NCBI GenBank assembly: GCA_020402865.1
Contig: JADBYT010000007.1
Coordinates: forward strand, 1-64,000
Direction: 5' to 3'
Source: Bacteroidota bacterium
GTDB taxonomy: Bacteria > Bacteroidota > Bacteroidia > Palsa-965
Length of the DNA stretch: 64,000 nt
How positions within the stretch are numbered: the first letter of the stretch is position 1; every line of letters starts with the position of its first letter. Shown here piece by piece: positions 1-64,000 of this stretch. A program made the position numbers and the translations under genes. The notes under the pieces were generated by a model, which searched no databases, was not told where the DNA came from, and was given only the letters and a program-made list of their open reading frames with translations.

Positions 1-854
1 AGCAGATGTGCCTGCACTTCGTCCGGCACCTGCACGTTTATGTCGGGCACAAATGCGCGCACCCAGTCAATCGCATCGCGCTCCATAAACTCGAGACCCG
101 AAGGCGTGATTCCGGCGCGAAACACGGCGCTAACGGCTTCACACGCATCGGCGGCATTGTTAAACGGCACCAGCATGACTAAGTTGTGCGGCGGATACGG
201 AATAAGGCGGAACACAATTCTGGTAATGATGCCCAGCGTGCCCTCACTGCCAATCATAAGGTGCGTGAGGTTGTAGCCGGTTGAATATTTGAGCACGTTG
301 GCGCCTGTCCACACAATTTCGCCGGTGGGCAGCACCACCTGCATGTTGAGCACATAATCGCGGGTGGTGCCGTATTTCACGGCTTTGGGGCCGCCGGAGC
401 TGTGCGCGAGATTGCCGCCGAGGAAACAACTGCCTTTGCTGGCGGGATCTGGCGGATAAAACAGGCCTTTTTCGCGCACGGCGTTTTGGAATTCTTCGTT
501 TATCACGCCCGGCTCCACGGTAGCCTGCAGGTTGGCTTCGTCGATGTGGAGAATTTTGTTGAAACGCTCCATCGAAAGCACAATGCCGCCGTGTACGGGC
601 AGTGCACCGCCGCTAAGCCCTGTGCCCGCGCCGCGCGGCGTGAGCGGTATGAGGTAAATATTGCACAGCCGCACAATGGCCGAAATTTCTTCGGGCGTGT
701 GCGGACGAACCACACAGGCGGGTTTGTAAAGCAGATCTTCGGTTTCGTCCTGCCCGTAACGCAAAAGGCGCTCTTCATCCGTATGCACATAGTCGGGGCC
801 GAGCAGGCTTTGCAGTTCGGCAATAAGTTCGGGCGTAAGTATTCCGGCGTTCAT
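1..854 (-). CDS. glcD: FAD-linked oxidase, glycolate oxidase GlcD type (partial, C-terminus off the left edge)
   Basis: The minus strand is open from an ATG at 854 to the window edge, giving about 284 N-terminal residues of a protein that is usually about 460 long. It begins MNAGILTPELIAEL and carries the PCMH-type FAD-binding domain: the PRGAGTGLSGGA loop, VEPGV, a YPPDPASKGSCFLGGN segment and SEGTLGIIT. These are typical of GlcD/D-lactate dehydrogenase-type flavoproteins that oxidise 2-hydroxy acids such as glycolate or D-lactate in the cytoplasm or at the inner membrane. The C-terminal substrate domain is outside the window, so the substrate cannot be told. It is divergent from the dipeptidyl peptidase gene at 961, with about 100 bases between them. 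Confidence 0.9.
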   Translation of the reverse strand, partial: MNAGILTPELIAELQSLLGPDYVHTDEERLLRYGQDETEDLLYKPACVVRPHTPEEISAIVRLCNIYLIPLTPRGAGTGLSGGALPVHGGIVLSMERFNKILHIDEANLQATVEPGVINEEFQNAVREKGLFYPPDPASKGSCFLGGNLAHSSGGPKAVKYGTTRDYVLNMQVVLPTGEIVWTGANVLKYSTGYNLTHLMIGSEGTLGIITRIVFRLIPYPPHNLVMLVPFNNAADACEAVSAVFRAGITPSGLEFMERDAIDWVRAFVPDINVQVPDEVQAHL

Positions 855-960
855 CAGCTTGTGGTTCCGTAAATCAGTTTCGTGTGCCGCCGGGAAGTTC
901 TTTAACCGTTTTCCGGCGAAATCGTGTATTTTGTGCGTCCAAATTTACAGGTAAATCATC

Positions 961-3174
961 ATGCTGCGAATTTCACGTATGGCCCTTGTGGCCGGATTAA
1001 TGCTTGTGTCGGCCACAGCCGGTGCTCAACTGCAAACCAAAAAAATTACGCTCGAAGACTGCTGGGCCAAACCTACCTTCCGCGCCGACGGCGTGTGGGG
1101 CCTGCGGCCCATGAAAGACGGACAGCACTACACGAGCTTCGAAACACTTGAAGACAAAACGGTGCAGGTGTCGAAATACAACTACGTAACCGGCAACCGT
1201 GTACAAGTGCTGTTTACCGAAAAACAACTCACTCCCGAAGGTAAAACCGACCATATCGACATTGGCGATTACACCTTCAGCGCCGACGAGAAAAAAGTGC
1301 TCATCAGCACCAATTCAGAAAACATTTACCGCTATTCCACCAAAGAAGAAAACTACGTGCTTGACCTTGCCACCGGCAAACTGCGCCAGCTTTCCGCAAA
1401 AGGCAAACAACGCCTGGCCACATTCTCGCCCGACGGAAGCAAAGTAGTTTTCATGCGCGATAACAACCTCTTTCTGGTGGACCTGAAAGACATGAGCGAA
1501 TCGCAGATTACCAGCGACGGCGCCTGGAACAAAATCATTAATGGCGGCACCGACTGGGTGTATGAAGAAGAATTTGCGCTGGAAAGCGGCATCCGCTGGT
1601 CGCCCGACAGCCGCCGCATTGCCTTTCTGCGTTTTGATGAAAGTCAGGTAAAAGAGTTTGCCATGACCATGTACAACACCGGCCTTTATCCCGAGCCTTA
1701 CAGCTTTAAATACCCCAAAGCCGGCGAAAAAAATTCGTATGTGAGCATTCTCATTTACGATGTAACCAATGGCGAAATTGTACCGGTTGATGTGGGACAG
1801 GAAACCGACCAGTACATTCCCCGCCTCGACTGGACGGCCAATGCCAATGTGCTTTCGTTTCAGCGCATGAACCGTTTGCAAAACAAACTTGAACTGCTTT
1901 TTGCCGATGCCGCCACCGGAAAATCAACCGTGGTGCTTGAAGAAACCAGTAAAACCTACATTGAAGTAAGCAACGACCTGCGCTTTTTGCCCGATAACAA
2001 ACGCTTTATCTGGAGCAGCGATGCCGACGGCCGCAACCACCTGTACAGCTATACGTTTGAAGGCACAAAAATTACGGGCAAACTTCAGCTTACTTCCGGC
2101 GCATTTGATGTAATTGAGTTCTACGGTATCGACGAAAAAAACACCAGTTTGTTTTATCAGTCGAACGAAGAACATCCTGCACGCCGCGCGGTGTACAGCG
2201 TTACACTCGATGGTAAGAAGAAAATGAAGCTTTCGTCGCAACTTGGCACCAACCGCGCCGAGTTCAGCACGGGCATGAAGTATTACATCAATACATTTTC
2301 AACGGCCAATATACCGCCGGTAATTACGCTGCACGATGCGTCGGGAAAACAGATCAAGGAACTGGTAAACAACGAAAACCTGCGCCAGATTACGGCCATC
2401 TACGGTTTTGCAAAGAAGGAGTTCTTTGAAATCACCAACGCCGAAGGCATCAAACTTCAGGCATGGATGATTAAGCCGAACGATTTTGACCCGAAGAAAA
2501 AGTACCCTGTGCTGATGCACGTGTACGGCGGCCCCGGCCACAATACGGTAAACGACCAGTGGGAACGCGGCGATTTTTACTGGCACCAGTTCCTTGCGCA
2601 GCAGGGCTACATTGTGGTATCGGTTGATAACCGCGGCACCGAATATCAGGGGGCGGCTTTCAAAAAAGCCACCTACGGCAAAATGGGCGAACTCGAAAGT
2701 GCCGACCAGATAAGCGCCGCAAAATGGTTGCAGCAGCAGCCTTATGTGGATGCAAACCGCATCGGCATTCAGGGCTGGAGCTATGGCGGATACATGTCGA
2801 GCCTTTGCCTGGCGGTGGGCGCCGATATTTTTAAGCTGGCTATTTCGGTAGCGCCCGTAGCTAACTGGCGTTACTACGACTCAATTTACACCGAGCGTTA
2901 CATGGGTCTGCCCAAAGACAACGGCAAAGGTTACGATGCGTTTTCGCCCACCAACAACTTGCAGAAGATAAAAGGCAAACTCCTGCTCGTTCATGGCACA
3001 GCCGATGATAACGTGCATTTTCAGAATTCGGTGGAGATGGTGAATGCGTTGGTGAAAAGCAATGTCCAGTTCGACTTCTTTATGTTCCCCGATAAAAATC
3101 ATGGCATTTATGGAGGTAACACCCGTCTCTATCTGTTTACCAAAATGACCGATTACCTGAAAGCCAATCTGTAA
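961..3174 (+). CDS. Dipeptidyl peptidase IV, S9B family, secreted
   Basis: 737 residues with an N-terminal signal peptide (MLRISRMALVAGLMLVSATAGA). The first two thirds are the DPP IV beta-propeller, including the run of Glu at 202-204 in DWVYEEEFA, which in DPP IV binds the free N-terminus of the substrate. The C-terminal alpha/beta hydrolase domain has the nucleophile elbow GWSYGGY (Ser607), Asp682 in HGTADDNVH and His714 in KNHGIYGG, so the catalytic triad is complete. The family removes X-Pro or X-Ala dipeptides from peptide N-termini, here probably in the periplasm. Two peptide transporters follow on the same strand, which fits breakdown of protein outside the cytoplasm and import of the products. 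Length is normal for the family. Confidence 0.95.
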   Translation: MLRISRMALVAGLMLVSATAGAQLQTKKITLEDCWAKPTFRADGVWGLRPMKDGQHYTSFETLEDKTVQVSKYNYVTGNRVQVLFTEKQLTPEGKTDHIDIGDYTFSADEKKVLISTNSENIYRYSTKEENYVLDLATGKLRQLSAKGKQRLATFSPDGSKVVFMRDNNLFLVDLKDMSESQITSDGAWNKIINGGTDWVYEEEFALESGIRWSPDSRRIAFLRFDESQVKEFAMTMYNTGLYPEPYSFKYPKAGEKNSYVSILIYDVTNGEIVPVDVGQETDQYIPRLDWTANANVLSFQRMNRLQNKLELLFADAATGKSTVVLEETSKTYIEVSNDLRFLPDNKRFIWSSDADGRNHLYSYTFEGTKITGKLQLTSGAFDVIEFYGIDEKNTSLFYQSNEEHPARRAVYSVTLDGKKKMKLSSQLGTNRAEFSTGMKYYINTFSTANIPPVITLHDASGKQIKELVNNENLRQITAIYGFAKKEFFEITNAEGIKLQAWMIKPNDFDPKKKYPVLMHVYGGPGHNTVNDQWERGDFYWHQFLAQQGYIVVSVDNRGTEYQGAAFKKATYGKMGELESADQISAAKWLQQQPYVDANRIGIQGWSYGGYMSSLCLAVGADIFKLAISVAPVANWRYYDSIYTERYMGLPKDNGKGYDAFSPTNNLQKIKGKLLLVHGTADDNVHFQNSVEMVNALVKSNVQFDFFMFPDKNHGIYGGNTRLYLFTKMTDYLKANL

Positions 3175-3327
3175 GTAGTGAAAAGTATGCAGTGATGTGT
3201 GTATAGTGAAAAGCGAAGTGGTGCAATTTTCTGGGATAAACTGCTGATTTTCTGTCTTTGACGGAAAGAACAGCGGTTCCGGGGCAAAAAAACCAATCAA
3301 GCTATGCTTTACACTCACCACTATTTC

Positions 3328-3335
3328 TATCTTCG
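3328..3335 (+). promoter_or_regulatory. Candidate -7 box of a Bacteroidota promoter
   Basis: TATCTTCG followed by CA lies 34 bases before the POT transporter start and resembles the Bacteroidota -7 consensus TAnnTTTG with one mismatch. No TTTG is found 19 bases upstream, so this rests on the -7 box alone. The rest of the 3175-3368 gap holds only two copies of AGTGAAAAG and no clear terminator. Confidence 0.3.
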
Positions 3336-3368
3336 CAATTCATCATTGTTTAACATTACTGCTCAGAT

Positions 3369-5018
3369 ATGACTGACACAACCTCTAAAGGCCATCCCAA
3401 AGGGCTTTATCTGCTGTTTGCCACCGAAATGTGGGAGCGCTTCAATTTCTACGGAATGCGCGCCATTCTTTCGCTGTTTCTGATTAATGCGTTAGCGTAT
3501 TCAGATGCCGAATCTTCTGTTATTTATGGTGGTTTTCTTGGTCTTTGCTACTTAACCCCGATGCTTGGCGGATTTATTTCCGACCGCTATCTGGGCAACC
3601 GTGCGTGCATTCAGCTGGGCGGTTTAACAATGGGTCTGGGACAGTTGCTGCTGTTTGTTTCGGCTTCGCTCTATGCTTCAAACCTCGAAACAGCCCGAAT
3701 GGTTATGTGGGTTGCATTGGGTGTAATTATTATGGGTAACGGCTTTTTCAAACCCAACATTTCATCCATGGTGGGCAGCCTTTATCCCAAAGGCGATAAC
3801 CGTCTTGACTCAGCCTTCACCATTTTCTACATGGGTATCAACCTCGGCGCACTTATTGGTAATGCAATTTGTTCGATTGTAGGTGATGTGAAAGTGGATG
3901 GCGTGCGCGATATTTCGGCCTTCAAATGGGGATTCCTTGCGGCAGGTTTGGCCATGTTCCTCGGGGTAATTATTTTCTATGTGTGGAAAAACAAATTCAT
4001 CCGCACACCCGAAGGAAACCCGATTGGCGCCCGTCCTGATCACAAAAATACACCCGCTGCCGAACAGGCCAAGTTTGCTCCGACAAGCATTGCACTCTGG
4101 GCCGGTATTGCAATTGTTCTGATCAATGTATTTCACTTTTTGGTAGGTCAGAACTGGATTTACTCGTTCATTTACAGCAGCGGTCTTGCGCTTGCCGGAT
4201 TGATCATTACCGATAAATCGCTCACCAAACAGGAACGCGACCGTATTTCGGTAATGTATATGGTAGGATTCTTTGTAATCTTCTTCTGGGCTTGTTTTGA
4301 GCAGGCCGGTTCTTCGCTCACCTTCATTGCCGATAAGCAAACAGACACTACGCTGCTTGGCTGGACCATGCCGCCCACACTGGTGCAGAACTTCAATGCT
4401 ATTTTCGTAATTGCGCTGGCGCCAATTTTTAGTGTATTGTGGATTATGCTGAACAAGCGTAACCTCGAACCCATTTCTCCTGCCAAGCAGGCTATTGGTC
4501 TTGCCATTCTTTCGCTGGGCTATCTGGTTATAGCCTTCCAGGTGCGCGATCTTGGCGGTGCAAAACTTGGTGTGATCTGGCTTATTGTAATGTATCTGCT
4601 TCACACCATCGGCGAACTTTGCCTCTCGCCCATTGGTCTTTCGCTGGTAGCCAAATTGGCTCCGGCCCGTTTCTCATCGCTGCTCATGGGTGTATGGTTC
4701 CTTTCAAACGCATCAGGTTATGCGCTGGCTGGTACTTTGGGAGCACTCATCCCGCAAGGTCCCGGCGAAATTGCTGCGGCTTCAGAAAAAGGTATTGATC
4801 TGGTGGCTGTTCTCAACAAAACCATTACGCCTACTGCCGAACAGCTTGCCACGCTCAAGGAACTCAAAATTTCCAGTGTTTATCCGAGCTTTGCCGGCTT
4901 CGAACTTCATAACCTGTATGAGTTTTTCATGGTATTCGTTATTCTCTCGGGCGTTGCAGCCGTACTGCTGTTTGCGCTTGTGCCGCTTATGAAAAAACTC
5001 ATGCACGGCGTTCGCTAA
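3369..5018 (+). CDS. POT-family proton-dependent di/tripeptide transporter
   Basis: 549 residues, rich in hydrophobic segments (about 12-14 membrane helices). The N-terminus KGLYLLFATEMWERFNFYGMRA carries the ExxER-type motif (EMWERF) that couples proton movement in POT/PTR2 transporters, followed by the GGFISDRYLGNR loop between helices 2 and 3. The family brings di- and tripeptides across the inner membrane with protons. It sits between a dipeptidyl peptidase and an OPT oligopeptide transporter, so dipeptides released by the peptidase are plausible substrates. A hairpin terminator follows at 5041. Length and motifs are normal. Confidence 0.95.
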   Translation: MTDTTSKGHPKGLYLLFATEMWERFNFYGMRAILSLFLINALAYSDAESSVIYGGFLGLCYLTPMLGGFISDRYLGNRACIQLGGLTMGLGQLLLFVSASLYASNLETARMVMWVALGVIIMGNGFFKPNISSMVGSLYPKGDNRLDSAFTIFYMGINLGALIGNAICSIVGDVKVDGVRDISAFKWGFLAAGLAMFLGVIIFYVWKNKFIRTPEGNPIGARPDHKNTPAAEQAKFAPTSIALWAGIAIVLINVFHFLVGQNWIYSFIYSSGLALAGLIITDKSLTKQERDRISVMYMVGFFVIFFWACFEQAGSSLTFIADKQTDTTLLGWTMPPTLVQNFNAIFVIALAPIFSVLWIMLNKRNLEPISPAKQAIGLAILSLGYLVIAFQVRDLGGAKLGVIWLIVMYLLHTIGELCLSPIGLSLVAKLAPARFSSLLMGVWFLSNASGYALAGTLGALIPQGPGEIAAASEKGIDLVAVLNKTITPTAEQLATLKELKISSVYPSFAGFELHNLYEFFMVFVILSGVAAVLLFALVPLMKKLMHGVR

Positions 5019-5040
5019 TACATTACACACAAACACACGT

Positions 5041-5078
5041 AAACAGCCACGTCAGAAGTAATTCACGTGGCTGTTTTA
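5041..5078 (+). terminator. Intrinsic terminator after the POT transporter
   Basis: A 12-base-pair perfect stem (AAACAGCCACGT pairing with ACGTGGCTGTTT) closes a short loop and runs into TTTTATTA. It lies 22 bases after the POT stop and 16 bases before the next start, so the OPT gene probably has its own promoter or depends on read-through. Confidence 0.8.
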
Positions 5079-5093
5079 TTACCTGGTTAAACA

Positions 5094-7133
5094 ATGAGCA
5101 ATGTTTTCAAGCCTTATGTAAACGATGGCACGCTGATGGCCGAGTTTACGCCCCGTGCCATTATTCTTGGCTGCATCTTCGGCGTATTGTTTGGCGCGGC
5201 CAATGTGTATCTGGCACTGAAAGCCGGACTCACAGTGTCGGCATCCATTCCCATTGCCGTAATGGCTATTTCCATTGGCCGTAAAGCGTTGCGCACCACC
5301 ATTCTGGAAAACAACATTATCCAGACCACCGGTTCGGCGGGCGAATCCATTGCTTCAGGCGTGGTGTTTACCTTGCCTGCATTCCTTTTCCTCAGTGCGG
5401 ATGCCAGCGGGGAAGTGTTTTTCAATTACTGGACCATTTTTGCGCTGGCCGTAATTGGCGGTTTGCTTGGCACGCTGATGATGATTCCGCTGCGCCGCTC
5501 GCTCATTGTACAGGAGCACGAAACACTTCCCTACCCCGAAGGCACGGCCTGCGCGCAGGTGCTCATTGCCGGCGACAAAGGCGGGCAGTTTGCACGCACG
5601 GCTTACCTTGGTCTGGCCGCTGCCGGTGTGTATGCCCTGCTGCAAAAATTCTTTCACTTTATTGCCGATGTACCCGGCTATCTGGTGAGTCAGACCAACA
5701 AATTCATGCCCTCGGCCCGCATTGATGCAGAGATTACGCCCGAGTATCTTGGCGTGGGCTACATTATCGGGCCGCGTATTTCGGGGCAGCTGGTGGCGGG
5801 CGGTGTGCTGGCCTGGCTGGCGTTGATTCCGCTGCTGGCGTTCCTTGTGCCGGCCGATGTAATTGCCGCGCAGCTGGTAAAACTCGGCTACCTCGAAAGC
5901 CTTACCACAGCTGGCGGTGCTGGCGGCTGGGATCCGCTTACCCACCATTTTGCCGATACTGCCGAGGCGGTGTACAAAGCCTTTGTACGCCAGATTGGCG
6001 CGGGCGCGGTGGCAGCGGGTGGCTTCATTACGCTTTTCAAAACATTTCCTACCATTGTTCGCTCCTTCCGCCAAAGCCTCGCAGCCATCCGCGGCGGAAA
6101 GGCAAACACCGAAACCCGCCGCACCGAAAACGATCTTTCTATCAAGGTAACGCTCTACGGCTGCCTAGCACTGGTGGCACTCATTACCGTGCTGCCTGTA
6201 ATTCCGGGCGATACACTGCTCGGTAAACTGCTTATTGGCATCCTCGTAATTGTATTCGGCTTTTTCTTCGTCACCGTATCAAGCCGCATTGTTGGCATTA
6301 TCGGCAGCAGCAACAGTCCGGTGTCGGGCATGACCATAGCCACCATTATGGGTACGGCCCTGGTGTTTATTGCCTTTGGATTAACCGGCAAAGCCTATGA
6401 GCCCATGGTGCTGGTGGTGGGCGGACTGATTTGCATTGCGGCGGCCAACGCGGGCAATACGTCGCAGGATCTGAAAACAGGCTTTCTCATTGGCGCCACG
6501 CCGCGTGCCCAGCAGCTTGCATTGTTTATTGGCGCCATCGTATCCACATTTGTGGTCGGTTTTGTTGTGCATCTGCTCGATACGCCCACAGCTGCACAGC
6601 AGGCTGAAGGAATTAACCACGCCATAGGCAATACGTACGCTGCACCGCAGGCTACACTTATGGCTACGCTCATTAAAGGCTTGCTCGGCAACGGCCTCGA
6701 CTGGCAGTATGTAATGGTGGGCGTGTTTCTGGCCGTTACGGTGGAGCTTTGCGGGGTAAACGCGCTTTCATTTGCCGTAGGTGCTTACCTGCCGCTTTCC
6801 ACCACACTGCCCATATTTGCCGGTGGCTGCGTAAAAGGTGTGGTTGACTGGAACGCCAAACGTAAAAAGCAGGAACCCGAAGAAGGCGAACTTGGCCGCG
6901 GCAGCCTCTTTGCCACCGGACTTGTGGCCGGCGGAGCACTTATGGGCGTACTGGCCGCCGCACTGAGTGTATGGCCCGCCAGTGCTGATGTACTTGCGAA
7001 ACTCGACCTGTCGGAAAGTATGAAAAATGCTTTGGGCAGCGGCGGTTATATGCTGCTGGGGGCTTTGTGCTTTGTGGCATTGGGTGTTATCCTGTTCCGC
7101 GTGGCCGTTAAAAAAGATGCGCACAAGGAGTAA
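5094..7133 (+). CDS. OPT-family oligopeptide transporter
   Basis: 679 residues, very hydrophobic throughout, with about 14-16 predicted membrane segments. The N-terminal FTPRAIILGCIFGVLFGAAN, the GSAGESIASGV segment and LPYPEGTACAQVL are typical of bacterial OPT proteins, which import oligopeptides (some members carry metal-siderophore complexes) across the inner membrane. The C-terminus is a short basic tail (KKDAHKE). Placement straight after the DPP IV and POT genes favours peptide uptake, but the exact substrate cannot be read from sequence. A small hairpin begins at the stop codon. Confidence 0.93.
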   Translation: MSNVFKPYVNDGTLMAEFTPRAIILGCIFGVLFGAANVYLALKAGLTVSASIPIAVMAISIGRKALRTTILENNIIQTTGSAGESIASGVVFTLPAFLFLSADASGEVFFNYWTIFALAVIGGLLGTLMMIPLRRSLIVQEHETLPYPEGTACAQVLIAGDKGGQFARTAYLGLAAAGVYALLQKFFHFIADVPGYLVSQTNKFMPSARIDAEITPEYLGVGYIIGPRISGQLVAGGVLAWLALIPLLAFLVPADVIAAQLVKLGYLESLTTAGGAGGWDPLTHHFADTAEAVYKAFVRQIGAGAVAAGGFITLFKTFPTIVRSFRQSLAAIRGGKANTETRRTENDLSIKVTLYGCLALVALITVLPVIPGDTLLGKLLIGILVIVFGFFFVTVSSRIVGIIGSSNSPVSGMTIATIMGTALVFIAFGLTGKAYEPMVLVVGGLICIAAANAGNTSQDLKTGFLIGATPRAQQLALFIGAIVSTFVVGFVVHLLDTPTAAQQAEGINHAIGNTYAAPQATLMATLIKGLLGNGLDWQYVMVGVFLAVTVELCGVNALSFAVGAYLPLSTTLPIFAGGCVKGVVDWNAKRKKQEPEEGELGRGSLFATGLVAGGALMGVLAAALSVWPASADVLAKLDLSESMKNALGSGGYMLLGALCFVALGVILFRVAVKKDAHKE

Positions 7134-7153
7134 AGCCGGCTACAGGCTTTTTT
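7132..7153 (+). terminator. Probable terminator of the OPT gene
   Basis: A short hairpin (AAAGCC pairing with GGCTTT, 7-base loop) overlaps the OPT stop codon and runs into TTTTTTC. The 6-bp stem is weak, but it is followed by the right U-tract. Confidence 0.5.
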
Positions 7154-7200
7154 CGTACCTTGTAGTAATAAAACAGGCTCGGTTTTTGCAAACAAACTGT

Positions 7201-7836
7201 ATGATGAAGATGAAACTGAACAAATTTCGCCTTGTATTGCTGGCCGGTGCGGCCTCTGCACTTACACTTACTGCTTTTACGCTCAATAATCATCCGCAGC
7301 AAACACCCGCCGCCAAACCACAAACTGCCACTGCCGCACACGTAGAATGGATTTCGATTGAAGAAGCCCAGAAACGCTGCGAAAAAGAACCTCGCCGCAT
7401 TTTTATCGACTTCACCACAAGCTGGTGTGGCTGGTGTAAGGTGATGGATCAGAACACGTTCTCAAACCCGGTTATTGCGGCTTACATGAACAAAAACTTC
7501 TACTGCGTAAGTTTCAATGCCGAAACCAGCGATACCGTAACCTTCAACGGCCAGCAGTTTTTTAACCGCAATCCCGGCACACCACGCAGTCCGCACGATT
7601 TTGCCATAGCCGTACTGCGCGGACAGATGTCATACCCCAGCTACGGCATCTTCAACAAAGCACGCAACTCGGTGTCTATTCTGCAGGGCTACATGGCCCC
7701 CGAACAGTTTGAACCTTACCTGCACTACTACGCCGAGGAAAAAGAAAGCGTAATGGCCTATGCCGACTTTCTCAAAACCTTCAAAAGCGAATTACCACCG
7801 GCTCCGCAAAACAAAACCGCCGCACCCGGCCATTAA
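7201..7836 (+). CDS. Thioredoxin-like protein with WCGWC motif, exported
   Basis: Starting at the ATG at 7201 gives 211 residues with a basic N-terminus and a hydrophobic signal segment (KLNKFRLVLLAGAASALTLTAFT); frame-open sequence upstream lacks coding character. The thioredoxin fold follows from about residue 48, with WISIEEAQKRCEKEPRRIFIDFTTSWCGWCKVMD carrying the redox pair Cys76 and Cys79. This CGWC type, followed by VMDQNTFSN, resembles the DUF255/thioredoxin_7 proteins thought to act as periplasmic disulfide reductases. The partner is unknown. The C-terminus is rich in Pro, Lys and Ala. The small HTH/coiled-coil gene begins 18 bases later. Confidence 0.85.
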   Translation: MMKMKLNKFRLVLLAGAASALTLTAFTLNNHPQQTPAAKPQTATAAHVEWISIEEAQKRCEKEPRRIFIDFTTSWCGWCKVMDQNTFSNPVIAAYMNKNFYCVSFNAETSDTVTFNGQQFFNRNPGTPRSPHDFAIAVLRGQMSYPSYGIFNKARNSVSILQGYMAPEQFEPYLHYYAEEKESVMAYADFLKTFKSELPPAPQNKTAAPGH

Positions 7837-7854
7837 TCACACGCCCCCACTCAC

Positions 7855-8265
7855 ATGACAGAGCAGGAAAACACCAGCGTACCTACCCTCCCTGATCTGA
7901 AAAAGCGCATTGAAGCCATCCTGAAAATGCGCGACTATACCTACACCGCCCTTGTCGATCACATTGGCACCACTGAACGCGAGCTCGATAACGCGCTTGC
8001 GCAAAGCACCATTGAAATACGCACCCTCGAAAAAATTTCAAAGGCACTGCGCATTCCGCTCTACAGTTTTTTCAGAAACAGCGAGCAATCAGGCGATGAA
8101 AATCCGCACAACTACTACAACGTAAACATCTGGGCGCCCGAAGAAATCCAGCTTCGTACCGAAAATGAAAACCTGCGCCAGGAAGTGGATCGCCTGCGTT
8201 TGGAGGTGGCTAAGAAGGAAATTCTGATTCAGGGATTGGAAGAACAGTTGAAAGCGAAGACGTGA
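7855..8265 (+). CDS. Small HTH and coiled-coil protein, possible regulator
   Basis: 136 residues. Residues about 12-70 (LPDLKKRIEAILKMRDYTYTALVDHIGTTERELD to ISKALRIPLYSFF) look like an XRE-type helix-turn-helix: a short helix pair, a 'try the next position' loop and a dimerising helix. Residues about 98-135 form a leucine-rich heptad segment (IQLRTENENLRQEVDRLRLEVAKKEILIQGLEEQLK), a clear coiled coil. Together they suggest a dimeric DNA-binding protein. It follows the thioredoxin-like gene by 18 bases and may be co-transcribed with it. No specific family was recognised and the target is unknown. Confidence 0.7.
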   Translation: MTEQENTSVPTLPDLKKRIEAILKMRDYTYTALVDHIGTTERELDNALAQSTIEIRTLEKISKALRIPLYSFFRNSEQSGDENPHNYYNVNIWAPEEIQLRTENENLRQEVDRLRLEVAKKEILIQGLEEQLKAKT

Positions 8266-8536
8266 GGTAATTCATTTACACTATATGAGTATTATGAGAT
8301 ATGTAGTGATAAAAACTATCTTTATAGCTTGGAAGCATTTCCAAAACTAACAGAATTATTTAATTGCTAAAAAATTCAAGGCTTGAAATTGACTTCCTTA
8401 GCGGTCAATCGTTATTGAGATAAATATAGTTATTGCAATGTTCAGAAAAAACAATAACCTAAATTTGGCCTACTTTGTGAAATAGGTCAAGTTTTGTATG
8501 TAGAAAATGAGCCGTTGCTAACTAAAATAAAACCAG
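8266..8536. other. A+T-rich intergenic boundary of the restriction-modification island
   Basis: This 271-base stretch is much richer in A and T than the genes on its left and marks the left edge of the island. It contains a near-miss of the -7 consensus (CCTACTTTGTG near 8470) but no convincing -33 box, no direct repeat that would mark an insertion site, and no open frame of note. Confidence 0.5.
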
Positions 8537-9721
8537 ATGAGAAATAGCGGTATTAAGAAACAGAAATACAAGATTACAACCGTTGAACAGGCAAAGACTG
8601 TTTCTCGTAATTTCTTGAAAACAATAGAACTCGATAAAGCTATTGACTTTGGACTTCCAGAAATAGATGACAGATATCACATTTGGAGAGTTCCGGTTAA
8701 ATCGAAGAGTAACGAAAATATCGGCGAGATTGTTATTGATGCATTTACGACATTAATTATCGAGAAAAAGACAACCAATAAGAAAGTTCTCGAATCAAGA
8801 CTCTTGGGAAGAAAAAATGGCACAGAAGTAAAAAACAAAGGAAATAATATCCCGAAAATTTCAAATCTAAGAAATACAATCGGTCTAGGAGACTGCGAAA
8901 TTCTATTAAAAGAAACTCCAAGCGAATCGATTGATTTGGTTTTTACTTCACCTCCGTATTACAATGCCAGACCTGAATACGTTGAATATTTATCTTATGA
9001 AGAATATCTGCTAAAAATCAGAAAAATCATTCATCAAGCTCACAGGGTTTTGAATGAAGGGCGATTCTTCGTAATAAATATTTCACCCGTTCTAATAAGA
9101 CGTGCTTCAAGAAATGAAGCATCAAAAAGGATTGCAGTTCCTTTTGACTTCCACAGAATATTCATAGAAGAAGGTTTTGAATTTGTCGATGATATTCATT
9201 GGGTTAAGCCGGAAGGTGCAGGATGGGCTACAGGACGTGGAAGAAGATTTGCCGCAGATAGGAACCCATTACAGTATAAACCAGTACCTGTAACTGAATA
9301 CATTCTTGTTTATAGAAAACAAACAGATAAACTAATTGATTGGCACATTAGAAAGCATCCCGACCCAAACACTATTGAATCATCAAAAATTAAAGATGGT
9401 TATGAAACAACTAATCTTTGGAAAATACATCCATCATATAATAAGAAGCATCCTGCAGTTTTTCCCTTGGATCTTGCAGAAAAGGTAATCCAATATTACT
9501 CTTTTAAAAACGATGTAATTCTGGATCCATTCGCAGGAACAGGTACAACGGGAAAAGCAGCCGTAAAAAACGGTAGACGATTTGTACTTTTTGAACAAGA
9601 AGAAGAATATATGAATCTTATTAAAGAAGATGTGTTTAATTGGTTACAAAAGGATACAGAAAAAATAAATTGGATTAACACCGAAGCCCCAAAAAGCAGA
9701 CAACGGTATTTAAATCTTTAA
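8537..9721 (+). CDS. Type II DNA methyltransferase, beta-class, N4-cytosine type likely
   Basis: 394 residues. Motif IV is [12 protein letters not shown] at about 136-147 and motif I is [13 protein letters not shown] at about 332-344, so the order is IV before I (beta class); SPPY is mostly found in N4-cytosine enzymes. Between them lies a target-recognition region with [23 protein letters not shown]. An extra N-terminal stretch of about 90 residues ([20 protein letters not shown], then [12 protein letters not shown]) is not part of the catalytic core. The next gene begins 2 bases after the stop and has no methylase motif, so it is the likely cognate restriction enzyme. Codon use is A+T-rich unlike the flanks, indicating horizontal transfer. 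Confidence 0.92.
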
Positions 9722-9723
9722 AT

Positions 9724-10812
9724 ATGAGTAATAAAAAATTGTTATCAAGTCAGATTCCTGAAATTGGACGTAACCTTACAAAATTCACTGGTAAGGAACT
9801 TATCGACAGAGTTGGAAATGATGTGATAAATGAAGTAGTAACATCAATATTATGTGGGGGGAATGTCAGAACTTTAACTGAAGGCTTAACTCAAAGACGA
9901 ATATTAATTTCGAATGCTTCGCTTTTCCTTACATATCTTAAGGGCTCGAAGCTATTTGAAAATTTTGAGTCTAACTTCAATTCGATAATTATTAATGAAC
10001 TCACTGAAAACAAACTAAAATCAGAAGAGAAAATTTTCCTTCAATGGTTCATTGGTTTGACTGGAAAAAGTATTCAAAATGTACTAAGGAGCAACCCTGA
10101 TGAAATTGAAAAACATTTAAGAGAATTTGATGAACGATTGAAAGAATCGTCTGTTGAAATCATCAAAGAGATCGGTGATATTAGCACTACTATAACTATT
10201 GATAAAAGGAATTATCTTTTAAAGTGGCCATCTCTTCTAAAAATATTTTATGCTATTGGAACGCAAACTTTGGCAATTCGTGGAAGTGAAAAATCAATGT
10301 ATGGAAAACTATTTGAGAAATTAATACTTGGATCTGTATTACAAATTCTTGGTTTTAAGCAAATTGACCCTAAAACTAGCAATCAATCAAAAATGGTATT
10401 TTGGCTTTCACAAAGAGAAAATAAGCGTGAAAGTGATGCAACTATTCTAATAAAACCAGGTATTGGAGCTAGATTTGACCTTGGTTTTATTGGACCAGGT
10501 AACAGTGAGATTTCTCTTGATAAAGTTTCTAGGTTTGAAAAAGAAATGAGCCATGGCAGGCAGCTCCACTATATGTCTACTATTATTTTAGTAGATAGAA
10601 TTGGGGATGGGAGCAGAATTACAGAAATGGCTAAAGAAATAAATGGCACCATCATTCAAATGAGTATGACCTATTGGGTAAAAGAAGTGGCTCAAATTCT
10701 ATCTGAAAAACTTGGCTTTAAACACCCTATTTTGAATATGAAAGCCGATCAAAGCATAGAGTTTATTGAGAGCGAAATGAAAGAGGTTGATCTTAAAAAA
10801 TTCATGGATTAG
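9724..10812 (+). CDS. Probable type II restriction endonuclease (CfrBI-like)
   Basis: 362 residues, 2 bases after the methyltransferase gene, in the same A+T-rich composition. The N-terminus (KLLSSQIPEIGRNLTKFTGKELIDRVGNDVINEVV and GNVRTLTEGLTQRRILISNAS) reminds me of the CfrBI family, whose partner is also an N4-cytosine methylase, but this is from memory and not a search. A possible PD-(D/E)xK core lies in the C-terminal half, with ESDATILIKPGIGARFDLGFIG and a following E/K-rich stretch; the catalytic residues cannot be fixed by eye. Function as the endonuclease is mainly inferred from context. Confidence 0.72.
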   Translation: MSNKKLLSSQIPEIGRNLTKFTGKELIDRVGNDVINEVVTSILCGGNVRTLTEGLTQRRILISNASLFLTYLKGSKLFENFESNFNSIIINELTENKLKSEEKIFLQWFIGLTGKSIQNVLRSNPDEIEKHLREFDERLKESSVEIIKEIGDISTTITIDKRNYLLKWPSLLKIFYAIGTQTLAIRGSEKSMYGKLFEKLILGSVLQILGFKQIDPKTSNQSKMVFWLSQRENKRESDATILIKPGIGARFDLGFIGPGNSEISLDKVSRFEKEMSHGRQLHYMSTIILVDRIGDGSRITEMAKEINGTIIQMSMTYWVKEVAQILSEKLGFKHPILNMKADQSIEFIESEMKEVDLKKFMD

Positions 10813-10842
10813 AATATATCAGATATTAGATGTAAGTGTGCA

Positions 10843-11508
10843 TCACCCCTTCAACACCTTCTCAAACACCCCAACCATTTTCCCCGCAATCACATCAAAC
10901 GAATACTCCTTCACTACATCTTCATTCACCCGGTAAATTTCACCAAGCCGCTGCTTATTGTCGCAAAGTCCTTTAAGCGCAGCGGCAATGGCTGCTGCAT
11001 CAAACGGATCTACGATAATACCCGTTCCTGCACTGCGTAAAATATCGGTACAGTCTGACGCGCCGGCCACGGCCAGCACGGGTTTACCGGTAGCCAGATA
11101 TTCGTAAAGTTTGCCGGGAATGAATAGCGGACGCTGCCCGCTTTTTTCGGTTTCAAGCGGAAGAAAAAGCACATCGGCCTGTTGCAGTGTGTGCAGCGAA
11201 TCGGCTTTGGCTTTGTAGCTTTCTATTTGCACACATGCCTCCACACCCATTTTTACAGCTTGTGCCGCTGTACGTTTATCAATCGCGCCCCAGAAATGCA
11301 GTGTTATTTTTTGCGCGTATTCAGGATGTTGCTGCAGCAAATGTTTCAGCCCCGCAAAAAGGTAATAGGCCGAACGGGTGCTGATATCAAGATTATCAAC
11401 CTGATACGTGCCAAACATACGGCTGAGCAGGCTTTTTGAGGCATACTTCGCCGGATCGAAATACGCCAGACTGCCGGCATACGCAATAACCAGTTTATCA
11501 GTAGCCAT
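10843..11508 (-). CDS. Glycosyltransferase family 4, C-terminal half (split gene, downstream part)
   Basis: 221 residues, starting MATDKLVIAYAGSL and continuing through LFLPLETEKSGQRPLFIPGKLYEYLATGKPVLAVAGASDCTDIL. This is the nucleotide-sugar-binding half of a GT-B enzyme (Glycos_transf_1 type): KLYEYLATGKPVLA is the conserved donor-binding segment. The acceptor-binding half is the adjacent upstream frame (11498-12151). The two frames overlap by 11 bases in the +1 register, and together make 438 residues, close to a normal complete enzyme. It is either a frameshifted gene, a programmed shift, or two separate subunits. It is the last gene of the minus-strand glycan operon and is convergent with the restriction gene. 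Confidence 0.8.
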   Translation of the reverse strand: MATDKLVIAYAGSLAYFDPAKYASKSLLSRMFGTYQVDNLDISTRSAYYLFAGLKHLLQQHPEYAQKITLHFWGAIDKRTAAQAVKMGVEACVQIESYKAKADSLHTLQQADVLFLPLETEKSGQRPLFIPGKLYEYLATGKPVLAVAGASDCTDILRSAGTGIIVDPFDAAAIAAALKGLCDNKQRLGEIYRVNEDVVKEYSFDVIAGKMVGVFEKVLKG

Positions 11509-12151
11509 TGGTAAGCACGGTTAAACGTTCGGGACTGATGAAACCTCGCTTGCGGTAAAGCGCAGCTGTTTCTGGTGTATTTACAATGAGCTGATCGGGC
11601 AACGAAAGCAGCTTCTCCTCTACCCTGCGCGAAATTTTCCAATGCAGTTTCGACGGCCATTGCCAGGCGTAGGCATCGGAATACGGATCGCGCAAATCAG
11701 CCACCCAGCGCAAGCCGTCTTTTTGCAAGGCACGCCCGGCAAAGAGCGCACTGTAAGGTCCGGAGCTGGTGTACACGAGTTTGATGCCATGTTCGCGCAC
11801 CAGCTTTCGCGCCACAGGCAAAAGTCTGGCCGGCCAGCGGGCCGATGATTCATAAAGCCACGCATAACCGAAAAACCAGAAGAAACGATAAAGCCGCCAC
11901 TTCATCATAAGGCGTTTAAATTTGCGTGGCTCACCGGTGGCTACACGAATTATCAATGCTTCGGGCGGAAGCTGTGCAAGCAGGCTTTCGTCAACTGCAT
12001 ACGGACCGCTGCGTACATCGTTTTCGGTAATCGTAATTACTATTGGACGGAAGCCGAGTGCGGGAAGTCTTTTTACCAGTTGCAGCGAACGGTGTGTGCC
12101 GGGCCCGCCCATGGGCGGAAAATGATGCGCAATGAACAACACCGGCTCCAT
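11498..12151 (-). CDS. Glycosyltransferase family 4, N-terminal half (split gene, upstream part)
   Basis: 217 residues. The start MEPVLFIAHHFPPMGGPGTHRSLQLVKRLPALGFRPIVIT is the GT-B acceptor domain with the Gly-rich loop HFPPMGGPG seen in capsule and O-antigen glycosyltransferases. It runs to VNTPETAALYRKRGFISPERLTVLTNGY and stops at a TGA. Intact relatives continue TNG(Y/F)D and a short linker into the donor domain. Here the stop is TAC TGA TAA; dropping one T would read TNGYDKLVIAYAGS and join the two halves. The gene lies 3 bases after the nucleotidylyltransferase stop. Alone it would lack the donor-binding domain. Confidence 0.8.
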   Translation of the reverse strand: MEPVLFIAHHFPPMGGPGTHRSLQLVKRLPALGFRPIVITITENDVRSGPYAVDESLLAQLPPEALIIRVATGEPRKFKRLMMKWRLYRFFWFFGYAWLYESSARWPARLLPVARKLVREHGIKLVYTSSGPYSALFAGRALQKDGLRWVADLRDPYSDAYAWQWPSKLHWKISRRVEEKLLSLPDQLIVNTPETAALYRKRGFISPERLTVLTNGY

Positions 12152-12154
12152 GCT

Positions 12155-12580
12155 TCAGTTTTTTGAGTCGCCTGAAAACCGTTCGCGTATGCGGGCAAGG
12201 TAGCCGCTGGTGGAAAGTCCGTGGCTGCGGTCGGTATAATAAAAATCCATCGACAAATCAGCACCGGTAATGGGCTTTCCTTTGTAATCATCGCCCAGAA
12301 AGCGGATGCCGATATTTTTGGTCTTCAGTATTTCAAGCAGTTCGTCTTCGCTGCTGTAGGTCATTACTTCATCCACAAACTTCACGGCCTGCATAATTTT
12401 AACCCGTTCTTCGATTGTAAAAACGGGTTTGTTTTTGCCGGGATTGATTTGCGGATTGATGTTTTCGGCCGTGTTGAGCGCCACAATCAGGTAATCGCAA
12501 TGTGCACGGCATTCTTCAAGCATGAGCACATGGCCTGCGTGAAAAAGGTCAAAAACGCCACATGTAAAACCAATTTTCAT
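12155..12580 (-). CDS. Cytidylyltransferase-like nucleotidyltransferase (TagD/HldC type)
   Basis: 141 residues. MKIGFTCGVFDLFHAGHVLML holds the HxGH nucleotide-binding motif, and STSGYLARIRE near the C-terminus corresponds to the second signature (ISTT/S). The length and fold match glycerol-3-phosphate cytidylyltransferase and the small adenylyltransferase that makes ADP-heptose. Neighbouring SIS isomerase and HldE-like kinase genes make a sugar-1-phosphate the more probable substrate than glycerol phosphate, but nucleotide and sugar cannot be settled from sequence. Its ATG overlaps the SDR gene's stop by 4 bases (ATGA). Confidence 0.85.
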   Translation of the reverse strand: MKIGFTCGVFDLFHAGHVLMLEECRAHCDYLIVALNTAENINPQINPGKNKPVFTIEERVKIMQAVKFVDEVMTYSSEDELLEILKTKNIGIRFLGDDYKGKPITGADLSMDFYYTDRSHGLSTSGYLARIRERFSGDSKN

Positions 12581-13497
12581 GCTTTGCCCAGTTCGTTTTT
12601 GAGATAATCGCTCAATTTATATCTTGGCTGCCAGCCTAATATTTCGCGGGCTTTTGCCGTGTCGGCATAGGTTACATCGGCTTCGCCTTCGCGTTTGGCA
12701 ATGAATTCAATATTATCCGAAATCATTTTCGCCACGTCAAGCACGGCAAACGTATCGCCAAAGCCTACGTTAAATGCGGTGTTGAGTTTGTGCGGATGTG
12801 TGGCTGCCGCCAGATTAGCCAGCGCCAGATCATGCACATGGATGAAATCGCGGCGCTGTGTGCCGTTGCCGGTTACCAGCAAGGCCTGTCCGTTTTTATG
12901 GCGGTTCAGGAAAATGCCGATTACACTGCTGTATGCGTTAAATGCGTTGGCCGGATTGAAACTGCGCGGACCATACGGATTGAAATAGCGCAGCGTCACA
13001 TAATTGAGCGGATAACGTTCGGCCAGAATTTCGAGATACTTCTCTACCTCGTATTTCTGAAACGCATACGGACTAAGGCATTTTACTGATTCGTTTTCGG
13101 TGGTGGGAATATGATCGGGTGTGCCGTAAATGGCACTGGAGCCGCTGTAAATAAGACGGGGATAATGATTTTCTTTAATCATTAATTCCACCAGATGCAT
13201 AGCCCGCGTTACGTTTGCGGTAATGTGTTCGCCAATGTATTCGAAACTGGGCTGAATACGTGGCAATGCGGCCAGATGGAATACTTTGGTGTAAGGTTGA
13301 AGTGTGGTGAGTGTGGCAAGATCGGCTTCGGTAAATGTGAAGCGCGGATTGCCAAGTGCATGCGCAATATTGGCTTTTGTGCCTGTGCTCAGGTTATCAA
13401 TTCCGTCGATCTGCCAGTTTGTTTCGGCCAGCAGCACATCGAGCAGATTGGAGCCGATAAAGCCGGCCACACCGGTAATAAGTACGCGCTCAGTCAT
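12577..13497 (-). CDS. NAD-dependent sugar epimerase/dehydratase (extended SDR)
   Basis: 306 residues starting MTERVLITGVAGFIGSNLLDVLL, whose GxxGxxG loop binds NAD(P). The catalytic Tyr-x-x-x-Lys is in SPYAFQKYEVEKYLE (Y-x-x-x-K at about residue 145), with the Ser in SGSSAIYG. LRYFNPYGPRSFNP and GNGTQRRDFIHV are typical of the UDP-glucose 4-epimerase/dTDP-glucose 4,6-dehydratase group. It probably changes a nucleotide sugar; C4 epimerisation is the family default. Overlaps both neighbours: 8 bases with the SIS gene (ATGACTGA) and 4 with the nucleotidyltransferase. Confidence 0.9.
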   Translation of the reverse strand: MTERVLITGVAGFIGSNLLDVLLAETNWQIDGIDNLSTGTKANIAHALGNPRFTFTEADLATLTTLQPYTKVFHLAALPRIQPSFEYIGEHITANVTRAMHLVELMIKENHYPRLIYSGSSAIYGTPDHIPTTENESVKCLSPYAFQKYEVEKYLEILAERYPLNYVTLRYFNPYGPRSFNPANAFNAYSSVIGIFLNRHKNGQALLVTGNGTQRRDFIHVHDLALANLAAATHPHKLNTAFNVGFGDTFAVLDVAKMISDNIEFIAKREGEADVTYADTAKAREILGWQPRYKLSDYLKNELGKA

Positions 13498-14014
13498 GCA
13501 GCGAATCGAGGATGATGTGCAGAATGGTTTGGTGGAAACACTCCACAATGCCGTAGTTGCGCACAGGCGTTACAAAATTTATATCGCCGCTGCGGCTTAA
13601 TGTGTTGTGAGGCTCAAAGCCCGAAAGCGTAAGTACACGTCCGCCAAGCTCACGCGCCTGCGCCACCGCATTGAGAATATTTTTCGATTCGCCCGAACTG
13701 CTGATGGCCACCAGCAAATCGCCCGATTCGAAGTGGAGTTTAAGCCACTCGGCCATGGCGCGCTCGTAGCCGTAATCGTTTGCATAGCAGGTAATGAGCG
13801 CGGCGTCGGAAAACGCATGTGTGCGGAAACGGCCAATTTTGGCATAGTCTTCCATCATGTGCGAACAGATGGAATTACTGCCACCATTGCCAATGAAATA
13901 TATCCGCTTCACATTTCCTGTGCGCAGCATAGTTACAGCTTCCTGCATTTGCTGCTCAAGTTGCGGATCATTCATCCACTTTGTGTAATACTCTTTATAC
14001 GACGCGAGCTGCAT
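13490..14014 (-). CDS. SIS-domain sugar-phosphate isomerase (GmhA-like)
   Basis: 174 residues from the ATG at 14014 (MQLASYKEYYTKW); upstream in-frame sequence lies inside the kinase gene. RIYFIGNGGSNSICSHMMEDYAK and LLVAISSSGESKNILNAV are the two sugar-phosphate loops of a SIS domain, closest in pattern to GmhA, which converts sedoheptulose 7-phosphate to a heptose 7-phosphate. The kinase, nucleotidyltransferase and SDR next to it would extend this to a nucleotide-activated heptose. No GmhB-type phosphatase is adjacent. The gene overlaps the kinase by 20 bases and the SDR by 8. Substrate assignment is inferred. Confidence 0.85.
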   Translation of the reverse strand: MQLASYKEYYTKWMNDPQLEQQMQEAVTMLRTGNVKRIYFIGNGGSNSICSHMMEDYAKIGRFRTHAFSDAALITCYANDYGYERAMAEWLKLHFESGDLLVAISSSGESKNILNAVAQARELGGRVLTLSGFEPHNTLSRSGDINFVTPVRNYGIVECFHQTILHIILDSLHD

Positions 14015-14876
14015 GTTCGAGCAGTTTTTTAGGGGTAACTGATTGTTCGTTGCAAAGCCAGGTAGTGGAAAGACTGGCCGCAAGCGCAGGAATGGTCAGG
14101 TCTGTTACATTGCCCTGCAACGCAGGAAGCAGTGTACAGAATGCCAGAAACGTATCGCCGGCACCAATTGTATCCACAATTACACTCTTATACGACTGCT
14201 GATGCAGTGAAGTTTTGCCGTTGTAATGCAGCGAACCTTTACCGCCAAGCGTGACAAACAAATGCTCGGTATTGAGTTCGTAGTTATACAACTCCGCAAT
14301 GTCCGAGTCATTATCGCGGCTTATGTTGCGGTTCATCTGAAGGCTGGCTTCACGTAAATCAAGCGTAATGCTTTTTTTGCGGTACTGCTTCCATTTCGAG
14401 ATGCGGTTAAACCCAAAGTTGTTTGAGTTTGTCTGGCACATGAGGTGGAAGCCGTCGGTAATGGTTAGTTTATCGCAGAAACCATGACCAAAATCGGCCA
14501 CAATCACTACATCATAATCCGATGTATTGATATGGATGGGGCCAAAATTGGATGTGTCGAATTTATTGATCTCCACATGCTTCTTTTTGTCGAACGCATC
14601 CATGTAACGTGTTTTCACAATCTCGTCGCCGGGATTTGAAATGAGCGTTACCTCCTTCACAAAATCGGTGAGATGCCCGGCAATAGCAGCTGCGCCGCCT
14701 TTCTGCACAAGCGGCTCTTTGCCGGCTTCGAGTTTAAACACCGGACAAAACGATTTCATGGAGTGACCTTCGTAAGTCACTTCAATAAACTGATCAATGA
14801 TGGTTTCGCCCACCACAGCCACGCGCAGGTTTGCGGCTTGCGCAATAAACTCGTTTACTTTATCGGTAAGTGACAT
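13995..14876 (-). CDS. PfkB-family sugar kinase (HldE N-terminal-like)
   Basis: 293 residues from the ATG at 14876. The C-terminal DTIGAGDTFLAF is the PfkB ATP/anion-hole signature with the catalytic Asp; LRVAVVGETIIDQFIEV near the N-terminus opens the fold, and the GGAAAIAGHL segment matches the substrate-binding GGAxN region of HldE kinases. HldE phosphorylates heptose 7-phosphate at C1. The stop-start overlap with the methyltransferase is 1 base (TGATG) and with the SIS gene 20 bases, so the genes are translated together. The substrate is inferred from context. Confidence 0.85.
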   Translation of the reverse strand: MSLTDKVNEFIAQAANLRVAVVGETIIDQFIEVTYEGHSMKSFCPVFKLEAGKEPLVQKGGAAAIAGHLTDFVKEVTLISNPGDEIVKTRYMDAFDKKKHVEINKFDTSNFGPIHINTSDYDVVIVADFGHGFCDKLTITDGFHLMCQTNSNNFGFNRISKWKQYRKKSITLDLREASLQMNRNISRDNDSDIAELYNYELNTEHLFVTLGGKGSLHYNGKTSLHQQSYKSVIVDTIGAGDTFLAFCTLLPALQGNVTDLTIPALAASLSTTWLCNEQSVTPKKLLEHAARVV

Positions 14877-15445
14877 CAGCGCGTTCCGGTGCAGATGAAT
14901 ACAAAATGATAGTGGTTCTCCGGATAAAAAGTGGAGATAATCTGGTCGATCTGACCGAAGGTATATACATTGCGGAACCTGTCGGCACAAAACTGATGCA
15001 GCTCGGCAAAGCTGAGTTCGCGGATGTGGTAATCGCGGCGGTTTTGTGTGGGCGGCGGATCCATTTTACGCACGGTAGAAATAAACAACGTGCCGTCGGG
15101 CTTCAGCAAACGCCGCATGGTGTTCATCAGTTCATGCTGTGCAGCCTCGTCCATGTGTTCAATCACCTCAAAACAGGTAATCACATCAAACGAACCCTCT
15201 TCTAGTTTGGAAATATCCTGAATTACATCAATTCCTTCCGGCGCATAACCATCAGGATACACATCATGCGAAATTACCTGTGCAAATTTTTCTTTCAGAA
15301 TACGGGTACCGTATCCTGAACCACAGCCGTAATCAAGCACACGCAGATTTTTATCGTTCAGTGTACGATTTACAAAACTGTATCTCGCCATCGAAACAAG
15401 GGCATCCATTGATCCGAGTGAGTAATCGATTTCAAGTCGCTTCAT
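14876..15445 (-). CDS. Class I SAM-dependent methyltransferase
   Basis: 189 residues. LRVLDYGCGSGYGTRIL is the SAM-binding motif I, followed by acidic-loop and motif IV-like SFDVITCFEVIEHMDE and a motif V/VI region RRLLKPDGTLFISTV. It belongs to the UbiE/Methyltransf_11/25 group. Position inside the glycan operon suggests it methylates a sugar or an intermediate, but nothing in the sequence fixes the acceptor. It overlaps the upstream gene by 4 bases (ATGA). Confidence 0.88.
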   Translation of the reverse strand: MKRLEIDYSLGSMDALVSMARYSFVNRTLNDKNLRVLDYGCGSGYGTRILKEKFAQVISHDVYPDGYAPEGIDVIQDISKLEEGSFDVITCFEVIEHMDEAAQHELMNTMRRLLKPDGTLFISTVRKMDPPPTQNRRDYHIRELSFAELHQFCADRFRNVYTFGQIDQIISTFYPENHYHFVFICTGTR

Positions 15446-16425
15446 GCAAACTGGTTTTTGACAAATGTAACTATTTCGTGTGTGGAAAAGGCGTACTGAA
15501 AAGGCTTTGCTACGGCTCTTTTCCCTCTGAAACGCAGCGTATTTACAAGGCTGCCTATTTGTGTGCCGCCTTTGTAGATGATGAGCACCTGTGCCGGCAC
15601 ATAATCGGCCAGATATACAGCGCCTGAGTGCTGAGTAATAATGAGCGAAGCATTGGCACAGGTTTCGAGCACGTTGCGGTTGTCGGCGCTGATGCGCAGC
15701 ACAATGTTTCCGCGTTCGCGCACAGCCAGTGTTTGCGAGGGATGACCGGTAATGTAAATCTTATCGAAATACGGACTGAGTAATTCGGCCAGTTCGTCGT
15801 AGTCCCAGGCTTCGCCGTTGTTGAGCGAGGATGCGGCACCTTTACTTCGCGGAAAAAGCACACAGCTTTTCTCCGTGGCGCTGCGATACACTTTACTCAG
15901 ATCAGGATAATGCAGGTGATTGCCTTTGAGCAGCCAGCTGCGATGAATAAACCAGTAGTAATATTCATCGTTGATATTCCAGAAAGGCAGACCCGATGAC
16001 TGCGCTTTTGTGTGAAAGGCTTCTATTTCCCGCTGCACATCGGCTGGCGGAATGGCACGGTTAAGGCGTGGCGGTACTTCGGCAAAAAAATCGCGGAGTT
16101 CATGATAAGTGGCTACCAGCGAATTTCCGTGTTCATCAACCAGAAACGGACTGTGCAGTTTCATGCCGCAGTAATGGATTTTTACACCGCGGCTGTGCAG
16201 ATAGGCAATAAACGGAAGATTATGTGCCAGGAAATGTCCGAACTCGCCTTTAAACGGGCCATAGCAGCATTCTTTTTTGCGCAGCGTTTTCCAAAGCTTC
16301 AGCCAGGCTTTGGCAAAGCCCAGATAAATTCCAATCCAATAACGTAACCTCGCAAAGCCTTTGTAGCTCTTTGCAAAATGGCGGTTGTCGGAAAGCACCG
16401 TTAAATCGCGCGGCTGTTCACTCAT
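15442..16425 (-). CDS. Putative GT-B glycosyltransferase-like protein, unassigned family
   Basis: 327 residues. No strong family signature was recognised. Features include an N-terminal cationic/hydrophobic stretch, a KGEFGHFLAHNLPFIAYLHSRGV segment, CVLFPRSKGAASSLNNGEAWDYDELAELL, IYITGHPSQT and a C-terminal ASLIITQHSGAVYLADY segment that resembles the donor-side loops of heptosyltransferase-like GT-B proteins. It is flanked by a methyltransferase and an acetyltransferase, overlaps both by 4 bases (ATGA), and is surely part of the glycan operon. Glycosyl transfer is likely but the sugar is unknown. Confidence 0.6.
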   Translation of the reverse strand: MSEQPRDLTVLSDNRHFAKSYKGFARLRYWIGIYLGFAKAWLKLWKTLRKKECCYGPFKGEFGHFLAHNLPFIAYLHSRGVKIHYCGMKLHSPFLVDEHGNSLVATYHELRDFFAEVPPRLNRAIPPADVQREIEAFHTKAQSSGLPFWNINDEYYYWFIHRSWLLKGNHLHYPDLSKVYRSATEKSCVLFPRSKGAASSLNNGEAWDYDELAELLSPYFDKIYITGHPSQTLAVRERGNIVLRISADNRNVLETCANASLIITQHSGAVYLADYVPAQVLIIYKGGTQIGSLVNTLRFRGKRAVAKPFQYAFSTHEIVTFVKNQFA

Positions 16426-17105
16426 GCTTTTCCGTTCTCGAGCCGTTGCAAAAAAGCATCGGGATTATTGAAATTGCCTGCGTTGAGCAGTTCGGCATCC
16501 GGCTTAAGCCACCATTCGGAATGCAGTAAGCGGTTGCGCATCTCCTCGTCAAAGCGGTAGCGGATAATACGCGCCGGAACGCCTGCTACTACCGCATAAG
16601 GCGGCACATCGTCGTTTACAAAAGCACCGGCACCCACTATTGCCCCATGCCCCACCGTTACGCCGTTGCGGATAAGCGCGTTGGCCGAAATCAGTACATC
16701 GGCACCAATTACTGTTTGTTTGCCCTCGTCTTCGGCGTAAGTGTTTTCATTCACCAGCCCGCGCCGTTTGGCATAAAACGCCGGTGATGTACTTACCCAA
16801 TCGTCGGGGTGACTCATCAAACCGATGCGCACACCGGCCGAAATACTTGTAAATGCACCAATGCGGGCGCAGGAACTGATGTAGGCGTTGCGGCCAATGT
16901 ACACGTAGCGGCCAATTTCTTTCAGGCCCGCAGGCAGTAATACATTTTCTTCAATTACCGTTCCCGGCTTTATGAGTTTTTCCACTTCGGGCGGAAGCAG
17001 AGAAAGTATGCGCGATCCGGCAAACAGCGTTGGATAATACGCATGAATGCGGCGGGCAATTTTCAGTTGCAAAAAACCGTATCTGATTAATGTAAGTAAT
17101 TTCAT
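16422..17105 (-). CDS. Left-handed beta-helix (hexapeptide) O-acetyltransferase
   Basis: 227 residues from the ATG at 17105 (MKLLTLIRYGFLQ). The middle is a run of hexapeptide repeats (ENVLLPAGLKEIGRYVYIGRNAYISS, VIGADVLISANALIRNGVTVGHGAIVGAGAFVNDD), with the SHPDDWVSTSPAFYA insertion and the closing VPPYAVVAGVPARIIRYRF typical of CatB/LpxA-like sugar acetyltransferases. It likely O-acetylates a sugar of the surface glycan using acetyl-CoA. Start 17105 overlaps the upstream gene's stop (ATGA). Confidence 0.88.
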   Translation of the reverse strand: MKLLTLIRYGFLQLKIARRIHAYYPTLFAGSRILSLLPPEVEKLIKPGTVIEENVLLPAGLKEIGRYVYIGRNAYISSCARIGAFTSISAGVRIGLMSHPDDWVSTSPAFYAKRRGLVNENTYAEDEGKQTVIGADVLISANALIRNGVTVGHGAIVGAGAFVNDDVPPYAVVAGVPARIIRYRFDEEMRNRLLHSEWWLKPDAELLNAGNFNNPDAFLQRLENGKA

Positions 17106-18436
17106 GATACTGTTTTTTGGGTGTCGGTACCAAGCCATTGTGCGGCCGTGTACTTTTCGAGTTGAAACGAAGCCAGAAAAGCGTCCGTGGTTTCACTCAT
17201 CGCCTTATCAAGCAGGGCATCAAGTTGTGGCTGTGTAACCGCACATACATTGGCGAGCGCTGATCCGGGCAAGGGAAAGTTATTTATTCCGGCGGGGAAA
17301 AACAATGTTTTGTAACCGGCAAATAACCGCTCAAACAAAATTGTACTCATTGCGCCAATGCCTGTATCTGCTTTGGCAAATTGTTGCGTAGATGGTATGC
17401 CTGCCTCAGAGAAACGATAGTTTACACCTTCAAACATGCGGGCGTAAAATGCTTCGGTTTGCGCAATATATTCGGGTTTACGTTCGCGCGGGTGCAGGAA
17501 AATGATAAGCAGCACCTGTTTGTGTGTGCGACACCATTGCGCAAGAAGCGGTAACAATTGTTTCTCGGCCTGATGATCGCCGAAGCCGGTATCGATATTA
17601 TTTTCTGTTTCACGCAGCCATACTGCATGCGAATAAAAGCCAAGTGTATTTTGAGGTGCTGCCGATTTTAATTTTAATTCATAGTAAGCCCCATAGCGCG
17701 GCCATATTTCAGGTGTCCAGTGCTGCAACTGCTTTACAAATTTTCGGGTTGCCGAAACATACAATTCATCAGCCTGATACGGACTTCCCAAACTGAGTTG
17801 GTCGGCAATCAATTCATTATGATGTGCTGCAAGTAAACTTGGCGATGGAATTTTATTTACTGCAATTCCCTGAGCACGCAGCAGCAGCGTCAGCGCGTTT
17901 GCGTCTTTCTCGTAAGGCGAATAAAAATGCAGTTGCTTAATTGATTTTGAGTGAAGAATATGCAGAAGAGCAGCAGCCTCGTGGGCTTCGCGTAGCAGCA
18001 ATGCCTTCGGTAAGCGCTTACCACGATTAAACGCCAGCAGCAAAGCCTGAACTAAACCAAATGTTTTTGAGCGCCCCGGATAATCCGTACCAAGCAACTC
18101 CTGCCGCGAAATATATAATCCCGGCATTTCTCCAGTATTCTGACGCACATGCATTATACGAAGCGCAAACTCGCTGGCTTTGTTGTCAAAAACAGCTACA
18201 CTGTTATTCGCATCATTCATCTTTTTTGCAGCCTCTGTATTTTGCGACAGAGAAGTTACAAGCTGTTTCCAAACTCTGAGCCCGGCCAGAGGGTCGTTTG
18301 CTCTGAATCCCTGCATGCGGAATGTGGGTTTGTTTACCAAACACCAGCCCGCGAGAGCTTCTTCCGAAGCAAACTTGCCTGCCGTCGAAGCAACAATCAA
18401 CTTTTTGTAAAACCGATATACCTCACGAGGCTTCAT
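17102..18436 (-). CDS. Uncharacterised glycan-operon protein, possible GT-B type transferase
   Basis: 444 residues from the ATG at 18436 (MKPREVYRFYKKLIVA). No clear family was recognised. The C-terminal half has DTGIGAMSTILFERLFAGYKTLFFPAGI, which resembles the conserved donor-binding helix of capsular polysaccharide synthesis and sialic/polysialic acid transferase-like proteins, with LLIIFLHPRERK earlier (an HP motif, as in polysialyltransferase-like GT-B enzymes). It starts 13 bases after the phosphatase stop, so it is in the operon. A glycosyltransferase acting on the CMP-nonulosonate made by this operon is an attractive but unproven guess. Confidence 0.55.
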   Translation of the reverse strand: MKPREVYRFYKKLIVASTAGKFASEEALAGWCLVNKPTFRMQGFRANDPLAGLRVWKQLVTSLSQNTEAAKKMNDANNSVAVFDNKASEFALRIMHVRQNTGEMPGLYISRQELLGTDYPGRSKTFGLVQALLLAFNRGKRLPKALLLREAHEAAALLHILHSKSIKQLHFYSPYEKDANALTLLLRAQGIAVNKIPSPSLLAAHHNELIADQLSLGSPYQADELYVSATRKFVKQLQHWTPEIWPRYGAYYELKLKSAAPQNTLGFYSHAVWLRETENNIDTGFGDHQAEKQLLPLLAQWCRTHKQVLLIIFLHPRERKPEYIAQTEAFYARMFEGVNYRFSEAGIPSTQQFAKADTGIGAMSTILFERLFAGYKTLFFPAGINNFPLPGSALANVCAVTQPQLDALLDKAMSETTDAFLASFQLEKYTAAQWLGTDTQKTVS

Positions 18437-18449
18437 AGCACAGCGCAAA

Positions 18450-19698
<1,249 letters not shown>

Positions 19699-19702
<4 letters not shown>

Positions 19703-20748
19703 GCGAGATGTGGTGCGTAAATGATTTCATCAGCCGGTACATCGGCCGTAAGTTTTTTGCCAATTACCTGTGCGCGGTCGGCCCACTTGAAGCCGTCGCC
19801 GGGCGAAAGCATGTGCAGGTCGTTTTCAGTAATTACTTCGCCTGCTTTCATGGCGCGTTTGGTAGCAATGGAGCGTTCGAGTTTTACACGTGCGGTTTCT
19901 ACCGAAGGTTCGATGAATATTTCTTCTTTCCCGAACGATTCTTCAAGCGCACGCAAATCGCGCATCATACGCACCATACCATCCGGCCCGAGCGAACCGG
20001 CCTGATCTGTGCCTTTCATGCGGCGATCAAGTGTAATGTGTTTCTCAATAATTTTTGCACCCATTGCACAAGCCGCTACAGGCACTGAAATACCGATGGT
20101 GTGATCGGAATAGCCGATGGTGTATTGCGGATAATTCTTTTGCAGCCAGGTAATGGTAAGCAGGTTTACACTGCGCGGATCAGTCGGATACTGCGATACA
20201 CAATGTAAAATAGAGATGTTGTTGTGATGGCGTGAAATCACGTTCAGCGCATCGTCAAGCTGCGCCTTGCCGGCCATACCGGTAGAAAGGATAATCGGAA
20301 TTTTTGTTTCGGCCATTGCTTCCAGCAGCGGCAAATTGGTTAAATCGCGGCTGGCTACTTTCAGCGAATCAGGGGTAAACAGTTTAAGCATCGACAAACA
20401 GCCCACCGCACAAAGTGTTTCTACAAAATCAAGTCCGTAGCTTTTGGCGTACTGATACAACTCAAAATGCTGCTCGTCGTTGAGCTCAAGTTTGGCGCGG
20501 TGTTCGCCATAGGTACGACCGAAAGAATGCGGACTGTCGTACACACGATCCATCTGAGAGCGCGAGAGTTCTTCGTTCAGATCGCGCTTGGTGAGTTTTA
20601 CCGCATTCATCGATTTGTATTCGCGATTAAAAAGTTCTTCACGAATCGGCCTCGCGGCGGCGTCGATAATCAGTTTGGCAATATCTACCGAACCGTTGTG
20701 GTTCTGGCCTATTTCGCCAATTACATAAATTCCGTCAGGTGTGTTCAT
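19699..20748 (-). CDS. neuB: NeuB-family nonulosonic acid synthase
   Basis: 349 residues. YVIGEIGQNHNGSVDIAKLIIDAA is the NeuB phosphoenolpyruvate-binding start; IPIILSTGMAGKAQLDDAL, LHCVSQYPTDPRSVNLLTI and IGYSDHTIGISVPVAACAMGAKIIEKHITLDRRMKGTDQAGSL give the TIM-barrel with the conserved HxT and D residues. The last about 65 residues (LERSIATKRAMKAGEVITENDL) are the SAF/antifreeze-like domain that binds the sugar. It condenses a hexose or N-acetylhexosamine derivative (or its phosphate) with PEP. No NeuC-like epimerase or Pse/Leg enzyme lies nearby, so the substrate could be mannose 6-phosphate (giving Kdn), ManNAc or another sugar. It overlaps its neighbours by 4 bases at both ends. Confidence 0.9.
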
Positions 20749-21527
20749 TTCTGGAAGCGTTCAATCTGCCGTTGCATTTCTTCCCGCAAATCAGGCCGTT
20801 GTTGCAATTCGGTCAGGATTTTCTTAAAAGTAATGGGTTTTGAATTGCCTGCCAAATCAAAGTAAAATTGTTGCAGGGCGGCAAAATCTTCGGGGGTATC
20901 AATGGTTAAACGTACCGAAAGGTTTTCGTAAACACCTGCTGGTGCGTGAATCCACTGCACGTTAAACTTATCGGGATTTCCGTAGATGAAGTTGGTTACG
21001 TGTTCGTGGTAAAACGGATCGTCAGTAGCTGCAGCGGCGCGTTTTAATGCATCCAGCGTGACATATTCGGAAAAAATACCCCAGTGTGCGCGTATGGCGG
21101 GTAAATTGCCTGCAAGCGAATAACTGAGGTAATCGGCCGATGAAATGAAAGAAGCAGTAATCAGTTCATCGAGTAAACCGGCATCGAGAAAAGGATTATC
21201 TGCGCATACGCGAATGATTCGGCTGAAGCCAGCCTTTTCCGCGGCCTCTGTAAAACGCTGCAATACATCCGTTTCATGTCCGCGAAAGCAGTTAACACCT
21301 TCCTCTGCCGCCAGCGCAGCCACGGCATCATCCGCTTCAAGTGCCGATGTAGCGAGCCAAACAGGCACATTGGCCGAATTGGCTTTCAGGCGGTGCAACA
21401 GTAATTGCAAAATGCTGTGTCCATCGTAAAACGGCAAAAGCACTTTGCCTGGCAATCTTGTAGAACCCATCCGGGCCTGCACAATTATTCCGGTATCGGG
21501 GGCGGTTTGGGAAATAATTAAACTCAT
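20745..21527 (-). CDS. SpsF/NeuA-like CMP-sugar (cytidylyl) transferase
   Basis: 260 residues from the ATG at 21527 (MSLIISQTAPDTG). GIIVQARMGSTRLPGKVLLPF is the nucleotide-binding signature of SpsF and CMP-NeuAc synthetases, and IRVCADNPFLDAGLLDEL contains the acidic metal site. Family members activate nonulosonic acids or KDO-like sugars with CTP. The 4-base overlap with the NeuB-like gene fits a synthase-activation pair. Upstream in-frame codons at 21554 are possible but the downstream ATG keeps the conserved start. Confidence 0.87.
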   Translation of the reverse strand: MSLIISQTAPDTGIIVQARMGSTRLPGKVLLPFYDGHSILQLLLHRLKANSANVPVWLATSALEADDAVAALAAEEGVNCFRGHETDVLQRFTEAAEKAGFSRIIRVCADNPFLDAGLLDELITASFISSADYLSYSLAGNLPAIRAHWGIFSEYVTLDALKRAAAATDDPFYHEHVTNFIYGNPDKFNVQWIHAPAGVYENLSVRLTIDTPEDFAALQQFYFDLAGNSKPITFKKILTELQQRPDLREEMQRQIERFQK

Positions 21528-21596
21528 TGAAACACTTATACGCAAAAACAGCAAACAGGGTTGTTGACTTTGCTCATTGAGGAGTGAAAATACACA

Positions 21597-22799
21597 TTAC
21601 CATTCTGCTGATTCATTAAGCAGGGCCCCTTTGCCATAATTGATTTCATCGAGAAACCGCTTCCTGTGCATTGCCCCCGCCCCGACGCGCAGCGAAGCAG
21701 CGCCCTCGCTGTAAATCTTCTCCACGCAAGCGGCAACCTGTTCCGGCAAAGGGGTTTCGGGTAAAAGAAAACCGGTGGTTTCATCCACTATTTCGGGCAC
21801 ACCGAATATGTGTGTGCCAATGAGCGGAATGCCCGCCGCTGCCGCTTCCATCATGGAAACAGGCAAACCCTCGTAACGGCTCAGGTTAATGAAAGCATGC
21901 ACCGGCGAAGTGCGATAAAACTCAAGCACCTGCGCATTGGGCACAAAGCCACGAAGTTCGGCTGTAATGTGCGGCGGAAGCGTGGCGCAATGCGTCTTCA
22001 GCTTTTCGAAATCAACACCGTGCCCGAAATGCACCCAGCGTACCGGAAATGGCAGCAGCGCCAACGAATCTGCAATCAGCTCAACACGCTTGCGGCTGTC
22101 AACCGCCGAGCAGGAAACCACCGTAAATGCGGCACCATCATACATCGGATTATCAGCCTTGTGCGGTACACCGAGGTATGCAGTTTCAACTTTTGCCGCA
22201 AAGCCGGGGTAGGTTTCGCGCAGATAGCGCGCGCCGTGCTCCGAACACGGATGCAGCTTAGCCATGCGGCTAAGCCTGAAAGCCTTGAGGTAATTAGGCC
22301 GCGTGGCAAACACCGGATACAGATCGCCGAGGTGTGCACGGCTCACGAAGGTGTTTATTTTGCCCTGCGCGTTCAACACCGCAAGCATGGTACTCCACTG
22401 AAAAAACCAGTAGGAATAAAAGTAATTGCGGCTTTGCGGCTGTTTTTGCAGAAAAGAGACAAAGGCCTGCGCATGGCACAAGGCATTGTAAAACTGCTGC
22501 ACCGCCCCTTTCAGGTGTGTAAAGCGGCGCAGTTCGCGGCGGCCGTGCTTCCACTCGGTAAGCAACACGCTAAGCAGCAGCGGCAAATTTTTCAGCAACA
22601 GCCACTTGCTGTATTTTACATCAGGCGGCAAAAAATGAACTTCTGCATTGGGCGGAACCGGTCGCTGGTAGCTGGCGCGGGCCTGCGGCAATATCACAAC
22701 GCGATCAAAGCGGGCAGCAAGAAACTGCATCTCGTTTTCGAGATACTGCTCGCCCTCATCGAAGGGAAATTTATCGGTAAACAGATACAGCGTCTTCAT
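21597..22799 (-). CDS. Glycosyltransferase family 4 (GT-B)
   Basis: 400 residues. YLFTDKFPFDEGEQYLENEM opens the N-terminal domain; VSRAHLGDLYP follows, then the Glycos_transf_1 domain with VVSCSAVDSRKRVELIADSL and the E-x7-E donor motif in NLSRYEGLPVSMMEAAAAGIPLIGTHIFGVPEI. It transfers a sugar from a nucleotide donor to the growing glycan. The 69-base gap to the SpsF gene is the largest in the operon. Its start overlaps the upstream glycosyltransferase by 4 bases (ATGA). Confidence 0.9.
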   Translation of the reverse strand: MKTLYLFTDKFPFDEGEQYLENEMQFLAARFDRVVILPQARASYQRPVPPNAEVHFLPPDVKYSKWLLLKNLPLLLSVLLTEWKHGRRELRRFTHLKGAVQQFYNALCHAQAFVSFLQKQPQSRNYFYSYWFFQWSTMLAVLNAQGKINTFVSRAHLGDLYPVFATRPNYLKAFRLSRMAKLHPCSEHGARYLRETYPGFAAKVETAYLGVPHKADNPMYDGAAFTVVSCSAVDSRKRVELIADSLALLPFPVRWVHFGHGVDFEKLKTHCATLPPHITAELRGFVPNAQVLEFYRTSPVHAFINLSRYEGLPVSMMEAAAAGIPLIGTHIFGVPEIVDETTGFLLPETPLPEQVAACVEKIYSEGAASLRVGAGAMHRKRFLDEINYGKGALLNESAEW

Positions 22800-23986
22800 T
22801 GCAGCGGTTTACGCGAATTAACCAGTTTATCAAAAAACACCACCAGTCGTTTCATTTTGGCGGCGTAATCCATATATGCCTCCGCATACTTCCTGAATTT
22901 CGTTCTGTTTTCGGTTGTCGTTGCCGTTAGGGCAAATTCGCGGAGCTGGGCAAGATCAATTAAACCGCTTTTCAGGTCCACTTGCAACCAGCCATAACCT
23001 TCCGGCATACGTTCTTTGGGCAAATCAGGATCGGGGAAAGCTGTAATTACGGGTACGCCTCTGGCCGCATATTCACGCACTTTCAATGCAGATGCTTCTT
23101 TAAGGCCCTTGCGTTCAATGGCCAGACTGGCTATAGCCAGATGAATATTTTGAAAAACCCTGTCAAGCTCAGCACCGGTAAGCGGGCCGGTAAATACAAT
23201 CTTATCGCCACGGGTTGAAGCCAGTTTTTTTATCTCCTCACTAAAACTGCCTACCAGCCAGAGTTTCACATTATCATGCTCGCTTACCGACCGGATAAGC
23301 TTATCCGTGCCCTGCCAGTCAACCGAAACCGACGAGAGCATGAGCAAATGAAGCGTTCCGCCGGTAAATACGGGTCCGGTCACAAAGGGAATACGAGACG
23401 TGTCGATGCCATTTCCGGAGGTAATAGCCGGCACTTGGCTGTTCATCCGGTTCAGCTCATATTGTGTTATTTCGTCGGTTACCCCGATAATTCCGGCAGT
23501 TTTGCTTAACAAACGTGGAGCCAGATACTTCTCTGTCCAGAGCAAAGCCCCTTTGTTCCAACCGCTTTTTAGTATTCCGTGGTAATAAACCTCCAGTTCT
23601 TCAATTTCCTTCGTATTGTGCTCAAATACAAAGTTGAATTTACGAAGTAAACCGCCCATTGCGGGATTCATTGTCTTATACCGCATCAACACCATGTCGG
23701 GGTTGAGGCGGGTAAGTTCGCGGTCGAGCAAACGACCCACATGTTTACTTCTTCTGAAAAACGAAATGAGCTGAAACGGCCCCTTGCCCATCCATGCCGG
23801 TTCAACATACGTAATCTGAAGCGGAACAGCGCCGGGCGGAAGATCCTGAGGGTTGGGAACCTGCGCGCAAATGACAAGCGGAATAACCTCTGTGCCTGAA
23901 TTGTTGAGGTGATGAATAACGTCTTTAATTTTATTCATTACACCGATGAGCGATGCATTATATGAATACAGATAAACTATTTTCAT
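22796..23986 (-). CDS. Glycosyltransferase family 4 (GT-B)
   Basis: 396 residues. MKIVYLYSYNASLIGVMNKIKD starts the acceptor domain; the donor domain has HLLMLSSVSVDWQGTDKLIRSV, LWLVGSFSEEIKKLA and IVFTGPLTGAELDRVFQNIHLAIASLAIERKGLKEASALKVREYAARGVPVI, where KVREYAARGVPVI is the nucleotide-binding segment. The sugar is not predictable. It overlaps both neighbours by 4 bases (ATGA) in the operon. Confidence 0.85.
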   Translation of the reverse strand: MKIVYLYSYNASLIGVMNKIKDVIHHLNNSGTEVIPLVICAQVPNPQDLPPGAVPLQITYVEPAWMGKGPFQLISFFRRSKHVGRLLDRELTRLNPDMVLMRYKTMNPAMGGLLRKFNFVFEHNTKEIEELEVYYHGILKSGWNKGALLWTEKYLAPRLLSKTAGIIGVTDEITQYELNRMNSQVPAITSGNGIDTSRIPFVTGPVFTGGTLHLLMLSSVSVDWQGTDKLIRSVSEHDNVKLWLVGSFSEEIKKLASTRGDKIVFTGPLTGAELDRVFQNIHLAIASLAIERKGLKEASALKVREYAARGVPVITAFPDPDLPKERMPEGYGWLQVDLKSGLIDLAQLREFALTATTTENRTKFRKYAEAYMDYAAKMKRLVVFFDKLVNSRKPLQ

Positions 23987-25506
23987 AATGAGCGGCTCAG
24001 TAAATTATTCAAAAGCGATTGCGGAAACTTAATTTCTGTGCCGGGTTCCAGGAGCGGCATGGCATCTACCTTCTGGGCATTCATAAGCGCGGCTATCATT
24101 CCGGCTTTGCCGGTTTCCAGCCGCAGGCCGGAAGTACCTATTAATCGGCCATAACCGGCTTCGGCATTGGGATGCGAGAAAATGGTGGGCACGCCAAGCT
24201 GCAGGGCTTCCACAGCAATTGTTGACCAGCCGGTGATATGTACATCTGCAAGTTGCAGCAGATGATACAGGTTTACTTTGGTTGGGCGCAGTGTTTCCAC
24301 ATTGGGCAAACCGGCCACCATTTCGTTAATTAGTTTACGTTCATCATCCGTTTGAACCGGATGAAACCGTACCAGCCAGCGCCAGTCTTTGGGAAGTTCT
24401 TTCATGGCCGCCAGCACGTGATCGGCCAGGCCGCGCTGCAAGCTTACAACCACAGTACGTTTTACCTCTTGGGCCTCGTTTCGCAATGCCTGAATTTCGT
24501 CTGATACAGGTACACCTGTTAAACTTTTCTGCATCCACAAATTGCCTCCGGTAAACGGAATGCCTTGTGGTCCGGCATTGCTTTGGCTGGTAAAACGCGT
24601 AAAATAATCGCTCCACATCCAGAAATAATGCGCCAGATAAGGACTCTCGCCAGCTGCGCCGTGCCAGCCATAATACATCGGGTTGTCTTGTCCGCCATGC
24701 TGTATATCAATCACAGGCACCCCCGCACGATGACATACCGAAGTTAAAGCGAGTGTTTGCTGATCGCAAAAATAGCAGGGCATAAATACGGCGCGCGGGC
24801 GCATTTTCGCAATAAGCGGCTGCAGCAATTCTTCCCACGCAAACACCCGTTCGGCAAAGCCCGAAACCGAATGATGCGAAGGCAGAAAACCCGCGTTTAG
24901 TTTTTTCAGCCAGGCAATTACATCATCCTCGGCCTTTTGCACATGCCCCAGCGTGGGTTTTAACCGGTAGCGCCGCAACCGGCCCAGTTTGCGCATTTCG
25001 TCCATCACCAGATCGCCCGACGCAATGACATCAACCGGATACATCAAATCAGTAAGCGGTATTGAACTGTTTCCGGCTACCTGTATTCTTGCCGCATTAT
25101 ATTGCTTACAAAGCCATTCGTAATAGGGATCAAGATGCCGGAAATAACCTTTGCCCTGAATAAAATCGGATGGCTTTTGTGTGGCCGAAAAGAAAAACAG
25201 CACCTTGTCCTTATGCTGTTCGGCAATCTGTGCCACACACTTCAGATAATCGCGCTTATTAATCTGTGGCTTTTTATGAAAACCGGATGCCGGAGCAGCT
25301 GTCTGACTCCCCGTATTCACTTCCAGATCTTCCTGATGCTGCGCCCTGAAAAAATCGTACATCACCTTGCGGCGTACAACAGGCCAGATGTTACGGCCAT
25401 TGTAAGTATAACCAGCCACATCAAGCTGCTTTTCCATGTCGAAAAAAGCGTTCGTAAATGCGGTTCGGGTAATTGTAATTTTGGGCTTGGCTGAGGATTC
25501 AGACAT
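23983..25506 (-). CDS. Capsule polysaccharide/CDP-polyol transferase-like GT-B protein
   Basis: 507 residues. FMPCYFCDQQTLALTSVCHRAGVPVIDIQHGGQDN is a GT-B hinge region, WLVRFHPVQTDDERKL carries an HP motif, and VHITGWSTIAVEALQLGVPTIFSHPNA is the donor-binding helix seen in TagF/KpsS-like transferases and in bacterial sialyl/polysialyltransferase-type proteins. With a CMP-nonulosonate made by the same operon, it could be the transferase that uses it, but this is inference. It is the first gene of the minus-strand glycan operon; the region upstream (25507-25783) holds only repeats. Confidence 0.7.
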   Translation of the reverse strand: MSESSAKPKITITRTAFTNAFFDMEKQLDVAGYTYNGRNIWPVVRRKVMYDFFRAQHQEDLEVNTGSQTAAPASGFHKKPQINKRDYLKCVAQIAEQHKDKVLFFFSATQKPSDFIQGKGYFRHLDPYYEWLCKQYNAARIQVAGNSSIPLTDLMYPVDVIASGDLVMDEMRKLGRLRRYRLKPTLGHVQKAEDDVIAWLKKLNAGFLPSHHSVSGFAERVFAWEELLQPLIAKMRPRAVFMPCYFCDQQTLALTSVCHRAGVPVIDIQHGGQDNPMYYGWHGAAGESPYLAHYFWMWSDYFTRFTSQSNAGPQGIPFTGGNLWMQKSLTGVPVSDEIQALRNEAQEVKRTVVVSLQRGLADHVLAAMKELPKDWRWLVRFHPVQTDDERKLINEMVAGLPNVETLRPTKVNLYHLLQLADVHITGWSTIAVEALQLGVPTIFSHPNAEAGYGRLIGTSGLRLETGKAGMIAALMNAQKVDAMPLLEPGTEIKFPQSLLNNLLSRSL

Positions 25507-25723
25507 GGGATAAAAGTAACTATTTATCCCTTTTCACAATACCGCTCACGAACTGGGGAAATAGCGGCCATAAACCAACATGAAGGTAATTACTTAACCT
25601 TCTTTCGAAGAAAACTGCAGCCGCTGGAAGAACTTGCCGAAGCCACAGCCTCAGGAAACTCGAAAAATTAAGCAAACATATCAAGCCATCGCGGTCATTT
25701 CGCCCCCGCACTGTCATAAGAGC

Positions 25724-25781
25724 CTGCACTGTCATTTCGAGACTGCACTGTCATTTCGAGCGCAGCCGAGAAAAGACAGTG
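25724..25781. repeat. Tandem 18-base repeat with hairpin, dispersed-type Bacteroidota element
   Basis: CTGCACTGTCATTTCGAG occurs twice (25724-25741 and 25743-25760), with a degenerate copy of CTGTCAT before it. The second copy runs into a hairpin whose stem is CACTGTC pairing with GACAGTG (25746-25781) around TTTCGAGCGCAGCCGAGAAA. The core TCATTTCGAGCGCAGC-like sequence resembles repeats that are scattered through many Bacteroidota genomes (from memory). It lies 3 bases beyond the PorP stop and in the gap before the glycan operon, and could end transcription. The rest of the 25507-25723 gap shows no gene. Confidence 0.65.
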
Positions 25782-25783
25782 TA

Positions 25784-26809
25784 CTACTTCCGGTTCTTAT
25801 ACAAAGCCCCATTCAGGTTGGCATAACGAACAGTAATCTCAAAACCACCCATACCCCGTGTTACGGCTGTATATTTCGAAAGGTTGAAATCATAGGAAAA
25901 GCCGAGGAAAAAATCGCCGAGATCGTAATAAAACTGCGGGATAAGCGCATCTCCCACACGATAATGCAGCCCTGCGCCAATGCCTGATTCGGTATAGAAA
26001 TTGGTGATTTTTGTGCCGTTTTGAATGCGGTATCGAATCATGGAGCCGAAAATAATTTCGTGCGCACTGCCCTGCTGCATGTAACAGGCCGAAGGGCGTA
26101 ATGACCAACGCGTATCCGGAAAATCATAACGAAGCTGGGCATGGCCTACAATGCGCATAGGCAGTTTGGCAGCACCGCCACTATGATAACGCATGTTGGG
26201 CTGGTTGGCATGAAATACTGAAGCGCCCACCTGCAGTTCGGTTACATCTTTTCCTACCAGACTGCCCGCCACACTGCGGTACTGATAAACCACTCCGGCA
26301 GAAATATCAGGGTACAAAAACGAGGTAAGCAAATTGGCTTCGTTGTTTGGGGCATTGGGATCAAAATTGCCATTGATATACTGGCTTTCCCACTGCAAAC
26401 CGGTAATGGTGGCCGAACGCTGACCAAGTCCGAGCTGCAAACCGGCCGAAATTTTTTGCTTCGGGCTCATCGGCAGAATGGCACTGCCCGAAATACTTCC
26501 CTGAAACGTACCAAACTTCGAATCGCCGGCCTGATCGCGAAAAACAAACATGCCTAAACCGAGATATGCCCGGTTCAGGGCCGGACGCAGCGGCATATCA
26601 AATGCAGCAGCCATTGTACGGTAGGGACTACCCATTTGCGCCCACTGCGATTTGTAATTGGTAGTAAACCGATATACCCCGTCGAACATGCCTGTGGCTG
26701 CCGGGTTGAGGTGCATGGGCAATTCTGCCATTTGCGAAAAATGAATATCCTGCGCAGTACTGCTGACAGCAAAACCCAATAATCCTGTAAAAATCAATAC
26801 TCTTTTCAT
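25784..26809 (-). CDS. PorP/SprF-family type IX secretion outer-membrane protein
   Basis: 341 residues. The signal peptide is LIFTGLLGFAVSSTAQ and the mature start DIHFSQMAELPMHLNPAATGMFDG is the classic PorP/SprF opening. The remainder alternates as beta strands with SGSAILPMSPKQKISAGLQLGLG and FLGFSYDFNLSKYTAVTRGMGGFEITVRY at the C-terminus. PorP/SprF proteins help type IX-exported adhesins with type B CTDs reach the surface. Its neighbour 12 bases upstream is exactly such a type B CTD protein, so the pairing supports the call. Confidence 0.93.
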   Translation of the reverse strand: MKRVLIFTGLLGFAVSSTAQDIHFSQMAELPMHLNPAATGMFDGVYRFTTNYKSQWAQMGSPYRTMAAAFDMPLRPALNRAYLGLGMFVFRDQAGDSKFGTFQGSISGSAILPMSPKQKISAGLQLGLGQRSATITGLQWESQYINGNFDPNAPNNEANLLTSFLYPDISAGVVYQYRSVAGSLVGKDVTELQVGASVFHANQPNMRYHSGGAAKLPMRIVGHAQLRYDFPDTRWSLRPSACYMQQGSAHEIIFGSMIRYRIQNGTKITNFYTESGIGAGLHYRVGDALIPQFYYDLGDFFLGFSYDFNLSKYTAVTRGMGGFEITVRYANLNGALYKNRK

Positions 26810-26821
26810 ACGCGCAGGTAT

Positions 26822-29302
26822 TTATCGCATCAGTGTAATATTGCCCGATTTCACCGAGGTTTTTCCATCGGCAAAGGTTACTTTGAGCATATAGGCATAA
26901 ACGCCCGACGGACATTGCTGACCGTTTTGCGTACCGTTCCAGCCCTGCGCGAGATCAGTTGTCTGAAACACCGGCTGGCCCCAGCGGTTAAATACCACCC
27001 ACTCAGCTTCCAGTACACCGGCCAGACCATGCACATACACCATTTCGTTGTTGCCATCGCCGTTGGGCGAGAATGCATTGGCTACAAATACATTTTCTAT
27101 AATTTCTACTGTTTTGTAGTGTGCAATAATGTGGTCGGCCTGCGTGAGATCGGTACTTATACTATCATTCTGGGCATTGGGAGATGGAATATTGACCATT
27201 TCCCAGTAATCGAAAATGTAAAGCGGCGATGTAGGCTCGGTTTGCAGAATTATGGGTATTCCGCCAAAGTAACTGCCTGTCCACGGAAATGCATCAAGCG
27301 AAAGCGAGTTAAGCTGAACCGTACCTGCCCCCGGCGGCTGCACTTCTACGATTATTTCATAGGGACCGGTGAGGTCGTAGCAATCCATCATACCCTGAAC
27401 CAGTGCTGTACAGCGGGTTTGAATAAAATTACGAAGTGCAGTTACGTTGGCCTGCCAGCCAGCCATACTCCCCCCCCATTTCTGAATCTGCCGCGGCATT
27501 TCGGGGGCTATTTCGGCTACCATTGTATCAAGCAACGCAATAAGCGAATCGCAGCTGAACGTGGTATTCATTAAATCCACATAACGGTTTATGTAATACT
27601 GCTTAAACGTTTCGTTCTGCAAGAGCGCATTAAGTATGGGAATATGGCCTTGTCCGCCGGGATCAGACAGGCTTTCAGGATTACAGGGATCAGCGTTTGC
27701 CGATACATCGGGAATACCCGTGTAATTGATGTAATGACCAAATGTAGCATCGTTATCCCAAAGCGTGTAACGCCATTTTTTCTTATCACCGTTCGGATCC
27801 AGACCCCGCCACCAGGCTGTATTCCAGTTGAGCCAGTCGGCCGATACTACAACAGAATTAAGAATCATGTAGTCGATCAGGCTTTTCCAGTTGTACACGC
27901 TGTCCACATAATCGAAGTTAGCCTGCACAGTCATGTTGTTGGTGGTCACAAAAGTCACAAAGCTGTTCCAGTCTGTTTGTGCCTGCGGTCCGCCGTATTC
28001 CGACCATGTTCCGCCCCATGTTTTCAAAAACTGAAGTTTATCCTCAGGCTGATCGTAGTAGTAATCCGTAAAATCATGATCATCAACTTTTTCACGAATT
28101 TCATACACGCCCCAGTATTGCCCGTTCATATACAGCACACAAGGTTCCCAGGTGCGTTCGTCCATAGCAAGTCCGGCCTGCTGCGAAAGATTATGGCAGT
28201 AGGCATCACGTATATGCGCGCCGCCGTTTTCGAAGGGATAGTTGTCGTTTGCTGCCGCTTTGATAATGATTTTCTGAAACTCATCACGGTCTTTGCGGCG
28301 AAACAACTTCCAGTCGAGCGCATCATTATACCCGAACTGATCGCGCGATACAAAGTCAATACCGCGCTGGTCGTAGGCCCATGAGTCGTTTCCGTGTTTA
28401 TTTGAGTTGCCGGTTACTTCAGTACGCATTACACCGGTTTTGTCAAAGTATTCGAGCGCGGTAACGGGTTCGTCGCTCCAGTTTCCCTGCACCATCAGAT
28501 CAGGCAGGTATTCGCCGCAAATAGAAAGTACAGCCACTGTATGCGGACTATTGATGAAGTAAGTATTGGTTTCGATAAAGCTGGCGGGAATGCCTGTTGT
28601 GCTGCTGAATGCTCTTGCCCGCACTACTTGTGTGGTGGCAATATTTATTGCGGCACTGTACACCGGCGATGTGGTGGTGGGTTCGGCTCCGTTGGTGGTG
28701 TAATGAATGGTTACATTCGGATCGGGTGAGGTGATGGTGAGACTAATGCTGCCGTTGTAAAAACCCGGCTGCTGGCTGAATACCGGCGTGGTGGCATAAG
28801 GCTGAAAGGGCGTGGCGGTGTTGTTGCTGGTGCCAAAAGTAGGGCTGGTGAAAATGCTCCAGCTGGAAGCTCCGTTGGTGGTGCGCCCCCACGAATGACC
28901 ATTCTGGTGGCGGCGAAGTTTTACAGAGTCAAGCATGGTGCCCGATGCGTCTGACAATACAATTTCTTCGGGCTTGCATTGGGTGAGTTTAAAGCCGGCA
29001 TGTATCCAGCCGCTGAAGACAATTCCACGGCCCGAACAGATTATGCGCGTAACGCTGCCTGCCGGAACACTGCCCGAAGGAATCTGCCACTTGGTGAGGT
29101 TGTTATCGTTATCCGTAATGTAATAGCCGGTAAGGTTTACAGCAGCTGTACCTGCATTGTAAATTTCAAACCAGTCGTGAAACTCGCCGAAATTATCGGC
29201 CTGGCTGTTTGTGTTGGCACATGAATACTCGTTGATAGATAACTGAGCGTGCAGAAAACTGCTGGAAATTACCAGGATGAATAGTAAAATGAGCTTACGC
29301 AT
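26822..29302 (-). CDS. Secreted CotH-kinase family protein with lamin-tail domain and type B (CHU_C) sorting domain
   Basis: 826 residues. After the signal peptide (LILLFILVISSSFLHA) a lamin-tail-like domain (SINEYSCANTNSQADNFGEF, WFEIYNAGTAAVNLTGYYI) spans about 22-150. A chitobiase/FN3-like segment (TTPVFSQQPGFYNGSISLTI) follows at about 170-245. The CotH domain runs about 255-640 (YMNGQYWGVYEIREKVDDHDF; LWDNDATFGHYINY), and a type B gliding/T9SS CTD closes the protein (FVANAFSPNGDGNNEMVYV, WNGTQNGQQCPSGVYAYM, VKSGNITLMR). CotH-like kinases can phosphorylate proteins, but the role here is unknown. It is secreted by T9SS, perhaps with the PorP protein downstream. Confidence 0.93.
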   Translation of the reverse strand: MRKLILLFILVISSSFLHAQLSINEYSCANTNSQADNFGEFHDWFEIYNAGTAAVNLTGYYITDNDNNLTKWQIPSGSVPAGSVTRIICSGRGIVFSGWIHAGFKLTQCKPEEIVLSDASGTMLDSVKLRRHQNGHSWGRTTNGASSWSIFTSPTFGTSNNTATPFQPYATTPVFSQQPGFYNGSISLTITSPDPNVTIHYTTNGAEPTTTSPVYSAAINIATTQVVRARAFSSTTGIPASFIETNTYFINSPHTVAVLSICGEYLPDLMVQGNWSDEPVTALEYFDKTGVMRTEVTGNSNKHGNDSWAYDQRGIDFVSRDQFGYNDALDWKLFRRKDRDEFQKIIIKAAANDNYPFENGGAHIRDAYCHNLSQQAGLAMDERTWEPCVLYMNGQYWGVYEIREKVDDHDFTDYYYDQPEDKLQFLKTWGGTWSEYGGPQAQTDWNSFVTFVTTNNMTVQANFDYVDSVYNWKSLIDYMILNSVVVSADWLNWNTAWWRGLDPNGDKKKWRYTLWDNDATFGHYINYTGIPDVSANADPCNPESLSDPGGQGHIPILNALLQNETFKQYYINRYVDLMNTTFSCDSLIALLDTMVAEIAPEMPRQIQKWGGSMAGWQANVTALRNFIQTRCTALVQGMMDCYDLTGPYEIIVEVQPPGAGTVQLNSLSLDAFPWTGSYFGGIPIILQTEPTSPLYIFDYWEMVNIPSPNAQNDSISTDLTQADHIIAHYKTVEIIENVFVANAFSPNGDGNNEMVYVHGLAGVLEAEWVVFNRWGQPVFQTTDLAQGWNGTQNGQQCPSGVYAYMLKVTFADGKTSVKSGNITLMR

Positions 29303-29360
29303 AGTGGCGTATTTTTAATTTACATAACCGAGGAGATATGTAAATATAACAATCTGAAAA

Positions 29361-29399
29361 CAAAAAAATTACCCGGAACGGTAAAAAAAAATTCCGGGG
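29361..29399 (-). terminator. Probable terminator of the lytic transglycosylase gene
   Basis: CCCGGAA (29372-29378) pairs with TTCCGGG (29392-29398). Read on the minus strand, the hairpin ends in AATTTTTTTG. It lies 26 bases beyond the stop at 29425. Confidence 0.6.
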
Positions 29400-29424
29400 A
29401 TTTTGAAATTCTGATTTTAATGGA

Positions 29425-30396
29425 TTATCGGGGAATAACAGCAGCTTGCCTGCGTGCATCGGCCAGAATTACTTCGTCGAGTTCGAGAAGCGCGGCTATG
29501 GCCAGCTGCGAATAATTCTGCGACGCATTTCCAAAACTTCCCGCCTTTGTTTTCCACATGGTCATAATCAGCTCCATATTTCCTTCGCAGGGATTGATTG
29601 CCGAGAGCACTTTGTCAACGTTTCCGGCACCGGCATGATATACATGCAACACCAGCAATTTATACCAGAGCTCTTCGCCACAATAGCTGATGCCTCGTTT
29701 TTCGAGCATGGCATTGGTGTATGGAATACACACTGTGCGGATAAGCTTAGCTGCGGCCCAGGCCGATTTATCGAAATCCTTACGCTCATCGACATACTTA
29801 TTTACTTTCAGCCCCATTTTTACAGCCACACCCTTCATGAGCTGAAAAGCACCGAATGCGCCCACATTTGACTTTTGCAGTTTGCCTGGGCTTTCGATAA
29901 GCAGAATGGCTTTCGCGTAGAAAGGATCAACCTCCTGCGCCAGAAAAATGGGGATGGCCCTGTCAATTTGCGGCACTACGCCGGCAGCATCGTAAAAATC
30001 GCCTTTACCCCGTGTAAAGAGGAGTTGTGCTGAATCAGGCAAATTGTTGCTTTGGCGGATACTGTCGCGGAATTTCAGCTGGCCTTCATCGCCCAGTTTA
30101 TTCCAGTATTCGGCTGAACAGGCAAAATAAATATCACGCGTTACGGCATAACTGAGCACACCGCTGTCTGGCGAAAGACGCATTACTTTCCGCCAGAAAT
30201 GCACACGTGCAAGTGTATCCAGCCCCATGCTGCGTATATCGGCAGTTTGAATATATTGCCGCCATGTGGTATCACGCAACCCGGGAATTGCAGTTACAAT
30301 ATCTGCCGTGTTGGGGCGGCTTTGCTGTGCTGCTAACCCTGTGCTAATGGCTCCCAGCAAAAGCGCAAGTACACCTGTTTTCAGTATAAAATTCAT
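29425..30396 (-). CDS. Lytic murein transglycosylase (SLT domain), exported
   Basis: 323 residues. Signal peptide MNFILKTGVLALLLGAISTGLAA. The SLT core runs about 175-290: AILLIESPGKLQKSNVGAFGAFQLMKGVAVKMGL has the catalytic Glu in ESPGK and the GAFGAFQLM motif; LHVYHAGAGNVDKVLSAI is the end of the fold. SLT enzymes cut the glycan strands of peptidoglycan in the periplasm. The start is unusual for this organism: a strong Shine-Dalgarno (GGAGGAGGA at 30403-30411) sits 6 bases before the ATG. It is single-gene, between terminators. Confidence 0.85.
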   Translation of the reverse strand: MNFILKTGVLALLLGAISTGLAAQQSRPNTADIVTAIPGLRDTTWRQYIQTADIRSMGLDTLARVHFWRKVMRLSPDSGVLSYAVTRDIYFACSAEYWNKLGDEGQLKFRDSIRQSNNLPDSAQLLFTRGKGDFYDAAGVVPQIDRAIPIFLAQEVDPFYAKAILLIESPGKLQKSNVGAFGAFQLMKGVAVKMGLKVNKYVDERKDFDKSAWAAAKLIRTVCIPYTNAMLEKRGISYCGEELWYKLLVLHVYHAGAGNVDKVLSAINPCEGNMELIMTMWKTKAGSFGNASQNYSQLAIAALLELDEVILADARRQAAVIPR

Positions 30397-30402
30397 TATT
30401 TG

Positions 30403-30411
30403 TCCTCCTCC
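30403..30411 (-). promoter_or_regulatory. Strong Shine-Dalgarno site before the transglycosylase gene
   Basis: On the minus strand GGAGGAGGA is followed by CAAATA and the ATG at 30396. Other genes here lack such a site, as is usual in Bacteroidota, so it supports this start and is notable. Confidence 0.75.
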
Positions 30412-30585
30412 GTGTTTCTCAAAGAAACGTATTCAGTTCCGTATTATCGTATAGCAGGTGCCGGTTTTTTCAACGTTAAAAAGTTTATAAGGTTATTGAA
30501 ATTCGGCATTTGCCTGCAATATTGTATCGTATTGACAAATAAGGCACCAAAACCAGCCTCTGCGGTAAGTAGTTTGCAATTATTC

Positions 30586-30614
30586 ACAAAAAAAGCACCG
30601 GAAATCCGGTGCTT
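30586..30614 (-). terminator. Terminator of the zinc-ribbon gene
   Basis: AAGCACCGG (30593-30601) pairs perfectly with CCGGTGCTT (30606-30614) around a 4-base loop, and the minus-strand product ends in TTTTTTTG. It lies about 60 bases past the stop at 30675. Confidence 0.75.
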
Positions 30615-30674
30615 CAGTCAGCTCAACCGCAGGGATAATTGGTTGACTAACCGGGGAATGCCTGATTTTTTTGG

Positions 30675-31043
30675 TTATTCGGCAGGCTGGTTTCCACGCT
30701 TGCGATACACCAGTGTGAGCAAGTCGTTTCCTATTTCTATATAGCCATAATCGTAGCAGAAATAATAGACACCTCCTTTACGGGTGGTATAGATATGTGT
30801 GAAATATTGAAAACTAAACCCCAGTTCATTGAGCCTTTCTTTTGATACAATGGCCTTTTCATCGGGAATAAGATCTTCCAGAATTCGTCGGTTACGGCGC
30901 AGTATATTGTTGATGTTGCGCATGAGATTGTTTACATCACTATTGCGCTTGTTGTTGTAATTATTCCGGCACTGATCTGAGCAGAATTTTTTATCTGCCC
31001 TACCAATCATTTGTTCTCCGCAATCGAGACAGGTTTTTTGCAT
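30675..31043 (-). CDS. Small zinc-ribbon protein
   Basis: 122 residues from the ATG at 31043 (MQKTCLDCGEQM); the open frame reaches a TTG 12 bases further upstream, which is less likely. KTCLDCGEQMIGRADKKFCSDQCRNNYNNKRN holds two CxxC-type pairs (CLDC and CSDQC) of a zinc ribbon. The C-terminal half has a beta-rich region (FSFQYFTHIYTTRKGGVYYFCYDYGYIEI) with no known function. Proteins of this layout are common in Bacteroidota and mostly uncharacterised. It has its own terminator. Confidence 0.75.
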   Translation of the reverse strand: MQKTCLDCGEQMIGRADKKFCSDQCRNNYNNKRNSDVNNLMRNINNILRRNRRILEDLIPDEKAIVSKERLNELGFSFQYFTHIYTTRKGGVYYFCYDYGYIEIGNDLLTLVYRKRGNQPAE

Positions 31044-31208
31044 ATAGTACGGCAATTATTTTGCGATATTACTCATACTTTACTTGCAATGTTTCACTAT
31101 TTATTTATTACACCGGTTATTTTTTTCAACAGACGTTCAGCTTACTGATTGATAATTTATTAAACATTCTGATGATACAGGCATCCGTTAGGCCCTATTT
31201 CACAGCTA

Positions 31209-31276
31209 AATAATTAAAAAGCCCGGCACCATTGCTGGTGCCGGGCGAAACTAAAAACCATGGCGTAGTTTTTAGT
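31209..31276 (-). terminator. Terminators after rpsA
   Basis: GCCCGGCACCA (31221-31231) pairs with TGGTGCCGGGC (31236-31246) and the minus-strand product ends in TTTTTAATT. A second hairpin (ACTAAAAAC at 31250-31258 with GTTTTTAGT at 31268-31276) lies nearer the gene, whose stop is at 31323. The gap 31044-31208 shows no gene. Confidence 0.8.
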
Positions 31277-31322
31277 GAGCCGGTGTCATTCGAAGAAAAA
31301 TGAACCGGTAAACGTGAGGGTC

Positions 31323-33149
31323 TTATTGACCTTTTTCGTTCTTTTCGAGTTCTGACTTCAGGTTGGCCAGAGCGGAAACGTCGCCGAGGGTGGTTTTTTC
31401 GAGGTTGTCTTTCACCTTTTTAACCGCCTTCTTGGTTTCGTCGCTGGCGTTAGAAGCATCGGCATTTTTCTTACCACCACGGGCCGGACGCGCTTCTTTT
31501 TCTTCGATAGCGAGACCTTCTACGGTGTTGCGGTGAGAAACAATGATTTTCTTGGCTTCTTTGTTGAATTCGAGAACTTTGAAGTCAACCACTTCTTCAG
31601 CAGCAGCGTTTTTGCCATCGGCCTTAAGCAGGTGCTTGTTGGGGCAGAAAGCTTCTACGCCGTAGGGCAGCTGTACAACAGCTCCTTTGTCGTTTGCGCT
31701 GATAATGGTGCCTTGGTGTACTGAACCGATTGTGAATACGGTTTCGAATACATCCCAGGGGTTTTCTTCGAGTTGTTTGTGGCCGAGGCTCAGGCGGCGG
31801 TTTTCCACATCCACGTCAAGCACAACCACTTCGATGCTTTCACCAATTTTGGTGAACTCTGAAGGATGCTTGATTTTTTTCGACCAGCTGAGGTCAGAGA
31901 TGTGAATAAGGCCGTCGATACCTTCTTCGAGTTCCACAAAAATACCGAAGTTGGTAAAGTTGCGAACGCGGGCATTGTGACGTGAGCCTTTCGGGTATTT
32001 TGAAAGGATTTCCTGCCACGGATCAGGCGAGTTTTGCTTGATACCGAGTGACATTTTGCGCTCGTCGCGGTCAATTGAAAGCACGGTAGCTTCCACTTCT
32101 TCGCCGATTTTGAGGAAATCCTGGGCACTGCGCAGGTGCTGCGACCACGACATTTCTGACACGTGGATGAGGGCTTCTACGCCGGGCTGGATTTCTACAA
32201 ATGCACCGTAGTCGGCAATCACCACTACTTTGCCTTTTACTTTGTCGCCTACTTTCAGCTCTGCGCTGAGGGCTTCCCACGGGTGTGAGGTGAGCTGCTT
32301 CAGGCCGAGTGCAATGCGTTTCTTCTGATCGTCGAAATCGAGAATAACCACATTGATTTTCTGATCGAGCTTAACAATTTCTTCGGGGTGTGAAATACGG
32401 CCCCAGCTAAGGTCGGTGATGTGGATAAGGCCATCAACGCCGCCCAGGTCAACAAACACACCGTAAGAGGTAATGTTTTTAACGGTACCTTCAAGTACCT
32501 GACCTTTTTCGAGTTTGCTGATGATTTCGCGTTTCTGGGCTTCAAGTTCCTCTTCAATAAGGGCTTTGTGTGAAACCACAACGTTTTTGAATTCGTTGTT
32601 GATTTTCACTACCTTGAACTCCATGGTTTTGCCTACGTAAATATCGTAGTCACGGATCGGCTTCACATCAATTTGTGAACCCGGGAGGAACGCCTCAATG
32701 CCGAATACATCAACAATAAGACCTCCTTTGGTACGGCATTTTACATAACCCTTAATTACCTCGTCGGTAGAAAGGGCGCTGTTAATGCGTTCCCACGACT
32801 TCATGGCGCGGGCTTTCTTGTGCGAAAGAACGAGCTGTCCGTCTTTATTCTCCTGATTCTCAATGTACACCTCTACTTTGTCGCCCGACTTCAGATCAGG
32901 GTTGTAGCGGAATTCAGACAGCGGAATAACACCGTCGGATTTGAAGCCGATGTTTACAACGACTTCTTTTGAGTTTTTGTTTACAACCACCCCTTCAACA
33001 ACCTCGTGATCGTTGATTGATTTCAGGGTCTGACCATAAAGCGCATCGAGGTTAGCAAGCTCTTCTTTAGAATAAAGATCAGCTTTTTTACCCACTGCGT
33101 TCCAGTCAAACTCGGGCGGGGTAATTGTGTTGTTTGTTGTTTCGGCCAT
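31323..33149 (-). CDS. rpsA: 30S ribosomal protein S1
   Basis: 608 residues from the ATG at 33149 ([16 protein letters not shown]). Six S1 RNA-binding repeats are visible, for example [95 protein letters not shown], and [34 protein letters not shown]. The C-terminus is a charged, Lys/Glu-rich tail ([27 protein letters not shown]). S1 binds mRNA at the 30S subunit. Because mRNAs here mostly lack Shine-Dalgarno sites, S1 is likely especially important for initiation. In-frame sequence upstream to 33257 reads as non-conserved and is probably leader. Confidence 0.96.
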
Positions 33150-33254
33150 TTGCCGTTTTGGTTTTAGGTGCTTTACAGCACTGGCACAACAACCGGCATT
33201 GTTGTACGAGTGAGACAAAAGATACTGCCGGGTATCTGTTTTTAAAACGGGCAT

Positions 33255-33262
33255 CAAAGGTA
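33255..33262 (-). promoter_or_regulatory. Candidate -7 box for rpsA
   Basis: The minus strand reads TACCTTTG, an exact TAnnTTTG match, about 106 bases before the rpsA ATG. No TTTG or TTG lies at the 19-base spacing, so the promoter is only partly supported. It would give a leader of about 100 bases. Confidence 0.35.
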
Positions 33263-33528
33263 AGTAATTATAGCCGGATTTGTGCTACTTCCGCTCATAT
33301 TTTGGCAGACAAACCCTGAGGTGATGAAGAGATAATAAACACGCGCGGGCAGATTCCAGAATATGGCGGAAATAACTGAAAACCAGAAAACTAAAAAGCG
33401 GTAAGATCGTTAGCCGCTACCCGAAACTGCAAAACTGTTGAAAACTAATTTTCAGAAAAACTGGTTCATTTGAAATGCTACCTATATACTTGCGCCACAA
33501 AGTACATGAAAAGCCATGTTTTATTCTG

Positions 33529-33559
33529 TTTGTAAAACATGTTTTATTTGTTAACTTTG
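33529..33559 (+). promoter_or_regulatory. Strong Bacteroidota promoter for the T9SS protein
   Basis: TTTG (33529-33532), exactly 19 bases, then TAACTTTG (33552-33559), matching the TTTG-N19-TAnnTTTG consensus in full. The start codon at 33594 lies 34 bases beyond, so the leader is about 28-30 bases. Confidence 0.88.
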
Positions 33560-33593
33560 GAATATCATTTGAACCTAACCAAAAAACAGTCAC

Positions 33594-35552
33594 ATGAAAA
33601 AAGGATTACTCATTGCCATTGGCGTTGGTACAGGCCTTTCGCTTTCGGCGCAGCGTCCTGCCAATGTCGGAGGAGTTAAAAAGTGGGATCTTACCGGAAT
33701 TAACAGCGCAAAGATTGACGCTGAATCGGTAAATTTCTTTGCCCAGGCATCGGCCACTGCCCGTAACGGCAACCCGACCGTTCAGGCAAACGGAACCAAA
33801 TTCACCAGTTCACGTAACGCCTTCACCCTGCTGGTGTCTCAGTCAAACTGTATGACTGCTAACCAAGCACTTGGTGCCGCTATGTTCACCGCCCGTATCA
33901 GTGCCGACTGGAGCCCCCCGTCAGTAAACAGCGGTTTCATTGAGCACACCTGGACCACCAACAACGGTTCAAGCTGGGATTCAACCTACTTTGCAAACAA
34001 CGGTACCAACCTTTACCGCTACCCTTCAGGAGCTATTTTCAACCCGGCTTCTAACACCACATTATCTAACGCATTTGCCGTGGGTGTTGGTCCTTATACC
34101 GATGGTTCTGGCTGGATGGGCAACTACTACAGCAGCCAGAATATGGTAAACGCTCAAACCAACGTAAACACCGTGGATAACGGTACCAGCTACATTGGCT
34201 TTGCACGTATCGACGTTCAGTCAACCGATCAGCATGTATGGGTTACCGCCGGTCTTTATACCGACCCGAACGGTACCACCGCACTCGCTCAGGGCTTCCG
34301 TGGCGCTGCGATCATGAAAGGCACCCTTTCATCTAATGCTTTCGTATGGCAGACCGACTCGATCAAGCCGACCTTCCACCAGGACGGTACAGGTGCTAAC
34401 GATTGCTACACCATCACCCACCTTGCTTTCTCACAAGACGGCAACACCGGTTATGCAGTATTCTTCGGTGTAGATGCTTCTGCAACCACTTCACAAACAC
34501 GCACCTTCAGCCCGCTGGTTTGGAAAACAACCGACGCCGGTGCTACCTGGACCCGTTACCAGCAGAACTTTGACTTCACCACCATCTCTACAATCAGCAA
34601 CAACCTGATTCAGGCTTCTGATGGTAACCTCAAGCCCTGGTTCTCTCAGAACAACGGTTCTGACGTAACTGTGGACAACAACGGCCAGCTGCACATTTTC
34701 TGCGAAGTAGGCAGCGGTGCTTCTAACGACAACGATTCACTCGGCTTTACCTGGACACTGACCGGCGCTAACAATACCGCCCGTCACTTCATGTACGACG
34801 TACACACCACCACCAACGGCTGGAATGCATGGCTGATTGACACCCTGTTGAGCTCACCCAACGATCAGACCTCACAGTGGTCAGACGGTACCAGCACTTT
34901 TGCTACCGATGCCCGTGCTCAGATTTCACGTTCTAGCGACGGTACCAAACTGTTCTACATCTATTCTGACACCGATCCGAACATTGGCGCTGGCGACAAC
35001 AACTTCCCGAACCTCTTTGGCCGTGCAGTTGACCTGAGCATTGCTAACGTTAACGCTAACGCAACCGCTCGTCAGCAGTTCTCTACAGACGACAACCTGT
35101 TCTGGCAGTATGTGTCTAACATCACACTCGTTAACGGTACCACCTACACTGTTCCTGTATCCAACTCACTCGCACGCGACCTGAGCTTCAACATGCTCAC
35201 TCCGTTCGATCACTACTACATGAACAACGTACAGTTCACTGCTGCTCAGTTCAACACCACCGCTGACCTTTCAGCTGTAGGTATTGAGGAGTTTGCTTCT
35301 GTAGGTACACTCAACTTCTTCCCGAACCCGGCCAACGACCAGATCAATGTAGTGCTCGACCTGATCAACAGCGAGAACGTAAGCATTGAAATCGTAAACA
35401 GCCTTGGTCAGACCGTTCTCGTTGAGAACCGCGACCTCGCTGCCGGTAACTCAGTTGTTCGCATGAACACTGAAAACCTCACCGAAGGTGTTTACTTCCT
35501 CACTGTAACCGCTGGCAACGCCCGCGCAGTAGAGAAAGTAGTTATTCAGTAA
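33594..35552 (+). CDS. Large T9SS-exported protein with type A sorting domain, function unknown
   Basis: 652 residues. Signal peptide MKKGLLIAIGVGTGLSLSAQ. Two Asp-box-like segments (TTNNGSSW at about 121-128; KTTDAGATW at about 310-318) suggest a beta-propeller of BNR/sialidase-like fold, but no sialidase catalytic residues were recognised. The C-terminus (VGTLNFFPNPANDQINVVLD to EGVYFLTVTAGNARAVEKVVIQ) is a type A CTD. Codon use is markedly biased (GGT, AAC, ACC, CGT) compared with neighbours, and it has a consensus promoter and a long terminator, so it is probably very abundant and surface-exposed. Function unknown. Confidence 0.88.
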   Translation: MKKGLLIAIGVGTGLSLSAQRPANVGGVKKWDLTGINSAKIDAESVNFFAQASATARNGNPTVQANGTKFTSSRNAFTLLVSQSNCMTANQALGAAMFTARISADWSPPSVNSGFIEHTWTTNNGSSWDSTYFANNGTNLYRYPSGAIFNPASNTTLSNAFAVGVGPYTDGSGWMGNYYSSQNMVNAQTNVNTVDNGTSYIGFARIDVQSTDQHVWVTAGLYTDPNGTTALAQGFRGAAIMKGTLSSNAFVWQTDSIKPTFHQDGTGANDCYTITHLAFSQDGNTGYAVFFGVDASATTSQTRTFSPLVWKTTDAGATWTRYQQNFDFTTISTISNNLIQASDGNLKPWFSQNNGSDVTVDNNGQLHIFCEVGSGASNDNDSLGFTWTLTGANNTARHFMYDVHTTTNGWNAWLIDTLLSSPNDQTSQWSDGTSTFATDARAQISRSSDGTKLFYIYSDTDPNIGAGDNNFPNLFGRAVDLSIANVNANATARQQFSTDDNLFWQYVSNITLVNGTTYTVPVSNSLARDLSFNMLTPFDHYYMNNVQFTAAQFNTTADLSAVGIEEFASVGTLNFFPNPANDQINVVLDLINSENVSIEIVNSLGQTVLVENRDLAAGNSVVRMNTENLTEGVYFLTVTAGNARAVEKVVIQ

Positions 35553-35571
35553 TTGAATAATTGAAATTACG

Positions 35572-35609
35572 GAACGGCTGTTACACCTGTAACAGCCGTT
35601 CTTTTTTTA
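35572..35609 (+). terminator. Strong terminator of the T9SS protein gene
   Basis: GAACGGCTGTTACA pairs with TGTAACAGCCGTTC (14 bp, 2-base loop) and is followed by TTTTTTT. It separates the gene from the barrel-protein pair. Confidence 0.9.
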
Positions 35610-35644
35610 TGTCCGATATCATTGATTTATTTAATCCGCTTCAC

Positions 35645-35652
35645 TACTTTAG
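35645..35652 (+). promoter_or_regulatory. Candidate -7 box for the barrel-protein pair
   Basis: TACTTTAG (one mismatch from TAnnTTTG) lies 22 bases before the start at 35675, with ATTG 20 bases upstream. Weak but well placed. Confidence 0.35.
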
Positions 35653-35674
35653 GAAAAACATATTATTTCAATAA

Positions 35675-36346
35675 ATGAAAAAGTATATAACTCTCTTATT
35701 TGCGATTCTGACTGTATCATTAAGTGCTCAGTCTAATTCTGCGTTACGTTTTTCGCTTTACGCCGGAGCAGGTATTAATTCCTACGCAAAACCAGTTTAC
35801 GAACGCTTTGGCACTACACCCACCGGAAGTATCTGGGATGCAGGCCTGGCAATTCACCGGGTGATGAAAAAGGAAAACATGCACGTGAATAAGTTATATG
35901 CAGGTGTACGCTATGAGAACATGAATGAATACAGAATAGATCACAGCAGCCCCGGCGGTACGCTCTACAATCAGGAAACCGATCAGCGGGCACTGTATCT
36001 ACGTCTGGCCTTTATTCATGAACATTTTCTGGCAAAGCGATATTTCCTCCTGTTCAGATTCAACAGCAATTTTCTGGTTCAGCAAAGGCATACCGGTTAC
36101 AGTTATTCAAATATTCCAAGCCGGCCGGAAGAATACACTTATTTCATGAATGCAAATGACGAAAACCGTAAAGCATCTTATTTCACAGGTGGATTTGGCT
36201 TAGGAATTAATTTACCTTATGGCTTTCAGCTTGAGTCGCTTATTGAACCCGGTTCTTCGCCGCATGCGGATTATAAATTGTTTCTCGGCGGGTCACTTAA
36301 CCTGAGCTGGCGTATTGGTAAAGAGCAGCAAACAACCAAAGAATAA
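35675..36346 (+). CDS. Probable outer-membrane beta-barrel protein (paralogue 1)
   Basis: 223 residues. Signal peptide ITLLFAILTVSLSAQ. The mature protein alternates aromatic and small residues in strands, for example LRFSLYAGAGINSYA, LYAGVRYENM, RALYLRLAFIHEHF and GGFGLGINLPYGFQL, ending LFLGGSLNLSWRIGK. This is a small barrel pattern. The next gene has the same order of segments (YENM/YERM, QRALYLRL/QKALYVQL, RKASYFTGGFGLG/RRAVYAVANMGIG) and about the same length, so the two are diverged copies. Function unknown. Confidence 0.72.
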   Translation: MKKYITLLFAILTVSLSAQSNSALRFSLYAGAGINSYAKPVYERFGTTPTGSIWDAGLAIHRVMKKENMHVNKLYAGVRYENMNEYRIDHSSPGGTLYNQETDQRALYLRLAFIHEHFLAKRYFLLFRFNSNFLVQQRHTGYSYSNIPSRPEEYTYFMNANDENRKASYFTGGFGLGINLPYGFQLESLIEPGSSPHADYKLFLGGSLNLSWRIGKEQQTTKE

Positions 36347-36373
36347 ATAACGATCTGTGAGGAGAGATTTCGA

Positions 36374-37093
36374 ATGTATGTGTGTAAGCAAATTTTTTAT
36401 CGAACGCTCCTGTTCACAACGGTTATGGTTTTATATACCGCTGTGTCCTTAGCACAACCACTTGTGGTAAACGAGCGTCTAAAACGGATAAATGTACAGG
36501 CGGGAAATATCGCTTTATGGAATTCGTTCACCAACAGATTAGCCAATATGCCTTGGGGCTGGTTTTGCCATCTAAACACCAGTAAATACTGGCAGCAAGA
36601 CAACAGACGCGCCACACGTGCGGGTGTAGGATTAAGGTATGAACGTATGTTTGCCTTTACGCAATACAACTCGTTCACGCACATTTCCACAGAAGGATAC
36701 CGCGAAAAAAACCAGAAAGCCCTTTACGTACAGCTCGACCTGATGCGCGAAATCCCTTTCGGACAATCGCCGGTTTACAGTATTTGGGGTGCTTCGGTGA
36801 ATATTAAAGCCTGGGGTGTGCATACCGGAACTTACTATTCTACCAATCCGTTTGGAACCATAGTTGAACGATACATCAATCAGAAAGATCAAACACGCAG
36901 GGCTGTTTATGCTGTTGCAAACATGGGCATTGGTGCCAAAATAGGCAGCAGGGCCGGTATTGAACTATTGTTTCACGGCGGCTTTTCGCCCAACGAAAAC
37001 CACAAAGCTTCTATTGGCAGCAGTTTAGGCTTGTTTCTGAATCTGGGCAAGCCTGATACGAAGGAGAAAACACTCTTCTTTCAGGGAATATGA
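36374..37093 (+). CDS. Probable outer-membrane beta-barrel protein (paralogue 2)
   Basis: 239 residues, 27 bases after paralogue 1 and likely in the same transcript. Signal segment YRTLLFTTVMVLYTAVSLAQ. Strands such as RAGVGLRYERMFAFTQYNSF, KALYVQLDLMREIPF and GIGAKIGSRAGIELLFHGGFSP, ending LGLFLNLGKP, parallel those of paralogue 1. Function unknown; the pair probably arose by tandem duplication. Confidence 0.68.
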   Translation: MYVCKQIFYRTLLFTTVMVLYTAVSLAQPLVVNERLKRINVQAGNIALWNSFTNRLANMPWGWFCHLNTSKYWQQDNRRATRAGVGLRYERMFAFTQYNSFTHISTEGYREKNQKALYVQLDLMREIPFGQSPVYSIWGASVNIKAWGVHTGTYYSTNPFGTIVERYINQKDQTRRAVYAVANMGIGAKIGSRAGIELLFHGGFSPNENHKASIGSSLGLFLNLGKPDTKEKTLFFQGI

Positions 37094-37250
37094 TCTGCCG
37101 AAATGGCGTGTTTAACTGAGGTGTTGCGCAATAATGGCGCTGTTCAGCTTCTTTTTCTGCCCTATTTTCAGGTTTATGGCAATGGTATGTGCTTTGTGTA
37201 CTTGTTTGCATAAATCAATTATCCGTTTTGCCATTTATTGATCATAAATT

Positions 37251-39872
37251 ATGAACCTGAACAACTTTACCATTAAATCGCAGGAAGCACTGCAACAGGC
37301 TCAGCAAATTGCTGCCGGTTCAAGCCATCAGACACTTGAAACCGCTCATATGCTCAAGGGTATTCTTGAAGTGGATGAGTCGGTTACCCCTTTTTTATTG
37401 AAGAAACTAAATATCAACGCGCCGCTTTTTGAGAAGCTGACCGATAAAATCATTGAAAGCTATCCCAAAGTATCAGGCGGTTCGGGGCAATACCTCTCAG
37501 GCAAATCAAATGAGGTGGTGATGAAGGCTATGAACAGCCTGAAAGAAACGGGCGATGAGTATGTGAGCATTGAGCACCTGTTGCTGGGCTTACTGGCGGT
37601 TGACGATCAGGTGAGCCGCATGATGAAAGACAACGGCTTTACGGCGAAAGACCTGAAAACAGCTGTAAACGAACTCCGCAAAGGCGCCAAAGTAACCAGT
37701 TCTTCGCAAGAGGAAACATATAATGCACTGTCGAAATACGCTATAAACCTGAACGAGATGGCCCGCAGCGGCAAGCTTGATCCGGTTATCGGCCGCGATG
37801 AGGAAATACGCCGTGTGCTTCAGATTCTTTCGCGACGCACCAAAAACAACCCGATTCTGGTGGGCGAACCCGGCGTGGGCAAAACCGCCATTGCCGAAGG
37901 ACTTGCGCACCGCATTGTAAACGGCGATGTGCCGGAGAACCTGAAAACAAAACAGATTTACTCGCTCGACATGGGTGCACTTATTGCCGGGGCCAAATAC
38001 AAGGGCGAGTTTGAAGAGCGCCTGAAAGCCGTGGTAAAGGAAGTAACCGGCTCAGATGGCCAGATTATTCTCTTCATTGATGAGATACATACGCTGGTAG
38101 GTGCCGGCGGCGGCGAGGGGGCAATGGATGCGGCCAACATTCTGAAACCCGCTCTTGCCCGTGGCGAACTACGTGCAGTGGGCGCCACCACACTCAACGA
38201 GTTTCAGAAATACTTTGAAAAAGACAAAGCGCTCGAACGCCGTTTCCAGAAAGTACTGGTTGACGAGCCCAGCGCCGAAGATGCGATTTCCATTTTACGC
38301 GGCATTAAGGAGAAATACGAAACCCACCACAAGGTGCGCATAAAAGACGAAGCGATTATTGCCGCGGTGGAACTCTCGCAACGCTACATCAACGAACGCT
38401 TTTTGCCCGACAAGGCCATTGACCTTGTGGACGAAGCCGCTTCCAAACTGCGCATGGAAATAAACTCCATGCCGGTTGAGCTTGAAGATGTGGAGCGTAA
38501 AATACGCCAGCTTGAAATTGAACGCGAGGCTATTAAACGCGAAAACGACCCGCACAAACTCGAAGAGCTGAACCGCGATATTGCCGAACTTACCGATAAA
38601 CGCTCGGATTTACGGGCGCGCTGGCAGCAGGAAAAAGATGTGGTTGACAGCATACAGCGCGAAAAGGAACTCATTGAACAACTCAAGTTTGAGGCCGACA
38701 CAGCCGAGCGCGCCGGCGATTACGGTAAGGTAGCTGAAATACGCTACGGCCGAATTCGCGAGTCGGAGCAGCGGCTGGATGAGGCAAAAGCCCGGCTGGC
38801 CGAGTTGCAGCACAAAGGCTCAGCCATGATTAAGGAGGAAGTGGAAAGCACCGAAATTGCAGCCGTGGTGAGCAGCTGGACCGGCATTCCGGTGGCGCGC
38901 ATGCTGCAGGGTGAACGCGAAAAACTGCTGCATCTCGAAAACGAGTTGCACAAACGCGTGGTGGGCCAGCACGAAGCCATTGAAGTAATTGCCGATGCCG
39001 TGCGCCGCAGCCGTGCCGGTATGCAGGATGCACGCCGACCAATAGGCTCGTTTATTTTCCTCGGCACTACAGGCGTGGGCAAAACCGAACTGGCCAAGGC
39101 GCTGGCCGATTTCCTCTTTAACAACGAGGCTGCACTTACGCGTATTGACATGAGCGAATACCAGGAGCGGCATAGTGTGTCGCGACTGCTGGGGGCGCCT
39201 CCGGGATACGTGGGCTATGAAGAGGGCGGCCAGCTTACCGAAGCCGTGCGCCGCAAGCCATACAGCGTAATATTGCTCGACGAGATTGAAAAGGCGCACC
39301 CCGATGTATTCAACATTCTGCTGCAGGTGCTCGACGACGGGCGTTTGACCGACAGCAAGGGTCGCGTGGTGAATTTCAAAAACACCATTGTGATTATGAC
39401 CTCCAATCTCGGCGCGCACATTATTCAGGAAAACTTCGAGGGCATAAACGAAATAAACCGCGAAGAAGTGCTTGCCAAAACGCGCCGGGAAGTGTTTGAC
39501 CTGCTGCGCAAGAGCCTGCGGCCGGAGTTTTTGAACCGTATCGACGAGTTGATCATGTTTGAACCACTTAGCCGCGAAAATGTGGAAGAAATTGTGCGTA
39601 TTCAGTTTGAGCAGATTGTGGAACGCGCTGCAGACAACCACATCCGCCTCACGGCCACACCCGAAGCCATTGAATGGCTGGCCGAACTGGGCTACGATCC
39701 GCAATACGGCGCACGGCCTGTAAAACGCCTCATGCAGAAGAAAGTGCTCAACGAACTTTCCAGGCAGATTCTGGCCGCCAATGTACAGGCCGGGCAACAT
39801 GTGGTGGTGGATGTGTTTGAACGCGAAATTGTGTTCCGCGCACCGGTGGAAAAGGAACTTGAGAAAGTGTAA
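37251..39872 (+). CDS. clpB: ATP-dependent chaperone ClpB
   Basis: 873 residues. The N-terminal Clp repeat region has [27 protein letters not shown]. The first AAA+ domain has Walker [14 protein letters not shown] and Walker [16 protein letters not shown] long coiled-coil middle domain follows (about 405-525: [27 protein letters not shown]). The second AAA+ domain has Walker [40 protein letters not shown] and Walker [15 protein letters not shown]. ClpB refolds aggregated proteins with DnaK in the cytoplasm. Length is normal. Its stop overlaps the next start (TAATG). Confidence 0.98.
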
Positions 39873-40531
39873 TGCAAAGGATAAACTTTCTTTTACTCTG
39901 TATGCTGGCAGGCATCGCTGCCTGCGGAGTGCCTGAAAACAGGACACGAAGCACATCTTTACCCGACAGCACGGTCACACACTGGCAGCCGCTCACCGAT
40001 TCGGGGGCGGCTGTTTACGTGGAATTCGGGTACAATGCTGCCGGTAATGATTCGGTAAAGTGGGGAAATGCTGAATTTTCGCGCATTGAAAAGCTAAGCA
40101 GTCTTACCGGCGGGCGGGCGTATGAATATCCACCTCAACTACTTTGGCAAAACAACGATTTCGTGTGCCTGATGACCAATGCCGACGGCCCGTTTTCCGA
40201 ACATCTCTTTTTGCCGGCCGAACGTGCAGCCTCTCCCCGCTTCTTTGCTTCGGATATTGAGTATATAGACACCACATTCAATTTCGTACTCACAATCGAC
40301 TCAGTTTCCGAAAACGGGAATACGCATTGTTTGTATTGGAAAATTTCGTCACTGCCAGAAAGTGAAAGCCTCACATTCAGTACCCTGGTTCAGCCCAACT
40401 GCACTGTTTATCCCTGGCATGGCGAAATAAGGCGTAATGGCGAAAGAGTGATAATTGATGATTGTGTCGGGAAAACTGCCACTGAAGTGGCAATAAGGCA
40501 GTTTTTGGCAGACAAAGCCTGCGTGGATTGA
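39872..40531 (+). CDS. Predicted lipoprotein, function unknown
   Basis: 219 residues. [20 protein letters not shown] is a lipoprotein signal peptide with lipobox LAGIAAC. The rest is rich in beta-forming sequence (WKISSLPESESLTFSTLVQP) and charged residues, with no known domain recognised. Its ATG overlaps the clpB stop by 1 base (TAATG), so it is co-transcribed with clpB, though a functional link is not evident. Confidence 0.75.
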   Translation: MQRINFLLLCMLAGIAACGVPENRTRSTSLPDSTVTHWQPLTDSGAAVYVEFGYNAAGNDSVKWGNAEFSRIEKLSSLTGGRAYEYPPQLLWQNNDFVCLMTNADGPFSEHLFLPAERAASPRFFASDIEYIDTTFNFVLTIDSVSENGNTHCLYWKISSLPESESLTFSTLVQPNCTVYPWHGEIRRNGERVIIDDCVGKTATEVAIRQFLADKACVD

Positions 40532-40679
40532 TCAGGAATTGATAAACATTGGTTTAATGAATGATTAATCACAAAAGGTGTTAACAGCATACCAAAAGGG
40601 CCTGATGTTTGTTGTATTAATGAACAGTCAGTTGATCCCGAACTAAATTTTATTATTCACATATTATCGTTTTACCGTT

Positions 40680-40832
40680 ATGAAACGCACCAAATCAAAC
40701 CAACCAGTTGCAGTAGCCGAAGGCCGCCGCATCAAACTCAAAATTGACTCACGCACCGTAATTGTGGTTCGTAGCCAGGCCGCTGTGGAAATGTGGCTTA
40801 AACGTTTTCCCGCCGCACAGGTAGTTGAATAA
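40680..40832 (+). CDS. 50-residue microprotein (paralogue A)
   Basis: 50 residues, beginning MKRTKSNQPVAVAEG and ending EMWLKRFPAAQVVE. A short basic N-terminus is followed by a compact core GRRIKLKIDSRTVIVVRSQAAV (two beta strands, then a helix). It is below usual annotation cut-offs but is clearly real because a second copy with the same pattern lies about 240 bases downstream. No known domain; the core looks like a small beta-beta-alpha unit. It is followed by an imperfect 17-bp hairpin. Confidence 0.82.
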   Translation: MKRTKSNQPVAVAEGRRIKLKIDSRTVIVVRSQAAVEMWLKRFPAAQVVE

Positions 40833-40864
40833 TCACTTCATTCAAAATGCACTTACATCCCCCC

Positions 40865-40908
40865 GAAAACGGCAGTTACCTCAAGAATAAAGGTTACTGC
40901 CGTTTTCC
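40865..40908. terminator. Hairpin after microprotein A, terminator-like
   Basis: GAAAACGGCAGTTACCT pairs with AGGTTACTGCCGTTTTC (one mismatch), with no strong T-run after it. It probably ends or protects the transcript of the first microprotein. The sequence to 41075 shows no gene. Confidence 0.6.
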
Positions 40909-41075
40909 ATTCATAAAACCCGCAAAATCCGCCCGACCGGCAATAACGTACATTCATCGGTAAGGCTTCACAGCTTGAAGAAAAGCCCGAACCTAAGCTG
41001 CACAAATGGCGTTTATTTGAATAAAATTTCAAAACAATGATGCGGCCTTTAGTGTTACCAGTAAAACCCACTATC

Positions 41076-41231
41076 ATGAAATCAAAAAGTCGTAAACCCG
41101 TAATGCACAAAGCCTACGAAGGGCAAACCATCAAACTGCGTGTGGATAACAAAACTACTATTGTGGTACGCACCCAGAAAGCACTTGAAATGTGGATGGA
41201 ACGTTATCCCCAGGCTCAGGTAGTAGCATAA
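41076..41231 (+). CDS. 51-residue microprotein (paralogue B)
   Basis: 51 residues from the ATG at 41076 (MKSKSRKPVMHKAYEG), ending EMWMERYPQAQVVA; a more upstream ATG (41037) is open but lacks conservation. The core GQTIKLRVDNKTTIVVRTQKAL aligns with paralogue A position by position (IKLKIDSRTVIVVR/IKLRVDNKTTIVVR; EMWLKRFPAAQVV/EMWMERYPQAQVV). The pair is a tandem duplication of an uncharacterised small protein. A terminator with stem AATCCGC/GCGGATT follows. Confidence 0.85.
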   Translation: MKSKSRKPVMHKAYEGQTIKLRVDNKTTIVVRTQKALEMWMERYPQAQVVA

Positions 41232-41267
41232 AAAAATCCGCCGCCCTACAGGCCGCGGATTTTTGAT
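41231..41267. terminator. Bidirectional terminator between microprotein B and the thioredoxin-fold gene
   Basis: AAAAAATCCGC (41232-41242) pairs with GCGGATTTTT (41255-41264), with A-run before and T-run after. It serves the rightward microprotein gene and the leftward gene ending at 41284. Confidence 0.75.
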
Positions 41268-41283
41268 TTAAGGTTTAATGCCG

Positions 41284-41814
41284 TTATTCGATCAGTTCGT
41301 CTATCGCATCCATTTTCTCCTCAGTAAATGCACCTGAGGTAGCATATACAATTTTCCCTTCCTTATCGAGCAAAAAGATATACGGCTTCTTTTTGTCAGT
41401 CATTTTCAGTTTGTCCTTGTAGCTGTCCACCTCGCCTTTGTAAATCAGAATATGCGGCTGAATATCGGCCTGAACTTCTGTTTTCATGCGTTTTTTGGCA
41501 CTTTCTGCGGCTGAGGCCTTAGCACCGGTAAACATGGGTACGAAATACAGGTTTACATCAAACGCATCATCCATTAAACCGGTTTTGGCAATAAACTTAT
41601 CGTAAGCCGGTTCGTACCAGGTTTGGAGATCGGGTTCGGCATCTTCCGACCAGGAAAGGCAGATGAGTGTAAATTTACCTTTGACATCGGCCGGCAGCGA
41701 TACGTTTTTGTCCTTCAGGCTTTCGGCTTTCATATCGGGGAAAATGCTTCCTACGGGGGCATCGGCCAGCGAAACACTGGTCAAAAACGCGGTTGCAAAC
41801 AGGAGTGCTTTCAT
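41284..41814 (-). CDS. Thioredoxin-fold exported protein without CxxC
   Basis: 176 residues from the ATG at 41814. Signal peptide MKALLFATAFLTSVSLA, then an AhpC/TSA-like fold (VGSIFPDMKAESLKDKNVSLP, KGKFTLICLSWSEDAEPDLQTWYEPAYDKF, HILIYKGEVDSYKDKL, KPYIFLLDKEGKIVYATSGAF). The position of the redox pair is held by CLSWSE with a single Cys, so a disulfide reductase role is doubtful; a chaperone-like role, as in ATP10-like proteins, is possible. It is divergent from the lipoprotein gene at 41878. Confidence 0.65.
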   Translation of the reverse strand: MKALLFATAFLTSVSLADAPVGSIFPDMKAESLKDKNVSLPADVKGKFTLICLSWSEDAEPDLQTWYEPAYDKFIAKTGLMDDAFDVNLYFVPMFTGAKASAAESAKKRMKTEVQADIQPHILIYKGEVDSYKDKLKMTDKKKPYIFLLDKEGKIVYATSGAFTEEKMDAIDELIE

Positions 41815-41836
41815 TCGTGAATAAGTTTCTGATTTA

Positions 41837-41871
41837 CGAATGTAACGCAAAATCCATACCGCGTATTTTTG
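41837..41871. promoter_or_regulatory. Two -7 boxes between divergent genes
   Basis: Rightward: TATTTTTG (41864-41871), an exact TAnnTTTG match whose last G lies 6 bases before the ATG at 41878, so the transcript would start at or near the start codon. Leftward: TACATTCG (41837-41844 on the minus strand), 22 bases before the ATG at 41814. Neither has a TTTG at 19 bases. Confidence 0.35.
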
Positions 41872-41877
41872 CAGGTA

Positions 41878-42579
41878 ATGAAACCGCTGTTATTTGCATT
41901 AACCCTGCTGCTTTTTGCCATTTCCTGCAAAAGCAAAAAATCAGGCTCCGGCTATGTACCGCCAGCCACCACAACCACCGCCACTCCGCCCCCCAAGCCC
42001 CCGGTTAAGCCCGAGCCGAACGACATGCGCATTGTCATTCACGAAGAAATGCTCAACAAAATGCTGGCCGCGCTGGGCAACATCAGCGGCAAGGAGCCCT
42101 ACTCGGCCCTGCTCATGAAAGACACCTGCTACTGGACGCTCATCGGCCCAAAAATCCGCCTCCATCCCGGCAAAGCCGATTTCGAAACCAATGTAAACGT
42201 AAAAGCCGGCCCGTTCAACTATACCACGCCCGTAAAAGGCAATGTGGCCGTAACTTACGACCGGATCAAAAACGTGATTAACGTAAAAATTGAATCGGCC
42301 GTAATGGAACTTTACACCAAAGTACTCGGCAAAAAAATCCACATCAAAGACATTGACCTTGCCGACCAGTTTACCGAGCCTTTTACGTTTGACGGCCCCA
42401 CCGCCACCGAAAGCGAAATGGAATTTCCCATGCCCGACGGCACTACAAAAGTGGTAGTAATGCGCACCAGCGACTGCGACCTGAGCGTGGTGGAAGACAT
42501 GATTCTTGTGCCTTGTGAAATGGAGTTTTTGCCCAAACCGGCTGCAAAGCCTGCTCCCAAGCCAGCGCCTAAAAAGTAA
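41878..42579 (+). CDS. Predicted lipoprotein with proline-rich linker
   Basis: 233 residues. MKPLLFALTLLLFAISCKSKK is a lipoprotein signal peptide with lipobox LFAISC. A Pro/Thr-rich linker (YVPPATTTTATPPPKPPVKPEP) links the anchor to a compact domain (about 46-215) that has no recognised family, and the C-terminus is a Pro/Ala/Lys-rich tail (PKPAAKPAPKPAPKK). Long flexible linkers like this carry a domain away from the membrane. The start is nearly leaderless. It is convergent with the photolyase gene. Confidence 0.75.
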   Translation: MKPLLFALTLLLFAISCKSKKSGSGYVPPATTTTATPPPKPPVKPEPNDMRIVIHEEMLNKMLAALGNISGKEPYSALLMKDTCYWTLIGPKIRLHPGKADFETNVNVKAGPFNYTTPVKGNVAVTYDRIKNVINVKIESAVMELYTKVLGKKIHIKDIDLADQFTEPFTFDGPTATESEMEFPMPDGTTKVVVMRTSDCDLSVVEDMILVPCEMEFLPKPAAKPAPKPAPKK

Positions 42580-42583
42580 GGCT

Positions 42584-43897
42584 TTACTTCCCCAGTGCTT
42601 TCTTGTAATTCTCCAAACAGCGGTTGCGCGCAAACGTGTGCTCTACCATGGGTTTCGGGTAAGCGGCGGTGCCCCATTCCGGCACCCATTTTTTGATATA
42701 GGCAAACTGCTTGTCGAATTTTTCCTGCTGCGAGGTGGGATTGAAGATGCGGAAGTAAGGCGCAGCATCGGTTCCGGTGCCTGCGGCCCACTGCCAGCCG
42801 CCGTTGTTGGAGGCCAGCTCAAAATCAATAAGTTTTGCCGCGAAATAAGCCTCGCCCCAGCGCCAGTCCATAAACAAATGCTTGGTGAGGAAGCAGGCCG
42901 TAATCATGCGCACGCGGTTGTGCATAAAACCGGTGGCATTGAGTTCGCGCATGCCGGCATCCACAATAGGATAACCTGTGCGGCCTTCGCACCAGCGTTT
43001 AAAGTCGGCCTCATCGGTGCGCCATTCAATGCGGTCGTATTCCTTTTTGAAAGCGCCGCCTACCACGTGCGGAAAATGCCAGATGATTTGCTGGTAAAAT
43101 TCGCGCCAGATGAGTTCGTTGGTCCAGTGCTCGCTCAGCGGCAGCGCCTGCGCCACAAGGCTGCGGATGCTTACCGTGCCAAAGCGGAGATGCACGCTCA
43201 GCCGCGAGGTAGCGGGCAACGATGGAATATCGCGGCGTTCGGAGTAATGTTTGAGCAGGTCGGCGGTAACGGTTTTGGCGGGAAATGCTTCGGGCATATC
43301 AGCAAAACCCATTTCCTGCAGCGGAATAAGCGGTTTGGCAGGATGCTTCAGGAAATTGCCGAAGTATTTTTGGTTGGGATAGGGTTTGAGGTAAAAATCG
43401 GTAAGCGTGGCGCGCCAGCGGTTTTTGTAGGGTGTAAACACGGTGTAAGGCTTGCCGTCGTCTTTGGTCACTTCGTTTTTCTCGAAAATTACCTGGTCTT
43501 TGGCAAGATGAAAACCAACGCCGTTTGCGGTAAGCATTTCGCCAATGGCTTTGTCGCGCTGGCGGGCATACGGTTCATAATCGCGGTTGGTATAAACAAC
43601 TTTTATATTGAATTCGCGCAGGAGCTGCGGCCACACTTCGGCTGGTTTTCCGTAGCGGGTAATAAGCACACTGCCCAAAGCAGCCAGTTCATCAGCCAAA
43701 TCCTGAAGGGCGCGGTGAATAAACACCAGCCTGCGGTCAGACTTATCCTCTAGTTTATCGAGAATTTCGCGGTCGAAAATAAATACCGCCAGCACAGGTT
43801 TTCCGCTTTTCAGGGCATGATACAAACCGGCATTGTCATTGAGCCGCAAATCGCGGCGAAACCAGAAAGCGGTTACTTCCGGTGTATGTGCAGACAT
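42584..43897 (-). CDS. phrB: Deoxyribodipyrimidine photolyase
   Basis: 437 residues. N-terminal photolyase domain: VTAFWFRRDLRLNDNAGLYHAL and EVWPQLLREFNIKVVYTNRDYEPYARQRD. C-terminal FAD-binding domain: HLRFGTVSIRSLV, REFYQQIIWHFP and CEGRTGYPIVDAGMRELNATGFMHNRVRMITACFLTKHLFMDWRWGEAYFAAKLIDFELASNNGGWQWAAGTGTD, which hold the FAD and the conserved Trp and Asn residues. It repairs pyrimidine dimers using light. Class I CPD type. Start at the ATG at 43897; 4 bases from the convergent lipoprotein gene. Confidence 0.96.
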   Translation of the reverse strand: MSAHTPEVTAFWFRRDLRLNDNAGLYHALKSGKPVLAVFIFDREILDKLEDKSDRRLVFIHRALQDLADELAALGSVLITRYGKPAEVWPQLLREFNIKVVYTNRDYEPYARQRDKAIGEMLTANGVGFHLAKDQVIFEKNEVTKDDGKPYTVFTPYKNRWRATLTDFYLKPYPNQKYFGNFLKHPAKPLIPLQEMGFADMPEAFPAKTVTADLLKHYSERRDIPSLPATSRLSVHLRFGTVSIRSLVAQALPLSEHWTNELIWREFYQQIIWHFPHVVGGAFKKEYDRIEWRTDEADFKRWCEGRTGYPIVDAGMRELNATGFMHNRVRMITACFLTKHLFMDWRWGEAYFAAKLIDFELASNNGGWQWAAGTGTDAAPYFRIFNPTSQQEKFDKQFAYIKKWVPEWGTAAYPKPMVEHTFARNRCLENYKKALGK

Positions 43898-43901
43898 AAA
43901 T

Positions 43902-44333
43902 TCAGCGTTTCAACTGTTTTCGGGTTACAACAGCGTTGTTGCCATTGAACTTTAACTCCCAGTTTTCGTCGAAAATCTGCGGAAGATAGCGGCGGTAAAG
44001 CAGGCTGCGCTGCGAAGATTTATCTTCAGTTTCGCCCTCTTTGGGAATTCCGGTAAACTCGTAGCACACCATTTTGGGATGTTCCTGCATAAAAATGCGC
44101 ACCACCTCCGAAATGGTATTCATTACCCGAAATACCTCACCACGATTGGTTTCCACATACTCTTCTCCGTCAAACTCGTCGTTTATTACCCCAAAAACAA
44201 TTGTAGCATGCAAAATGTTGTCCTGCCTGCGGCCAAAACGCACTTCATACTCAATACCGCTGTCGGTAGTAAAAAAATACAAACCTGCCGAACTTATGGC
44301 CGGACGCAAAATGGGGTACAACGCTGCATTCAT
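43902..44333 (-). CDS. Hypothetical protein, possibly phage-like
   Basis: 143 residues from the ATG at 44333 (MNAALYPILRPAI); an in-frame GTG 42 bases upstream (44375) is possible. It has FTTDSGIEYEVRFGRRQDNILHATIVFGV, a segment EVFRVMNTISEVVRIFMQEHP and YRRYLPQIFDENWELKFNGNNAVVTRK. The second half, with its 'average over recent events' type layout, reminds me of small proteins in tailed phages, but this is an impression only. No family was recognised. It lies 4 bases after the photolyase start on the same strand, so the two may be co-transcribed. Confidence 0.55.
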   Translation of the reverse strand: MNAALYPILRPAISSAGLYFFTTDSGIEYEVRFGRRQDNILHATIVFGVINDEFDGEEYVETNRGEVFRVMNTISEVVRIFMQEHPKMVCYEFTGIPKEGETEDKSSQRSLLYRRYLPQIFDENWELKFNGNNAVVTRKQLKR

Positions 44334-44438
44334 TTCCTTCTCGGTGAATTCTATACTTTTATTTGCAGGGGACACTGAGTAAAAGTACTATTTAGATTGC
44401 TATCCCCGTTTATTCACCGAAAAAACCCCGGATCGAAA

Positions 44439-46208
44439 ATGAATTTAGGCACTCTTTTAGGCTTTCTGGCGATAATGTGTGCTTCTGCGCTCTCTGCTCA
44501 AAAACTTCAACGAGATACTATTGCCGTGCTTCCCGGAGTGGGTCCTACGGTAGCTTTTGAAAGAAGGTTTGACGGCAAAATTAAACAGGTTGGGCCTGAT
44601 AAATTTATCTGTGAACTGGCGCCTGACACTGTGGCTCGTCCCTGGTATTTTGTAAAGGAATATGTGATTACACCGCCCGATCTTTTTGATGATTGTATAT
44701 TTATTTCGCCGTTGAAGCAGGCGGAATCAAAAAGCGACCCTGAATTTTTCCTGCAACAACATTCAGATGAAATTTATTACGACCGAATAAAGTGGTTCAA
44801 ATCTGAAAGATCGCCCGGATATCGTGTTCCTGCATCTGCAAGATATTATCTGGATACTACCAAACTTCACTTCTATTCAAATTCATTAATCTGTTCCGAT
44901 ACGCTTACTCAGAAAATTGCATTACAATATTCTCCCCCTTTTTATTTCCGGAAAACAGAAGTTACCAACGCCGAATACCGTGAATTTGTAAACTGGGTAA
45001 GGGATTCCATTGCCCACACACATTTAAAGCATTTCAACCCAAACGGAACAATTAATTGGTTGACTAAAATTGATTATGCAGATAGTATAACCAGAGAGAA
45101 AACTGGCTTTTTTCTTCCAATTCATTTACGCTTTTGGGCTCGAATTGAAGTGGATTCCCGTAAACTGATTTACAAATTCCGAAACAAACCCACTGAACTT
45201 TCATCCGATACGCTTGCGGTTTATCCCGATACATTGAGTTGGATACATGATTTCAGTTTCAGTTTTAATGAGCCAATGACTAATATGTATTTCTGGCATC
45301 CGGCATACAACACCTATCCTGTGTGTGGTGTAAGTTACTGGCAATGTCTTGCATATCTCGACTGGCTGAATGTGAAAATGAATAAACGTGTTTACGGCAA
45401 AGGACTGAAAATAACCTGTGCCTTGCCTTCTGCTGCAGAATGGGATTTGGCAAGCACGGCCGAGAATGAAAACGGACAAATCCGTCTGCTTGGCGAAAAC
45501 TACAACCAGCTTTGCGACGATTCATGGCTTACTGATTTAGTTGTAAACAACCTTAGAGGCAAGCGTGCATTACAAGTTATCAGTCCCGAAGAATCGGCTG
45601 TCAACACAAATGTTGACACAGTAATCAGCAAGTCTCGTTACTTTACTTACCAATTGTTCGATTCCAGAAATCTTCGTTTATTACTTCACGAGAATAAACT
45701 GATGTTTGGCAATCTGACTATCGACGATGGTTTTCATACGCAGTCGGTAAATCATCAAACCCCCAATAAATATTTTGATGGACTAAAATTCCGTCGCATG
45801 GCACATAAAAGGCCAGCCAATACATACTTTAATGCACATTTAGACAACAATAGCATAAGTTACCTCGACGGGAATGTAAGCGAATGGCTGCGCAACGACA
45901 TAAACGAATGCTGGCGGCCTGTAATGACGAAGCGTCTAAACCACTGGTCGCCACTAATGACTGCCGAAGATTCTATTGTACGCAGCATCGAAAGCCTTTA
46001 TTTCCGCCAGCTTCCGGCGCAGGGCAAATTGGTGATGGGCGGAAACTGGTTCGACGAACGTTTCAGCTTGGCCAATGGCAAAAACCCCGCTGGCTACAAC
46101 GCCAAAACTTTCCTCAACCCGGCCGAAAAGCACTGCACTGTGGGTTTCCGGTATGTGATTTATGTAACGGCAGCCGAAACCACTACCCCGCAACCAAAGA
46201 AGCCCTAA
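44439..46208 (+). CDS. FGE-sulfatase (SUMF1) domain protein, GldJ/GldK-like, exported
   Basis: 589 residues from the ATG at 44439. Signal peptide LGTLLGFLAIMCASALSAQ. The FGE domain begins at about residue 180 with PPFYFRKTEVTNAEYREFVNWVRDS, includes SYWQCLAYLDWLN and LPSAAEWDLAST, and ends with SYLDGNVSEWLRNDI and KLVMGGNWFDERFSL. In Bacteroidota, GldJ and GldK carry this domain and take part in T9SS and gliding; others bind sugars. It has no lipobox, so it is not GldJ/K itself in the strict sense. An about 160-residue N-terminal extension is unusual. A thioredoxin-like gene follows 10 bases later. Confidence 0.75.
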   Translation: MNLGTLLGFLAIMCASALSAQKLQRDTIAVLPGVGPTVAFERRFDGKIKQVGPDKFICELAPDTVARPWYFVKEYVITPPDLFDDCIFISPLKQAESKSDPEFFLQQHSDEIYYDRIKWFKSERSPGYRVPASARYYLDTTKLHFYSNSLICSDTLTQKIALQYSPPFYFRKTEVTNAEYREFVNWVRDSIAHTHLKHFNPNGTINWLTKIDYADSITREKTGFFLPIHLRFWARIEVDSRKLIYKFRNKPTELSSDTLAVYPDTLSWIHDFSFSFNEPMTNMYFWHPAYNTYPVCGVSYWQCLAYLDWLNVKMNKRVYGKGLKITCALPSAAEWDLASTAENENGQIRLLGENYNQLCDDSWLTDLVVNNLRGKRALQVISPEESAVNTNVDTVISKSRYFTYQLFDSRNLRLLLHENKLMFGNLTIDDGFHTQSVNHQTPNKYFDGLKFRRMAHKRPANTYFNAHLDNNSISYLDGNVSEWLRNDINECWRPVMTKRLNHWSPLMTAEDSIVRSIESLYFRQLPAQGKLVMGGNWFDERFSLANGKNPAGYNAKTFLNPAEKHCTVGFRYVIYVTAAETTTPQPKKP

Positions 46209-46218
46209 CTTTATACCA

Positions 46219-46701
46219 ATGAAACACCTGCTCTGGCTGCTGCCTGCCCTGCTAATGCTTTCGGCACATGAAAAAAGCAACACGCCGGCAAAAATTACGG
46301 CCGATGGTATTTTGCAACGCATTGCAGCCGGAAAAGACACCACCTACGTGGTTAACTTCTGGGCCACCTGGTGCGCTCCCTGCGTAAAGGAATTGCCCGA
46401 TTTTGAAAAGCTCGACAGTGCTTACCGTGCAAAGCCGGTGAAAGTGCTGCTCGTATCGCTCGACTTCGAAAATCAGGTGCAAACCAAACTGGTGCCGTTT
46501 ATACAAAAACGTAAGCTGCACAGCGAAGTACTGCTGCTTAACGAAGTACACGACAACGAATGGATTCCGAAGATTGATGCGAAATGGCAGGGCAACTTAC
46601 CCGCCACGCTGGTGACGCATGCAGGCAAAGATTTCCGCACGTTTCTGCCCCGCTCCACCCACTTTACTGAGCTTGACAGCCTTGTGCAGCAGGCGTTTTA
46701 A
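46219..46701 (+). CDS. TlpA-like thioredoxin, exported
   Basis: 160 residues. Signal segment KHLLWLLPALLMLSAH. VVNFWATWCAPCVKELPDFEKLDS holds the redox pair Cys52 and Cys55 (CAPC) of TlpA/ResA-type periplasmic disulfide reductases, and the cis-Pro is in LPATLVTHAG. It probably reduces disulfides of an envelope protein. Its stop and the symporter's stop overlap (TTAA at 46698-46701). Confidence 0.85.
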   Translation: MKHLLWLLPALLMLSAHEKSNTPAKITADGILQRIAAGKDTTYVVNFWATWCAPCVKELPDFEKLDSAYRAKPVKVLLVSLDFENQVQTKLVPFIQKRKLHSEVLLLNEVHDNEWIPKIDAKWQGNLPATLVTHAGKDFRTFLPRSTHFTELDSLVQQAF

Positions 46702-48170
46702 GCCAGTTTGCCGGTTAGCTGTTCACCCGGCTTTGAAATAATAAACAAACCGGTGAATGTGAGCAGGCCATTGAGCAGCAGCAACTCATTGCCAAACTGA
46801 TAACCGCCAAACCACGCTTTGCTGTAGGCATTGAGCACATAACAAATTACAGGCGCAGCAAGGCATACAACCGGAACCAGTTTTTCAACCGTACCCCGCT
46901 TGGTGAGTATGCCAAACATAAACAACCCAAGCAGCGGGCCGTAGGTGTAGTTTGCCACAGTAAACAGCTTGCTCACCACCGAATCATCATTGATGATTTT
47001 AAACAGCACGATTACCAGCAGCAGCAGCACAGCAAAGGAAATGTGTACCATGTAGCGCAGCCGCTTTTTCTCGGCTTCGGTGCGTGTGCTTTGCGGATTG
47101 TTAAAGCCGAGAAAGTCTATACAAAACGATGCGGTGAGCGCTGTCAAAGCCCCGTCGGCACTGGGATAAGCGGCCGAGATAAGACCGATGATAAAGAATA
47201 TGGCCGAAACTGTGCCCAGATGATTCAGTGCAATGGTAGGAAACAGATCGTCTGACCGCTCAACCGTAATGCCGTGCGCATTGGCATACTGCCAGAGCAA
47301 TACTCCCAGCCCAAGAAAAAGCAGATTAACCACCACCAGCACGGCACTGAATGTGAGCATATTTTTCTGCGCCTCTTTGAGCGAGCGGCAGCTGATGTTT
47401 TTCTGCATCATTTCCTGATCTAATCCGGTCATGGCAATGGCAATGAAAGCCCCGCCAAAAAAGGCTTTCGGGAAAAATTTGGCGTGCGCCCAGTCAGTTA
47501 CAAAAATCGAAGAACGACTATCGTTTGCAACCGTACTGAACAAACTACCCAGATCATAGCCCGACAAATCGGCAATGAGCCACACACTCAGCACCAGCGA
47601 AAGCAGCATGAACGTAGTTTGCAGCGTGTCTGTCCACACAATGGTTTTTACGCCACCTTCAAACGTATAAAGCAAAATGAGAATGACAAAAATGGCTGTG
47701 GTTACTGCAAACGGCACGCCCCACTGATCAAACACAAACAGCTGAAGCACATTTACCACAATGTACATGCGGAAAGCCGCGCCAATGGTGCGCGAAAGAA
47801 TAAAGAAAAACGCACCGGTACGGTACGATACATTGCCCAAACGCTGCTGGAGATAGGTATAAATTGACGTGAGGTTGCGCTTGTAGTAAAGCGGCAAAAG
47901 CACAAACGCAATTACCGAATAGCCCAGCAAATAGCCCAGCACCATCTGGAAATACGAAAACTGTTTCGCATCCACCTCACCCGGAACCGACATAAACGTT
48001 ACTCCCGAAAGCGATGCCCCGATCATTCCGTACGCCACCAGATACCAGCGCGAAGAGCGGTTGCCAACAAAATAAGTTTCGTTGGTAGCACCGCGCGAAG
48101 TAATCCACGTAACTCCAAAAAGGATTACCGTGTACAACGCCACACAAATTAAAATCAGGCTGGCCGACAT
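46698..48170 (-). CDS. Sodium:solute symporter (SSS family)
   Basis: 490 residues with about 13 membrane helices. TYFVGNRSSRWYLVAYGMIGASLSGVTFMSVPGEV is the sodium-site region of the family, and YPSADGALTALTASFC is the conserved helix near the end of the core. Na+ is moved with an unknown solute across the inner membrane. The gene is alone, converging with the TlpA-like gene. Confidence 0.9.
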   Translation of the reverse strand: MSASLILICVALYTVILFGVTWITSRGATNETYFVGNRSSRWYLVAYGMIGASLSGVTFMSVPGEVDAKQFSYFQMVLGYLLGYSVIAFVLLPLYYKRNLTSIYTYLQQRLGNVSYRTGAFFFILSRTIGAAFRMYIVVNVLQLFVFDQWGVPFAVTTAIFVILILLYTFEGGVKTIVWTDTLQTTFMLLSLVLSVWLIADLSGYDLGSLFSTVANDSRSSIFVTDWAHAKFFPKAFFGGAFIAIAMTGLDQEMMQKNISCRSLKEAQKNMLTFSAVLVVVNLLFLGLGVLLWQYANAHGITVERSDDLFPTIALNHLGTVSAIFFIIGLISAAYPSADGALTALTASFCIDFLGFNNPQSTRTEAEKKRLRYMVHISFAVLLLLVIVLFKIINDDSVVSKLFTVANYTYGPLLGLFMFGILTKRGTVEKLVPVVCLAAPVICYVLNAYSKAWFGGYQFGNELLLLNGLLTFTGLFIISKPGEQLTGKLA

Positions 48171-48471
48171 AAATTGATCGTTTTTACAAAGAACGGAATT
48201 GCCCTCACCGGATAAGGAATTCCATGAGACCCAATATGAACAGGTTTTTACACAATAGTGGAAAACACCTGTTTTTCGATTATTTCACTGTTTTTTGTCA
48301 CAAGTCAGTCCATCTCACCTCAATCATAAGTAATTAATTTTCAGCACTATAATTGTATCATTAATTCATTTATCAACAAAACGGACATTGATTCACTAAC
48401 CGGGTATTTGAAATTAGGGTTTGTTGCTCTACATTTAACCAAACCTAAATAATCAAAAACCCAAATTGCCC
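48171..48471. other. Intergenic region with promoter
   Basis: About 300 bases upstream of the T9SS/collagen operon. Only the promoter at 48407-48437 was recognised; no gene, hairpin or repeat stands out. Confidence 0.55.
48407..48437 (+). promoter_or_regulatory. Bacteroidota promoter for the T9SS/collagen operon
   Basis: TTTG (48407-48410), exactly 19 bases, then TACATTTA (48430-48437), one mismatch from TAnnTTTG. It lies 34 bases before the ATG at 48472, the same distance as in the 33.5 kb promoter. Confidence 0.75.
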
Positions 48472-48966
48472 ATGACAAAACACATGTTAACAGGCTCCCT
48501 CCTATTACTGGGACTCTGGGCAAGGGGACAATCGGTAGAACAGAATGTTCTTTCTTCATCCGGCGATTTCTTTTCGAATTCGCAGGGAATGATTGAATGG
48601 ACATTGGGTGAACCGATGTCGGAAACGTATGGCAATGCGACCAACTTTCTGACACAGGGTTTCCATCAAACCATGCTCGACCCTAATTCGGTGCCCGAGC
48701 AGGTTATCGGAAATCTGAGTTTGTTTCCCAACCCATCCAGTGACCAGGTCACACTCCAGTTCGATGCAGAGAGCAGCGGTGTTTATACCGTTGAAATCTA
48801 CAACGCGCTGGGTCAGCAACTCAGCAGCCGTCAGCTCAACATTATGCCCGGCGGTTACCGACATGAAATAACCGTTCGTGATTTCACCGACGGTATTTAT
48901 TTTGTGACGGTTCGAAAAGTGGGAACTGATGCATCAGCATCATTCCGTGTAAACAAAGTATCTTAA
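48472..48966 (+). CDS. Short T9SS-exported protein with type A sorting domain
   Basis: 164 residues from the ATG at 48472 (a TTG 6 bases upstream is less likely). Signal peptide MLTGSLLLLGLWARGQ. Residues about 20-70 (EQNVLSSSGDFFSNSQGMIEWTLGEPMSETYGNATNFLTQGFHQ) are a recurring Bacteroidota domain with no known function. The last about 80 residues (LSLFPNPSSDQVTLQFDA to GIYFVTVRKV) are a type A CTD. So it is nearly all signal, one domain and export tag. It is 15 bases from the collagen-like gene and co-transcribed with it. Confidence 0.85.
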   Translation: MTKHMLTGSLLLLGLWARGQSVEQNVLSSSGDFFSNSQGMIEWTLGEPMSETYGNATNFLTQGFHQTMLDPNSVPEQVIGNLSLFPNPSSDQVTLQFDAESSGVYTVEIYNALGQQLSSRQLNIMPGGYRHEITVRDFTDGIYFVTVRKVGTDASASFRVNKVS

Positions 48967-48981
48967 ATTCAAACCCAACCT

Positions 48982-51024
48982 ATGAAAAAAGTATTACTGC
49001 TTCTGTTTTCTGTAATTGCAGTACAGTATGCGGTTGCTCAGGCACCTACCCAGATGAAATATCAGGGTGTGGCCCGCAATGCTGCCGGTGCTCCGATTGC
49101 AAACGGAACCATCACTGTGAAATTTGATATTCACTCCGGTTCTGCCACAGGCCCGGTTGTTTACACCGAAACACATGCCGGTGTAACCACCAACCAGTTT
49201 GGCCTGTTCAATATCAATATTGGTTCAGTAACTCCCCTCACCGCCTCTATTTTTGGTGCTGGTACTGAGTTTATGGAAGTTTCTGTTGACTTTGGCTCTG
49301 GTCTTACCAGCCTGGGTACATCACAACTTCTTTCTGTTCCCTACGCCATGTATGCCGAAACTTCGGGCACAGCCGGTCCTGCCGGCCCCACAGGTGCTAC
49401 TGGTGCAGCTGGTCCTGCCGGCCCTTCTGGTCTCGACGGTGCCACTGGTCCGCAGGGCCCTGCCGGTCCTTCTGGTCTCGACGGTGCTACCGGTCCGCAA
49501 GGCCCTCAGGGTGTAGCTGGTCCTTCTGGCCTTGATGGCGCTACAGGTCCGCAAGGTCCTGCCGGTCCTTCTGGTCTCGACGGTGCTACCGGCGCACAAG
49601 GCCCCCAAGGTATTCAGGGTGTAGCTGGTGCTAACGGTGCTACAGGTGCTACCGGCCCGGCTGGTGCAAATGGTGCAAATGGTGCTACAGGTGCTACCGG
49701 CGCTGCTGGTACAAATGGTGCAAATGGTGCTACAGGTGCTACAGGTCCTGCTGGTCCGCAAGGCGCACAGGGCATTCAGGGTGTGGCTGGTCCGGCTGGT
49801 GCTACAGGTGCTGCAGGTCCTCAGGGCGCTCAGGGTATTCAGGGTGTGGCTGGTCCGGCCGGCGCTACTGGCGCTACCGGTGTGGCTGGTGCCACAGGCG
49901 CTACTGGTGCTACTGGCCCCGGCGGTATAACTGGTACTACCGGTTATCACCCCAAATTCTTGACCGCCAATACACTTGGCAACTCAATCATGCAGGAAAA
50001 TACCAACGGCAACGTTTCAGTAAACATTGCTCCGTCAATCAGTTATCGCTTCTACGTATATCAGCAGCAGCTTACTGTTAACGGCGATGGTCAGTCATCA
50101 ATGTTCGGCTACCGCACCCGCGACAGCCAGAACGATGGTACCGGCTATGCACAGAGCGTGGCTAACGATGCTACCCGCGGTTTCAACTTCTGGGGCGATT
50201 TGTACACCTTCGGCGTAGGTGGCTGGAACTACAACGACTATACCCGTTGCGGCGGTACCTTTGGTGCTGAAGTTTCTGGTACTTACTGGGGTTCACTCGG
50301 CTACCGTTCTTCTGCACTGTTGAACTACGGTGTGTATGGCTCTGCTGCTTATGCAAACGGTGGCGGCCGTCTCTCTAACGGTGCTGCAACCGGTATTGGT
50401 GGTGCTTTTGCCGGCGATCTCATGGGTGCATGGGTACGTGGCGATGTAATGGGTCTTACCACCTCTGGTTCTATGTACGCTGCTTTCAACGTAGGTAATA
50501 CCTTCAACACCGGCTACCATGCTGATCTCGTAAACACCAACGGTAACGTAACTCCGGCTTACGCGGTTACTTCTACCAAAGTAAAAGTGTACGACGATGG
50601 CGCTGGTCAGCTTGCCAGCGGTACAACCCGTGTAAACTTCACACCCGAATTTGCGGCACTCGTAGCTGGTGGCAAACCCACCGTTACCATTACCCCGCAG
50701 GGTCAGTGCAATGGTCTTTACATTGTTTCTGTTGACGAAAAAGGCTTCAACGTAGCTGAACTCAACAACGGTACCAGCAGCGTATCATTCTCATGGATTG
50801 CTGTGGGCACCCGCGTGGATGCTGCCAAAGCTGAAGTTCCGGCTGAACTTACCAACCCGAATTTCGCAGGAAATATGCAGGGTGTAATGTTCAATGAAGG
50901 CAACACCGAACAGTCTGGACAGCCTGTATGGTGGAATGGCTCTTCTCTCCAGTGGTCAGCTCCCCCGAGCTTGTCGCGCGAAGAGAAAGGCAACCTGCTG
51001 AGCCGCGGATCTAAGCGCCAGTAA
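48982..51024 (+). CDS. Collagen-like secreted protein with 64 Gly-X-Y triplets
   Basis: 680 residues. Signal peptide [17 protein letters not shown]. Residues about 20-128 are a Bacteroidota domain often placed before collagen or fibre repeats ([31 protein letters not shown]). Residues 129-320 (49366-49941) are 64 uninterrupted Gly-X-Y triplets, Pro-poor and rich in GAT, GPQ and GLD, built from repeats such as [12 protein letters not shown]. The globular C-terminal part (about 321-680) has Gly-, Asn- and Tyr-rich strands and no recognised family; no T9SS CTD is seen at the end ([10 protein letters not shown]). It is the second gene after a strong promoter and ends in a terminator. Probably a surface fibre or adhesin. 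Confidence 0.88.
49366..49941 (+). repeat. Collagen-coding triplet repeats
   Basis: 576 bases code 64 uninterrupted Gly-X-Y triplets. Longer units recur almost exactly, such as the one coding [12 protein letters not shown] (four copies of the GPSGLDGAT part) and the one coding [15 protein letters not shown] (two copies), which suggests growth by duplication. Confidence 0.85.
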
Positions 51025-51044
51025 TCATTCATTGATTAGTTTTA

Positions 51045-51079
51045 TAAATCCCGTCCGGAAAATTCCGGGCGGGATTTTT
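51045..51079 (+). terminator. Terminator of the collagen-like operon
   Basis: AAATCCCGTCCGG pairs with CCGGGCGGGATTT (one mismatch) and is followed by TTTG. Confidence 0.8.
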
Positions 51080-51116
51080 GCTTTATCTCCTGGTGTAATG
51101 CGTAATTTCGGGAACG

Positions 51117-52115
51117 ATGAATAGCCCAAAAAAACATCAGTCACCGCATCCCCATTTCGTTGCCGTTTTGGGGCAACGAATATGCGTGGCTGTGTTGTGT
51201 GTAATGCTTTATTCTACAACGCTTCACGGTCAGCATCAAAAACCGGGGCTTGATGAGACCTATTTCCGAATGATTATAGGTTATCTGGCTGGCGACTCAA
51301 TGAAAGGCCGTTTGCCCGGCACGGTGGAAGAAAACAGAACTGCCGGATTTATTGCAGAGCAGCTGAAACTGGCCGGTTGTAAACCACTGAAGAAAAAATT
51401 CATTCATCCGTTTACCTATTCCAATCCCGATTCAGTGCTTACTACATCGGCTGGCAATGTGCTGGGGGTAATTGACACACGCTCGTCTTATTGCATTGTG
51501 GTGAGCGCGCATTACGATCACATTGGCATGGGAAAGCATCATTCAAAAGCACCTTTTTCGAAGCAAATACACAACGGAGCCGACGACAATGCCAGCGGTG
51601 TGGCGCTTCTGCTGGGGCTTGCCGGCTGGTGCAGCAAGAACAAACATCTGCTGAACTACGATGTAGTGTTTGCCGCATTCAGCGGCGAGGAAGACGGGCT
51701 GCACGGTTCTGATGTGTTTGTACGCAGCGGCATTACTGATACCTCAAAAATTCTCTGCAACCTCAACTTCGATATGCTGGGCCGACTTGATTTGCTGAGG
51801 CCGGTACTACGTATTGACGGCGCTACTGATTTTGCCGGCTGGAACAATGTGCTGCCTGCCGATTCGGCCAAAGGCTTTCTGGTTTTGCGCCGCAGCAACC
51901 TCATAAAAGGAGGCTCCGACCATTGCAACTTTTCCGACAGGCACATCCCGGCCCTGCTCATCACCACAGGCTTACACAACGATTATCATACGCCCGAAGA
52001 TGATGAAACGCGCATCAATTACGCTGGCATGAATGCCATTGCCGAATACCTGCGCATGCTTATGCTCAATTTGCAAGGCAGAAAAAAACTTGTGCAGGAA
52101 TTTCATGCCTGCTGA
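51117..52115 (+). CDS. M28-family zinc aminopeptidase-like protein, exported
   Basis: 332 residues. Signal segment ICVAVLCVMLYSTTLHG. The metal ligands of M28 are in place: SAHYDHIG (His132), GADDNASGVALLL (Asp), FAAFSGEEDGLHGSD (Glu-Glu), NFDMLGRLD (Asp) and HNDYHTPED (His). A two-zinc aminopeptidase, most likely periplasmic or exported. The start is 6 bases after a TAATTTCG box, so the mRNA may be leaderless. It lies just after the collagen operon's terminator and is convergent with the hydrolase gene. Confidence 0.88.
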   Translation: MNSPKKHQSPHPHFVAVLGQRICVAVLCVMLYSTTLHGQHQKPGLDETYFRMIIGYLAGDSMKGRLPGTVEENRTAGFIAEQLKLAGCKPLKKKFIHPFTYSNPDSVLTTSAGNVLGVIDTRSSYCIVVSAHYDHIGMGKHHSKAPFSKQIHNGADDNASGVALLLGLAGWCSKNKHLLNYDVVFAAFSGEEDGLHGSDVFVRSGITDTSKILCNLNFDMLGRLDLLRPVLRIDGATDFAGWNNVLPADSAKGFLVLRRSNLIKGGSDHCNFSDRHIPALLITTGLHNDYHTPEDDETRINYAGMNAIAEYLRMLMLNLQGRKKLVQEFHAC

Positions 52116-52131
52116 GCAAACTCACCGCCAA

Positions 52132-53721
52132 TTACAACTGATCGTGTAGCCAGGCCCAGGCCCAGCGTTGCGGCATCTCTGCCTTATCGGCTTTGAGATA
52201 GTCGAGGTGTGTGCAGTTTACAACTCTTGAGCGGAATACAGAGGGTTCCCAGCCATTGGCATAAAAACCTGGCGGCATAATGAGCTGATTATCGCTGCCC
52301 ACCACCCAGTCGTTTGCTGTACCGAGTATTTTGCCAATACGTGTATCGAGCCAGTTTATAAAAGGTGAAGAAAGCGCCGGATCAGGGGTGTAATCGCCAA
52401 CTACGGGATAGTATCGTGTAAACGGATTAACCGGATTTTTGGGCGATGCGGGCGTCCCGATAATGGCTTTAAGTTCTTCGCTGCCGGGTGTCATTGCCAA
52501 ACAACCGGGCATGGATACAAACACTTTGGCCGAAAGCTGTAATGCACCGAATATGAGCGACATAAGCATATTACCCGAAATCATGCCCATAATACGCATC
52601 ATGTTCAGGTAGTCAATAACATTATCGGCCGCTTTGAAATAGTCCACACCGTTGGCACAGGCAATGGGCATGAATTTCTCCACAGCCATTACATTTTCGT
52701 AAAGTGGTTTATCAATGCAAATGGTTTTGCCTACCAGCCCGCCCCGGCTGGTGGAAATCATGTCAACCGGTTTTGTAAAACGGAATCCCGGCCCGAGTCG
52801 TTTCTTAAATTCGGCCACATTTTCGGCCGGCCCATGCACAATTGAAGGATGATCAAAGGCAATGATCTGCTCGTATTTGCCGCCGTGGCGCATCACTTTG
52901 GTAAGCCATGAAGTTTCAGGATCAGGGCCGATAATGCCTTTGTATGAATTTTCGGTGGTAGAAAAGGTGCCGTGCAGAAGCAGCAATGTTTTTTTGCCTG
53001 GATCAAGTTCAAAGCCTCCGCCAATTTCCTTAAACGCCCCGTTATCAAAGCGCAGGAGTCGATAGGCATTATCTTTCATCAGAAAATCCTTGGCCGGTTT
53101 ACCAAAAATTTTGAATGTAAGCACGCGTACAATCATGCGGTGCTTCCAGTTTTTGAAAATGCCCTTGCTGAAGCGTTTTTTATCTTCTTCATCCGGCACA
53201 TCAAAAAAGTAGTTCATCCTGTCGCCATCACGTTCACCGGCGGGCAAAATGTATTCGGGATAACCTTCAGAAGCCAGCTGATCATCCTGATGGGTGTGAT
53301 GAAGAAATACGAGTGCGCCTTCATCTTCTCCCAGCATGAGTGTTAACCGCAAACGCCTGCTTGATTTATTCTTCCCGAAACGCAACCGGTCGAATGCAAT
53401 AAACCGCTCACGGATACGATCGCCAATCATGTTTTGCCATTCTTTCACAAACCCAACCTCGCGCGAAGTCACGCCAAAAGAATCCGCATTGAATTCACCC
53501 GAACAATCAATCTCTCCCGACCAGTCAACCGGCTTATCATCAGCCCTGCCGAGTGTGCCCCAAAGCCCTTCGGTACCGGCCTTGCGGTTTTTGGCAATTT
53601 TATCGGCCAGTGCGTTTACGAGTTTATTATTTCTGAAGAGTTTCTCGCGCTTACCAAGTGGAAGAAACGTGGTTCCGGCTCCATTATCAATGAGGTCGTG
53701 AAGGATGGAAATGATTGCCAT
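52132..53721 (-). CDS. Alpha/beta-hydrolase-like protein with variant nucleophile elbow
   Basis: 529 residues from the ATG at 53721 (MAIISILHDLIDNGAG). KTLLLLHGTFSTTENSYKG is an HG oxyanion motif, and DMISTSRGGLVGKTI is the nucleophile elbow, reading S-T-S-R-G-G rather than the usual G-x-S-x-G. The preceding about 250 residues (WSGEIDCSGEFNADSFGV, LRLTLMLGEDEGALVFLHHTHQDD) have no recognised family and may be a separate domain. The C-terminal part has STMPGCLAMTP-like and NCTHLDYLK segments; the latter could hold the catalytic His. No signal peptide is evident. Substrate unknown. Confidence 0.65.
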   Translation of the reverse strand: MAIISILHDLIDNGAGTTFLPLGKREKLFRNNKLVNALADKIAKNRKAGTEGLWGTLGRADDKPVDWSGEIDCSGEFNADSFGVTSREVGFVKEWQNMIGDRIRERFIAFDRLRFGKNKSSRRLRLTLMLGEDEGALVFLHHTHQDDQLASEGYPEYILPAGERDGDRMNYFFDVPDEEDKKRFSKGIFKNWKHRMIVRVLTFKIFGKPAKDFLMKDNAYRLLRFDNGAFKEIGGGFELDPGKKTLLLLHGTFSTTENSYKGIIGPDPETSWLTKVMRHGGKYEQIIAFDHPSIVHGPAENVAEFKKRLGPGFRFTKPVDMISTSRGGLVGKTICIDKPLYENVMAVEKFMPIACANGVDYFKAADNVIDYLNMMRIMGMISGNMLMSLIFGALQLSAKVFVSMPGCLAMTPGSEELKAIIGTPASPKNPVNPFTRYYPVVGDYTPDPALSSPFINWLDTRIGKILGTANDWVVGSDNQLIMPPGFYANGWEPSVFRSRVVNCTHLDYLKADKAEMPQRWAWAWLHDQL

Positions 53722-53822
53722 AGCGGGATAAGTGTAAGGATGCAGCAATATAATAACACATCATTCCCGTTTCTGAAACTGTTGAAAAGAAAAATATGAA
53801 TCTTCTTGCAGCTAAAAAAGGC

Positions 53823-53858
53823 TAAAAAAAAACAGGCTGCCTTTTTCAAGACAGCCTG
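53823..53858 (-). terminator. Terminator of the LuxR-type regulator gene
   Basis: CAGGCTG (53833-53839) pairs with CAGCCTG (53852-53858), and the minus-strand product ends in a T-run of 9. It lies 19 bases from the stop at 53877. Confidence 0.7.
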
Positions 53859-53876
53859 CAAAAAACCTGGCAATTA

Positions 53877-54548
53877 TCAATTGGTATTGAAAAGGAAATG
53901 GTTGGGCGTAACAATGTGATTACGGATTGCAAAAAGCACAAGACCGGCCGTATTGTTTACACCAAGTTTATTCATGATGTTTTTGCGGTGCGTAGTTACG
54001 GTGTGTGCACTGAGACAAAGGCGGTCGGCAATTTCTTTATTGGTTAGTCCTTCGGCCACAAGGCGAATGATTTCGCCTTCACGGGCAGAAATGCGTACAC
54101 CGTCGCAGCTGTATTCGGTATCCGGTGTGGCTTCATCGGGACTCGCCATCACCTCGTTTACGATTTTTCCGCAGAAAAAGGCTTCGCCGTTTGCCGTGGC
54201 GCGTATTGCATCGAGAATTTCTTCCCGGTCGCATTCAGTAAGCAGGTAACTGCATACACCGGCTTCGAGCGCGGCGTTGAGGTCTTTACGGCCCGGACGC
54301 TGCGTAATGGCAAGTACCTTGAGCGAAGGATTGGAAGTAACCGCGGCACGGATACTTTGAACACCCCAGCCCGGCTGAAGATGATCGATAATGAGTACAT
54401 CAAACGGAGAAGCTGCCGAAAGCTGACGAAGCATTTCTGCCCCATCGGCCTCGCCGGAAAGCGCAAGATCAGCCTCTGAGCTTATCAGAGCACGAAGCCC
54501 TTCTCGCACCAGATACTGCTGACCTGCTATGGCAATGCGGATTTTCAT
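53877..54548 (-). CDS. NarL/LuxR-type response regulator
   Basis: 223 residues from the ATG at 54548. The receiver domain starts IRIAIAGQQYLVREGLRALISSE and has the phosphoacceptor Asp in VLIIDHLQPGW. The C-terminal HTH (ISAREGEIIRLVAEGLTNKEIADRLCLSAHTVTTHRKNIMNKLGVNNTAGLV) is a LuxR-type DNA-binding domain. No histidine kinase gene is adjacent, so its partner is elsewhere. It follows rnz by about 90 bases on the same strand. Confidence 0.92.
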   Translation of the reverse strand: MKIRIAIAGQQYLVREGLRALISSEADLALSGEADGAEMLRQLSAASPFDVLIIDHLQPGWGVQSIRAAVTSNPSLKVLAITQRPGRKDLNAALEAGVCSYLLTECDREEILDAIRATANGEAFFCGKIVNEVMASPDEATPDTEYSCDGVRISAREGEIIRLVAEGLTNKEIADRLCLSAHTVTTHRKNIMNKLGVNNTAGLVLFAIRNHIVTPNHFLFNTN

Positions 54549-54634
54549 ACGCTTATTTAGACTAAATTCAAATAAGATTACAGGCAAAAGTAATACGCAA
54601 TCAGCCGATCACCAAATTAAGCCTGTAAAGTTTT

Positions 54635-55570
54635 TTAAACAATCCACTGTTCGGCAATCTGAAAAGTTATACCCTCCTCAGCCAGAGTGGTTTGTGCGAA
54701 TTCCTGACGAGCCTCATTCAGTAATTCATCTAATTCGCGATAACGGACCGAAAAATGGCCGATAAGCAGTTGTTTTACCCCGGCCAAACGCGCCACACGC
54801 CCTGCTTCAAGGGCTGTGGTATGATGAGTTACCTTGGCCCGCTCCAGCAAATTGTGCAAAAAAGTGGCTTCGTGGTAAAGAAGGTCCACCCCTTTTATTT
54901 GCGCAATCACCCGTTCATCATAACGTGTATCTGAGCAAAATGCATATGAACGTGATGCCGCGCGGCCACGTGTTACCTGCTTGTTTTCAACCAGCGTGCC
55001 ATCGTCGAGCCGCACATCCTCGCCGTTTTTAAGTGCATTCATTTGCGAAACGGGAATATTGTAAAACACGGCTTTTTCTTTGTCAATGGAGAACGGCCGC
55101 GGCTTTTCACGAAATAAAAATCCGCAGCAGGGAATGCGGTGATTGAGCAAAACTGTCTCTACCGTAAGCCATTCATCTTCAAATATAACCTCCTGCTTAT
55201 CAAAACGATGCTCACGCCAGTGAATCGGATAGTTTAAAACCGTTCCTGAGAACTCAAGTTGTATTTCGATAATCATTTTCAGGCCGGGGGGATGGAAAAT
55301 ATACAGCGGATTTTTTCGGCCCAGCAGGTGAAGTGATGACAGTAACCCCATCAGCCCCAGGTAATGATCGCCGTGCAGGTGACTGATGAAAATATGGTTA
55401 ATACGCTGAAAGCGTATATGATTACGGCGAAGCTGAATTTGTGTACCCTCCCCGCAATCGATAAGAAAAAACCGCTCAGCCACATTGAGCAGCTGAGCGG
55501 TGGGAAATCTTTTTGAAGTGGGTGTAGCCGAACTGCTGCCCAGAATGGTGAGCTCGAATGGCGTGCCCAT
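54635..55570 (-). CDS. rnz: Ribonuclease Z
   Basis: 311 residues from the ATG at 55570 (MGTPFELTILGSSSATPTSKRF). FISHLHGDHYLGLMGLL is the HxHxDH metal-binding motif of the metallo-beta-lactamase fold, and SFAFCSDTRYD-, LYHEATFL- and IGHFSVRY-like segments supply the other zinc ligands. It cuts the 3' trailer from tRNA precursors. It begins 7 bases after the upstream T9SS gene's stop. Confidence 0.94.
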   Translation of the reverse strand: MGTPFELTILGSSSATPTSKRFPTAQLLNVAERFFLIDCGEGTQIQLRRNHIRFQRINHIFISHLHGDHYLGLMGLLSSLHLLGRKNPLYIFHPPGLKMIIEIQLEFSGTVLNYPIHWREHRFDKQEVIFEDEWLTVETVLLNHRIPCCGFLFREKPRPFSIDKEKAVFYNIPVSQMNALKNGEDVRLDDGTLVENKQVTRGRAASRSYAFCSDTRYDERVIAQIKGVDLLYHEATFLHNLLERAKVTHHTTALEAGRVARLAGVKQLLIGHFSVRYRELDELLNEARQEFAQTTLAEEGITFQIAEQWIV

Positions 55571-55577
55571 AAAATAA

Positions 55578-56348
55578 TTAATGCGAAATGGTAAGACGAC
55601 GGGTAACCGTGCTGTTGCCCATGCGGAAAGAGTACATGTACACACCGGCAGGCAATGCGGCTGTTTCGAGTGTGAAACGGTTGCTGCCTTTTTCAGCATC
55701 AATTGTCTGGCGGGCTACTTCGGCGCCAAGCATGTTGTAAAGGTGAAACTCCACCTGACCGTTTACAGGAGCGTTGAAACGGAATTCGGTGCGGGCATCA
55801 GAAGGGTTGGGCGCGGGTGCATTTACAGCAAAACGCAAAGATTCAATAACAGGAAGGCTGTTGGGGGCATCAATTTCAATGCGGTAACCGGTAAGTGTGG
55901 CCGGAAATGCGGTGGGTACAGAAAGTACATTTACCGTGGCAGTGAAAAATACAATGATCGGATAAACACCATTTGAAGCAGGCCCGCCAAGTTCCTGACC
56001 CGAAGTTGCGGTGCCGGTTACTCCCACACAGCCGAATGAACCGCCGGGCATTACACCGTTTACAGGATTGGACAGGTAGGTAAAACCGGCAGGCAGGCCC
56101 GAAACGCTGTCGATCACAATCTGCGTGATGGGGAATGTGCCAAGTGCTGTAACAGTATCAGGATCCACATGAACCTGAAGATCGGTTGTATAGGGCGAAC
56201 CTACAAAAGCCACGGGCAGATTAGTAACAGTATCAGGGAGGATGCCGTAATCGTTAGGACCGCTAAACACGCTGGAATTTATGGTACACTGTGCACCAAG
56301 AAAAGAGGTAAATGCGGTAACAGCAAGTAGCGTAAAGAGTTTTTTCAT
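55578..56348 (-). CDS. T9SS-exported protein with type A sorting domain
   Basis: 256 residues. Signal segment KLFTLLAVTAFTSFLGAQ. The central part is beta-rich, Gly/Thr/Val-rich and without a recognised family. The last about 80 residues (LRFAVNAPAPNPSDARTEFRF to GVYMYSFRMGNSTVTRRLTISH) are a type A CTD with its typical PNPSDARTEF motif, so it is exported through T9SS. It is 20 bases after the STAS gene on the same strand. Confidence 0.88.
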   Translation of the reverse strand: MKKLFTLLAVTAFTSFLGAQCTINSSVFSGPNDYGILPDTVTNLPVAFVGSPYTTDLQVHVDPDTVTALGTFPITQIVIDSVSGLPAGFTYLSNPVNGVMPGGSFGCVGVTGTATSGQELGGPASNGVYPIIVFFTATVNVLSVPTAFPATLTGYRIEIDAPNSLPVIESLRFAVNAPAPNPSDARTEFRFNAPVNGQVEFHLYNMLGAEVARQTIDAEKGSNRFTLETAALPAGVYMYSFRMGNSTVTRRLTISH

Positions 56349-56368
56349 GCAAAAGGGGTTTGGAATGA

Positions 56369-56719
56369 TTATACCGCCTGAAGTTGTTGTACAGCCGAAT
56401 TCACATCAGGCACAATTTGCAGAATACTGTCTAATTGTGAAATGTGAATAAGCTTACGTACTGATTCCTGAAGACCGGAAAGCACCAGCGTGCCATCGGC
56501 ATTTTTGCAGAGGCGGTTGGCCACAAGAATGGCGCTCAAACCGGATGAGTCGCAGTAGCGGGCCGAACCCAGATCAATGATGAGATTGCGCACACCGTCG
56601 GCGTTAAGCATCACCAGCTCCGACTTTAACGCGGGAGCCACAAGTGTGTCGAGCTTATCGGCCGACATGCGGATGAGGGTATAACGCTCATTGCGCTCTA
56701 CTGAAAACTGTTCGTTCAT
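56369..56719 (-). CDS. Anti-sigma factor antagonist (STAS domain)
   Basis: 116 residues from the ATG at 56719 (MNEQFSVERNERYTLI). LIIDLGSARYCDSSGLSAILVANRLCKNADGTLVL is the STAS signature: D/C-SSG is the phosphorylatable Ser loop (SpoIIAA-like), which in partner-switching systems binds an anti-sigma factor. The kinase and phosphatase partners are not in this window. A -7-like box (TACCTTTG at 56726-56733, minus strand) ends 6 bases before the ATG, which suggests a leaderless mRNA. Located 115 bases after pyrB. Confidence 0.85.
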   Translation of the reverse strand: MNEQFSVERNERYTLIRMSADKLDTLVAPALKSELVMLNADGVRNLIIDLGSARYCDSSGLSAILVANRLCKNADGTLVLSGLQESVRKLIHISQLDSILQIVPDVNSAVQQLQAV

Positions 56720-56725
56720 ATCGGG

Positions 56726-56733
56726 CAAAGGTA
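56726..56733 (-). promoter_or_regulatory. Candidate -7 box for the STAS gene
   Basis: TACCTTTG on the minus strand is an exact TAnnTTTG match, with its last base 6 bases before the ATG. No TTTG at 19 bases upstream was found, so the call rests on the -7 box. Confidence 0.35.
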
Positions 56734-56834
56734 AAGTTTCCTTTTCAAACAAGGAAAAGTTATGCATTTTTTCGATAAAGCAAAGAAAAACAGCGGGAAA
56801 TAATATCCTGCTGCCAATGAAAGGATTAGGAAAC

Positions 56835-57770
56835 TTAGTCTTGTGAGCGTCCGGCAAGGAGATACAATACAGCCATGCGCACTGCCACACCGTTTTCAAC
56901 CTGATCCAGGATAATGGCCTGCTCAGAATCGGCTACCTCACTTGTAATCTCAACACCTCGGTTAATCGGGCCGGGGTGCATAACCAGTATTTCCTTCCCG
57001 AGCGAGCGGAGGGTGGGCATGTCGAGCCCGTATTGCATGGAATATTCGCGAAGCGAGGGGAAATATTTGATATCCTGGCGCTCAAGCTGAATGCGTAGCA
57101 TGTTTGCTACATCGCACCATTCGAGTGCTTTGCGCAGGTCGAATTCAACTTTTACGCCCAGTGAGGCAATGTAGCGTGGCATGAGCGTGCGCGGGCCACA
57201 CACCATTACCTCCGCTCCAAGTTTTTGCAGGCAGAAGATGTTGGAAAGCGCCACGCGGGAGTGAAGAATATCTCCGATAATCGCAATTTTCTTTCCTTTC
57301 AGATCGCCAAGCCGTTCACGGATCGAAAAGGCATCAAGTAATGCCTGGGTAGGATGCTCGTGGGCACCATCTCCGGCATTGATAATACTGGCATTGATGT
57401 GTTTCGATAAAAACACGCAGGCTCCGGGATTGGGATGACGCATCACCACCATATCCACTTTCATGGCCAGGATATTGTTAACGGTGTCGATAAGCGTTTC
57501 GCCTTTCTTAACGCTCGACTGTGCAGCCGAAAAGTTTACGGTATCGGCAGAGAGACGCCGCTCGGCTAACTCGAAAGAAACACGGGTGCGGGTGGAGTTT
57601 TCGAAGAAAAGATTGGCAATGGTAATGTCGCGGAGCGAAGGTACTTTTTTGATCGGCCGGTTAATGACTTCTTTAAACTGGTCGGCGGTGTGTAAAATAA
57701 GCTGAATATCATCAGGCGTAAGTTGCTTGATGCCCAGCAAATGGTTCACACTCAGTTTAGTTGTACTCAT
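56835..57770 (-). CDS. pyrB: Aspartate carbamoyltransferase, catalytic chain
   Basis: 311 residues. FENSTRTRVSFELAERRL holds the STRTR carbamoyl-phosphate site, HPTQALLDAF the aspartate-loop His, and MRIQLERQDIKYFPS and MHPGPINRGVEI the aspartate-binding residues. It makes carbamoyl aspartate in pyrimidine synthesis. It begins 2 bases after pyrR and shares its transcript. Confidence 0.96.
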   Translation of the reverse strand: MSTTKLSVNHLLGIKQLTPDDIQLILHTADQFKEVINRPIKKVPSLRDITIANLFFENSTRTRVSFELAERRLSADTVNFSAAQSSVKKGETLIDTVNNILAMKVDMVVMRHPNPGACVFLSKHINASIINAGDGAHEHPTQALLDAFSIRERLGDLKGKKIAIIGDILHSRVALSNIFCLQKLGAEVMVCGPRTLMPRYIASLGVKVEFDLRKALEWCDVANMLRIQLERQDIKYFPSLREYSMQYGLDMPTLRSLGKEILVMHPGPINRGVEITSEVADSEQAIILDQVENGVAVRMAVLYLLAGRSQD

Positions 57771-57772
57771 AA

Positions 57773-58309
57773 TTATTCCTGCGTCATTAACCAGACATGA
57801 TCTTCTCCCCCGGCCTCTTTCCAGTCAACCTTCACTTTTTCCGAAGCAATTGTATCTACCGTCCGGCCAATGTATTTAGCCTGAATAGGCAGATTACGAC
57901 TGAATCGACGGTCAATAAGCACAAGCAGTTCCACATCTTTCGGGCGGCCAAACGCCATCATGGCATCCAGTCCGGCACGTATAGTACGGCCTGTGTATAA
58001 CACATCATCCACAAGAATTACATTCTTGTCTTCTATCACAAAGTCAATCTGTGTGCGGTTTGCAACCAGATCACGACGGCGGAAGTCGTCGCGGTAAAAG
58101 GTTACATCGAGTTCGCCAAGCTGAATGTGATGATCGGGCAAAATTGCCTGCAGTGTTTTGTGAATCCGCCTAGCCAGCAGCACGCCTCGAGGCTGAAGGC
58201 CAATGATTACAGATTCTGAAAAATCGTCGTGTGTCTCGATCAATTGATGGCAAAGCCGGTTGATCGTGATGGCGAATTGCTGCGGATGAAGAATAAGCCG
58301 AGGCGCCAT
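57773..58309 (-). CDS. pyrR: Bifunctional pyrimidine operon regulator/uracil phosphoribosyltransferase PyrR
   Basis: 178 residues from the ATG at 58309 (MAPRLILHPQQFAIT). VILVDDVLYTGRTIRAGLD is the PRPP-binding signature of type I phosphoribosyltransferases. PyrR has uracil phosphoribosyltransferase activity and, in Firmicutes, binds pyr mRNA leaders to cause attenuation. Here the promoter's -7 box is only 8 bases before the ATG, which leaves no leader for attenuation. Located 2 bases before pyrB. Confidence 0.93.
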   Translation of the reverse strand: MAPRLILHPQQFAITINRLCHQLIETHDDFSESVIIGLQPRGVLLARRIHKTLQAILPDHHIQLGELDVTFYRDDFRRRDLVANRTQIDFVIEDKNVILVDDVLYTGRTIRAGLDAMMAFGRPKDVELLVLIDRRFSRNLPIQAKYIGRTVDTIASEKVKVDWKEAGGEDHVWLMTQE

Positions 58310-58317
58310 ACAGGCGT

Positions 58318-58348
58318 CAAAGATAGCAGTTTGATACAACGCACCAAA
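58318..58348 (-). promoter_or_regulatory. Consensus promoter of the pyrR-pyrB operon
   Basis: On the minus strand TTTG (58348-58345), exactly 19 bases, then TATCTTTG (58325-58318): a full match to TTTG-N19-TAnnTTTG. The ATG at 58309 lies 8 bases beyond the -7 box, so the leader would be only about 1-4 bases. Confidence 0.85.
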
Positions 58349-58387
58349 TTTGCCGCAAACTAAATTGTGAGCAGAAATGAACAGTTA

Positions 58388-59128
58388 TTAACGATGCTGA
58401 TGATTATGCATCAGTTTCAGCTGCTCATAATACAGCCAACGTTCGCGTATGGCCGTGGCGAGCTGATAATCGGTAGCCGTTTGAAGGAATTGATCAGGAA
58501 TATCGAGGTAATCAATGAACAGGTCAAATTCCTCCGGCTTAAGTTCCACCACACCGGCTTTTACATACAGCGCAAGCAATTGGTGCAGAATTTCGCGTTT
58601 GCGGTCTTCATTTTCGAGGTAGGCTACTTTTGCGCGCGACTTTCCTTCCCGGCTGTATCGTTCGTAAATTGCGGTAATCGGACTTTGCATCACATCGGCC
58701 GGAGCCGCCGTCATCCGTGTTTCCTTCACGCCCAATGATTCACGCTCATTGCGCAGGGCTTTAAGGTCTTTGGCGGGATAAATGGCTACAGGGCGAAGTG
58801 TGTTTACTTTTACTTTTAATCCGATACGCACATTGTAAACTGCTTTTCTGGCCGAATCGCGGAAGCAGATACGCACAATTTCATAGCCCCCGGCTGTTAC
58901 CATAAACGTATCCGTGCGCAGCCCCTGTAAGGAAAACCATTGCCCTGCCAGTACCGACTGCCCTGCTCCGGTGCGTCTGTTCACGGCCATAGGTGCAGGC
59001 GAGGCCATGCTATCGGCCACATCAAATACCGTTCCGCGCACTGTAATAGCCGCCTCCTGTTCCTGCGCCCGAAGCGAAGCAGAAAAGAGCAACAGCCACA
59101 TAAAAAACAGGGTGCGCATAAATTTCAT
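58388..59128 (-). CDS. Exported protein with carboxypeptidase-like regulatory domain
   Basis: 246 residues from the ATG at 59128. Signal segment RTLFFMWLLLFSASLRA. The domain EAAITVRGTVFDVADSM to FMVTAGGYEIVRICFRDSA resembles the carboxypeptidase-regulatory-like (peptidase-associated) beta-sandwich common in exported Bacteroidota proteins. The C-terminal part (SPITAIYERYSREGKSRAKVAYLENEDRKREILHQLLALYVKAGVVEL) is helical and of unknown role. It is convergent-adjacent to the pyrR promoter. Confidence 0.68.
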   Translation of the reverse strand: MKFMRTLFFMWLLLFSASLRAQEQEAAITVRGTVFDVADSMASPAPMAVNRRTGAGQSVLAGQWFSLQGLRTDTFMVTAGGYEIVRICFRDSARKAVYNVRIGLKVKVNTLRPVAIYPAKDLKALRNERESLGVKETRMTAAPADVMQSPITAIYERYSREGKSRAKVAYLENEDRKREILHQLLALYVKAGVVELKPEEFDLFIDYLDIPDQFLQTATDYQLATAIRERWLYYEQLKLMHNHQHR

Positions 59129-59249
59129 TTGTGCTAATTTACGGATATTGAGGGCTGCGCTTTCATTACCGGCAAAAATTAAACGCTTTTTCACCTCCGG
59201 TACTTCGTAAAAAGTCGCAGGCAACCCTTGTGGGTTGCCTGCCTTTATT

Positions 59250-60050
59250 TTAGCGCTGACGTCTCTTCAGCCAGCGGTATTTCCATTTCGACTTGCCTTT
59301 GGCGCCTTTCTTCTTGGCTTTGTAGCTGGTGCTACGGTCGTTGAGCGCAATACCACGATCCTTTTGATCTTTTGAAGCCGCATCAAGCGATTTGTCTTTT
59401 TTACTCAGATCTGCCCTCACTCCAAACTGAAATCCGGTATCGGAAATGCTCACAAAATCATTGCCCCCCGAAGCAAACTGCACTTTAAAATTGGCGTAGC
59501 CGTTTAACCGTTTGGTAAGCTGATAACTAAAGCCGGCGCCAAGATTTCCACCTACCCAGGTTTGACGGATATTCATTCCATAGGTGAAGTTGGCAAAATC
59601 AGTATGCGCAGAATTCGGGCCCACATACACCCCATTCCAGTACATATACCCAACTCCAAAAATTGCATTGAAGAAGGTTTCACTCTCCCCTATTCGCATA
59701 ATCAGATAACCGTTCAGGTCGGCATTCCATGAATCGATGCGAGCAATGGCCGGGGCGGCATCATGACGGAAATGATGGGTGAATTCGCCCGAAATGCCGA
59801 ACCACGGACGATGCAGATACAAAAGATTCATATTTACACCGGGCTTATATAAGCCACGCACTTCCTGCCGGTTGTTGATTACCGCAAAACTAATGGCGGC
59901 GCCGGGCATGAGTTTAGGTTTCCATTTTGGTGCCTGAGGCAATTGAGGTTTAATTACCGAATCAATGGAAATGCCTTCGTATTCCTGCGCATTCAGCGCA
60001 AATGAAGAAATACACAGAGCTGAAAAAGTAAGTAAAAACGCAGCTTTCAT
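59250..60050 (-). CDS. Outer-membrane beta-barrel-like protein with basic C-terminal tail
   Basis: 266 residues. Signal segment AAFLLTFSALCISSFALNA. PGAAISFAVINNRQEVRGLY, VNMNLLYLHRPWFGISGEFTHHF, NAIFGVGYMYWNGVYV and GAGFSYQLTKRLNGYANFKVQFASGG are barrel-type strands. The last about 35 residues are strongly basic (KAKKKGAKGKSKWKYRWLKR), which is not a usual barrel end; the tail could bind nucleic acid, LPS or another acidic partner. Function unknown. Confidence 0.65.
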   Translation of the reverse strand: MKAAFLLTFSALCISSFALNAQEYEGISIDSVIKPQLPQAPKWKPKLMPGAAISFAVINNRQEVRGLYKPGVNMNLLYLHRPWFGISGEFTHHFRHDAAPAIARIDSWNADLNGYLIMRIGESETFFNAIFGVGYMYWNGVYVGPNSAHTDFANFTYGMNIRQTWVGGNLGAGFSYQLTKRLNGYANFKVQFASGGNDFVSISDTGFQFGVRADLSKKDKSLDAASKDQKDRGIALNDRSTSYKAKKKGAKGKSKWKYRWLKRRQR

Positions 60051-60074
60051 CTTTGGTCAGTTGGATGTGCATAA

Positions 60075-60105
60075 CGAAGATAATCATTCATGTTGCGGCA
60101 ACAAC
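60075..60105 (-). promoter_or_regulatory. Candidate promoter of the basic-tailed barrel gene
   Basis: Minus strand: GTTG, 19 bases, then TATCTTCG (60082-60075), 24 bases before the ATG at 60050. The -33 box is degenerate and the -7 box has one mismatch. Confidence 0.35.
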
Positions 60106-60149
60106 AACGAACAAACAAGTGGGAACTATGATTTGATAAATGGAAATGA

Positions 60150-60175
60150 AAAAGCCCGCCTCGGGAAGGCGGGCT
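60150..60175 (-). terminator. Terminator after tRNA-Pro
   Basis: AGCCCGCC pairs with GGCGGGCT around a short loop, followed on the minus strand by TTTTTCATT. It lies 17 bases from the tRNA's 3' end. Confidence 0.75.
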
Positions 60176-60192
60176 AAACTTAGATTTTGTTG

Positions 60193-60265
60193 TCGGGGTG
60201 ACTGGACTCGAACCAGCGACCCCCACGTCCCGAACGTGGTACGCTACCAACTGCGCTACACCCCG
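60193..60265 (-). tRNA. tRNA-Pro (anticodon CGG)
   Basis: The minus strand folds into a full 73-base cloverleaf without an encoded CCA. The acceptor stem is CGGGGTG/CACCCCG, the D-arm GCGC-AGTTGGTA-GCGT, the anticodon arm CCACG-TTCGGGA-CGTGG (anticodon CGG), a 5-base variable loop, the T-arm GCTGG-TTCGAGT-CCAGT and discriminator A. It reads CCG codons. A terminator follows. Confidence 0.93.
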
Positions 60266-60362
60266 ATCATGTTCCCCTTCGTTTGCTAAGGGGTTGCAAA
60301 AATAGTATTTTCTTTTTGCAAAGCAACCGCCGCTGAAAAAACTTTAGCGTGAAAGCTGGCTC

Positions 60363-60980
60363 TTACAGCACGCCAAGCTCAATGAGCTCTACAATCTCCT
60401 CAATTTTCTGATCCTCGCCATCGGCATCGTATTCCGACTTGAGGTTGTTGCCAAACACACGGGCCATACCCTGCCACATTACTGCAGTAAGGCCTCCGCG
60501 ATACTGTTTAATTAACTGATAGGTAGTTGAGCCGGTTTCACGGCTTACGAGTTTGATCAGTATTCGTCCCTGTGCGGCAGTAAGGTTTTTCATGTCGTTC
60601 TCAAACTGAGTTACAAGTTCCTTTTCTGCTTTTTCGGCAAACTCTTTTCGCTCTTTTTCGCCTTTGATAAGCGCCAGACGGGCATCCATTTCGCTGAGTT
60701 TGGCTCGGGCCAGCACGGCGTAGGGATGAGCCGCTTTTACATCGCGTTTCAGCTTATCGTATTTCACCTGTTCGCGCTTGTTTTTAAATGTACGCTCGGC
60801 AACAATGAGACAGGTGTAATGATGGATAACGGGAACGGTATCGCCGCCTTCATCCATTGTGTAAGTAATCATCTGACTGGGATACTGTTCGATATCACCC
60901 ACAAAAAGCGGCGATTGCTCCTGTGCCGAAATTGCCAGAGGCATCCAGAAACAGGCAAACAGTAAGAAAGCGTTTTTCAT
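60363..60980 (-). CDS. DUF4294-domain exported protein
   Basis: 205 residues from the ATG at 60980. Signal segment NAFLLFACFWMPLAISA. The DUF4294 core is recognisable: LKRDVKAAHPYAVLARAKLSEMDARL, FENDMKNLTAAQGRILIKLVSRETGSTTYQLIKQYRGGLTAVMWQGMARVFGNNLKSEYD. This family is Bacteroidota-specific and of unknown function. It lies about 140 bases after accC on the same strand. Confidence 0.82.
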   Translation of the reverse strand: MKNAFLLFACFWMPLAISAQEQSPLFVGDIEQYPSQMITYTMDEGGDTVPVIHHYTCLIVAERTFKNKREQVKYDKLKRDVKAAHPYAVLARAKLSEMDARLALIKGEKERKEFAEKAEKELVTQFENDMKNLTAAQGRILIKLVSRETGSTTYQLIKQYRGGLTAVMWQGMARVFGNNLKSEYDADGEDQKIEEIVELIELGVL

Positions 60981-61122
60981 GATGACATATACACGCCAAA
61001 AGCGTGCCAAAGGGTTATAGGTGAAAAACGCAACCACCCGGCTTTTCATGTATCTAAAAATACAAAAAATGTGAATAAGCCGGAGTTTTATTTACTGAAA
61101 GACAGCGTGTTGTTTCGGATTA

Positions 61123-62613
61123 TCAGCTTTTGCGGGTGCGCGCTGTTTTCCAGCGGCTTTCAGCCGGGGCTGTTTGAGTGCCGGCAACCGAAGCTGTGCC
61201 TGCATTACCGGCCCAGTGTGCGGCAAGCATTGCAGCAAGTTCTACTTCGTCGTTGCGCTCATCGGCCAGCATTTCGGGTTTGAAATAGGCTTTAATGAAG
61301 CCGGTATCAAAATTGCCCGAAGTGAATGCCTCGTGTTTGAGCACAAACCGGCAAAAAGCCAGTGTGGTGGAAACACCGGTAATGCGATACTCATCAATAG
61401 CGCGTATCATACGGTCGATGGCTTCCTGCCTTGTGGCGCCCCAGGTAATGAGCTTTGAAATCATCGGATCGTAGTAAATGGGAATGTCCATACCTTCTTC
61501 AAAGCCATCGTCCACACGCACACCGTAGCCTTGCGGGCGGCGGTACGTTACAAGTTTGCCGATATCGGGCAGGAAGTTATTGGCAGGATCTTCGGCATAT
61601 ACACGCACTTCTACAGCGTGGCCGTTTATTTTGAGTTCTTCCTGCGTGAAGGAGAGTTTTTCGCCGCGGGCCACACGGATCTGCTCTTTTACAAGGTCGA
61701 TACCGGTAATCATTTCGGTTACCGGGTGTTCGACCTGCAGGCGCGTGTTCATTTCGAGGAAATAGAAGTTGCGCGTTTCATCGAGCAGAAATTCAACTGT
61801 ACCTGCGCCCACATAGCCGCATGAGCGGGCCACGTCAACTGCACATTTCCCCATTTTCTCGCGTATTTCAGGTGTGAGTACGCTTGAAGGGGCTTCTTCA
61901 ATCACTTTCTGGTGGCGGCGCTGTATCGAGCATTCGCGTTCAAACAGATAGCAGATGTTGCCATGTGTATCGGCCATTACCTGAATTTCGATGTGACGCG
62001 GGCCGGCCACATAGCGTTCAATGAACACCGAGCCATCGCCAAACGCGGAGGTGGCTTCGCTCACGGCCAGTTTCATCTGCTCGGCAAAATCTTCAATGCG
62101 TTCCACAATACGCATGCCTTTGCCGCCGCCGCCTGCGCTTGCTTTGATGAGCAGGGGAAAACCGGTGGCCAGGGCCACACGTTCGCCTTCTGCGATATCA
62201 CTTATGGCGCCTTCTGAACCGGGCACCATCGGAATATTGTATTGCTTGGCGGCCGCTTTTGCCGATAGCTTATCCCCCATTATTTCCATCGCCTCAGGCG
62301 TAGGCCCGATGAGCGTAATTCCCGATTTTTTTACGGCACGCGCAAAATCAGCATTCTCTGAAAGGAAGCCGTAACCAGGGTGAATGCCGTCAACACCTAA
62401 TTTCAGAGCTACTTCAATAATTTTATCGCCAAGTAAATAGGATTGCGACGAGGGCGGCGGACCAATGCATACAGCTTCGTCGGCATAACGTACAAAAGGA
62501 GCATTGCGGTCGGCTTCAGAAAAAACCGCCACAGTGGCTATTCCCATTTCGCGGCAGGAGCGCATTACACGCAAAGCAATTTCGCCACGATTGGCTACAA
62601 GAATTTTCTTCAT
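61123..62613 (-). CDS. accC: Biotin carboxylase subunit of acetyl-CoA (or propionyl-CoA) carboxylase
   Basis: 496 residues. KILVANRGEIALRVMRSCREMGI is the N-terminal domain, LLIKASAGGGGKGMRIV the ATP-grasp glycine loop, and EMNTRLQVEHPVTEMITGIDLVKEQIRVARGE carries the active-site Arg and Glu residues. It carboxylates biotin on BCCP using ATP and bicarbonate. The last about 45 residues form a short Ala-rich extension. No biotin-carrier or carboxyltransferase gene is adjacent, so the partner subunits are elsewhere. Confidence 0.93.
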   Translation of the reverse strand: MKKILVANRGEIALRVMRSCREMGIATVAVFSEADRNAPFVRYADEAVCIGPPPSSQSYLLGDKIIEVALKLGVDGIHPGYGFLSENADFARAVKKSGITLIGPTPEAMEIMGDKLSAKAAAKQYNIPMVPGSEGAISDIAEGERVALATGFPLLIKASAGGGGKGMRIVERIEDFAEQMKLAVSEATSAFGDGSVFIERYVAGPRHIEIQVMADTHGNICYLFERECSIQRRHQKVIEEAPSSVLTPEIREKMGKCAVDVARSCGYVGAGTVEFLLDETRNFYFLEMNTRLQVEHPVTEMITGIDLVKEQIRVARGEKLSFTQEELKINGHAVEVRVYAEDPANNFLPDIGKLVTYRRPQGYGVRVDDGFEEGMDIPIYYDPMISKLITWGATRQEAIDRMIRAIDEYRITGVSTTLAFCRFVLKHEAFTSGNFDTGFIKAYFKPEMLADERNDEVELAAMLAAHWAGNAGTASVAGTQTAPAESRWKTARTRKS

Positions 62614-62645
62614 AGGAGTTTGGCCCGGTTACTTCGGACAACAGG

Positions 62646-62653
62646 CAAAAATA
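62646..62653 (-). promoter_or_regulatory. Candidate -7 box for accC
   Basis: TATTTTTG on the minus strand is an exact TAnnTTTG match 32 bases before the accC ATG. No TTTG at 19 bases was found. Confidence 0.35.
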
Positions 62654-62699
62654 ACGATTATCCCTCCACGATGATTGAAAATTGCTTTAATCAATCCTG

Positions 62700-63401
62700 T
62701 CAGGCGGCAGCTTGGGTTGATTTCTTATCCTTGCCTGTTTGCTCAGAAATAATCCGATCCACAAAACTGTAAAGTTGTGCATCAATGTTATTATCCATCG
62801 GATCAAGATCAAAACTTACACCTTCGTTGCGGGCAATTTCTGCAGCCGGACAAAAATCGGCATCGCCGCCAACAAGAATAATCCGGTCAACCTGCTTTTT
62901 CCAGGCCAGCATGGCAATGTCGATGCCGATTTGCATATCAATTCCTTTTTGCCGCACGTCCAGCACCACTTCGCTTTCCTGTAAATCGGCCAATACCCTT
63001 TTGCCTTTGAGCAAATCATTGGTACAAAAGGAGCGGATACGCCAGGTTTTATTGTCTTTAAGTTTCCCCAAACGAATTTGCACCTGACTTCTGCGCCTGA
63101 GTATTTCGATAAAGCGGTTGCGGAATTCAGCAGAAGGAATGCGGCCAAAATCTATCACACGCCCGGTTAGCGGGTGATGAAACTTTTTGTTCAGCGGCTC
63201 GCAATCATAATAATACAACCTGTGCAGGCGATACTGCGAGCCCATATAGCTTTCCACCATTTGCTGAAGGTGATTGACTACAGCAACAGGATCAAAAGGC
63301 TGCTGATCTTTGAATAAACGCTGGTAACGCTTGTGAAAAAAGCCACCGTCAACTAAAACGGCAGCACGCAATTTTTGTGCTTCCTGGATATTCTCGTACA
63401 T
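62700..63401 (-). CDS. NYN-domain (LabA/DUF88-like) protein
   Basis: 233 residues from the ATG at 63401 (MYENIQEAQKLRAAVLVDGGFFHKRYQ). VLVDGGFF is the first acidic motif of the NYN/PIN-like nuclease fold, and KQVDRIILVGGDADFCPAAEIARNEGV carries the second acidic cluster (GGDADF). Such proteins are thought to be RNases. It is upstream of accC on the same strand, with about 85 bases between them. Confidence 0.85.
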   Translation of the reverse strand: MYENIQEAQKLRAAVLVDGGFFHKRYQRLFKDQQPFDPVAVVNHLQQMVESYMGSQYRLHRLYYYDCEPLNKKFHHPLTGRVIDFGRIPSAEFRNRFIEILRRRSQVQIRLGKLKDNKTWRIRSFCTNDLLKGKRVLADLQESEVVLDVRQKGIDMQIGIDIAMLAWKKQVDRIILVGGDADFCPAAEIARNEGVSFDLDPMDNNIDAQLYSFVDRIISEQTGKDKKSTQAAA

Positions 63402-63433
63402 GAAATAAAAATAAAAAAGTAAAAATGCTTGTA

Positions 63434-63495
63434 TAAAAAAAGCTTTGGGTGCTGGCAACCCCGCTATACCTCCTAGGGATTGCTTAGCCCAAAGC
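63434..63495 (-). terminator. Long structured terminator after the Sua5-like gene
   Basis: Minus strand: GCTTTGGG (63495-63488) pairs with CCCAAAGC (63449-63442), enclosing an inner stem (GCAATCCC with GGGGTTGC), and the structure ends in TTTTTTTATA. It lies just upstream of the NYN start. Confidence 0.65.
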
Positions 63496-63546
63496 GCTAA
63501 CGAGGACAAAATTAAAGCAAGAAGTTATAAATGCAATGGTTTGGGT

Positions 63547-64000
63547 TTAAAAGTTTTCAACAGATGCTCGTTTCAGTCTGTCGTTTATTGCTTTTCCCAA
63601 ACCAGATTCCGGCATTCTTTCGGCATAAATACATTCAGCATCTGTTGTATCAAGCCTGCGCATGGCTGCAAACAAGTTACGGGCGGCTTCGGTCAGATTA
63701 CCTGTGGCCGAAAGCGTTTCTACCTGCACCATGTTTGTCCACGCAGGTGGCTGCCGCAAACAAAGTACAGCTACTTTTTGCTGTGGCGGCTGTGTTCCGG
63801 GTATTCCCAAATGCAGCGGAATACGCGGCGCATAATGCGATTTAAGCTGGCCGGGCGATTGCGGGTTGGACGATTCGTTTATTTCGAGTTCCACCTCGCC
63901 CGCAACTTCACTCAGCTGCTCAACCGTAATGCCGCCCAAACGCAGCACCACCACTTTATCGTTGCGCACAGTTACTACGGTTGACTCCACGCCAACCTGG
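63547..64000 (-). CDS. ywlC: Threonylcarbamoyl-AMP synthase, Sua5/YwlC type (partial, N-terminus off the right edge)
   Basis: About 151 C-terminal residues. The window edge reads QVGVESTVV, matching the conserved GVESTVV segment of the YrdC/Sua5 fold, and the visible rest (VLRLGGITVEQLSEV, SPGQLKSHYAPRIPLHL, LRQPPAWTNM, LDTTDAECIYAERMPESGLGKAINDRLKRAS) is the C-terminal Sua5 domain. The enzyme makes threonylcarbamoyl-AMP for the t6A tRNA modification. Confidence 0.9.
   Translation of the reverse strand, partial: QVGVESTVVTVRNDKVVVLRLGGITVEQLSEVAGEVELEINESSNPQSPGQLKSHYAPRIPLHLGIPGTQPPQQKVAVLCLRQPPAWTNMVQVETLSATGNLTEAARNLFAAMRRLDTTDAECIYAERMPESGLGKAINDRLKRASVENF

Follow-up and report, generated by a model that had tools for sequence, protein, structure and literature searches.

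The collagen-like gene described here was found, together with the small gene that precedes it, to belong to a two-gene module that recurs in related genomes. In the window, i.e. the whole stretch of 64,000 nucleotides that was analysed, the module encodes a small protein with a T9SS sorting domain followed by a collagen-like fibre. The pair may be a split T9SS substrate, whose small protein would export and anchor a probably trimeric fibre in trans, and we consider the chances for and against this reading to be evenly balanced. The role of exporter or anchor was suggested by the presence of this pairing in many related bacteria.

Composition of the two-gene locus

The two genes are closely spaced, with 15 nt between the stop codon of the small gene and the ATG of the fibre gene (Table 1). 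An earlier note on this DNA had ascribed a T9SS CTD to the small upstream protein, and this was confirmed, as the protein scored 44.4 bits with Por_Secre_tail of Pfam (PF18962, cut-off 27) and 37 bits with TIGR04183 of NCBIfam (cut-off 23), both scores placing it among proteins having a type A sorting domain. The source genome (G000) also encodes PorU (NF033707, 1352.8 bits, cut-off 420). The small protein consists of a putative signal peptide (judged by eye), a body of about 48 aa, to which no family in Pfam or NCBIfam gave a name, and the type A sorting domain. A model of this sorting domain, when compared with solved structures using VIA-align, matched the mirolase CTD (8qb1) with a Z of 10.4 and 1.8 Å over 76 residues, and DUF3244 (4g5a) with a Z of 11.6.

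Searching solved structures with the sequence of the body gave only chance-like matches to antibody chains (best E 0.15), and the small protein, the head and the tip had zero matches in PHROGs at E ≤ 0.01. In a read-through model of the small protein and the fibre head (A3 alignment, 16 rows) the sorting domain was good and the head fair, with the body at a pLDDT below 50 and with no trustworthy body–head interface. A body that is unfolded in the model fits a domain that would fold on a partner, and it also fits a thin alignment.

Table 1. Positions of the features at and around the two-gene locus, numbered as in the window
Feature	Position	Strand	Basis
Small protein gene, 164 aa, proposed T9SS carrier/anchor	48472..48966	+	ORF; Por_Secre_tail and TIGR04183
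Alternative start of the small gene, TTG (besides ATG at 48472)	48466		
Body of the small protein, with the motif ...SSGDFFSN..GMIEWTLGEPMSETY......TQGFHQ	48532..48675	+	Body profile (A1), E 5.5e-24
Type A T9SS sorting domain of the small protein	48721..48924	+	PF18962 across aa 84-151; model compared with 8qb1
Collagen-like fibre gene, 680 aa, without sorting domain	48982..51024	+	ORF; Pfam and NCBIfam
Probable Sec signal peptide of the fibre, 20 aa	48982..49041	+	Judged by eye from the sequence
N-terminal domain (head) of the fibre, common to paired fibres	49042..49356	+	Head profile (A2); NF053851 Bdello_MAT_N
Collagen shaft, 64 G-x-x triplets, or 65 counting the final one	49366..49950	+	Triplet count; PF01391
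Tip region of the fibre, ~357 aa	49951..51021	+	Homologues; first ~200 residues without confident monomer model
Beta domain at the C-terminal end of the tip, perhaps similar to H-type lectins or phage tail fibres	50578..50820	+	Tip residues ~210-290, pLDDT ~75-92; weak Foldseek matches
Promoter-like site, weak	48408..48435	+	Matches 9/12 letters of the consensus; site count of the region within that of shuffles
Terminator-like hairpin, 14 pairs	51046..51077	+	Longest stem of 4 sites; shuffles expect 5.2 sites
M28 peptidase gene, conserved neighbour of this tip type	51117..52115	+	PF04389, 125 bits, cut-off 21.3

The fibre scored 97.6 bits with Collagen of Pfam (PF01391, cut-off 27.2), which places it among the bacterial collagen-like proteins. 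The 64 uninterrupted triplets that had been counted earlier were found again, the longest uninterrupted G-x-x run extending over aa 129–323 and giving 65 triplets when the final GYH is included. Nucleotide blocks do recur inside this run, as had also been noted, with TRF reporting units of 45 nt (4.2 copies), 99 nt (1.9 copies, 85% matches) and 63 nt (2.2 copies, 87%), and this would fit growth of the run by duplication. Across 12 loci having the same head and tip, which represent species and not strains, the longest run varied between 10 and 70 triplets, being 46 to 70 in 10 of the 12. The absence of a T9SS sorting domain from the fibre also held true, with Por_Secre_tail, CHU_C, TIGR04183 and TIGR04131 giving zero matches at E ≤ 1 using Pfam and NCBIfam.

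The fibre head of about 105 aa had zero matches in Pfam and resembled NF053851 (Bdello_MAT_N, E 9.3e-12), the head family of the mosaic adhesive trimers (MAT) of Bdellovibrio. Sequence searches of solved structures returned nothing at E ≤ 1, whether the head profile or the tip was used, and comparing the head model with structures in VIA-align pointed to no clear family. The tip was modelled poorly as a single chain (mean pLDDT 45), its residues 1–196 being under pLDDT 50, and a region that stays unmodelled as a monomer is what an intertwined trimer would lead one to expect. The tip model suggests glycan binding, because its C-terminal beta domain weakly matches tailspike, pyocin-fibre and H-type lectin folds. 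The Pam1 tailspike (7eea) was matched at E 9.6e-4 across 71 columns, Helix pomatia agglutinin at E 0.012 and R-type pyocin fibres at E 0.013, and viral tail-fibre and H-type lectin models were matched too, all of them to be taken as leads only with a model of this quality.

A viral origin of the tip was considered and rejected, as the tip had no relative in the viral contigs that were scanned. Two tip relatives of about 50% identity and without the head lie in contigs deposited as MAGs of Lysobacteraceae and Proteobacteria (L042, L045), which would reflect either transfer or binning error. The source genome itself holds two tip paralogues that have other N-terminal parts and no head match (C2:233869-234720 and C33:12643-13545).

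Pairing of body and head across the class

Tip relatives were found at 14 loci in genome contigs and, at E ≤ 1e-10, in 18 of 148 relative genomes, and relatives of the small protein were taken from 13 of 59 genomes. The neighbourhoods of these relatives contained the same pair, with five loci (L086, L087, L089, L091 and L095) keeping body and head together with another tip. When 247 genomes of the class were searched using a body profile (A1) and a head profile (A2), the body was found in 140 and the head in 156, and comparing the lists by hand gave 138 genomes with both, two with the body only (G098, G244) and 18 with the head only. PorU (NF033707) had a match in 240 of the 247 genomes, above cut-off in 230. 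None of the seven genomes without a PorU match had either body or head, and among four with a marginal PorU match (E 8.4e-5 to 8.7e-4) the body was found in none and the head in two (G089, G181).

The genomic arrangement was analysed in 40 regions centred on the body, mostly from the upper part of the listed body matches, which together held 45 body genes. An A2-type fibre gene adjoined the body gene on the same strand in 36 of these 45 cases, the carrier coming first in 33 and the fibre first in three. A second set of 20 regions, picked mainly for longer body proteins, had a head gene adjoining the body in 12, with a thirteenth (L169) cut by the region edge. When all loci are counted, including some that the fibre had led to, 65 of the 86 body genes were paired. 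The co-variation between body and head (r 0.458) was compared with that between sorting domain and head (r 0.369), and the bootstrapped difference of −0.055 to 0.237 spans zero.

No head gene stood beside the other 21 of the 86 body genes. Among the unpaired body genes 14 are type A, and 12 of these adjoin one same gene (tblastn), which we take to be alcohol-dehydrogenase-like; because of this common neighbour the 12 are probably one orthologous locus. This solitary arrangement of body plus type A domain beside that gene (L090, L092, L093, L107–L109, L113, L115–L117, L119 and L120) is conserved in several genera. Four of the six type B bodies scored as unpaired have a long upstream ORF that runs off the region (L153, L155, L156, L169). 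That of L169 carries the head, so this body is paired; L153 has a head match one gene further, and for L155 and L156 the head match of the genome sits on another contig. The body profile also misses divergent bodies, as in genome G072, scored body-negative. One of the three heads of this genome (L177) adjoins a protein of type B that matches the body weakly (E 0.004), and 653 nt from another head (L179) lies a type A protein whose motif looks similar by eye.

The head was also found in four viral contigs, with a body or sorting-domain gene adjoining in two (L146, L147). The head-type fibres of viral contigs lie at 4425-6374 (L146), 4461-5654 (L147) and 4935-7252 (L148), the first two having a small sorting-domain protein directly upstream and L148 also having a match to a DNA transposition protein (PHROG 296, E 1e-22).

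The paired fibres

Fifty-nine fibres with complete 3′ ends were scanned with Pfam and NCBIfam at E ≤ 1e-3. Bdello_MAT_N was found in 54 and a T9SS sorting domain in none of the 59. Their shafts and tips gave Collagen in 35, S74 in 12, C1q in three, Lcl_C in two and a YadA head in one, together with kelch matches. In these fibres the head is thus the constant part and the shaft and tip are the variable ones, in line with what has been described of MAT fibres (PMC10769870). The bit scores with NF053851 stayed below its cut-off of 60, at 45 for the fibre of the window and at 48.6, 35, 37.7 and 42.4 for four relatives.

One body on two types of sorting domain

A sorting domain was found on 83 of the 86 body proteins, 72 having type A and 11 type B, and went undetected on three (L159–L161). 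PorP/SprF was encoded in the region of eight of the 11 type B body genes vs none of six type A genes in the longer-body set, or near nine of 12 type B cases when one in the source genome is counted. That genome has two head genes and two bodies, both paired. Its second pair (contig C17; L032, L105) comprises a head-bearing collagen fibre, then a protein in which the body is combined with an SprB repeat and a domain of type B (60 bits with TIGR04131, cut-off 35), and after it PorP/SprF (263 bits with TIGR03519, cut-off 90.55). At this locus the sorting domain has been exchanged naturally, body and head staying the same. Type B proteins are described as held by PorP-like proteins (PMC9143113), and in published experiments a sorting domain directed the export of mCherry, with mCherry lacking that domain as control (PMC10994853).

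Proposed export and anchoring of the fibre

In the mechanism that we propose, the fibre would be a surface fibre having a secreted head, a collagen shaft and a receptor-binding tip, and it would probably be a trimer. After Sec export, the body of the small protein would bind the fibre head in the periplasm, whereupon the sorting domain would carry the complex of body and fibre through the T9SS translocon. The same domain would then keep the fibre on the surface, by way of PorU attachment for type A and by a PorP/SprF hold for type B. Direct binding of body to head, export in trans, T9SS dependence, the trimer, the surface position and an adhesive function are what we infer here. Joint export of the pair, one of two possibilities that the earlier note had raised, came out as the best-supported reading, considering the recurrent pairing, the 59 fibres without a sorting domain and the presence of the body on both types A and B, and its support is of a comparative kind.

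The main rival is that the small protein would be an anchor only, exported alone by the T9SS to become a surface receptor for the head, with the fibre crossing the outer membrane otherwise. Two genomes whose PorU matches are marginal at best (G089, G181) do have the head, without a body match and with no sorting-domain gene found near the head, and distantly the head also occurs in Bdellovibrio (NF053851), which argues that it is not tied to the T9SS. For the Bdellovibrio fibres the authors propose that the MAT head binds a surface element, which they call unidentified (PMC10769870). Still, we find this rival rather unlikely, since no second outer-membrane export route is known to be encoded at these loci, and since anchors of other kinds than T9SS proteins would be expected as partners too, with none seen in a search that covered the body and the sorting domains.

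We think it quite improbable that the T9SS instead reads the head or the tip of the fibre directly, without a sorting domain, the small protein being an accessory such as a chaperone or a plug. Fibres outnumbering bodies in some genomes would agree with such a direct substrate, as in the 2.3 Mb genome G223 with 23 head matches vs one body match, where seven head loci (L175, L176, L178, L180–L183) had no sorting-domain gene within the ~1–3 kb fetched. However, not one of the 59 fibres had a recognised sorting domain, and the small protein, which has one, reads as the substrate. Genomes G089 and G181, being T9SS-poor and having no carrier, as well as G223, do count against a strict rule of pairing.

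Slightly more improbable still is that the two are envelope genes with separate tasks on a shared transcript, their proteins never meeting, as might be thought in a genome where T9SS substrates are numerous (at E ≤ 0.01 the small protein gives 73 matches, mostly across the sorting domain), but the body, distinct from that common domain, adjoins the head in either gene order and is found on either sorting-domain type.

Returning to the split T9SS substrate, a class-wide two-part route, in which carriers with the ~48-aa body would export and anchor fibres having MAT-like heads but no sorting domain, and in which the carrier's type of sorting domain, A or B, would determine the way the fibre is retained, seems to us to fall a little short of an even chance. 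If true, the body would be the first candidate partner for the MAT-type head. T9SS cargo is currently predicted by a sorting domain on the protein itself, and should the signal act in trans, such predictions would miss many surface fibres, considering that 156 of the 247 sampled genomes have the head. With its two genes the pair would also be simple to work with in gliding laboratory flavobacteria.

Relation to known fibres and export systems

The fibres resemble the Bdellovibrio MAT fibres (PMC10769870; NF053851) in having a related N-terminal domain, a constant head and swapped tips that include S74, and differ from them in their collagen shafts (35 of the 59) and in the partner gene with a T9SS sorting domain. 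The word ‘collagen’ is absent from the MAT paper (PMC10769870). The small protein, scoring above the cut-offs of both TIGR04183 and PF18962, is like the T9SS type A substrates, but unlike in the usual ones the signal resides on a separate protein of 164 aa with the fibre having none. At the C17 locus, the order of body, SprB repeat and type B domain followed by PorP/SprF is similar to the type B systems SprB–SprF and PG1035–PorP (PMC9143113), although here the body adjoins a collagen fibre without a sorting domain.

With Lcl of Legionella and Scl1/Scl2 of Streptococcus the fibre shares the Gly-X-Y run, and Lcl_C occurs in two of the 59 related fibres. In contrast to those proteins, the fibre scored only 105.6 bits with NF046116 (cut-off 500) and 104.8 bits with NF038329 (cut-off 325), it has a different head and a different tip, and no LPXTG was seen in it. 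The proposed route is also akin to the piggyback (hitchhiker) export of peroxisomes and Tat, where one subunit bears the targeting signal for a complex (reviewed in PMC9251779). Neither piggyback export by the T9SS nor a T9SS carrier for a fibre without a sorting domain was found in a literature search that covered a minor part of the subscription journals and preprints.

Expression and neighbouring genes

The earlier note had also taken promoter and codon usage as signs of high expression. The promoter did not bear this out, as its site matches the consensus in 9 of 12 letters and is one of six in the region, compared with 4.1 ± 2.0 in shuffles, and no exact TTTG/TANNTTTG site was found near the locus. 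Codon usage, determined as CAI relative to genes from the genome's own ribosomal operon region, supported the claim for the fibre gene (CAI 0.727, third of the 42 long ORFs in the window) and not for the small gene (CAI 0.54), indicating high predicted expression for the fibre only. The M28 gene had a CAI of 0.55.

The earlier note mentions neither the N-terminal domain nor the swapping of tips nor the neighbouring M28 gene. M28 directly followed in 11 of the 12 loci having head and tip in one ORF, the window included, with L049 being the one without it, and it was also present at L038, where the tip is cut by the contig end. Loci in which it follows this type of tip include L039, L041, L043, L048, L088, L100 and L101. 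Among six strong tip loci without the head (L042, L044–L047, L101), only L101 had M28, the contig of L042 ending about 140 nt past the tip. The M28 protein of the window keeps HxD, GADDNASG, EE, NFD and YH, which we take to be the metal-binding and catalytic residues of M28, and together with its PF04389 score this places it in the family. In 13 aligned copies the EE pair was kept in six and replaced by HE in seven, with the other metal-site motifs mostly kept; the residue changed to His is the first Glu of the pair, presumably the general base. Membership of M28 in the operon was considered and rejected, as a 14-pair terminator-like hairpin stands between it and the fibre gene, and because of this hairpin we treat M28 as a conserved neighbour, probably on a transcript of its own. 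That it trims the fibre or the ligand of the fibre would be a guess.

Elsewhere in the window, positions 44397-46208 encode an FGE-sulfatase-domain protein related to GldK (TIGR03525, 147.5 bits, cut-off 350), and positions 55578-56348 of the minus strand encode a further protein with a type A sorting domain, as found using Pfam and NCBIfam.
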